Part shown: positions 1 to 38,492 of the stretch, one piece after another
Position numbering within the stretch: the first letter of the stretch is position 1
Layout: each line of letters opens with the position of its first letter
From: an uncultured Neomegalonema sp.
Lineage (GTDB): Bacteria > Pseudomonadota > Alphaproteobacteria > Rhodobacterales > Rhodobacteraceae
Assembly (NCBI GenBank): GCA_938034615.1
Contig: CALHLW010000206.1
Span: 1 to 38,492 of the forward strand
Direction: 5' to 3'
DNA: 38,492 nt
Notes under the pieces: generated by a model
Told to the model about the DNA's origin: nothing
Database searches by the model: none
What the model saw: the letters and a program-made list of their open reading frames with translations, nothing else
Made by a program: the position numbers and the translations under genes

Positions 1-740
1 TAGCAATGACTGACCGCCCCGCCGAGCAAATCCTCCACGATATACCGCTCCAGCAGCACGGCCCCGAGGCTGCACGCAAGATCGGTGAACAGGGCCGCGA
101 ACCCGTCATCGAGATTGGAATGGATCAGGATATCCACCGGCTGCGCCGCCGCCATCGCCAGCGCCTCCACCGTCGCCGCCGTATCCCCCACATCATCATC
201 ATGGCCGGGTAGGCGAAACGTGAAATATTGCCCCAGATTCCCGATAGCCGTCGATCCCGCGCGCAAGGCCGCGACGGTATTCTCCACCGCCGCAGGCATC
301 CCCAGCACGAAATCCCCGAAATGTGGAGCCACAGGGGCCAGCGCCGTCAGTTCCGCAAAGGCCGCATTATCGGGCAGGATCAACCCCGTTCCCTTGCGCA
401 CCCGCGCCCGATCCGCCCGCCGGAACCCCATCGACCAGTCGAGGCAAATCCCATAGCGATCCACCCGCGCGCCCTTATCCCCGGCCCGCTCCCATATCTC
501 CCGCCATGCCTGCCGCGTCTTGGCCGGATCGCGATAGCCGATCTGCGAATGGACCGTCACGATCCCCGCCGCCGCACAGTCGCGCTTATAGACTGCCTCG
601 CTCTCGACCTCCCGGTCGGCGAGAAAGGCCGAAGGCCCGACCCGCACATCCGCCTCCCGCCCCCGCGCGACGATCTCCGCCACGTCGGGCAATCGGCCCT
701 CGGGAAACACTCGGTCGCGGTGCAGGGATTCGTCGGTCAT
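1..740 (-). CDS. Conserved hypothetical protein, possibly a TIM-barrel or cobalamin-mutase-like enzyme; 3' end runs off the window
   Basis: Minus-strand ATG at 740 opens a frame with no stop to the window edge (MTDESLHRDRVFPEGRLPDVAEIVARGREADVRVGPSAFL...GICLDWSMGF...GSTAIGNLGQYFTFRLPGHDDDVGDTAATVEALAMAAAQPVDILIHSNLDDGFAALFTDLACSLGAVLLERYIVEDLLGGAVSHC). Missing from the ORF track because it is open at the edge. Sits 43 nt downstream of the aldolase gene on the same strand. Confidence 0.75.
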   Translation of the reverse strand, partial: MTDESLHRDRVFPEGRLPDVAEIVARGREADVRVGPSAFLADREVESEAVYKRDCAAAGIVTVHSQIGYRDPAKTRQAWREIWERAGDKGARVDRYGICLDWSMGFRRADRARVRKGTGLILPDNAAFAELTALAPVAPHFGDFVLGMPAAVENTVAALRAGSTAIGNLGQYFTFRLPGHDDDVGDTAATVEALAMAAAQPVDILIHSNLDDGFAALFTDLACSLGAVLLERYIVEDLLGGAVSHC

Positions 741-783
741 GGGGGGAGGATGTCCGTCTCTCCCCCAAGGCGCAAGATGCCCT

Positions 784-1632
784 CTACTCGAACATATCCG
801 GCTGAGTGGCTGCGATGTGGTCGTAAAGGGTCTGGAAGTGCAGCCATCCGATATAATCGCTGCCCACATGCTCGCGGCTATAGGCGGCGGTCTTGTCGTC
901 GAGAAGCTGCGGCTTGATCCCGCTCTGCTCGATTATCAATTGCTGCTGACATGCGCGCTCCAGCGCGATGAACCAGAAGGCGGCATCGTCGATGCTGTGA
1001 CGGCTGGAGGTCAGTAACCCGTGATTCTGGTGCAGGGCAGCGCGGTTCATGCCGATCTGCTTGGCCACCGACATCCCGCTTTCCTTTTCCACTGCAACCT
1101 GACCGGCAGAGGCCCCGATGACTGCATGGCTCTTGTAGAACGCAGCGGCGTCCTGCGAGATCATGTCCAGCGGCCTGCCGGTCGAGCACCATGCAGTGCC
1201 ATAGACCGTGTGAGCGTGGCACATCGCGATGACGTCGGGATATTCCTCATGCACCGCCCCATGCAGAACGAAGCCCGCGCGGTTCAGGGCATGGCGACCC
1301 TCGACGACATTGCCCTGGTGGTCGGCGAGGACGAGGTTCGACATCTTCACCTGAGAAAAGTGAACGCACATCGGGTTCGTCCAATAGAGTTCAGGCCGCT
1401 CAGGATCGCGGATCGTCAGATGGCCCGCGAAACCGTAATCGAACCCATGCAGATCGAAGGCGCGGCAGGCGGCGACGAGATGCTGCTTGCGATAGGTTCG
1501 TTCTTCCTCGTGGCTCTCGAATTCCGGGGTCTGCGGGAAGATGAGACTGGCATCCTCGGGTTGGTATATCGAGATACGCTCGCGCCCGGCACTGTCCGGG
1601 GCAAGCACGGGTCCATCGGCGGTGTCCTTCAT
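784..1632 (-). CDS. Class II aldolase/adducin family protein
   Basis: 282 aa ORF; RKQHLVAACRAFDLHGFDYGFAGHLTIRDPE, HAHTVYGTAW and LHQNHGLLT match class II aldolase/adducin motifs with metal-binding His residues. Confidence 0.88.
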   Translation of the reverse strand: MKDTADGPVLAPDSAGRERISIYQPEDASLIFPQTPEFESHEEERTYRKQHLVAACRAFDLHGFDYGFAGHLTIRDPERPELYWTNPMCVHFSQVKMSNLVLADHQGNVVEGRHALNRAGFVLHGAVHEEYPDVIAMCHAHTVYGTAWCSTGRPLDMISQDAAAFYKSHAVIGASAGQVAVEKESGMSVAKQIGMNRAALHQNHGLLTSSRHSIDDAAFWFIALERACQQQLIIEQSGIKPQLLDDKTAAYSREHVGSDYIGWLHFQTLYDHIAATQPDMFE

Positions 1633-1777
1633 GGCGGGTCTCCCTGAGCTTGTGTTTCGGGCAGAATGCGCGGATTCTCAGATTTTGACAAACGACTGTT
1701 CGCCATCATGCGTGGGCTTGCCAATCGAGGGCAGGGCGGGTTAAAGGTTCGATCTTCGTTCTCTATGCAGCACGGCC

Positions 1778-3949
1778 ATGCCCGATGACATGACAGAGGC
1801 GCGTGTGCGCCCCAAAGACCTGCCCACAGGCTACCATCTCGCCCATTTCCGCGAGATGCTGAGCTTCGTCGAGCGGCTCTATGGCGGCATTCTGAGCCAG
1901 ACGGAGCGCGCATGGATCGCCGATTTCCGAGCGCTCGACACGAACGCCCAGTCCCTGTTCGTGCGCATGGCCAACCGAAAAGGCTCGGTCTTTCGCACCG
2001 GCCATTTCGATTATGCGGACGTGGACGACGTGGATTTGCGACTGGTCGATCTGACCGCTTCGGGCTTTGTCTCTCCCCCGCTCGAAAAGGATTATGGGGC
2101 TGCGCTTGCCATTCTGTCGAAGGATGAACTCCTCGATCTTCTGGCCGAAAACCATGCTGACGAGGGCGTCCGCAAAAGCTGGACGAAGCCTAATGTCATC
2201 GCCGCCGCTCGCGAACGAATGGCCTTCGCGGAATGTTTCGGCGAGGCGCGCGGGGCCGGGTTTGCGGCGCAACGGCGCAAGCGTCCCCTGCGCTACCTGC
2301 TCTACCTCTATTTTGGGCGCATGACGGATGGGTTGACCAGCTTTGCCATGCGCGATCTCGGCCTTGTCCGCACCAACAGCTTTCGTTCGGAATTCGAGGC
2401 CCGCTTCGCCGAGCGCGCGGAAGCAGAAGAAACCTTCCGCTACGCCGAACGCATCGCATGGCTCGACCGCTGCGAGACGTCGCAGATCGAGGCGATGGCG
2501 CGAGAGGCTTCCGTCTGGCCTACGCCCTGTGAAACGGCGGCACCGCTCCGCGATACCCTGTTGCACGCGCTGGGGCGACATCTGGAAAAATCCGGCGATG
2601 CAGAGCCTGCGCGCAGGCTCTACGCGCTGGGCGCGTCCCCGGAATGTGGCGAGCGCGAGGTACGCCTTGCCTGGGCCGCTGGAGAGAAAGAAGCCGTGCG
2701 CGAACGCCTCGAATCCATGATCGCCTCCCCCGGCAGCGATGGCGAAGCCCTCTTCGCGCAGGATTTTCTCGCTCGCAAGTTCGGCGGTAAGCGCACGAGC
2801 CTCATCACCGACATGCTGCGCGAAGCGCCGACCGTGGCCTTGGACGAATCCAACCGTGCATCACCGGAAAAGGGTGCCGTCGCATGGTTCGAGCGCAAGG
2901 GCTGGACCGCTGACCACGCCGAGAATATCCCGTGGCGCACCCTGTTCGGCCTGCTGTTCTGGGGCATCATCTATGACGGCGATACGGCCCGCCTGCACAA
3001 CGCATTCGAGCGGATGCCGGGGGCGCTGCGTGACGGCACGTTCTACATCACCCACCGCGATGCCATCGAAGCCCGCCTCGCCCTGCTCGACCGCCCCGAT
3101 ACCGCCATGGCCACGCTGCTGACCACGATCACCGAGCGGTACGGCACTCTGACCCCGCTATTCCGCTGGTATCCCGACATGATCGAGCGGCTGCGCCCCT
3201 TGCTCTACCACGCCCCCAAAAATGCGCTTGCCGCGGTCCTGCGCGCCATGGCCTCGGATTACCGAAACCGCAAGGATGGCTTTCCCGACCTCATTCTCCA
3301 CAGGGAAGACGCGCTTCGTCTCATCGAGATCAAGACCGAGAACGACCAAATCCGCCGCAATCAACTCGTCCAGCTCGAACTGCTGCGCGAAGCGGGGTTC
3401 GACGTCGAAATCAACCGCATCGCGTGGATCGTGGACCCCGACCAGACATATGTGGTCGTGGATATCGAAACCACCGGAGGCCGCGCCCCCTTCCACCGCG
3501 TCACAGAGATTGGCGCGGTCAAGATGCGCGGCGGTGAAGTCGTGGATCGCTGGCAGTCCCTCGTGAACCCCGAACGCTCCATCCCTGCTACCATCACACG
3601 ATTGACCGGCATCACCAACGAGATGGTCGCCGATGCCCCGGTCTTTGCGGATGTGGCGGATGAATTCGCCGAGTTCATGGGCGATGCGATCTTCGTCGCC
3701 CATAACGTCCGGTTCGATTACGGTTTTCTATCGGCGGAATTCGGGCGGCTGGAAAAGCGTTTCCGCTATCCCACGCTCTGCACGTGTCAGTCGATGCGAA
3801 AGCTCTTCAAGGGTCTGCCATCCTACAGCCTGAAGAACCTCTGCCACCATTTCGGCGTCCCGCTCGAAAGCCATCACCGCGCCCTTTGCGATGCGGAGGC
3901 AGCGGCGGGGTTGCTGCTCAAAATAAACGAGCGGCGGATGGCCCCGTAG
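1778..3949 (+). CDS. FAN1-like VRR-NUC nuclease fused to a C-terminal DEDDh (DnaQ-like) 3'-5' exonuclease
   Basis: 723 aa ORF. N-terminal YHLAHFREMLSFVERLYGGILSQTERAWIADFRALDTNAQSLFVRMANRKGSVFR resembles the N-terminus of bacterial FAN1. VRR-NUC motif GFPDLILHREDALRLIEIKTENDQIRRNQ. Exonuclease motifs VVVDIETTGG, FVAHNVRFDYGFL and HRALCDAEAA. Confidence 0.85.
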   Translation: MPDDMTEARVRPKDLPTGYHLAHFREMLSFVERLYGGILSQTERAWIADFRALDTNAQSLFVRMANRKGSVFRTGHFDYADVDDVDLRLVDLTASGFVSPPLEKDYGAALAILSKDELLDLLAENHADEGVRKSWTKPNVIAAARERMAFAECFGEARGAGFAAQRRKRPLRYLLYLYFGRMTDGLTSFAMRDLGLVRTNSFRSEFEARFAERAEAEETFRYAERIAWLDRCETSQIEAMAREASVWPTPCETAAPLRDTLLHALGRHLEKSGDAEPARRLYALGASPECGEREVRLAWAAGEKEAVRERLESMIASPGSDGEALFAQDFLARKFGGKRTSLITDMLREAPTVALDESNRASPEKGAVAWFERKGWTADHAENIPWRTLFGLLFWGIIYDGDTARLHNAFERMPGALRDGTFYITHRDAIEARLALLDRPDTAMATLLTTITERYGTLTPLFRWYPDMIERLRPLLYHAPKNALAAVLRAMASDYRNRKDGFPDLILHREDALRLIEIKTENDQIRRNQLVQLELLREAGFDVEINRIAWIVDPDQTYVVVDIETTGGRAPFHRVTEIGAVKMRGGEVVDRWQSLVNPERSIPATITRLTGITNEMVADAPVFADVADEFAEFMGDAIFVAHNVRFDYGFLSAEFGRLEKRFRYPTLCTCQSMRKLFKGLPSYSLKNLCHHFGVPLESHHRALCDAEAAAGLLLKINERRMAP

Positions 3950-3963
3950 GCCGCCCGCCGCTC
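3929..3963. terminator. Possible hairpin terminator between convergent genes
   Basis: Inverted repeat gagcggcgg ... ccgccgctc around the stop of the 1778-3949 gene, before the convergent lipoprotein stop at 3990. No strong T-tract. Confidence 0.35.
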
Positions 3964-3989
3964 TGGTCGTATTTCTCAGGATCGGGAGA

Positions 3990-5888
3990 TCAGAACGCCT
4001 TGAACCGTGCGAGTTCGCGTCCACCCTCATCGATCAGCGTCAGGTCCGAGAAGCCCGGCGCGATCTTGTAGACGCTCGCGTTCTCCAAGGCCCCGATATA
4101 GCGTTTCTCAAGGTCGAGGCTGGAGCACGCGATCTCGGTGGAGAAGATGTCCGCCATCGAGAAGCGGCCCTTGCCGGTATTGACGAATTCACCGCCATAG
4201 CTGTTGCAGGGGCCTTGTCCGCCCGCGAACCCGCTCGACCCGTCGAAATGCAATTCGGCATTGACGGAAACCGGTGCGGCATCGATCTCGACCAAGCGCC
4301 AGGACGTGCCGGAAAGCTCGGATGTATCTGTCTTGCGCGCAGGCGTTGAGAGCGGCGGAGCCTTGGGTTCCGGCATCCGGACGCTCGCGACATCCATGCT
4401 TGGTGCAGCATCGCGCATCCCGTTGCCATCAGTCGCATCGGCGGACAGCATCGCGTCATCCGAGATCTTAGGCGCGCCGAAACTGGGCTGTGCGGGCAGG
4501 GCGCCGATGGAGACATAGCTGCCCGACGATGTCGCCATCGTGACCGGCTCTTTATAGTCAGGGCGCGGCTGCGGCAACGGCGTGGTCAGTGTCGCATAGC
4601 TGCGATCGGCAACGCTTGGGCGGGGGCGGGGTGACGGTGCGGTCAGAGGACTACGATCCACTGCGGCGAGGGTAGACGTCACCATCGTCGCTTTCGTGCG
4701 CGGTACCGGAGTCATCGCGATCTCTGGCAGAGGCTGTGGTTCGATCCGCATTTCCGAAAGGGCCGCAACTTCGATATTCGTCATGCCCATTACAGGCGCT
4801 TGGCTGCGAATGGGGTCCATCGTTCCCGTGCTTGGCATCGGTTCTGGCGTGATCTGGAACTGACCACCAAGGCTGGCAGGTTCGGGCGCATCGAAGACCG
4901 ATGGTTCAAGGGGTGCCGACATCGTCTCACCGCTGAAAACCGCTTCAACCTCGTCATTACTGATGATCTCGAAGCCGCTGGGCATGGGCGCAGCAGGGAT
5001 CGCCATCTGCTCCATGGCCGGGGCGGAGGCGGGCAGCATCATCTGCTCAGGTTCCATCATGGATTCTGACGCCATCATTGGCTCAGTCTCCATCATGGGT
5101 TCTGAGGTCATCATTGGCTCAGGCACCATCATCGCGTCCGAAGCCATCATGGGCTCGGACATCATCACCGGTTCGGGCTCCATCATCGGCGCTGCCGCCG
5201 GGACCGTAACTTCGGCCTCCATCATCGGCGCGCTCTCGTAGCTGTAAGTTTCCGTCGTTGCCTCGGCCATCATCGGGGCAGCGGGAGCCTGCGCCTCCTC
5301 GATCATCACCATCGTCGATGCTTCCATCGGAGCCGACACATCGGATTCCGTCGTCAGGCTCTCGCCATAGACCAGATTGTCGGCGGCAACTGATGCCACG
5401 CCATAGCTCGGCTCTGGCATCATCATCGTCGTTTCGGGCAGGGTCGTAACGCTCTGCGAGTAGCTTGCGATTTCGGGTGCGGCGACGGTCATTGACGGCG
5501 CGGCAAGGGGCTGCGCGAGCACTGTCCCGTCATTGTAGGAAGGGACCGCGTAGGTTTCGCTCACCGCGAAGTTACCAGCCGCTGAATCGACTACAGGGGG
5601 GCCGTACACGCTCTCGAACGTCTGCACATTCGCCGCCTGCGAGCTTTCGACATAGGTGGGCACGCCCGGCAACACGTATTCCGGGGCAACCACGTTTGCT
5701 TCCGGGATGTAAGAGGCGGGAGCGCTCTCGGCGGTTTGCGTCGCCGTATCGGCAGCGCCCGTCAGGGGCGACACCAAATTGCTGAAGCCTTGCCCGATGC
5801 GCGTCTCGCAGCCGGAAATGACGGTCAGCATTGCCGTGCCCATAGCGAGCCGGGCAACGGTATTCAGGTTCTTGTTCGCCATCGGCAT
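3990..5888 (-). CDS. Lipoprotein with Met-rich hexapeptide repeats and C-terminal META (HslJ/DUF306-like) domain
   Basis: Start placed at ATG 5888 (RBS gaggagg just upstream) rather than the track's 6122, which lies inside accA. Lipobox MLTVISGC. C-terminus SGTSWRLVEIDAAPVSVNAELHFDGSSGFAGGQGPCNSYGGEF...FSMADIFSTEIACSSLDLEKRYIGAL is META-like. Confidence 0.85.
   Translation of the reverse strand: MPMANKNLNTVARLAMGTAMLTVISGCETRIGQGFSNLVSPLTGAADTATQTAESAPASYIPEANVVAPEYVLPGVPTYVESSQAANVQTFESVYGPPVVDSAAGNFAVSETYAVPSYNDGTVLAQPLAAPSMTVAAPEIASYSQSVTTLPETTMMMPEPSYGVASVAADNLVYGESLTTESDVSAPMEASTMVMIEEAQAPAAPMMAEATTETYSYESAPMMEAEVTVPAAAPMMEPEPVMMSEPMMASDAMMVPEPMMTSEPMMETEPMMASESMMEPEQMMLPASAPAMEQMAIPAAPMPSGFEIISNDEVEAVFSGETMSAPLEPSVFDAPEPASLGGQFQITPEPMPSTGTMDPIRSQAPVMGMTNIEVAALSEMRIEPQPLPEIAMTPVPRTKATMVTSTLAAVDRSPLTAPSPRPRPSVADRSYATLTTPLPQPRPDYKEPVTMATSSGSYVSIGALPAQPSFGAPKISDDAMLSADATDGNGMRDAAPSMDVASVRMPEPKAPPLSTPARKTDTSELSGTSWRLVEIDAAPVSVNAELHFDGSSGFAGGQGPCNSYGGEFVNTGKGRFSMADIFSTEIACSSLDLEKRYIGALENASVYKIAPGFSDLTLIDEGGRELARFKAF
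5030..5190 (-). repeat. In-gene tandem repeat (18 bp / 6 aa period) encoding xEPMMx units
   Basis: Translation EPVMM-SEPMMA-SDAMMV-PEPMMT-SEPMME-TEPMMA-SESMME-PEQMML; 'catcat' recurs about every 18 nt on the + strand. Confidence 0.85.
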
Positions 5889-5946
5889 GGCAGCCTCCTC
5901 TAACGGCTCGGTCCTTGTCAAACTGCGGCACCGCAAGGCGATGCTT

Positions 5947-6906
5947 TCAGTCGAGTCCCTTCTGTCCCATAGCGAGAAATTTCTCCCGCCGTTCGGCCCT
6001 GATAGCATCAGGGGACATTCCGTCAAAAATTTCAAGTGTTTCTGACAGTTTCTTACGAAGTTCTTCGAATGTCGTATGTGGATCACGATGCGCGCCGCCC
6101 ATTGGTTCTGGTACGATCGCATCCACGACGGACAGGTTAAGCAAGTCTTGGGCCGTCAGTCGCAGGGCCGCTGCGGCCTCTTGCGCCTTGTCCTGTGATT
6201 TCCATAGGATAGAGGCGCAACCTTCAGGCGAGATCACAGAATAGATCGAATGTTCGAGCATGATGATCCGGTTCGCGGTCGCCAAAGCGATGGCCCCGCC
6301 GGACCCGCCTTCCCCGATAACGGTCGAGATCAGCGGGACTCCTATTTCGAGACACTTTTCGGTCGAACGGGCAATCGCTTCTGCCTGTCCCCGCTCCTCT
6401 GCGCCCTTACCCGGATAGGCTCCGGGGGTGTCGATGAAGGTCAGAACGGGGATCCCGAAACGATCTGCCATGTCCATCAACCGCACCGCCTTGCGATAGC
6501 CTTCGGGTCGCGACATTCCGAAATTGCGCTTGAGCCGCGCAGCGGTATCCGCACCTTTCTCATGGCCGAGCACCATGACGGGCCGATCATTGAACCGTCC
6601 CATCCCACCGATAACCGCTGCATCCTCTGCAAATCCCCGATCTCCGGCGAGGGGCATGAAGTCATCGATCAGCGCCTCGACGTAATCGATGGTGTGAGGA
6701 CGGTTCGGATGGCGGGCGACCTGACATTTTTGCCAAGGAGACAGTTTCCGGTAGAGATCTTCCAGATGTTTCTCCACCTTGACGGAAAGCTGGCCGACTT
6801 CCGCCTCGATATCCATCGAGGAATCTTTTCCCGCGAGAGTGCGCAGTTCCGTGGCTTTGCCCTCCAGCTCGGCGACGGTCTTTTCGAAATCAAGATATTG
6901 CAGCAC
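5947..6906 (-). CDS. accA: Acetyl-CoA carboxylase carboxyltransferase subunit alpha
   Basis: 319 aa; [86 protein letters not shown] and [14 protein letters not shown] are hallmark AccA segments. Confidence 0.97.
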
Positions 6907-6949
6907 GATTTTCGTCCCGGTTCCCAGAGAGGTTCGCGTCCATCAGCCC

Positions 6950-8170
6950 TTACATGCCCCCCAGCGGTGAGGGGGTCAATGGCAGGGTACGGAGCGCCCG
7001 TATTCCCGCTTGCCCGGTCCAGTGCAGATCGTCCTGGGAAACCGCAAGGGCTACATCCGGCCATCTCTTCCAAAGCAATTGCAAGACGGCGGCGAGTTCC
7101 GCCTTCGCCAACCATGCGCCGAGGCAGAAATGCGGGCCTCCACCAAAGGCCAGATGTCGGTTCGGCTTGCGGCCCAGATCGACCCGGTCGGGATCGTCGA
7201 ACATCTCCGGGTCACGATTGGCGGCGGCCAGATGCGCCATAATGGCCTGTCCGCGCGTGAACGGCTCCCCCAGAAATTCTGTATCGCGCAGGAAGTAGCG
7301 TGGTTTCGTGGTCTCCACGGCACTGACATGACGAAGCAATTCATCCATCGCCGTCCCTTCAAGAGCCGGATCGGCTTGCAAGCGATCCAGTTCAGATGGG
7401 TTATTCAGAAGTGTCAGAACCGAATTGCTGATGATATGGGTCGTCGTCTCATGCCCCGCGATGAACAGCAGTCCCAGCATCGCCAGCACCTCGTCATCGG
7501 TCAGCCTGTCGCCATCCTCCGCCGCATGGACTAGCACCGAGATCAGATCGTCTCCCGATTCACGCCGCCGCTCCTCGAACCGCGCCATAAGGTATTGGTT
7601 GATCCGGGTCAGGGACGCATAGACGCGGGGCAGGGCCCATATCGAGTCGGTCTGAGAGAAAGCCGCCATCCAGCGGGTGAAATTTGGGCGATCCGCTTCT
7701 GATAGTCCGAGTATTTCGCAAATCACGGCGAGGGGCAGCGGGCGGGCCACATGGCGCACGAAATCGCCGTCCTCCGAAGCCGCCCAGTCGTTCAGCAAAC
7801 CCGCCGCGAGTGCTTCGATGCGCGGGGTCCATGTCTCCACCGCTTTGCGCCGGAAAGCCGCGTCCACGATCTTACGCAACCGCCGGTGCTCCTCACCGTC
7901 TTTCTGGAGCATGTTTTCGGTCATCACCCGCACGTTGCGCGGCATGAGGCGCAGGAACCATGCGATCCGCCGGTTGCGCCCGTTGACGACATCAGTGGAG
8001 AACAGCGTATCGTCCTTCAGCAACATCTCGCAGGCCGCGTGGGTTGTGACAAAAGGCATCTCGCCGATCACAGGCATCTTCACCCGCACCAGCGGCCCTT
8101 CTGCCACCAGCGTCGCAAGGCCGGGTCCGGGATCGCGCTTGTCGGGCACGGGCAGCGTTTTCATCGTCAC
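6950..8170 (-). CDS. Cytochrome P450
   Basis: 406 aa; I-helix FIAGHETTTH and heme-ligand loop HLAFGGGPHFCLGAWLA. Start overlaps the upstream hydrolase stop by 4 nt (ATGA). Confidence 0.95.
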   Translation of the reverse strand: MTMKTLPVPDKRDPGPGLATLVAEGPLVRVKMPVIGEMPFVTTHAACEMLLKDDTLFSTDVVNGRNRRIAWFLRLMPRNVRVMTENMLQKDGEEHRRLRKIVDAAFRRKAVETWTPRIEALAAGLLNDWAASEDGDFVRHVARPLPLAVICEILGLSEADRPNFTRWMAAFSQTDSIWALPRVYASLTRINQYLMARFEERRRESGDDLISVLVHAAEDGDRLTDDEVLAMLGLLFIAGHETTTHIISNSVLTLLNNPSELDRLQADPALEGTAMDELLRHVSAVETTKPRYFLRDTEFLGEPFTRGQAIMAHLAAANRDPEMFDDPDRVDLGRKPNRHLAFGGGPHFCLGAWLAKAELAAVLQLLWKRWPDVALAVSQDDLHWTGQAGIRALRTLPLTPSPLGGM

Positions 8171-8946
8171 GATCCTATCACATCTGGCAGCGTATGGATC
8201 GTCTCCGCAATCAACGCCAATTCCCGCTCACCGCTCAGTCGATGATCCGCCCCGCGCAGCAGCACGGCGCGCACGTCGTCTCCTTCTATATGAGCGGCCA
8301 GCCGCGCTGCTGTCTCCCATGGCACATCCGGGTCGGCCATGCCCTGCAACAGGCGGATCGGCCCGGAGGCGCGAAGCGGCGACCGCATCACGAGATGCCG
8401 CCGACCATCTTCGATGAGTTTCCGGGTAATGAGATACGGCAGGTCCGAATACTGGCTCGGCTCCTCGATCTGCCCCTCGCGATACAACGTATCACGCTGC
8501 ACCGGCGTCAAGCGTCTGAGGATCGAATCTTCGGTGAAATCCGGCGCTGTCGCGATCCCTACCAATCCCGCCACCTGTTCCGGCATCGCTCGCATCACCA
8601 GCAGCGCGATCCACCCGCCCATAGAGGAGCCGACCAAAATCTGCGGCCCCGTGGTCAACTCGCGCAGCACGTCACAGGCATCGCGAAACCAGTCTCCGAT
8701 GCACCCATCCGCGAAGTCGCCCGAGGACTGTCCGTGTCCGGTATAATCGAATCGCAGGAAGTCGCGTCCCTGCGCCTTCGCCCAATCACTTAGGAACAAC
8801 GCTTTGCTGCCTTGCATGTCTGACCGGAAACCCGGAAGAAAGACGATGCCGGGACGTGCCGCTTCTTCGCTTGTCGCTTGCACTGTGTCATGGTGATACG
8901 CGATAACTCTACCATCCGGTGTGCGGTATAGAACGGGTCCGTCCAT
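8167..8946 (-). CDS. Alpha/beta hydrolase
   Basis: GIVFLPGFRSDMQGSKA, FDYTGHGQSSGDF, nucleophile elbow VGSSMGGW, LLRGADHRLS. Start placed at MDGPVLYRTPDGR (8946) rather than the track's 9090. Confidence 0.88.
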   Translation of the reverse strand: MDGPVLYRTPDGRVIAYHHDTVQATSEEAARPGIVFLPGFRSDMQGSKALFLSDWAKAQGRDFLRFDYTGHGQSSGDFADGCIGDWFRDACDVLRELTTGPQILVGSSMGGWIALLVMRAMPEQVAGLVGIATAPDFTEDSILRRLTPVQRDTLYREGQIEEPSQYSDLPYLITRKLIEDGRRHLVMRSPLRASGPIRLLQGMADPDVPWETAARLAAHIEGDDVRAVLLRGADHRLSGERELALIAETIHTLPDVIGS

Positions 8947-10165
8947 GGCTTCAGCCTCCGATGCAACATCCGACGGACCGGAGCTACTGCTCTCCGACCT
9001 TGCGGACAAGCGCCCCGTGATCTTGCAACTCGTGCCGCGCCTCGACGAGGGCGGAGTAGAACGCGGTACGCTGGAGATTGCCTCGGCCATCGTTCAGGCG
9101 GGCGGACGGGCCATTGTCGCCTCCGCCGGGGGGCGCCTCGCCTCGCGCCTGACGTCGATAGGTGGCGAATTCGTCGAGATGCCGGTGCAGACCAAGAATG
9201 TCCTCTCCATGCGTCGGAATGCCCGCCGCATCGCCGACCTGGTCAACAGCGAGAAGATCGATCTTATCCACGCCCGCAGCCGCGCCCCTGCATGGAGCGG
9301 CTATTGGGCCTCCCGCCGCACAGGGGCCGCCTTCGTGACCACCTATCACGGCTCCTACAACGAGGATTTCCCGCTCAAACGCCGCTACAATGCCGTCATG
9401 GCCAAGGGCAACCCGACCATCGCCGTCTCCGATTTCATCGCGCAGATGATTCGCGAGCGCCACGGCCTGCTCGATGACCGAATCATGACGATCCCGCGCG
9501 GAGCCGATCTCTCCGTCTTTGATCCCCAAGCCATGAAGGGCGAGCGTATCGCTCAGCTTGCCGACCGCTGGGGTTTGACCGACGAAACACGGCCTATTCT
9601 ATTGCTTCCGGGGCGTCTGACCCGGTGGAAAGGTCAAGAAGTCTTCATCGACGCCTGCGCACTGCTTCGCGAGAAACGCGGTCCCGATTTCCTTGGCCTC
9701 ATGATCGGGGGCGCGCCTGATGGCTCGTCCTACCCTGACGATCTCGAAAAGCGCGCGCGCGAGAAAGGCTGCACCGACGTCATCAAAATTGCCGGATCGT
9801 GCAACGACATGCCTGCTGCTTATCGTCTCGCCGGGTGCGCCGTCTCCGCTTCGACTGACCCTGAAGCCTTCGGTCGCGTGGCGGTTGAAGCGCAGGCCAT
9901 GGGTCGCCCCATCATTGCCACCAACCATGGCGGATCGCGCGAGACCGTTGATGACGGCATCACAGGCGCTCTGGTCGAGCCGGGCAATGCGGCAAAGATG
10001 GCCGAGGCCATGGATGCTTTCCTCGAGCTGGACGAAGCAACTTGTGACCGCATCGGCAAACTCGCGCGCCTGCGGGTGCAGCGCCTGTTTTCGACTGCCC
10101 GGATGCAGGCATCGACACTCGATGTCTACGAGCGGGCGACGGGGTTGGTCTTTCCCGCCCGATAA
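8945..10165 (+). CDS. Glycosyltransferase family 4 (GT-B)
   Basis: PVILQLVPRLDEGGVERGTLEIASAIVQAGG, LLLPGRLTRWKGQEVFIDA, EAFGRVAVEAQAMGRPIIATNHGGSRETV. Start taken as MASASDATS (8945). Confidence 0.93.
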   Translation: MASASDATSDGPELLLSDLADKRPVILQLVPRLDEGGVERGTLEIASAIVQAGGRAIVASAGGRLASRLTSIGGEFVEMPVQTKNVLSMRRNARRIADLVNSEKIDLIHARSRAPAWSGYWASRRTGAAFVTTYHGSYNEDFPLKRRYNAVMAKGNPTIAVSDFIAQMIRERHGLLDDRIMTIPRGADLSVFDPQAMKGERIAQLADRWGLTDETRPILLLPGRLTRWKGQEVFIDACALLREKRGPDFLGLMIGGAPDGSSYPDDLEKRAREKGCTDVIKIAGSCNDMPAAYRLAGCAVSASTDPEAFGRVAVEAQAMGRPIIATNHGGSRETVDDGITGALVEPGNAAKMAEAMDAFLELDEATCDRIGKLARLRVQRLFSTARMQASTLDVYERATGLVFPAR

Positions 10166-11367
10166 GCGTCAAGCCCCAGCCGCGAAAGGGGCCGCCCCAG
10201 CATCCCCGTCACCAGCGCGGCAAGGATCGGCGGCGCGGGCCAGTGCAACGAAATCGGCCCCGTGATCCGGTCGCGTAACACCGGCAAAGCGCGGCTGTCC
10301 GATTGATAAACCGGCGTGAACAGGCGGCTCATCGTCTGGAACAACCGAACATGCCCCTGCCGCAACTGCGCGAAGCTCGCTCCGATCTCCGCCCGGCCTT
10401 CGGTCGCAACCGCATGGGCGAGCGCGAACGCATCCAGCAGCGCCATGTTCGCTCCCTGCCCGAGTTGCGGACTGGTCGCGTGATAGCTGTCGCCGATATG
10501 TACGATCCCGTCGCCATAGGGTCGCGACAGGGTGCGATGGCGATAGGTCGCCCAGGCCAGCGCATCATGGCTGTCGATCCCGTCTAGCAGAATCGCGGTG
10601 TCGGGCCAGAGCGCCCGGACCTCATCCTTCCACGCATCGAGCGGCCTTGCGCGCCAATCGTCCAGCCCACCATGGGGCAGGCTCCAGAAGAATGTCGCCT
10701 TTTCGGGCGCTGCGGCAGTGGCGCTCCCGACCGGCAGGACACCCACCATCTTCGAAGCCCGATAATACCGCTGTTCGAGGGCATGGGGCGAGAATGGCCC
10801 ACCCTTCGGCCAGTCCAGCGTCGCCCAGAGCGCTCCGTAGGGCAGGGCGCGGGCCGGATGCCGATCACTCAACGCCGACTCGCTGCCCAACGCATCCACG
10901 ATCAGATCGAACGGCCCGGTCGGCGCGTAATCCGCGAAGGTCAACGTCCCGCGCGATGCTCCCTTCACGATCATGCCGGGGCGCAGAGTCACTGCCTCGC
11001 GTTTCACAGCTTCATAGAGCGCATCGAACAGCGCCGAACGCTGGATGCCAAGCCCCCGATACTCCGGATCCAGCGCCGCATAGCTCACATCGAGAACGAC
11101 GGCCCCGCTTGGCTCGGATCGCCCGAAAATCCGGTCGACCCAAGCCCCCCGCGCCGCAATCCTATCGGCCAGACCGAGCGTCTCAAGAACTGCCATGCCT
11201 GTCGGTTGCAGCATGAAGCCCGATCCGACAGGCTGCGGCGCTTCGAACTGCTCGAATAAGGTCACGGCATGTCCCTGCCGTGCGTGCATCAGGGCACTGG
11301 CAAGCCCGCCAATCCCCGCGCCGCAGACCGCAATCGCCAGTTTCGTGGAGGGAGTTCTGCCCGTCAT
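10126..11367 (-). CDS. FAD-dependent monooxygenase (NAD(P)/FAD oxidoreductase)
   Basis: Rossmann GAGIGGLASALMHARQGHAVTLFE; second FAD motif VHIGDSYHATSPQLGQGANMALLDAFAL. Confidence 0.92.
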   Translation of the reverse strand: MTGRTPSTKLAIAVCGAGIGGLASALMHARQGHAVTLFEQFEAPQPVGSGFMLQPTGMAVLETLGLADRIAARGAWVDRIFGRSEPSGAVVLDVSYAALDPEYRGLGIQRSALFDALYEAVKREAVTLRPGMIVKGASRGTLTFADYAPTGPFDLIVDALGSESALSDRHPARALPYGALWATLDWPKGGPFSPHALEQRYYRASKMVGVLPVGSATAAAPEKATFFWSLPHGGLDDWRARPLDAWKDEVRALWPDTAILLDGIDSHDALAWATYRHRTLSRPYGDGIVHIGDSYHATSPQLGQGANMALLDAFALAHAVATEGRAEIGASFAQLRQGHVRLFQTMSRLFTPVYQSDSRALPVLRDRITGPISLHWPAPPILAALVTGMLGRPLSRLGLDAYRAGKTNPVARS

Positions 11368-11469
11368 GCCCTGTTCCGGTCGCCTCTGGGAGGTTGCGAC
11401 ATAGCAGGATGATCCGGGGCGCGTCGAGACTCGCCGTCATCGGCATCGGGCAATCGCCGGCAAAGGTCT

Positions 11470-11496
11470 CTGCCACGGATCGAGGTCCGGGGCAGG
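11470..11496. repeat. Partial copy (one arm) of the type B palindromic element
   Basis: gatcgaggtccggggcagg matches the right arm of the element at 19313-19380. Confidence 0.55.
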
Positions 11497-11516
11497 TACT
11501 CGATTTCACGCCACGA

Positions 11517-12413
11517 TCAGCCTCGCTTCAGACAGTCCAATCGCACAGTTGCGGCCGTCCCAATGGCATAAAGCCCCTGTTCCGTGCGCTCGCGTCCGCG
11601 CGTGCCGTCGATGGCATGGCGGGTCTTCGCGCGCTCCAGAAAGGACGCCACCGCGCGCGCTTCGGTCACGACCGCCAGATGCTTCAAAATCTTGCCGGTC
11701 AGGCGGCTGGCCTCGACCGAGTCGATCTTCGCTTTCAGAACGCCGATCACCCGACCCTTGCTGTCGAGAACCGGCCCACCCGAATGCCCCCGCCGCACAT
11801 CGCCCATCACGCCCACAAGACCCCGCTTGCGCGGATCGCTGAGATCGTAATTCACGATGGCCGGTGTCAGACGCGGTTTCAGACGGATGCGTCCCTCTTG
11901 TGGAAATCCTATAACTGCAACTGGCTCACCGCCGGGCGGCAGATGGGGCGCCAGGCGTAGATAATGCCGTGTGCGATAACTCGTATCGAGCAGCGCCAGA
12001 TCATTCTCGTCATCCAGCGCGACGATACGCACGGGCAGACGACGCGGCGAATTCGGGATACGCAACTCCACCGCATCGCAGGGTTTTACCACGTGGGCGC
12101 TGGTCAGGATCGTCCCGCTCGCATTCACCGCAAAACCCGCGCCCGCACTATAAAACCGTACAGGCCGCGCCGCTTCGGCCCTCCTGATCGCATCGCCCCG
12201 CGCGAGAGTTCGGCGGCGATTTCGATCATATTCGGTCTTCAGTCGCACGGCTTCGGCGGAGGTCACTTCCCGGCCCGTACACCGCTTGCGGCGGACGGGT
12301 TGGACGATTCCACGCTCCGAATCCCAGCAATTCACGACTTCCATTGCGCTGTCGGACGCAAGGGTCGGGGTGGTGGCCAGAAGGGCGGCGATCAGGGGCA
12401 TCCAGATATTCAT
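11517..12413 (-). CDS. Trypsin-like (S1-family) serine peptidase with signal peptide
   Basis: 298 aa; signal MNIWMPLIAALLATTPTLA; triad segments LTSAHVV, DDENDLALL and GHSGGPVLDSKGRVIGV. Confidence 0.88.
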   Translation of the reverse strand: MNIWMPLIAALLATTPTLASDSAMEVVNCWDSERGIVQPVRRKRCTGREVTSAEAVRLKTEYDRNRRRTLARGDAIRRAEAARPVRFYSAGAGFAVNASGTILTSAHVVKPCDAVELRIPNSPRRLPVRIVALDDENDLALLDTSYRTRHYLRLAPHLPPGGEPVAVIGFPQEGRIRLKPRLTPAIVNYDLSDPRKRGLVGVMGDVRRGHSGGPVLDSKGRVIGVLKAKIDSVEASRLTGKILKHLAVVTEARAVASFLERAKTRHAIDGTRGRERTEQGLYAIGTAATVRLDCLKRG

Positions 12414-12449
12414 GAGGCGCAGGATACGTCATAAGAATGACGGAGCGGT

Positions 12450-13091
12450 TCACGCCTCGCGGTCTGCCTCGATCCCAAGATCACGAAGTCGCGCGCGTTC
12501 GGCCTCGGTCAGCGGCGGCACTTTTGTCGGTGGCACAGGGCGGGTCGCAATCTGCCGCCACGCGACGATTCCGCCACCGATCAGCAAGATCGGCCCTCCG
12601 AACCACAGCAGGATAGTCTTGGCATTGAGCGGCGGTTTGAGCAGAACGTAATCGCCGTATCGCGATTGGGCATAATCGAGGATTTCCTGATCCGTATCGC
12701 CTGCCACGAGGCGCTCACGGACAAGAATACGCAGGTCTTTCGCAAGATCGGCGTCCGACTCGTCGATGTTCTCGTTGCGACAGACCAGGCAGCGCAACCC
12801 CTTCGACAATTCCCGCGCCCGCGACTCCAGCGCCGGATCGGACAGGATTTCCGAAGGCTCGACCGCATGGACGGGCGAGGACATCGCCAGCATCACTGTT
12901 ATCCCCGCGAAAGCAGGGATCTTTCTCAGCCATGCGAATGCCGCGTCTACGCGCTTCGGAAGAAGGGTATTTGTCACCCCGCGACTTGATCGCGGGGTCC
13001 ATGATTCAGCACATTCGGCACGATGGCTTCCGCGATCAAGTCGCGGAATGACAATGCTCGCAGAACTTGGTGTTGTCTTCGAACCTCTCAT
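12450..13091 (-). CDS. ccmH: Cytochrome c-type biogenesis protein CcmH; start uncertain
   Basis: Mature part VEPSEILSDPALESRARELSKGLRCLVCRNENIDESDADLAKDLRILVRERLVAGDTDQEILDYAQSRYGDYVLLKPP (LRCxxCRN motif), TM LLWFGGPILLIGGGIVAW. The ATG at 13091 overlaps the ccmF stop as ATGA, and the N-terminal region contains translated repeat sequence. Confidence 0.92.
   Translation of the reverse strand: MRGSKTTPSSASIVIPRLDRGSHRAECAESWTPRSSRGVTNTLLPKRVDAAFAWLRKIPAFAGITVMLAMSSPVHAVEPSEILSDPALESRARELSKGLRCLVCRNENIDESDADLAKDLRILVRERLVAGDTDQEILDYAQSRYGDYVLLKPPLNAKTILLWFGGPILLIGGGIVAWRQIATRPVPPTKVPPLTEAERARLRDLGIEADREA
12894..12927. repeat. Short palindromic motif (type A half element) within the predicted ccmH signal peptide
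   Basis: cactgttatccccgcgaaagcagggatctttct; translates as RKIPAFAGITV on the minus strand. Confidence 0.6.
12972..13053. repeat. Type A palindromic repeat (82 nt) at the 5' end of ccmH
   Basis: tgtcaccccgcgacttgatcgcggggtccatg...cttccgcgatcaagtcgcggaatgaca. Near-identical architecture and the same length at 32507-32588. Confidence 0.85.
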
Positions 13092-15064
13092 TCCGCAGGC
13101 ACCATTGCCGCTTTCCCCCGGTTCGGTGCCCCCACCCTATGGCGGCGATCTGTCAGGCTGAGCAGGCCTCCGAGCGTCATGATGAACGCCCCAAGCCAAA
13201 TCCAGTTGGCGAACGGCTTCACGTAAGACCGCACGGCCCATCCCCCGTTGTCCTGCTTGTCACCCAGCACGATATAGATGTCCTCGATCAGGCTCGCCCG
13301 GATACCGGCTTCCGTCGTCTGGGTCCGCTGAACGGTGTAGAACCGTTTTTCCGAGACGAGGCTTGCGATTTCCTCGCCGTCGCGGAACACCGTGAACATC
13401 CCGCCGTCGATGATGTAGTTCGGCCCTTTCGACCGCTCCACGCCGTCGAAGCGGATTTCGTAGCCTGCCAGCGGGATCATCTCGCCGACCCTTGCCGCAC
13501 GGATATCCTCACTCTCCCACGCCGTAATACCCACGATGCCGAAGGCCGTGATACCCATCCCCATATGGGCGAGCGCTTGCCCCCATGCTGAGCGCGGCAG
13601 GTTCGCCAGACGCCGCAGTGTCTCCCCAGCGGGCACACGGCCCAGCTTCACCCGTTCCGACAGATCGACGATCACACCGAAGATCGCCCAGAAGGCCAAC
13701 GCAATACCGAGCGGCGCGAGCAAAGGCCCGCCCGAACGCCACATCGCGAAGATCGACCCCACGAGAAACGACAGCGCGGCGGCGGTCCACAGCTTTTTCA
13801 TCACACGAGGCAGGTCGCCGCGCTTCCATGGCAGGGCCGCGCCAATGGGCATGGCAATGAGCAACATCACCATCAGCGGCGAGAAGGCCAAATTGAAGAA
13901 TGCCGTGCCAAAGCTCATCTGATCGCCTGTCACCGCTTCGATCAGCAAAGGCCCGAGGGTCCCGAGGAACACCACTGCTGCGGCAACCGACAGGAATAAA
14001 TTGTTCAGGATTAGCCCGCTTTCCCGGCTGACTGGCGCGAACACGCCTTCCGGCTCCATCTGCGGCGCGCGCCACGCATAGAGCGTCAGTGCTCCGCCTG
14101 TCGCGATGACGAGGATGGCGAGGATGAACACCCCGCGCGAAGGGTCGGAGGCGAATGCATGAACGCTGGTCAACAGGCCCGAGCGCACGATGAACGTCCC
14201 CACAAGGCTGAGCGAAAATGCGATGATCGCCAGCAGGATCGTCCAACTCTTCAGCGTCGAGCGTTTCTCGACCACCACCGCCGAGTGCAGAAGCGCAGCG
14301 GCCACCAGCCAAGGCATGAAGCTCGCGTTCTCGACCGGATCCCAAAACCACCAGCCGCCCCAACCAAGCTCGTAATAGGCCCAATAGGAGCCAAGCGCGA
14401 TTCCGACCGTGAGCGCCGCCCATGCAAGCAAAGTCCAAGGCCGCACCCATCGCGCCCAGGCTGCATCCACGCGCCCTTCGATCAGCGCGGCAACTGCAAA
14501 GCTGAACGGCATCGAAAGGCCCACATAGCCTAGGTACAGAAACGGCGGATGCGCCGCGAGCGCCCAGTCCTGAAGCAGGGGATTGAGACCCGTACCATCC
14601 ACAGGCACCGGGTCCATCCGCTCGAACGGGTTCGAGGTGAAGAGGATGAAGGCCAGAAACGCCACCGCGATCATCGCTTGAACCGCCAACGTCCGCGCCC
14701 GCAGGGCAGGGGGGATATTACGCCCGAACGCCGCAACCAGCGCCCCATAGAGCGCAAGGATCAGCACCCAGAGCAGCATCGAGCCCTCGTGATTGCCCCA
14801 GACCCCGGCGATCTTGAACAGATACGGCTTGTCGCTATGCGAATTGGCATAGACCACCCGCAGCGAGAAATCCGAATTCACGAAGCCATAAGTCAGCGCC
14901 GCAAACGAAAACCCGATGAGCAAAAAGCCCATCAGCGCCGCCGTCTCCGCAAAGCGCATCGGCTCCGCATAACCCTTATGCGCGCCCCAGAGCGGGATGG
15001 TCGATTGCGCTATGGCCACCGCAAACGCGAGGATCAGCGCGAAATGTCCGAGTTCTGCGATCAT
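13088..15064 (-). CDS. ccmF: Cytochrome c heme lyase subunit CcmF
   Basis: 658 aa multi-TM; GVWGNHEGSMLLWVLILALYGALVA, ALAAHPPFLYLGYVGLSMPF, WWFWDPVENASFMPWLVAAALLHS (WWD-type domain), multiple CcmF motifs. Confidence 0.97.
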   Translation of the reverse strand: MIAELGHFALILAFAVAIAQSTIPLWGAHKGYAEPMRFAETAALMGFLLIGFSFAALTYGFVNSDFSLRVVYANSHSDKPYLFKIAGVWGNHEGSMLLWVLILALYGALVAAFGRNIPPALRARTLAVQAMIAVAFLAFILFTSNPFERMDPVPVDGTGLNPLLQDWALAAHPPFLYLGYVGLSMPFSFAVAALIEGRVDAAWARWVRPWTLLAWAALTVGIALGSYWAYYELGWGGWWFWDPVENASFMPWLVAAALLHSAVVVEKRSTLKSWTILLAIIAFSLSLVGTFIVRSGLLTSVHAFASDPSRGVFILAILVIATGGALTLYAWRAPQMEPEGVFAPVSRESGLILNNLFLSVAAAVVFLGTLGPLLIEAVTGDQMSFGTAFFNLAFSPLMVMLLIAMPIGAALPWKRGDLPRVMKKLWTAAALSFLVGSIFAMWRSGGPLLAPLGIALAFWAIFGVIVDLSERVKLGRVPAGETLRRLANLPRSAWGQALAHMGMGITAFGIVGITAWESEDIRAARVGEMIPLAGYEIRFDGVERSKGPNYIIDGGMFTVFRDGEEIASLVSEKRFYTVQRTQTTEAGIRASLIEDIYIVLGDKQDNGGWAVRSYVKPFANWIWLGAFIMTLGGLLSLTDRRHRVGAPNRGKAAMVPAE

Positions 15065-15221
15065 TCGTCTCTTTTGCCCCGCAAGACGCCCCCGCGCAAC
15101 GCGGCATGATGTTCACGCCGTTCATTTTCGTGAGAGAATCCAGTGCGACGACTGGATAGATGGACGCGAACGACATCGGCGTGCAGGATCGCCCTATCGT
15201 TCCGAAGCGGAGTGCCGAATC

Positions 15222-15737
15222 ATGCCGAGCCTGCGTGTCGTTCTGAAAATCCTGCATTCGCTGTCCGCTGCCGGGCTGCTCGGCGGGCTGGCCTGTTACA
15301 TGATCCTGCTGGTCTTCGCACCGCAAGACAACGCCGCCGCTTATGCCGATCTGCGCGAGTCGATTGCGATGGTCAGCGATTACGTGCTCGTCCCCTCACT
15401 CGCCGTCGCGCTGGTTTCGGGGTTGCTCGCCATGGCCTTCCACACGCCGTTCATGGACAAGGGCTGGGCATGGGCCAAGGCGGCCATGGGTCTCCTGATG
15501 TTCAAGGGCGTTCTTACGGTCGTGGGCGCAAAAGCCGATCATGCCGCCGTCCTCGCCCGTAAGATCGAGGAGGGTGCGATACCGCAGGAGGTGCTTGATT
15601 CCGCGATGCGCCACGAATGGGCGACCCTCTGGATCGTCATGGCGCTCACGGTTGCGAATGTCGTCCTCGGTGTCTGGCGCCCCAAATTTGCACGCCCACC
15701 AAAAGCGCAGTCCTCGTCACAGGAAAAAGCCACATGA
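15222..15737 (+). CDS. Small integral membrane protein (DUF2269-like)
   Basis: MPSLRVVLKILHSLSAAGLLGGLACYMILLVF..., four hydrophobic segments. Start moved to 15222; stop overlaps the next ATG (15734). Confidence 0.75.
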   Translation: MPSLRVVLKILHSLSAAGLLGGLACYMILLVFAPQDNAAAYADLRESIAMVSDYVLVPSLAVALVSGLLAMAFHTPFMDKGWAWAKAAMGLLMFKGVLTVVGAKADHAAVLARKIEEGAIPQEVLDSAMRHEWATLWIVMALTVANVVLGVWRPKFARPPKAQSSSQEKAT

Positions 15738-16774
15738 AGGCCGTTGTCTACGAGGCCTTTGGCCAACGCCCGACCCTCCAGACCGTCCCCGATCCGACCC
15801 CCGACCCGAACGGTGTGGTCATTCGCGTCATGGCCTCGGGCGTCTGCCGCAGCGATTTCCATGCATGGGGCGGTCACGACTCCACGGTCCAGCTTCCCCA
15901 CGTTCCCGGCCACGAACTCGCCGGAACCATCGAGGCGGTGGGCCGCGATGTCCGAAACTGGAAACCGGGCGACCGGGTAACGGTCCCCTTCGTCGGCGGT
16001 TGCGGCGCTTGCCCCCAATGCCACAGCGGCAATCAGCAGGTTTGCGACGATCAGTTCCAACCCGGCTTCACCCATTGGGGCAGCTTCGCGCAATACGTCG
16101 CAATCGGGCAGGCCGATCTCAACCTCGTCGGCCTGCCCGAAACCATGGATTTCGCCACCGCCGCCAGCCTCGGCTGCCGCTTCGTCACGGCCTATCGCGG
16201 CGTCGTCGATCAGGGCCGGGTGAAACCGGGTCAGTGGCTCGCGGTTCACGGATGCGGTGGCGTCGGCCTCTCGGCGATCATGATCGCCAAGGCGATGGGC
16301 GCGCGGACCGTGGCGGTGGATGTGACCGACCGCAGCCTCGCACTCGCACAGGAAATCGGCGCGGAAGTCATCGTGAAGGCGGGTAACACCGATGTGGTCG
16401 CTGCCGTCCGAGAGGCCACGGATGGCGGCGCGCATCTCTCCATCGACGCCCTCGGCATCCCGGAAACTTGCACCAACTCCGTCAAATCGCTCCGCAAGCG
16501 CGGTCGCCATATCCAGCTCGGCTGGATGCTCGGCGACGACAGCGCGCCTCCAATCCCCATGGACCTCGTTATGGGCAATGAGCTTGAAATCATCGGCAGC
16601 CACGGGATGCAGGCCCATCGCTATCCCGAGATGATGGCGCTGATCGCCACTGGCGCGCTCACCCCGTCCCGCCTGATTCACGAGAAAATCTCGCTCGACC
16701 AATCCATCGACGCTCTTGCGAATTTCGAGCAATACGAGCGGGCCGGGATCACGGTTATCACCGATTTTGACTGA
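15734..16774 (+). CDS. Zinc-dependent alcohol dehydrogenase family protein (MDR)
   Basis: MKAVVYEAFGQRP..., GVCRSDFHAWGGHD, PHVPGHELAGTIEAVG, GDRVTVPFVGGCGACPQCHSGNQQVC, LAVHGCGGVGLSA. Confidence 0.94.
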   Translation: MKAVVYEAFGQRPTLQTVPDPTPDPNGVVIRVMASGVCRSDFHAWGGHDSTVQLPHVPGHELAGTIEAVGRDVRNWKPGDRVTVPFVGGCGACPQCHSGNQQVCDDQFQPGFTHWGSFAQYVAIGQADLNLVGLPETMDFATAASLGCRFVTAYRGVVDQGRVKPGQWLAVHGCGGVGLSAIMIAKAMGARTVAVDVTDRSLALAQEIGAEVIVKAGNTDVVAAVREATDGGAHLSIDALGIPETCTNSVKSLRKRGRHIQLGWMLGDDSAPPIPMDLVMGNELEIIGSHGMQAHRYPEMMALIATGALTPSRLIHEKISLDQSIDALANFEQYERAGITVITDFD

Positions 16775-16792
16775 CTTTTCTTCGAGCCGATT

Positions 16793-17638
16793 ATGACGCC
16801 CCGCGCGCAGGCCATCCTCCTCATGTGCAGCGGCGTCCTGATGCTGGTGTTGAACGATGTGGCGGCGAAGTGGCTGGTGGCCCGCTACGACCCGGTGCAG
16901 ATCGCCTTTTTGCGCAGCGTCTTCGCCTTGCCGCTGGCGGCGATACTGGTGTGGTATTTTGACGGGCACAGCGGATTTCGCTCCGGTCGGGTCTGGGTCC
17001 ATGCCGTGCGGGGTGCGATGGTGCTGATCGCGACATGGGCGTTCTTCGGCTCCCTGCGGGTCTTGCCACTGGCGGAGGCGCAATCGCTGTTGTTCACCGC
17101 GCCAATCATCGTGGCCATCCTCGCAGCCCTCTTCACGAGCGAGGACGTCGAACCCCATCATTGGGCGAGTGTGGCCCTGGGTTTTGCCGGAGCGCTCGTG
17201 ATCGTGCAGCCCGGCAGGGCGGCCTTCCAACCGGAATCGCTCTACGCCCTGTCGGCGGCTTTTCTTTATGCGCTCATCATGCTCAGCGCCCGCTGGATCG
17301 ACGCGCGGGACAGCTTGTGGACCATGACGTTCTGGATGACCGTCTTCTCGGCATTGCTCGGGTCCGCGAGCCTCTTCGCAAGCTGGCCCGTGCCGGAGCC
17401 GATGGATGCGGCGCTGTTCACCGCGATGGCCGTGCTCGGCACAGGGGGGATGGCGCTGGTCAGTCAGGCATTTCGCATGGCCCCGGCCACCCTCGTCGCG
17501 CCGCTGGATTACACGGCGCTTCTCTGGGCGAGCATGATGGGCTGGCTGATATGGGGGACGGTGCCGGGATGGTCGGTCTATGCGGGCGCGGGGTTCATCG
17601 TCGCGGGGGGCATCATGGTTTTGCGGCGACAGGAATAA
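16793..17638 (+). CDS. EamA/DMT-family transporter
   Basis: 281 aa, about 10 hydrophobic segments, internally duplicated EamA-like halves (DVAAKWLVARYDPVQIAFLRSVFALP; LWASMMGWLIWGTVPGWSVYAGAGFIVAGGIMVLRR). Confidence 0.9.
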   Translation: MTPRAQAILLMCSGVLMLVLNDVAAKWLVARYDPVQIAFLRSVFALPLAAILVWYFDGHSGFRSGRVWVHAVRGAMVLIATWAFFGSLRVLPLAEAQSLLFTAPIIVAILAALFTSEDVEPHHWASVALGFAGALVIVQPGRAAFQPESLYALSAAFLYALIMLSARWIDARDSLWTMTFWMTVFSALLGSASLFASWPVPEPMDAALFTAMAVLGTGGMALVSQAFRMAPATLVAPLDYTALLWASMMGWLIWGTVPGWSVYAGAGFIVAGGIMVLRRQE

Positions 17639-17698
17639 GGGCTTGCGCCGCGCGCCATGGCGGTCATGGTCGGGAGAGGCAAACCGGAGATTTCCACC

Positions 17699-19246
17699 AT
17701 GGCCGAACCCCGCCGCCGTCGCCGTTCCGGCCCGTCCCCCCGCGACCGGGAGGCGACATCGGGCCAAATCCCTCAACTCCCGTGGAAGCAGCCCCGCAAT
17801 CCCTACGCCCCGCTGAAAGTCATCAGCGACGATCAGGTCGAGGCGATCCACCGGGCCTCGCTCCGGGTATTGGCCGAACTCGGTATCGAGTTGATGAGCG
17901 CCGAAGGCCGCGCGCTTTTCCGCGATGCTGGAGCCAAGGTCGATGAAACCACCGGCATCGTCTGCCTCGATCCGGCCTTGGTCGAGCAACTGATCTCCAC
18001 CGCCCCATCCGAGTTTACACTCACCCCGCGAAACCCTGCAAAAGCCTTGCATATCGGCGGCGACAGCATCGCTTTCGGCATGGTCGCCGGTCCCCCCTCC
18101 GTCCATGATTGCGTGAGCGGGCGTCGGTCGGGAAACATGCAGGATTTCGACAACTTTACCCGCCTCGCGCACCATTTCAACGCGATTCATATCATCGGCA
18201 ATCAGGTCTGCGCGCCGGTCGAACTGCCCGCCAATTCCCGGCATCTCGACACGTATAACGCCAACATCACCCTCTCGGATCTCTGCTATCATGTCAGCGC
18301 TATCGGGACAGGGCGGGCCATCGACGGTATCGCGATGCAGGCCATCGCGCGGGGGCTTTCGCTGGAGGAAATCTCGAAAAGTCCCGGCGTCACGACCATC
18401 ATATCGGTCAACTCTCCGCGCAAGTTCGACGACACCATGGCCGATGGCTTGATCGCCATGTCCCGCCATGGACAGCCGCCCGTCGTCACGCCCTTTACGC
18501 TCATGGGCGCGATGACCCCCGTGACCCTCGCCGCCGGTCTGACCCAGCAGAATGCGGAGGCCCTGTTCGGCATCGCGCTCTCGCAACTGGCCAATCCCGG
18601 CTCGCCGGTCATGTACGGTGCGTATACCTCCAACGTGGACATGCGCTCGGGCGCGCCCGCTTTCGGGACGCCGGAGAATACCAAGGCCAATATCGCCTCT
18701 GGCCAGCTCGCGCGGCGCTATAATTTGCCCTACCGTGCCTCCCCCACCAGCGCCTCGAATATCGTGGACGCCCAAGCCGCCTACGAGACGCAGATGGCGC
18801 TCTGGTCCTGCACGCTGGGCCACGCGAACCTGCATTACCACGCCGCCGGATGGATGGAGGGCGGCCTCTGCGCTTCGTATGAAAAACTGATCCTCGACGT
18901 GGAAATGCTCCAGCACATGATCGCTTTCCTCGATCCCATCGAAATCGACGAGGACACGCTGGCCTTCGAAGCGATGAAGGGCGTCCCGACAGGGGGCCAT
19001 TTCTTCGGCTCACCGCACACCATGGAGCGCTACGAGACGGCGTTCTACCAACCCATGCTCAGCGATTGGCAGAACCACGAAAATTGGGAACTCTCTGGCG
19101 CAAAAACCGCTACCGACCGCGCCACCGATCTCTGGCAACAAGCCCTGCGCGATTACGAACAGCCCCCCATGGACCCGGCAACCCGCGAAGAACTCGACGC
19201 CTACATCGCCCACCGAAAGGAAGAGATCGGCACCGGCGAGCCGTGA
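17699..19246 (+). CDS. Trimethylamine methyltransferase (MttB) family protein, non-pyrrolysine type
   Basis: VHDCVSGRRSGNMQDFDNFTRLAHHFNAIHIIGN, VNSPRKFDDTMADGLI, TPFTLMGAMTPVTLAAGLTQQNAEALFGIALSQLANPGSPVMYG. Continuous ORF with no in-frame amber codon. Confidence 0.9.
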   Translation: MAEPRRRRRSGPSPRDREATSGQIPQLPWKQPRNPYAPLKVISDDQVEAIHRASLRVLAELGIELMSAEGRALFRDAGAKVDETTGIVCLDPALVEQLISTAPSEFTLTPRNPAKALHIGGDSIAFGMVAGPPSVHDCVSGRRSGNMQDFDNFTRLAHHFNAIHIIGNQVCAPVELPANSRHLDTYNANITLSDLCYHVSAIGTGRAIDGIAMQAIARGLSLEEISKSPGVTTIISVNSPRKFDDTMADGLIAMSRHGQPPVVTPFTLMGAMTPVTLAAGLTQQNAEALFGIALSQLANPGSPVMYGAYTSNVDMRSGAPAFGTPENTKANIASGQLARRYNLPYRASPTSASNIVDAQAAYETQMALWSCTLGHANLHYHAAGWMEGGLCASYEKLILDVEMLQHMIAFLDPIEIDEDTLAFEAMKGVPTGGHFFGSPHTMERYETAFYQPMLSDWQNHENWELSGAKTATDRATDLWQQALRDYEQPPMDPATREELDAYIAHRKEEIGTGEP

Positions 19247-19312
19247 TTGTTTTTCCGTGCAGCGAAAAGGCGGGAGAAAATCGATACCTGCGAAGCCAGT
19301 ACGATCTGATTT

Positions 19313-19380
19313 CCTGCCCCGGACCTCGATCCGGGGCCACTCGCCGCTCGTGCAGGCCCCGAATCGAGGTCCGGGGCAGG
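19313..19380. repeat. Type B palindromic element; could also act as bidirectional terminator
   Basis: Arms cctgccccggacctcgatccggggcc / ggccccgaatcgaggtccggggcagg (26 bp, one mismatch) around a 16-nt loop, between convergent genes. Confidence 0.85.
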
Positions 19381-19464
19381 AGCAAAAGGCGATTCAACAG
19401 CTCGCCTGTGTCCCCCGTCCGCCTCCGAATCCCACGCACACCAAGCCTCCCCTCGCGAGGAGAC

Positions 19465-20130
19465 TCACGCCCCATCCGCCACCACCCAGTCGGGCGGCGG
19501 CTCCACCAGCACCCACAGCGCGAGTTCGTTCAAGCCCGCAAGCATCGTATCGACCTCGCGTTTCCCGCGCTCCCGATGCCCCGGCGGGCGACCGGGCCGC
19601 ATCGGTTTGACCTTGAGATTTCCGGCCTGTTTGCGCTTCGCAATGATCCGCATCAACCGCCTTGCCTGCCTGGGCAGATCAGCCAACGCCTTCTGCATCG
19701 CCGCAATCCGGCGGCGCAGGCTTGCCGCGTCCATCTCGTCTTCATCCGTCGGCAAAGCCGGTCGCGCCGGGGGCTTCCATTCATCGAAGAACCCGATATT
19801 CGGCTCCCGGCCCCTCCGCCGCTTGCGCCGGGGACCGATCGCGCGCCTCGAATCGAACAGCCCGAAAGCCGGAACCCGTTCCGCACCAGCCTCCCCGCGC
19901 GGGATCGGCCCCGACGGCGCAACCCGCTTGTTGACGACAGGCGGCTGCATATTCCGCGTCAAAATGACGATCAATCGCCGCAGACATGCTTCCGACGGCA
20001 ACAATAGCGCCAACACCCGCCGCTTCGCAGCGCGCGCGATCACCCGACCCTCAGGCAGCATCCCGAGCATCACCGCCACCAGCCCCAACAGGGCCGCGCG
20101 GTTAATCTCGAAAACATGCTGCCAGTTCAT
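19465..20130 (-). CDS. Conserved hypothetical protein, basic
   Basis: 221 aa; MNWQHVFEINRAALLGLVAVMLGMLPEG..., basic RKRRRGREPNIGFFDEW. Codon pattern and isolation support a real gene; no recognised domain. Confidence 0.65.
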   Translation of the reverse strand: MNWQHVFEINRAALLGLVAVMLGMLPEGRVIARAAKRRVLALLLPSEACLRRLIVILTRNMQPPVVNKRVAPSGPIPRGEAGAERVPAFGLFDSRRAIGPRRKRRRGREPNIGFFDEWKPPARPALPTDEDEMDAASLRRRIAAMQKALADLPRQARRLMRIIAKRKQAGNLKVKPMRPGRPPGHRERGKREVDTMLAGLNELALWVLVEPPPDWVVADGA

Positions 20131-20250
20131 TCGAATGTGTATCTCTCGTTAGTGGCATATAGAACGAAGCATAAACATTCACAATTTGCAACACCGTGCG
20201 GTGCCAAGTTTACCTTCGCTCGTTTCGCGCCGCGCAAGTCAATCCTGCAC

Positions 20251-20318
20251 TGTCATTCCCGCGCAAAGCGGGAATCTCCCGCCGCTGCGAAAGATCCCCG
20301 CTTTGGGCAGGGATGACA
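20251..20318. repeat. Type A-related palindromic element
   Basis: tgtcattcccgcgcaaagcgggaatct...agatccccgctttgggcagggatgaca. Confidence 0.8.
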
Positions 20319-20436
20319 AAAATACATCATTGCGCACTGGCGCTCACACCTCGCTTCGCCACGCCAAGAGACTTGACGCCACCACCCCCTCCCGTGAACG
20401 GTAAGACCCATCCGCGACGAGCCGTGAGCAAACCCC

Positions 20437-21240
20437 ATGACCGACCCTCATCTCTCCGACGCCGAACTTACCCGCTACCGCGAACGCGGCTGGATCGTCC
20501 CCGATTGGCAGCTTCCCGCTGACCTCGTCGCCGAAATGCGCGCCGAATACGAAGCCCTGCTCGCCCGCAACCCCGGCCTCGCTTCCGATATTATCCTCGC
20601 TCCGCACCAGACGACGGGCGGCTCGATGGGCGTCACCGGATCGGAACGCTGGCTCGATTTTGCCACCCATCCTGGCCTCATCGCCATCGCGCGACAGCTT
20701 ATCGGCGACGACATCATCCTCTGGGGCACGACCCTCTTCGGCAAACCGCCCCTGAACGGCAAGGAAACCCCGTGGCATCAGGACGGCGAATATTACCCCA
20801 TCGAGCCGCTCGAAGTGCTGACGGTCTGGATACCCCTCGATGACGTGACCCCCGAGAACGGCCCGATGACCTTCATCCCCGGCTCGCATAAGGACCGCCG
20901 CCTATTCAGACATTCATGGATCGAGGGCGACGACAAGACGATCAATCTCGTTTGCGATGCCGAGCATTTCGACGAGGCCGAAGCCGAGCCGCTGATCCTG
21001 CGCGCGGGGCAGGTGTCGTTCCACGATGTCTACATGATCCACGGCTCCACGGCGAACCACACCGATAAACGCCGCGCCGCCTTCATTATTCGTCTCATGC
21101 CCGCCACCAGCTTCTACAATCACGCGCGCGGGGCCGAGACCGGCAAGAAACACCCCGCGCAGGGCTACGGCACCCGCCCGCTGCACCTCGTCAGCGGCAC
21201 CGACCGCGCCGGAAACGATTTTCAGATCGGCCACAGCTAA
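20437..21240 (+). CDS. Phytanoyl-CoA dioxygenase (PhyH) family Fe(II)/2-oxoglutarate oxygenase
   Basis: 267 aa; WHQDGEYYPIEP (HxD), GPMTFIPGSHKDR, SFHDVYMIHGSTANHTDKRRAAFIIRLMP (distal His/Arg). Confidence 0.88.
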   Translation: MTDPHLSDAELTRYRERGWIVPDWQLPADLVAEMRAEYEALLARNPGLASDIILAPHQTTGGSMGVTGSERWLDFATHPGLIAIARQLIGDDIILWGTTLFGKPPLNGKETPWHQDGEYYPIEPLEVLTVWIPLDDVTPENGPMTFIPGSHKDRRLFRHSWIEGDDKTINLVCDAEHFDEAEAEPLILRAGQVSFHDVYMIHGSTANHTDKRRAAFIIRLMPATSFYNHARGAETGKKHPAQGYGTRPLHLVSGTDRAGNDFQIGHS

Positions 21241-21255
21241 TCACAGGAGCCACCC

Positions 21256-22155
21256 ATGCATCCTCTCGCTTCCGGCCAGTATCCCGGCGCGCAGCGCAGG
21301 CGGATCGGAGATGCGGTCGTCACCGCCCTTGCCGACGGCTATTTCGATCTGGGGCGGCAGACGATGCCCACAGCGTCGGACGCCGATCTTGCCCCCCTTG
21401 CCGACACCCCCTACGCCACGCCTGATACCTATCGCTCTTCGATCAATGCCTATCTTGTCGAGATGGGCGCCAAGCGCATCCTGATCGACACGGGCGGTGC
21501 GCAATCGGGCGCCGCATCGCTCGGACGGCTTGGCCCGACCCTTGACGCCATGGGCATCGAGCCGGGAACCGTGGATGCCCTCGTAATGACCCACCTGCAT
21601 CCCGACCATGCGGGCGGCGCATTCGAAGAAAGCGGAGGAGCGGCATTCGAAAACGCAGAGATGATCCTGCACACCAAGGAGCACGCCTATTGGCACGACG
21701 ATGCCCTTATCACCGAGGATAACCGGCACTATTTCGATATCGCGCGCAAGGCGACCGATGCCTATATGCGGGCGGGTCGGCTGACGATGTTCGACACCGA
21801 CTGCGAAGTCATACCGGGCGTCTTCGCCGAGTTCCTGCCGGGCCATACTCCCGGCCATACGGGCTATCGCATCGAAAGCGGCGGTGACGCCCTGCTGATC
21901 TGGGGCGATATCGTCCACATCCCGCCCGTCCAGATGAAAGACCCCGGCATCGGCGTCGCCTTCGACGTGGATGGTGCATTGGCCGAGAAGACCCGGCGAC
22001 ACCTCCTTGATCGGGCCATCTCCGACAAACTGAAGATTGCCGGAATGCACCTCCCTTGGCCGGGGATCGGCTATGTCGAGCGCGACGGCCAACGCGAAGG
22101 CGACGGCTACCGCTTCGCCCTCGCTCCCTATGATTACGATACCGGCCACCCGTGA
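21256..22155 (+). CDS. MBL-fold metallo-hydrolase
   Basis: 299 aa; MTHLHPDHAGG, LPGHTPGHTGYRI, LIWGDIVH. Confidence 0.92.
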   Translation: MHPLASGQYPGAQRRRIGDAVVTALADGYFDLGRQTMPTASDADLAPLADTPYATPDTYRSSINAYLVEMGAKRILIDTGGAQSGAASLGRLGPTLDAMGIEPGTVDALVMTHLHPDHAGGAFEESGGAAFENAEMILHTKEHAYWHDDALITEDNRHYFDIARKATDAYMRAGRLTMFDTDCEVIPGVFAEFLPGHTPGHTGYRIESGGDALLIWGDIVHIPPVQMKDPGIGVAFDVDGALAEKTRRHLLDRAISDKLKIAGMHLPWPGIGYVERDGQREGDGYRFALAPYDYDTGHP

Positions 22156-22610
22156 CCACCTTCGATCTGATGCGCGACGAGGACACTCACGGTGTCATCG
22201 CGCTGTGGCACACATGCGCCCTCACCCGTCCGTGGAACGACCCGGCGGCGGATATCGCGCTCGCACGGCGCAGCAAGGAGGCCGACATTCTCATCCATCG
22301 AGAGGACGCCATCCCCGTCGCCACGATCATGGTCGGCCATGACGGCCACCGCGCATGGATCTACTACCTCGCCACCCATCCCGATCACCGTCGCAAGGGC
22401 CTTGCCCGCACGGCCATGACGGCGGCGGAAGACTGGGCCATTGCGCGGGGCGTGCCGAAGATGCACCTGATGGTCCGCCCCGGTAATGAAGGCGTCATCG
22501 CTTTCTACGAGGGTTTGGGCTACGAAGACGGAGCCATTCTGGTCATGCAGAAATGGCTCGATGCGGAACGCGAGGCCCTCTATCCGGGGCCACCAGAGGG
22601 AACGAAATGA
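22152..22610 (+). CDS. GNAT family acetyltransferase
   Basis: 152 aa, GTG start overlapping the previous stop (GTGA); YLATHPDHRRKGLARTAMTAAEDWA, LMVRPGNEGVIAFYEGLGYEDG. Confidence 0.9.
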   Translation: MTTFDLMRDEDTHGVIALWHTCALTRPWNDPAADIALARRSKEADILIHREDAIPVATIMVGHDGHRAWIYYLATHPDHRRKGLARTAMTAAEDWAIARGVPKMHLMVRPGNEGVIAFYEGLGYEDGAILVMQKWLDAEREALYPGPPEGTK

Positions 22611-23173
22611 TCTTGCTGCTGCTGGGACTGGCTCTCTATGCGGGCCTGCACCTCTTTACCACGGCCCTGCGCTCGGTCCGCGATCCCGTCGTGGCACGCA
22701 TCGGCGAGATATCGTGGAAAGCCGTCGTGGCTATCGGCCTGATCGCTTCGGTCTGGCTGATGGTGCGCGGCTATGGTGATGCCTCGGCTGAAGCACTCTG
22801 GATCGCCCCCGGCTGGGCGCGCCCGCTCGTCGTTGTGCTCATGCTCCCCACCTTCATCCTCTACATGGGCACCCATCCGGGGTCAGCCATTGGCGCACGC
22901 ATCCGTCACCCCCAACTCACCGCCTTCATGCTCTGGGCGGGAATGCACCTGCTGGTGAACGGCGAGTTCCGCGCGACAATCCTGTTCGGTGGGCTGCTCG
23001 CATGGGCCGTGGTCCAACTGATCCTCCTGGACCGCCGCGACGGCAGACCGCCTTTGCCACAACCCAACGCCTCCCCGCTGAAGGCATGGGCCGCCATCCC
23101 TATCGGCATCGCCCTCTGGGTCGGGCTGCTGTTCGCCCATGAATGGCTCTTCGGCGTGAGTCCCATCGCATGA
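22607..23173 (+). CDS. NnrU family membrane protein
   Basis: MILLLLGLALYAGLHLFTTALRSVRDPVVARIGEISWKAVVAIGLIASVWLMVRGYG..., multi-TM with HPQLTAFMLWAGMHLLVNGE. Confidence 0.82.
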   Translation: MILLLLGLALYAGLHLFTTALRSVRDPVVARIGEISWKAVVAIGLIASVWLMVRGYGDASAEALWIAPGWARPLVVVLMLPTFILYMGTHPGSAIGARIRHPQLTAFMLWAGMHLLVNGEFRATILFGGLLAWAVVQLILLDRRDGRPPLPQPNASPLKAWAAIPIGIALWVGLLFAHEWLFGVSPIA

Positions 23174-23763
23174 GTATCCTCGGTGTGATCCTCGCAGGTG
23201 GCCTCGCGCGGCGCATGGGCGGGCAGGACAAGGCGTTCCTGATGTTGAACGGCGAGGCGATGCTCGACCGCGCACTGGCACGGCTCGCCCCGCAGGTGGA
23301 CACTCTCGCCATAAACTCGAATGCCGAGGCGATCCGCTTCGCGGGCTATGATGTTCCGCTGGTGCCGGACCTCGATGACAGCCGTGCGGGGCCACTGGCG
23401 GGCGTGCTCGCGGGGCTGAGTTTCGCCGATGGTACCGGCGCATCGCATATCGTCACCGTCGCCGTGGACACGCCGTTCTTCCCATCCGACCTTGTCGCGC
23501 GACTGTGGGCAGCGGCAGAAGCCGAAACCGTTCCCCTTGCCTGCGCCGCGACCGGCGACCGGACCCACCCCGTCTTCGGACTCTGGCCCGTAAGCCTTCG
23601 CACCGATCTGGCCGATGCCCTCGCTTCCGGGGAACGCAAGGTCGACCGCTGGACCGCCCGCCGCGGCTGCGCGGTGGCAAGGTGGGACGCTGACCCCGTC
23701 GATCCCTTCTTCAACGTCAATACGCCCGAAGACATGACCTTGGCCGAAAGACTCGCGACATGA
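23170..23763 (+). CDS. mobA: Molybdenum cofactor guanylyltransferase MobA
   Basis: SILGVILAGGLARRMGGQDKAFLMLNG signature; VAVDTPFFPSDLV; FFNVNTPEDM. Confidence 0.95.
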   Translation: MSILGVILAGGLARRMGGQDKAFLMLNGEAMLDRALARLAPQVDTLAINSNAEAIRFAGYDVPLVPDLDDSRAGPLAGVLAGLSFADGTGASHIVTVAVDTPFFPSDLVARLWAAAEAETVPLACAATGDRTHPVFGLWPVSLRTDLADALASGERKVDRWTARRGCAVARWDADPVDPFFNVNTPEDMTLAERLAT

Positions 23764-23778
23764 GAATGTCCCTTTCCC

Positions 23779-23876
23779 TGTCACCCCGCGACTTCCGCTG
23801 CGCGGCGCAATGCGCGGGGTCCATGGTTCAGTTCCATCTGCATAATGGATACCGCGATCAAGTGGCGGTAAAACAA
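23779..23876. repeat. Type A palindromic element, divergent and longer copy
   Basis: tgtcaccccgcgacttccgctgcgcggcgcaatgcgcggggtccatg...accgcgatcaagtggcggtaaaaca, in the mobA-mobB spacer. Confidence 0.7.
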
Positions 23877-23935
23877 AACCTTGTTGAAAAGGGAGAAGCC
23901 CGGAACCGCCTGCGCTATTGCGGAAATGACATTCC

Positions 23936-24436
23936 ATGAGGCTCTACGGCGTCACCGGCTGGAAGAACAACGGCAAGACCACGCTGGTCGAGCGGCTGGT
24001 CACGGAAATCGCCGCGCGGGGCATCACCGTCTCGACCGTCAAACATGCCCACCACGCCTTCGATCTCGATCAGCCGGGCAAGGACTCATGGCGGCACCGC
24101 GAGGCCGGGGCGCGGGAAGTGATGGTATCGGGCGGCGCACGCTGGGCCTTGATGCATGAGTTGCGCGGCGAGGACGAACCGCCCCTTGCCGATCTGCTTG
24201 CGCGCCTCTCCCGCGTCGATTTGGTCATCATCGAAGGCTACAAACGCGATCCCCACCGCAAGATCGAAGTCCGCCGCGCAGCCGCCGCTCAAAGTCTGAT
24301 CGCGGAAGGCGACCCGTCCATACGGGCGCTCGCCACCGACACGCCCCTCGACGCTTTCGACCGCCCGCAATTCGATCTCGATGATATCGCGAGCATCGCC
24401 GATTTCATCCTCGCGGATGCCCTGTCATGGCCCTGA
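23936..24436 (+). CDS. mobB: Molybdopterin-guanine dinucleotide biosynthesis protein B
   Basis: GVTGWKNNGKTTLVERLV P-loop; TVKHAHHAFDLDQPGKDSWRHREAGA; VIIEGYKRDPHRKIEV. Confidence 0.95.
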   Translation: MRLYGVTGWKNNGKTTLVERLVTEIAARGITVSTVKHAHHAFDLDQPGKDSWRHREAGAREVMVSGGARWALMHELRGEDEPPLADLLARLSRVDLVIIEGYKRDPHRKIEVRRAAAAQSLIAEGDPSIRALATDTPLDAFDRPQFDLDDIASIADFILADALSWP

Positions 24437-25680
24437 AGAACGACTGCTTCGCGCTCCCGTCCGGCGTCTCGTGGACCCCGGTGGATGACGCCCTTGCCGA
24501 CCTGCGCGACCGTCTTTCGCCCGTCACACCGGTCGAAACCCTGCCGCTCGGCACGGGACAGGGCAGGGTGCTCGCACAGGATATCCCTGCCCCGATTTCC
24601 CTGCCCCCCGCCGATAATGCCGCCGTAGACGGTTATGCCCTCGCCCACACCTCGCTCACCCCCGAAGGCGAACAGCATCTCGCCCTGCGCGAAGGCCGCG
24701 CCGTCGCAGGCGCACCCTTCGACGGCATGGTCGGCAACGGCGAAGCCGTCCGCATCTTGACCGGAGCCGTGATGCCCGACGGCACCGACTCGGTCGTCAT
24801 GGACGAGGACGTGGAGCGCGACGGCAACGCCATCCGCTTCGGCTCCGGCCTGAAACCCGGCGCAAACAGCCGCAAGGCCGGAGAAGACATTCGCGCAGGC
24901 AATATCGCGCTCCCCGCCGGAACGCGCCTCGGCCCGGCAGAATTGGCCCGCCTCGCCTCCATCGGCATCGCTTCGCTCCCCGTCCACGCCCCCCTCCGCG
25001 TCGCGATCTTCTCCACCGGCGACGAACTCGCCGAACCCGGAGAGCCGCTCCTGTCCGGCCAGATATACGACGCCAACCGCGCCATGCTCCTCGCCCTCGC
25101 AAAGGCACAAGGTGTCGAGGCTATCGACCATGGCCGCATCCCCGACCGCCCCGCAGCCATCGCGAGCGCCCTTGGCGCAGCTTCCCGTGCCGCCGATGTC
25201 GTCATCGTCTCCGGCGGTGCATCAGGGGGCGACGAGGATCACGTTTCCCGCGAACTCTCGCGCATGGGGGCTATGGCCCTTTGGCGCATTGCGATGAAAC
25301 CCGGACGACCACTCGCATTGGGCCAGATCGACGGCGTCCCGGTCTTCGGCCTGCCGGGCAATCCCGTCGCCGCCTTCGTCTGCTTCCTGATCTTCGCGCG
25401 CCCCGCGCTTCAGCGCCTCGCAGGGGCCGCATGGCCCGAACCGGTGGGTTATCCCCTTACCGCAAAGTTCTCCGCCAAAAAAAAGCCCGGACGCACCGAA
25501 CTCTTGCGCGCCCGTGCCGATGGTACTGGCGGCGTCGAGAAATTCCGTTCGGATGGCTCTGGCCTGATTGGCGGTTTAGTCTGGTCGGATGGGCTGGTCA
25601 TGCTCGACCATGCGCGCGGCCCGGTGGAGGAAGGCGAAACCGTGTGCTTCCTCCCCTATGCCGGGTTCGGGCTTACCTAA
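24427..25680 (+). CDS. moeA: Molybdopterin molybdenumtransferase MoeA
   Basis: 417 aa; NAAVDGYAL, ILTGAVMPDGTDSVVMDED, STGDELAEPGEPL, QIYDANRAML, VSGGASGGDEDHV, MKPGRPLALGQIDGVPVFGLPGNPVAAFVCF. Confidence 0.96.
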   Translation: MALKNDCFALPSGVSWTPVDDALADLRDRLSPVTPVETLPLGTGQGRVLAQDIPAPISLPPADNAAVDGYALAHTSLTPEGEQHLALREGRAVAGAPFDGMVGNGEAVRILTGAVMPDGTDSVVMDEDVERDGNAIRFGSGLKPGANSRKAGEDIRAGNIALPAGTRLGPAELARLASIGIASLPVHAPLRVAIFSTGDELAEPGEPLLSGQIYDANRAMLLALAKAQGVEAIDHGRIPDRPAAIASALGAASRAADVVIVSGGASGGDEDHVSRELSRMGAMALWRIAMKPGRPLALGQIDGVPVFGLPGNPVAAFVCFLIFARPALQRLAGAAWPEPVGYPLTAKFSAKKKPGRTELLRARADGTGGVEKFRSDGSGLIGGLVWSDGLVMLDHARGPVEEGETVCFLPYAGFGLT

Positions 25681-25686
25681 TCGGCG

Positions 25687-27504
25687 TTACGACGACAGAC
25701 GCCCCGCCGCTTCTGAGATCATCAGATAGGCCCGTCCCGTGCGCGTATTCGACAGATCGACGATGAGTTTCTCGTCATCGGTCTCATTCAGCAGGCGACG
25801 TCCCATATCCTCGTAGCGATCCATAAACTTCGCGCAGAGATGCTCGAAGCCCTTGTCTGCGCTCAACTTCGCCCGAATACGGCTCTGTTCGACCGGAGCG
25901 TCGATGCCGTCGATCCGATCACCGCCCGACCCGTCGAGATGGTTCTTCCATGTCTTGACCGGCACGAGGCGCGGAACGAAATCTTCCATGTAGAGATCGA
26001 TATCGGCCATCGACGCGAGCGTATCCTCGGCGCATTGCAGAAGGGATGCGGCTTCGGGATCGGTCAGCACGTCATAGAGCGCATCGAGCGTCTCGACATC
26101 CTCCTCGCTCTCGGGGAAGTTGGCCGCGCGGGTGAATTTCTGCCAGTTGATTGAATGACGCCGCTCCAGTTTGAAGGGCGCATCGGTGCTGTCATCCAGC
26201 GTATCGAGTTCGAGGGCCTCGTACTCGTCCGGTTCGCGGTCGAGGGCCACCGCCGATGGTGCTGCGGCAGCGACCGCCGCCCCGGCTCCAACAACCGCTG
26301 CTCCCATCGCGATACCGGAAGCGTCGTCCTCATTCTGGTCGTCATGCCGATATTCGACAGAATTATCACGGGCTTCATCGCCAATATCGTCGAATGGATC
26401 GACGGTCTCTCCGCTGTTACCGATGGTTCCCACGCGACGATCCGCATCCGAGAGGACCGGGCGCTCCCATCGGGCATTCGCCTTTGCATCGGCAAGACGC
26501 GCACGCAGGGCAGCGACGCCTTCTGCCGTATCATCGGCAAGTTCGGTTTCAGCGAAGTTCGCTTCCTCGCCCTCCCGCGCAAAGGTCGGCGCATCGGTCA
26601 GCATCTCTGCGGCATCGCTGTTTGCGGCGGCTTCGACACGCGCTTCATCGAGCGCAAAGTCAGTCACGTCCGACGGGGGCTCGATCTCTTCTTCACGGTC
26701 GATGCCTGCCGCAACGGCAGCCCCGATCCCGGCCATCCCGGCCCCTGCCGCTGCGACGCCGGTCCCGACCGCGCCCAGTGATGCCGGGGCAACCGAGACA
26801 GATCCATCATGATCGCCCGTCACGCGCTCCAGCGCCTCGCGCTCGGCACGCAGGGTCGTGGCAATATACTTCGCCCGTTTCTCGGCCCTTTCGGCCACAT
26901 CGTCGATATTGCGCGCTTGTGTGGATAGCGCTTCCTCGATCGCACGCATCTGCGAGTGCAAGGCGCTGATGGCATGGGTCGCGCGCTCGACTTCGCGGCG
27001 CAGGTGGCGCGGGGTTTCACCCGTCACTTCGCCCATCGTACCCAGCGCCAAGGGTCTTCCCGTTGCTTCGGCGGTCTGTGCGACTTGCGTCAGGCGCAGG
27101 GCGGCACTGGCAAGGTCTTGCGACTGGCGTTTGAGCTCCCCTGTACGGTGCAGCAGCCATGCGATTATCCAGATTAGCAGCAATGGGCCGAGGATTGCCG
27201 CTGCGATGAGCATCCAGTCGCCCGTGCCGATCCGCGACCCGACCACATTCATAGCATCGCCGGGATTATCGGGTAGCGAATAGCGCGCCCAGCAAAAGGC
27301 CGCCACGGCAGCGATCCAGACGAGCGATGCCAGCGCCGCAACGAAAAGCGGGCTCAGACCGCCACCCGACCGACGCACGGGGCGTGCCGTCGTCTGGGTC
27401 GACTGCGTTCGATCTCCCTCGCCGGGCCGGTCGAACAGATCGTCCAGTGGGTCGGCATCGGCGGACAGGACGAGCGGTTCCTCGCGCATGGCACTCTGGG
27501 TCAT
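25687..27504 (-). CDS. Conserved hypothetical membrane protein with coiled coil
   Basis: Start placed at MTQSAMREEP (27504). Two TM segments (LFVAALASLVWIAAVAAFCWARY; WMLIAAAILGPLLLIWIIAWLLH), coiled-coil region, Ala/Gly-rich stretches, conserved-looking C-terminus. Confidence 0.75.
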   Translation of the reverse strand: MTQSAMREEPLVLSADADPLDDLFDRPGEGDRTQSTQTTARPVRRSGGGLSPLFVAALASLVWIAAVAAFCWARYSLPDNPGDAMNVVGSRIGTGDWMLIAAAILGPLLLIWIIAWLLHRTGELKRQSQDLASAALRLTQVAQTAEATGRPLALGTMGEVTGETPRHLRREVERATHAISALHSQMRAIEEALSTQARNIDDVAERAEKRAKYIATTLRAEREALERVTGDHDGSVSVAPASLGAVGTGVAAAGAGMAGIGAAVAAGIDREEEIEPPSDVTDFALDEARVEAAANSDAAEMLTDAPTFAREGEEANFAETELADDTAEGVAALRARLADAKANARWERPVLSDADRRVGTIGNSGETVDPFDDIGDEARDNSVEYRHDDQNEDDASGIAMGAAVVGAGAAVAAAAPSAVALDREPDEYEALELDTLDDSTDAPFKLERRHSINWQKFTRAANFPESEEDVETLDALYDVLTDPEAASLLQCAEDTLASMADIDLYMEDFVPRLVPVKTWKNHLDGSGGDRIDGIDAPVEQSRIRAKLSADKGFEHLCAKFMDRYEDMGRRLLNETDDEKLIVDLSNTRTGRAYLMISEAAGRLSS

Positions 27505-27749
27505 AGCAGGCGTTCCCGGTCTTGGGGTCAGTTTCGCGCCTATCGTAAACGGGTGCGCTGCGAAACGGTAGTGAAAAGCGGCAGGTATGCTGAAGGGATT
27601 TCGCGCGCTGGGGGAAAGGGTTACACAGAATTGCTCAGTTGGCACCCGTGTGCGGTGTTCATCGTAGCCTGTCTTGCCGCCCGGCCAGGGGTGGGGCAGA
27701 AGAGGCGAATATCAATTGAGGCGGATACCGTGACAGCAGTTCAATCGCC

Positions 27750-28553
27750 ATGAGCATCCTGATCTTCGACAGCGGGATAGGTGGCCTCTCGATCCTGCGC
27801 GAATTGCGATTATCGCTGCCGCAAGCTCGACTGGTCTACGTCGCCGACGATGCAGGCTTCCCTTATGGCGATTGGGAGGAGGGGGCGCTGACAACGCGCG
27901 TTCTCTCGCTCTTCGACCGGCTTATCCCGACCCACCGCCCCGATCTCTGCGTCATTGCCTGCAATACGGCCACCACCATCGCCATCGACGCGCTTCGGCA
28001 ATGCTTTCCCGCCACACCCTTTGTGGGCACGGTTCCTGCGATCAAACCGGCGGCGGAGCGGACCGCCTCGGGCCTCTTTTCGATCCTCGCAACCCCCGGC
28101 ACTGTGAACCGCACCTATACGCAAGACTTGATCGCCCGCTTTGCCACCGAATGCGATGTCAATCTGGTCGGCGCTCCCGATCTCGCTATGCTGGCCGAGC
28201 GATACCTGCGGGGCGCGCCTGTGGATGACGATATTCTCCGGGCACAGATTGCCCCTAGTTTCATCGAGCGCAACGGCAAGCGCACCGATATTATCGTCTT
28301 GGGCTGTACCCATTATCCGTTTCTCGCCAATCGGATGCGAAAGCTCGCGCCATGGCCTGTGGACTGGCTCGACCCGGCGGAAGCCATCGCTCACCACGCC
28401 CGCACGGTAATGGCTGTAAAGCGGCTTTTAAGCGACACCGAACCCGATCTGGCCTTCTTCACCTCTGGCAATCCCGACCCGGTCATCGCGTCGCTCGTGC
28501 GCAGCTTCGGACTGTCGCCGCAAATGGATGACGGCTTTATTCCCTCGGCATGA
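27750..28553 (+). CDS. murI: Glutamate racemase
   Basis: 267 aa; IFDSGIGGLSILREL, CVIACNTATT, VGTVPAIKPA, IIVLGCTHYPFL. Confidence 0.96.
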   Translation: MSILIFDSGIGGLSILRELRLSLPQARLVYVADDAGFPYGDWEEGALTTRVLSLFDRLIPTHRPDLCVIACNTATTIAIDALRQCFPATPFVGTVPAIKPAAERTASGLFSILATPGTVNRTYTQDLIARFATECDVNLVGAPDLAMLAERYLRGAPVDDDILRAQIAPSFIERNGKRTDIIVLGCTHYPFLANRMRKLAPWPVDWLDPAEAIAHHARTVMAVKRLLSDTEPDLAFFTSGNPDPVIASLVRSFGLSPQMDDGFIPSA

Positions 28554-29025
28554 CCGGAAGAGCCGTCTCATTCCTGATCTCTTCCATCGATAGCAGCGAC
28601 GTGACGTTGAAGATTTCGACATCCTCGATCAGCCGTCGATAAAACGCATCGAAGCTGCCCGCATCGGCCACGCGCACCTGAAGAATGTAGTCGATATCGC
28701 CAGCAAGACGGTGCGCAGCGCAGATTTCGGGATGCCGGTTCACCGCCTCGATGAATTTCTCCAGCCAGTCGGCGCTGTGGCGCGACGTCCGCACGAGCAC
28801 GAAGAAACATGCCCCGAGACCCAACGCTTCCGGTGAGACAATGGCGACCTGACGGTCGATCACCCCGGATTCCCGCATCTTGCGGATACGGTTCCAGACA
28901 GGGGTTTTGGAGGAACCAACCCGGCGCGCGATCTCTTCCATCGCTACGGTGGCGTCGATCTGCAACTCGTGCAAGATACGCCGGTCGAGCGCATCGAGCG
29001 TCGATCTGCTTGCGTCGGTTACCAT
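28537..29025 (-). CDS. Lrp/AsnC family transcriptional regulator
   Basis: 162 aa; LDALDRRILHELQIDATVAMEEIARRVGSSKTPVWNRIRKMRESGVIDRQVAIV; RAM-like AGDIDYILQVRVADAGSFDAFYRRLI. Confidence 0.95.
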   Translation of the reverse strand: MVTDASRSTLDALDRRILHELQIDATVAMEEIARRVGSSKTPVWNRIRKMRESGVIDRQVAIVSPEALGLGACFFVLVRTSRHSADWLEKFIEAVNRHPEICAAHRLAGDIDYILQVRVADAGSFDAFYRRLIEDVEIFNVTSLLSMEEIRNETALPVMPRE

Positions 29026-29259
29026 ATCCGTGCCCTTCTTGTCTTCGATTCTCGACGGGATCTCGTGGCCTGTTATCGCGACAGCACGGCAGATACCAGA
29101 ATGTCATGCTCGTCTCGGCGGACGAGGTCGATCATCGCCGCCGATGTGAAAAATGATGCTTTGCGCCAAGTCGCCGCAGCTATACTCCGACACTGTTTCT
29201 GCGATATATGTGCCGGAACGACCCGCCTGGGCTTAGAGCTAATGAAAGCAGCTTAAACG

Positions 29260-30219
29260 ATGCAGGATCTTGACCTTCCCGACTTCGACGACGTGATCGC
29301 GGCACATGAGCGGATCAAACCGCATATCCATCGAACGCCGATCCTGACGTCCGAATACCTGAACGACCTGACTGGCGCGGAGATGTTTTTCAAGTGCGAG
29401 AACTTCCAGAAGGCCGGGGCGTTCAAGGTGCGCGGGGCGTCAAACGCCGTCTTTGGGTTGTCGGAAGCAGATGCAAAGAATGGTGTGGCGACGCATTCGT
29501 CTGGCAACCACGGCCTGTCGCTCAGCTATGCCGCAGGTCGACGCGGGATTCCGGTTTCGGTCGTCATTCCCCGCACGGCCCCGCAGGCCAAGAAGGACGC
29601 GATGCGCGGATACGGCGCGACCATCGTGGAATGTGAGCCATCGACCTCCTCGCGCGAGGCGACTTTCGCCAAGGTTCAGGAGGAGACAGGGGCTGACTTC
29701 GTGCATCCCTATAACGATCCGCGCGTCATCGCGGGGCAGGCGACCTGTTCTCGCGAGTTGCTGGAGCAGGTCGAGGGGCTGGATGCGGTGATCGCGCCCA
29801 TCGGGGGTGGGGGCATGATTTCGGGAACATGCTTGACCCTCTCGACCGTCGCGCCACAGGTAGAAATTTACGCGGCTGAACCGGAACAAGCCGATGATGC
29901 CTATCGTTCGTTCAAAGCGGGACATATAATCGCCGACGATGCGCCAGTCACGATTGCCGATGGATTGAAAGTGCCGCTCAAGGAACGCACTTGGCACTTC
30001 GTTTCGAACCACGTCACTGATATCCTGCTGGCGAGCGAGCAGGAGATCATCGATGCGATGCATCTGACATGGCAGCGGATGAAGATCGTGATCGAACCAT
30101 CCTGCGCCGTGCCATTGGCAACGATCATGAAAAACCGCGATGTCTTCGCGGGCAAGCGGGTCGGGGTCATCATTACCGGCGGCAATGTGGACCTCAAGTC
30201 CCTGCCATGGAACGCCTGA
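29260..30219 (+). CDS. bhcB: Beta-hydroxyaspartate dehydratase (threonine dehydratase-like, PLP fold II)
   Basis: 319 aa; FKCENFQKAGAFKVRGASNAVFGL (PLP Lys), VATHSSGNHG, IAPIGGGGMISG. Order with a BhcC-like aldolase and BhcD-like reductase supports the assignment. Confidence 0.85.
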   Translation: MQDLDLPDFDDVIAAHERIKPHIHRTPILTSEYLNDLTGAEMFFKCENFQKAGAFKVRGASNAVFGLSEADAKNGVATHSSGNHGLSLSYAAGRRGIPVSVVIPRTAPQAKKDAMRGYGATIVECEPSTSSREATFAKVQEETGADFVHPYNDPRVIAGQATCSRELLEQVEGLDAVIAPIGGGGMISGTCLTLSTVAPQVEIYAAEPEQADDAYRSFKAGHIIADDAPVTIADGLKVPLKERTWHFVSNHVTDILLASEQEIIDAMHLTWQRMKIVIEPSCAVPLATIMKNRDVFAGKRVGVIITGGNVDLKSLPWNA

Positions 30220-30235
30220 ATAAAGGGAGAGTACG

Positions 30236-31399
30236 ATGAATGCCCATGTGACAATCGACCAATACGAAGTCGGGTACGACATTCCCGCCGCAATCGGCAT
30301 GGATGAGGCCGATATCCAGACGCCGTGCCTCGTCGTCGATCTCGACGCGATGGAGCGGAACATAAAAAAGATGGGTGATATCGCCAAGCAGATGGGGATG
30401 CGCCACCGCAGCCACGGCAAGATGCACAAATCCGTCGATGTGCAGATGATCCAGCAAGAACTAGGCGGGGCATGTGGCGTGTGCTGCCAGAAAGTCTCCG
30501 AAGCCGAAGCCTTTGCGCGCGGTGGCATCAAGGACGTACTGGTTTCCAATCAGGTGCGCGATCCGGCGAAGATCGACCGGTTGGCCCGCATTCCTAAGCT
30601 GGGTGCGCGTACGATCTGCTGCGTCGATGATATCATGAATGTGCCGGACCTTTCCGATGCCGCCACGAAGCATGGCACTGAGATCGAATGTTTGGTGGAG
30701 ATCGATTGTGGCGCAGGGCGCTGCGGCGTGACGACAACGCCGGATGTGGTCGCTATCGCCAAGGCTATCGATTTCGCACCGGGGCTGAAATTTTCGGGCA
30801 TTCAGGCCTATCAGGGCGCGATGCAGCATCTCGACAGCTATGACGAGCGCAAGGCCAAGATCGATATCGCGGTCGCCATGGTGAAAGATGCTGTCGATAC
30901 GCTCAAGGCCGAGGGCCTCGAATGCGATATCGTCGGTGGCGGGGGAACCGGCTCATATTATTTCGAGGGCAATTCGGGCGTCTATAACGAATTGCAATGC
31001 GGCTCCTACGCCTTCATGGACGCCGATTACGGGCGTATCCTCGACAAGGACGGCAATCGGATCGATCAGGGGGAGTGGGAGAACGCCCTGTTTATCCTTA
31101 CCTCGGTGATGAGCCATGCAAAGGCCGATAAGGCGATCTGCGATGCGGGCCTGAAGGCACAGTCGGTGGATAGCGGATTGCCCTTCATCTATGGCCGCGA
31201 CGATGTGGAATACGTGAAATGCTCCGATGAGCATGGCGTGATCGCGGACCCCAAAGGCGTGCTGAAGGTCAATGACAAGCTCAAGCTGGTGCCGGGCCAC
31301 TGCGACCCGACCTGTAACGTGCATGACTGGTATGTCGGCGTGCGGAACGGTAAGGTTGAGACGGTTTGGCCGGTGACAGCGCGCGGTCTGGCGTATTGA
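30236..31399 (+). CDS. bhcC: Beta-hydroxyaspartate aldolase (D-threonine aldolase/DSD1-like, PLP)
   Basis: 387 aa; IQTPCLVVDLDAMERNIKKMGDIAKQMGMRHRSHGKMHKSVDVQ, VCCQKVSEAEAFA, EIDCGAGRCGV, VPGHCDPTCNVHDWYVGVRNGKVETVWPV. Confidence 0.88.
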   Translation: MNAHVTIDQYEVGYDIPAAIGMDEADIQTPCLVVDLDAMERNIKKMGDIAKQMGMRHRSHGKMHKSVDVQMIQQELGGACGVCCQKVSEAEAFARGGIKDVLVSNQVRDPAKIDRLARIPKLGARTICCVDDIMNVPDLSDAATKHGTEIECLVEIDCGAGRCGVTTTPDVVAIAKAIDFAPGLKFSGIQAYQGAMQHLDSYDERKAKIDIAVAMVKDAVDTLKAEGLECDIVGGGGTGSYYFEGNSGVYNELQCGSYAFMDADYGRILDKDGNRIDQGEWENALFILTSVMSHAKADKAICDAGLKAQSVDSGLPFIYGRDDVEYVKCSDEHGVIADPKGVLKVNDKLKLVPGHCDPTCNVHDWYVGVRNGKVETVWPVTARGLAY

Positions 31400-31407
31400 A
31401 GATGCCG

Positions 31408-31473
31408 CTGCCCCGGACTTGTATCCGGGGCCGCTATCCGCTTCGACAGGCCACGGTTCAAGGCCGGGGCAGG
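31408..31473. repeat. Type B palindromic element, degenerate copy
   Basis: ctgccccggacttgtatccggggcc...ggccacggttcaaggccggggcag, between bhcC and bhcD. Confidence 0.7.
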
Positions 31474-31495
31474 TTCTTTAGTCAAAGGATTTCCC

Positions 31496-32461
31496 ATGCT
31501 CATTGTCTCCGACGAGGTCTGCAAGGCCGTGATCGACCGCAAGGCGGCCTTTACTGCGGTCGAGAATGTCTTCGGCGCGATGGCGCGGGGGGATGCATAC
31601 AATTTTCCGGTTATCCGCGAGGCCATCGGCTATGCGGATGCGCTTTACGGGTTCAAGTCGGGTTTCGACAAGGCGGGCAAGTCGTTGGGGCTGAAATCCG
31701 GTGGGTACTGGCCGGGGAACGTGGAAAAGGGGCTGACGAACCACCAGTCCACGATCTTCTTGTTCGATCCCGATACCGGACAACTCGCGGCGCTTGTTGG
31801 CGGTAATTATCTGACGGCAGTGCGAACGGCGGCGTCCTCGTCGGTCTCCATCGCGCATCTGGCGCGGAAGAATTCGAAGGTGCTTGGCATGGTCGGCGCG
31901 GGCCATCAGGCGCAGTTTCAACTGCGCTCCGCCGCCGAACAGCGGGATTTTGAGAAGGTCGTGGCGTGGAATTTTCATCCCGACATGCTACCTGCGCTCG
32001 GCAAGGTGGCCGAGGAACTTGGACTGCCCTTCGAGGCGGTGGAACGAGAGCAACTCGGCGGAGAGGCGGATGTCATCATTACGATCACCTCGGCCCATGA
32101 TAGCCTGATGATGCGCGACTGGATCAAACCCGGCACGCATATCGCCTGCATGGGGACGGATACCAAAGGCAAGCAGGAGGTCGATCCAGCACTGGTCGCC
32201 GCCGCAACGCTGTTCACCGACGAAGTGGCCCAATCAATCAGCCTCGGCGAGACGCAACATGCGATTGCCTCGGGCGCGGTGAAGGAAGGTGACATCACGC
32301 CCATCGGTGCGGTTATCAATGGTGATCATCCGGGGCGGACCTCGGAGGATGAGATCACGCTGTTCGACGGGACGGGGGTTGGCTTGCAAGATTTGGCGGT
32401 TGCCTCGGTCGCTGCGAAACTGGCGCAGGAGCAGGGTAAGGCGCAGGTGGTGGAACTGTAG
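31496..32461 (+). CDS. bhcD: Iminosuccinate reductase (ornithine cyclodeaminase/mu-crystallin family)
   Basis: 321 aa; GLKSGGYWPGNVEKGLTNHQSTIFLFDPDTGQLAALVGGNYLTAVRTAASSSVSI, VLGMVGAGHQAQFQLR, HIACMGTDTKGKQEV. Confidence 0.87.
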   Translation: MLIVSDEVCKAVIDRKAAFTAVENVFGAMARGDAYNFPVIREAIGYADALYGFKSGFDKAGKSLGLKSGGYWPGNVEKGLTNHQSTIFLFDPDTGQLAALVGGNYLTAVRTAASSSVSIAHLARKNSKVLGMVGAGHQAQFQLRSAAEQRDFEKVVAWNFHPDMLPALGKVAEELGLPFEAVEREQLGGEADVIITITSAHDSLMMRDWIKPGTHIACMGTDTKGKQEVDPALVAAATLFTDEVAQSISLGETQHAIASGAVKEGDITPIGAVINGDHPGRTSEDEITLFDGTGVGLQDLAVASVAAKLAQEQGKAQVVEL

Positions 32462-32506
32462 GAACTGCGCACTGTTGCGTGAGATTGTTTGAGATAGAAA
32501 AGCTGT

Positions 32507-32588
32507 TGTCACCCCGCGACTTGATCGCGGGGGCCATCGTCCAGCACATGCTGTGCGACGAATTCCGTCGTCAAGCCACGGAATGACA
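32507..32588. repeat. Type A palindromic element (82 nt)
   Basis: tgtcaccccgcgacttgatcgcgggggccatcg...ccgtcgtcaagccacggaatgaca, downstream of bhcD. Confidence 0.85.
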
Positions 32589-32646
32589 AGGGTTTTTCAG
32601 TTTCAAACAACCCCGGACATCGATCTGCCTTCGCGGGAATGAAATT

Positions 32647-32865
32647 TCACCGCTTACGCAGGCACTCGTCGATATAGTCCCATACGGCGAGCAGCAGGAC
32701 GAAGACGGCGATGACGAGGAAGGGCAGGCCGCCCTCGAACCCGGCAAATCCGGTCGAAATACTGTGCGACAGGCCGAGGATGAAAACGATCAGGATGCCG
32801 GTGCCGATGAAGCCGGTAATCGGCTTCACGCGGTCGCGGGCGTGGCCTTTGGGTTTCTCGTCCAT
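32647..32865 (-). CDS. Small membrane protein (72 aa), last gene of the TRAP-amidase operon
   Basis: MDEKPKGHARDRVKPITGFIGTGILIVFILGLSHSISTGFAGFEGGLPFLVIAVFVLLLAVWDYIDECLRKR; ATG overlaps the amidase stop (TGATG). The track start (33147) lies inside the amidase gene. Confidence 0.75.
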   Translation of the reverse strand: MDEKPKGHARDRVKPITGFIGTGILIVFILGLSHSISTGFAGFEGGLPFLVIAVFVLLLAVWDYIDECLRKR

Positions 32866-34214
32866 CAGGCGATCTCCTCTTCTTCGTCGGGGCCGTCCAG
32901 CTTGCGCTCCAGCCATGCGGCGGTGCGGAAGAGGCGGTCGTCCTCCTCCGCCGATCCTATCAGTTGTATGCCCATGGGCAAGTCGGCATCGCCGGTCAAC
33001 CAAGGCAGGGTGAGGCACGGTAGACCCGCAAAGGTCCAGAGGAGTGAGCAGACGGAATCGCCGGTGCCCTCTTCGATGGGTGGCGCCTCGCCCAGCGCAG
33101 ACGGGGCGATGATGGCGTCGTAATCGTTGAAGAAGGTAGCGAACCACTCCTCCGTTCCTGCAATCCAGCCGCGCGACTCTTCGTATTCGGTCTGCGTAAT
33201 CCGCGCGCCGTGGTCGAGCAGTCCCTTCATCACGTCATCCGTGAGATCGGGCGCAAGGCCCGGATCGTTGTGCAAGGCGTGATAGAATTCGTAGCGGTGG
33301 ACGATGGCGTGATGGTCGAGGATTTGGGCGAAGGAGGCGGGGGTGGTGACGCGCTCGACCCGGTCACCCAGCATCTCGACGAACTCGTCCAAGCCTGCGC
33401 GCATGGCAGGGGTAAGGCGGTCGGCATAGGGGAGATCGAACCATGCGAAAAGCGGCTCGACAGGGGTGGGGCTGGCGTATCCGGCCTCCAGTTGAGGAAC
33501 GGGGCGCGCGATGCTGGCCGGATCGGCGGTGTCGAAGCCGGTCAGGGCATCGGCGAGGATTGCCAGATCGTCCAGCGAGCGAGCAAAGATGCCGGGTTGA
33601 TCGAGGCTAGCGCTCGTCTCCAGACAACCGCGACGGGAAAAGAGACCGCGCGTCGGTTTGTACCCGTAGATGCCGCAGAAGGAGGCGGGGCGGATGACCG
33701 AACCGCCGGTTTGGGTGCCCAGCGCCAGCGCCATATGCCCCGCCGCTACACCCGCTGCCGAGCCTGATGACGAACCGCCGGGGGTGCGCTCCGGGTTGTG
33801 GGGATTGCGGGTATGGGCGGGGCTTGCGAAGGCGAAGGGCGTCGTGACGGTCTTGCCGAGGATGACTGCTCCGGCGCTGCGCAGCCGCTCGATCAGGGCG
33901 GCATCGGTGTCGCCCGCGCGGTCTTCATGGGCGGGTGAGCCGAGGCAAGTGGGCATGTCTTTCGTTTCGAAGATGTCTTTCACCCCGACCGGCACACCAT
34001 GGAGCGCCCCGACGGGGCGGCCCCGGCGGCGCAGGTCGTCCATCGCTTCGGCTTGGGCCAATGCTCTCTCGGCATCCAGATGCGCCCAGGCGCCGATACC
34101 CTCATCAGTCTCGGCTATCCGCTCAAGATAAGCACGTACGAGATCGACGGAAGTGAGCGCGCCGGTGCGAATGCGTGCCGCAGCTTCGCGTGCGCTCAGC
34201 GCCCACAGCGTCAC
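32865..34214 (-). CDS. Amidase (amidase signature family)
   Basis: 449 aa, GTG start overlapping the dctM stop; GVPVGVKDIFETKDMPT, GAVILGKTV, NPHNPERTPGGSSSGSAAGVAAG, GTQTGGSVIRPASFCGIYGYKPT (Ser-cisSer-Lys region). Confidence 0.95.
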   Translation of the reverse strand: MTLWALSAREAAARIRTGALTSVDLVRAYLERIAETDEGIGAWAHLDAERALAQAEAMDDLRRRGRPVGALHGVPVGVKDIFETKDMPTCLGSPAHEDRAGDTDAALIERLRSAGAVILGKTVTTPFAFASPAHTRNPHNPERTPGGSSSGSAAGVAAGHMALALGTQTGGSVIRPASFCGIYGYKPTRGLFSRRGCLETSASLDQPGIFARSLDDLAILADALTGFDTADPASIARPVPQLEAGYASPTPVEPLFAWFDLPYADRLTPAMRAGLDEFVEMLGDRVERVTTPASFAQILDHHAIVHRYEFYHALHNDPGLAPDLTDDVMKGLLDHGARITQTEYEESRGWIAGTEEWFATFFNDYDAIIAPSALGEAPPIEEGTGDSVCSLLWTFAGLPCLTLPWLTGDADLPMGIQLIGSAEEDDRLFRTAAWLERKLDGPDEEEEIA

Positions 34215-35578
34215 GGGACGTACTCACCGAAGAGGTAGTCGGGCAACCATAGGGCGATACCGGGGAACTGATACATCATCACCATCGAGAAGATGACGAT
34301 GCCAAGGAAGGGCATGATCCCCTTGAAGATCATCATCAATTCGATTTGGTTCTTCAGAACCCCCTTCAGGTAATAGGCGGACATGGCCATCGGGGGTGTC
34401 AGGAACGAGGTCTGGAGATTCAGGGCTACCAGCATCGCGAAGAAATACGGGTTTACGCCAAAGGTATCCAGCATCGGCAGGAAGATCGGCACGAAGATGA
34501 TGAGAATTTCCGACCATTCCAGCGGCCAGCCGAGCAGGAAAATGATGAGCTGGGCAAGTATCAGAAACTGCCATGTTTCCAGATCGTAGGACAACACCCA
34601 CGCTTCGATAATGTCGTGTCCGCCGAGATAGGAGAAGACCGATGCGAAAGTCCATGATCCAACGAACAGCCAGCACACCATCGCGCTCGCCTTGGCGGTC
34701 AGGAAGACGGATTCCTTGACTTTCTGCCATGATAGCGACCGGTAGAGCGCCGCGAGGATCAGGCCGCCGAGTGCGCCCATTGCTGCGGCTTCTGCCGGTG
34801 TCGCGAGACCCCCGAGGATCGACCCGAGGACCAGCATGATAAGCACGGTCAGGGGAACGAAGGAAACGATGAGTTGTAGGTATATTTGGCCTCGGGTGAC
34901 GGTGGGATCGTATTCGGGTTTGGGGGCGATCGACGGATTTATCATCACGCGGACGACCACGTAGACCATGTACAGACCGGCGAGGATCAACCCCGGAAAC
35001 ACCGCTGCTGCGTAGAGCCGCAAGGGCGACAACTCCGCGATGGCGGCATAAACGATCAACATGATCGACGGTGGGATCAGAATACCGAGCGTTCCCCCTG
35101 CGCAGATGACCCCGGCGGCGAACGACCGATCATAATTCGCATTCACCATCGCTGGGAAGGCAAGCAGGCCCATCAACGTAACGACGGCGCCCACGATACC
35201 ACTGGCGGTCGAAAACACGGCGCAGGTCAGCAGCGCGGCGACGGCCATGGAGCCGGGCAGGTTGCGCGCGGCAAGCTGGAGCGACTCGAACAGGCGGTTG
35301 ACGATATTCGCACGCTCGACCACGTAGCCCATGAACAGGAACAGCGGGACGGCGACGAGGGTGTCGTTCTCCATCACCGAATAGGTGTTCTGGTTCAGCA
35401 GGTAGAAAATGTTGTTCTCGAAGTAATCGCCGAACACTAAGATGTCGGCGGCGTCGTGGTAGGCGTAATATCCGAATGCGACGCCCATCGCGAGCAGCGT
35501 GAAGGCGACCGGGAAGCCCAGCAGCACCAGCACGATGAACAGCGAGAGCATGAGGATGGCGACTTCGGGATTGGTCAT
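34211..35578 (-). CDS. dctM: TRAP transporter large permease (DctM-type)
   Basis: 455 aa multi-TM; VALPLFLFMGYVVERANIV-like segment (VAVPLFLFMGYVVERANI), GGTLGILIPPSIMLIVYA, LEWSEILIIFVPIFLPM, LNLQTSFLTPPMAMSAYYLKG. Confidence 0.95.
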   Translation of the reverse strand: MTNPEVAILMLSLFIVLVLLGFPVAFTLLAMGVAFGYYAYHDAADILVFGDYFENNIFYLLNQNTYSVMENDTLVAVPLFLFMGYVVERANIVNRLFESLQLAARNLPGSMAVAALLTCAVFSTASGIVGAVVTLMGLLAFPAMVNANYDRSFAAGVICAGGTLGILIPPSIMLIVYAAIAELSPLRLYAAAVFPGLILAGLYMVYVVVRVMINPSIAPKPEYDPTVTRGQIYLQLIVSFVPLTVLIMLVLGSILGGLATPAEAAAMGALGGLILAALYRSLSWQKVKESVFLTAKASAMVCWLFVGSWTFASVFSYLGGHDIIEAWVLSYDLETWQFLILAQLIIFLLGWPLEWSEILIIFVPIFLPMLDTFGVNPYFFAMLVALNLQTSFLTPPMAMSAYYLKGVLKNQIELMMIFKGIMPFLGIVIFSMVMMYQFPGIALWLPDYLFGEYVP

Positions 35579-35600
35579 CCGGTCAGGCTCCCTGCTTGAG

Positions 35601-35639
35601 TGTCCTGCCCGCGCAAGCGGGTATCCTGTGGGGTGACGA
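35601..35639. repeat. Degenerate type A palindromic remnant in the dctQ-dctM spacer
   Basis: tgtcctgcccgcgcaagcgggtatcctgtggggtgacg. Confidence 0.5.
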
Positions 35640-35645
35640 GAGCGC

Positions 35646-36227
35646 TCATAATGGCCCTCGCTCTGCCTGTGGGCCGAATTCCATCAGGCTGTCTTCGGTT
35701 TCGCGCACATCTTCGAGGCGGTCGAGCCATGCACCCGTTCGCATGGCGATGAGACAGCGCATACATTCGGCGATGCCCTGAATGATGAGGAGTGCACCGG
35801 CGAGCGGAATGAGGGTCTTGAAGAAATAGACCTGGATGCGGGCCGGGCTGTTCCAGCTCACTTCCTGGTAGCGCCATGAGTCGGCGGCGATCTCCCAGCC
35901 GAACCAGAAGAGGGCCAGCATTCCGGGGAAGAAGAACAGCAGGTAGAGGGTGAAATCTATCCGCGCCTGCCAGCGTACTGGCAACAGGCGATAGACCACA
36001 TCGGCTCGCACATGGGTGTCCTGCGCCAATGCGTAAGGTCCGGCCATCAGGAAGAGCGCGCCGTACATCTGCACCATCATGTCGAAGGCCCAGACGGTAG
36101 GCGCGTTCAGCACATAGCGGACGAACACCTCGTAGGAGACGGAGAGCGTCAGGATGAGGATGCACCAGCCGAAGGCGCGTCCGACCCAGATACTCAGGCT
36201 TTCGATGGCGTGGATGGTGCGGATCAA
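35646..36227 (-). CDS. dctQ: TRAP transporter small permease (DctQ-type)
   Basis: ALFLMAGPYALAQDTHVRADVVYRLL; four TM segments. Start likely TTG at 36227 after AGGAGAG; the track ATG at 36275 lies inside a hairpin. Confidence 0.88.
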   Translation of the reverse strand: MIRTIHAIESLSIWVGRAFGWCILILTLSVSYEVFVRYVLNAPTVWAFDMMVQMYGALFLMAGPYALAQDTHVRADVVYRLLPVRWQARIDFTLYLLFFFPGMLALFWFGWEIAADSWRYQEVSWNSPARIQVYFFKTLIPLAGALLIIQGIAECMRCLIAMRTGAWLDRLEDVRETEDSLMEFGPQAERGPL

Positions 36228-36254
36228 AGCACTCTCCTGTCGCAAGGGGAGAAG

Positions 36255-36279
36255 CCGGGTGCCCAATATGGGCACCCGG
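36255..36279 (-). promoter_or_regulatory. Intercistronic stem-loop between dctP and dctQ
   Basis: Perfect 11-bp inverted repeat ccgggtgccca-ata-tgggcacccgg. Confidence 0.75.
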
Positions 36280-36303
36280 TCATGTCATGCGCGTGATGCG
36301 GGA

Positions 36304-37425
36304 TCAGGCGTTGCCGAAGTAGTGGTTATAGGCCAGCTTGTAGTCGGGCTGGTTGAGGTTGAGATACCCCAGCACTTCCTTCGCGTAGGCCTTCTGCGAC
36401 TCGATGACCTTGGCGAAGAATTCGTCTTCGCCGGAGAGGCGCTCGACCACGACATCCCATGCTGCGAGTTGTGCCGCCATGACTGAGTCGGGTGTGCGGT
36501 GGACGTTGACGCCCTGGTCGCGCAGCTTCGCGAGATCTTCGGAATAGCGCTTGGTGTTGTGCCAGTAGAAGTTGGAGTTCTCGGCTTCCGAAGCGTGCTT
36601 CAGGATGGCCTGATGCTCGGCGGGAAGGCGGTCGAACATCTTCTTGTTGAAGGTGACCTCGAAGAATTCCTGGCTCTGGTGGAAGCTGGCGAGGTGGTAA
36701 TCCTTCGACACGTCCTGCATTCCGAAGTCACGGTCGGAGGTCGGGTTGTTGAACTCCGCCGCATCGATGAGGCCGGATTTCATGGCAGGCTGAATTTCGC
36801 CACCGGGAAGCTGAACCACCGACATGCCCATTTCGAGCAGGACGTCGGCAGCCAGACCAACGGTCCGGTATTTCAGACCCTTCATCTGCGAAGCGTCCTT
36901 GATCTCTTCCTTGAACCAGCCGAGGGGCTGGGCGGGCATGGGGGAGTTGAAGAACGACACGACGTTGAGGCCGAGCGAACCCATCAACTCGTCGAACAGT
37001 TCCTGACCACCGCCGTAATGGACCCAGCCGAGCACTTCCTGTGACGACCAGCCGAAGCAGGGGCCGGTGCCAAAGAGGGATGCGGTCTTGGATTTGGAGT
37101 ACCAGTAAGCGGGCACGTAATGCGCGCCGTCAAGCACACCGCGATGCACTGCATCCTGCATCTGCGAGGTCTTCACGACCGAGTTGACCGGCAACAGGTC
37201 GATCTTTAGCGCATCACCCGCCATTGCATGAACGCGGTCGACATAGGACTTGGCGTTTTCGAGGAAGATGCCACCACCCCATGCCGCCTGAACCTTCAGG
37301 GTCTTGGTGGCCGCTTTGGCAACATGCGGGGTTGCGAGGGTCGCAGCACCGGCGATGGAGGCGGCTCCGACCGTCAGAAACTTGCGGCGCGAGGCGGTGT
37401 TCGACTCGTCATGCGTCTTGGACAT
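36304..37425 (-). CDS. dctP: TRAP transporter substrate-binding protein (DctP-type, Tat signal)
   Basis: Start placed at MSKTHDESNTASRRKFLTVGAASIAGAATLATPHVAKA (Tat motif SRRKFL). GWFKEEIKDASQMKGLKYRTVGLAADVLLEMGMSVVQLPGGEIQPAMKSGLIDAAEFNNP is typical of the alpha-keto-acid/chloroaromatic-type TRAP SBPs. Confidence 0.93.
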   Translation of the reverse strand: MSKTHDESNTASRRKFLTVGAASIAGAATLATPHVAKAATKTLKVQAAWGGGIFLENAKSYVDRVHAMAGDALKIDLLPVNSVVKTSQMQDAVHRGVLDGAHYVPAYWYSKSKTASLFGTGPCFGWSSQEVLGWVHYGGGQELFDELMGSLGLNVVSFFNSPMPAQPLGWFKEEIKDASQMKGLKYRTVGLAADVLLEMGMSVVQLPGGEIQPAMKSGLIDAAEFNNPTSDRDFGMQDVSKDYHLASFHQSQEFFEVTFNKKMFDRLPAEHQAILKHASEAENSNFYWHNTKRYSEDLAKLRDQGVNVHRTPDSVMAAQLAAWDVVVERLSGEDEFFAKVIESQKAYAKEVLGYLNLNQPDYKLAYNHYFGNA

Positions 37426-37635
37426 AGTGTCCTCCCAGATGTGTTGGTATCCCAAATGCCTGTTAACCGGCATTAGCGATTGACGCTATCCGCAGTTGAA
37501 CGCTTTGAACAGACGAATTTTCGCGAGGTCATGCGATTCAGGCTGCCCATAGATGGAACGTGAGGAAAATCCGCTGGCATTGCGGCGCAGCATATGTAGG
37601 GTCCGCGCGACATTGCTCTCGGGGGATTTCCTGCC

Positions 37636-38492
37636 ATGACCGACGCCGCGCTCGCCCAGATGCCGAACGCCATCCGCATCCTCGCTCTCGATGCGGTGAA
37701 AGCCGCCAATTCCGGCCATAGCGGGATGCCTATGGGCATGGCCGATGCGGCCACCTCGCTGTTCACGCAGCATATGAAGCTCGATGCGAGCGATCCCCAC
37801 TGGCCGGACCGGGACCGCTTCGTCCTCTCGGCGGGACATGGGTCGATGTTGTTGTATTCGGTGCTGCATCTGCTCGGCTACGAGGACATGACCCTCGATG
37901 AGCTGAAGAATTTCCGCCAGCTTGGCGCAAAGACCGCCGGACACCCGGAATATGGCCATGCGACAGGGATCGAGACGACGACCGGCCCGCTGGGACAAGG
38001 GATCGCCACCGCCGTGGGGATGGCGCTGGGTGAGCGGATGCTCAATGCGCGGTTCGGGGATGATCTGGTCGATCATCATACTTATGTTATCGCGGGCGAC
38101 GGCTGCCTGATGGAAGGCGTGAGCCATGAGGCCATCGACCTCGCCGGGCATCTGCAACTCGGCAAGCTGATCGTTCTGTTCGATGATAACGGCATCACGA
38201 TCGACGGCTCGACCAGTCTTTCTACCTCGATGGATCAGATGAGCCGCTTCACCGCCGCCGGGTGGGACGTGATGGAAGTCGATGGCCACGACATGGACGC
38301 CGTGAGCGCGGCCATCGAGAGTGCGAAGGGGTCGAACCGGCCCTCCATGATCGCTTGCAAGACCGTGATTGGCTTCGGTGCGCCGAAATCTGCCGGGACT
38401 GCGAAGGCGCATGGCGCGATCACCGCCGATGACGAGATCGCAGGTGTGCGCGAAGCGGTGGGCTGGGATCACCCGCCGTTCGAGCTGCCCGA
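37636..38492 (+). CDS. tkt: Transketolase, 5' part (truncated by window edge)
   Basis: [75 protein letters not shown]...[18 protein letters not shown]...[23 protein letters not shown]. Open at the right edge, so absent from the ORF track. Confidence 0.96.

Follow-up and report, generated by a model that had tools for sequence, protein, structure and literature searches.

Which role could be played in bacteria by a FAN1 nuclease that carries a second, exonucleolytic active site on the same polypeptide, and under which control would it be produced? FAN1 is investigated in connection with crosslink repair and because it affects CAG-repeat expansion, and DEDDh enzymes digest 3'-5'. The question is raised by one gene located in a 38,492-nucleotide stretch of DNA from an uncultured Neomegalonema sp., hereafter the window, in which the sequence-only reading had recognized a FAN1-like VRR-NUC nuclease joined to a DEDDh exonuclease. 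The features of the locus are collected in Table 1.

Table 1. Fusion gene, domains, junction and predicted regulatory site, in window positions; residue numbers refer to the encoded protein.
Feature	Position	Strand	Basis and remarks
LexA (SOS) box GTTCGATCTTCGTTC, GTTC-N7-GTTC, predicted	1747..1761	+	16 bases upstream of ATG
FAN1-DEDDh fusion nuclease	1778..3949	+	723 aa
FAN1 HTH domain, residues 19-98	1832..2071	+	Pfam PF21315 FAN1_HTH, 2.3e-19
FAN1 central helical region, residues 99-449	2072..3124	+	phmmer to PaFAN1 4r89 (residues 18-553); Foldseek to 5y7g
Active-site glutamate E382, inside central helical region	2921-2923	+	invariant in fused and stand-alone FAN1s
VRR-NUC domain, residues 450-546: D504, E517, K519, Q529	3125..3415	+	Pfam PF08774 VRR_NUC, 3.5e-15; residues invariant
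Junction VDPDQ, residues 552-556, between last VRR-NUC strand and first exonuclease strand	3431..3445	+	model strands 542-551, 557-565
DEDDh 3'-5' exonuclease domain, residues 559-712: D562, E564, D647, H700, D705	3452..3913	+	Pfam RNase_T 6.8e-38; DnaQ/DinG/PolC structural matches

The frame begins with ATG and is open throughout. A full-length bacterial FAN1, composed of HTH, helical middle and VRR-NUC, runs in it into a complete DEDDh exonuclease on one chain. In the profile search, FAN1_HTH, VRR_NUC and RNase_T each scored above the curated Pfam cut-off, and no match to a GIY-YIG domain was obtained with Pfam in the fusion protein. Using phmmer, residues 18-553 were aligned with Pseudomonas aeruginosa FAN1 (PaFAN1, PDB 4r89, 7.7e-33) and residues 555-718 with a PolC-type exonuclease (2p1j, 6e-28), DinG and DnaQ exonucleases being matched as well. 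The FAN1-like character previously proposed for the residues preceding the VRR-NUC is therefore borne out both by the HTH profile and by the PaFAN1 alignment. The best NCBIfam match of the exonuclease domain is NF005906 (the PRK07883 group of DEDD exonuclease proteins), at 200 bits, a score below the whole-protein cut-off of that model; the members of this group presumably contain GIY-YIG. The metal-binding residues of PaFAN1 are E386, D507, E522 and K524 (PMC4348246) and correspond in the alignment to E382, D504, E517 and K519 of the fusion protein. The VRR-NUC and DEDDh residues reported earlier as intact are indeed all present, and so is E382, which was absent from that list. The fusion gene is single-copy in its own genome, where the sole other match is a separate DnaQ-like protein with 37% identity over the exonuclease.

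The predicted structure is in agreement with the profiles. An AlphaFold2 model was built on a 43-sequence alignment, from which four plasmid-record rows were left out, and reached a pLDDT of 91 and a pTM of 0.81, the latter value not proving the relative placing of the two active sites or the DNA path between them. The top Foldseek matches are PaFAN1-DNA complexes (5y7g_A, E 1.4e-25, TM 0.85 by target), which upholds the FAN1 fold; human FAN1 follows, then DinG, DnaQ, PolC and TREX-type exonucleases. The junction between the two nucleases carries a conserved DP-Q motif, and the segment corresponding to residues 550-558 measures exactly 9 residues in 30/30 aligned fused proteins. The constancy of this length suggests that geometry matters.

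The taxonomic survey retrieved 32 non-redundant loci with both parts in one open frame, distributed among Alpha- and Gammaproteobacteria. A sequencing or assembly error, or an artificial joining of two ORFs, is ruled out by the presence of the same fusion at all these loci, and a stand-alone FAN1 lying beside a separate exonuclease was rejected as well because the single frame is open throughout. The architecture is present in 7/14 genomes of the genus of the window; other alphaproteobacterial carriers include two Bradyrhizobium plasmids, and gammaproteobacterial carriers include Pseudoalteromonas. FAN1 matches were found in 55 of the 399 sampled genomes of the phylum. The fused matches of this sample display ~31% identity or above and open frames of ~720-780 aa, apart from a truncated one of 613 aa, and the stand-alone matches mostly 23-29% identity and 540-600 aa. 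In a sampled gammaproteobacterial order, 13/248 genomes possess the fused form. The fusion gene is widespread yet sporadic, as the counts for the genus and for this order show, and its function is therefore accessory. Beyond Proteobacteria, the search covered plasmid and phage collections and one contig scan, a method that detects close relatives only. A phage or defence origin was also considered and rejected, the PADLOC, phage and viral-contig matches spanning essentially the exonuclease alone.

Sequence comparison within the family indicates that the two parts descend as a unit, both active sites being conserved through long divergence. FAN1_HTH and VRR_NUC were both detected at E <= 0.001 in 30/30 aligned fused proteins, and all nine catalytic positions are invariant in the same set with the exception of E564 (29/30). 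When 61 FAN1 parts were placed in a tree, those of the fused proteins clustered in a single group (support 100/100) apart from the stand-alone bacterial FAN1s, to which the family is ~22-27% identical. The fused domains also group together in the exonuclease tree, bar one long-branch row of unsure placement (L097), a DEDDh-GIY-YIG protein from Cupriavidus. Pairwise identities of the FAN1 part and of the exonuclease part correlate at 0.94, as expected from joint descent, and the exonuclease is the more conserved of the two (mean pairwise identity of 61% vs 39%). Within the fused clade of the FAN1 tree is nested a FAN1 devoid of exonuclease, L014 (G001:C163:16628-18238), which originates from the same genus as the window. 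A minimum of two changes is required on this tree, consistent with a single gain and a single loss of the exonuclease, and L014 represents an apparent loss within the genus. In another member, L038, E564 of the DxE motif is replaced by G, and its exonuclease may be impaired as a result. Since L038 has lost E564 and L014 lacks the domain altogether, the exonuclease is dispensable in some lineages.

The predicted LexA box of the gene had not been noticed in the sequence-only reading. GTTC-N7-GTTC is matched once in the window; given that ~0.9 match is expected by chance over its whole length, this lone occurrence carries little weight alone. The weight lies in its conservation across the family. 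LexA motifs are class-specific, GTTC-N7-GTTC in Alphaproteobacteria vs CTGT-N8-ACAG in Gammaproteobacteria (PMC3323433). The exact alphaproteobacterial motif is located near the start of 17/17 alphaproteobacterial fused genes, in either orientation and with a variable seven-base spacer, the background in control windows of the same loci being 2/531. The gammaproteobacterial motif, with at most one mismatch, is found in 13/13 testable gammaproteobacterial fused genes, the truncated or split loci L044 and L045 being left out of the count, and in 28/561 control windows. Since the loci are related by descent, all these counts serve as description only and are not converted into a probability. Upstream of lexA in the genome of the window are two GAAC-N7-GAAC boxes; an exact LexA box was not found at recA of this genome, which has a one-mismatch version only. 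No LexA box is present within 250 bases upstream of the start of L014. As every fused gene with a testable start region is preceded by an SOS box, either exact or with one mismatch, the fusion gene probably encodes a damage-induced repair enzyme that would cut and chew back.

Among the stand-alone FAN1s, 10/29 possess CTGT-N8-ACAG with at most one mismatch, nearly all of them in one family. The stand-alone FAN1 genes L052-L059 (family f194) carry CTGT-N8-ACAG-like boxes at their start, unlike nearly all other sampled stand-alones. PA1865 is reported to be damage-induced and has been described as a crosslink-unhooking repair gene in a study where the PaFAN1 papers are cited (PMC12796719); in view of these induction data, the fused FAN1s may not be the only ones that are induced by damage.

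The preferred reading, to which a probability of roughly 0.68 is assigned, is that of a LexA-controlled, damage-induced repair nuclease with two active sites, the FAN1 part incising flaps or crosslinks and the exonuclease trimming the new 3' end. FAN1 is known to cut 5' flaps at a distance of a few nucleotides beyond the junction, and also possesses 5'-3' exonuclease activity (PMC4103454, PMC9635880). The proposed sequence of events can be summarized as follows. DNA damage would inactivate LexA and the fusion enzyme would be produced. The FAN1 part would then bind a 5' flap, a stalled fork or a crosslink and incise the duplex at a depth of a few nucleotides. Starting at the 3' end thus created, the exonuclease would degrade 3'-5' and trim the incised strand back to the lesion or past it, so that repair synthesis could fill the resulting gap from a clean 3' end. 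This division of labour is put forward by analogy, and the exonuclease is assigned the activity, polarity and coupling expected from its family. That a single enzyme could act with opposite polarities where DNA is branched or crosslinked had already been suggested for this locus; we infer the same, with the SOS boxes and the fixed junction as backing. A further proposal, which we hold to be evenly balanced, is that of an SOS-controlled crosslink-repair enzyme combining incision and 3'-5' resection in one rigid polypeptide, an independent counterpart of UvrC/Cho-based unhooking that would have kept LexA control despite the change of motif between the two classes.

The architecture can be compared with several known systems. 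PaFAN1 (4R89/5Y7G) has HTH, helical middle, VRR-NUC and the four metal-binding residues in common with the fusion, but stops where the exonuclease of the latter starts, and the fused family forms a separate clade. Human FAN1 shares the VRR-NUC core and the active site (E834, D960, E975, K977; PMC4348246) but carries a UBZ finger at its N-terminus (PMC9635880) and is devoid of a DEDDh domain. The nearest functional parallel is the mycobacterial Cho-epsilon exonuclease fusion, for which an incise-then-digest role has been proposed (PMC1564403). Like the Cupriavidus protein L097, it associates a proofreading-type DEDDh exonuclease with a repair endonuclease, which is GIY-YIG in these Cho-like proteins and FAN1/VRR-NUC here; the exonuclease is N-terminal in L097 and C-terminal in the FAN1 fusion. 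The best fold match of the exonuclease domain is Staphylococcus aureus DinG (8ZEF; 34% identity, 1.6 A over 168 columns), where the partner of the exonuclease is a helicase.

Alternatively, the exonuclease domain might work mainly on other substrates, such as 3' ends that are mismatched or blocked and need polishing before a polymerase extends them, or the ends of RNA, the FAN1 part serving as a DNA-targeting module without any coupled incision and trimming. The resemblance to proofreading-type PolC, DinG and DnaQ, the existence of RNases among DEDDh enzymes and the weak Rv2179c-like exoribonuclease matches obtained for 16/30 members are all compatible with such a role. We nevertheless consider it unlikely: among protein families the PRK07883 group is matched best, such a domain is attached to a GIY-YIG nuclease in L097, a long-branch relative in the exonuclease tree, and the length of the junction is constant in 30/30 proteins. 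The last point also weakens the idea of a loose fusion, in which two independent, uncoupled nucleases would be retained for the sake of shared induction. That the close relative L014 retains FAN1 without the exonuclease would be accommodated by this idea, but the fusion has been kept in two classes with an identical junction length, and L014, the only apparent exonuclease loss, is also without a LexA box, although this is a single case. Independent action of this kind is judged improbable, more so than action on other substrates.

A function outside repair was also weighed. T6SS effectors are among the proteins that contain VRR-NUC domains (PMC9635880), and the PADLOC candidate PDC-S48 is similar to the exonuclease, as could be expected from an anti-phage or interbacterial nuclease. 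The PADLOC match is, however, limited to the exonuclease (residues 556-718), and the complete FAN1 architecture is accompanied by SOS boxes. In addition, none of the neighbours scanned in the window was recognized as a defence gene, the neighbourhood is not conserved and the phage collection is without a full-length relative. Such a function is accordingly regarded as very improbable.

The natural attachment of a second nuclease at a fixed distance shows which activity has, in these bacteria, been paired with FAN1 by evolution. The predicted SOS boxes place the fused FAN1 family in the damage response of two classes and make bacterial FAN1 function directly testable in culturable hosts, e.g. 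Bradyrhizobium and Pseudoalteromonas. No earlier description of the FAN1-exonuclease architecture was found in the open literature, most subscription papers being outside the scope of the search.

In the window, the fusion gene is flanked by a divergent class II aldolase gene and a convergent META-domain gene. No neighbour recurs across the whole family in 18 regions of ~14 kb and the plasmid loci (the fused gene was not recovered in region L112), and a conserved operon partner was rejected since none is shared family-wide. Two long ORFs of the window, 15539-19000 (-) with 1153 aa and 25687-27645 (-) with 652 aa, have no Pfam match at 0.001. On the Bradyrhizobium plasmid p172_1 (L028), an SOS response-associated peptidase gene (9158-9907) immediately precedes the fusion (9983-12139), a pairing which is not general. 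Relatives are labeled in RefSeq only as "exonuclease domain-containing protein". For one Bradyrhizobium copy (L027:9995-12172), the RefSeq CDS start at 10571 clips the FAN1 N-terminus of an intact longer frame, and a start clipped in this way may help to hide the architecture. Another genome harbours, in addition to an intact fused gene located elsewhere, a second FAN1-like stretch with in-frame stops and a degraded appearance (G1121:C12:35796-36876). On a Methylorubrum megaplasmid (L098:1-2145), a DEDDh exonuclease (residues ~501-672) follows a long N-terminal region that resembles SEL1-type repeats on visual inspection. Finally, one alphaproteobacterial chromosome carries two copies of the fusion (G397:C1:1298697-1300292 and 5689465-5691063).
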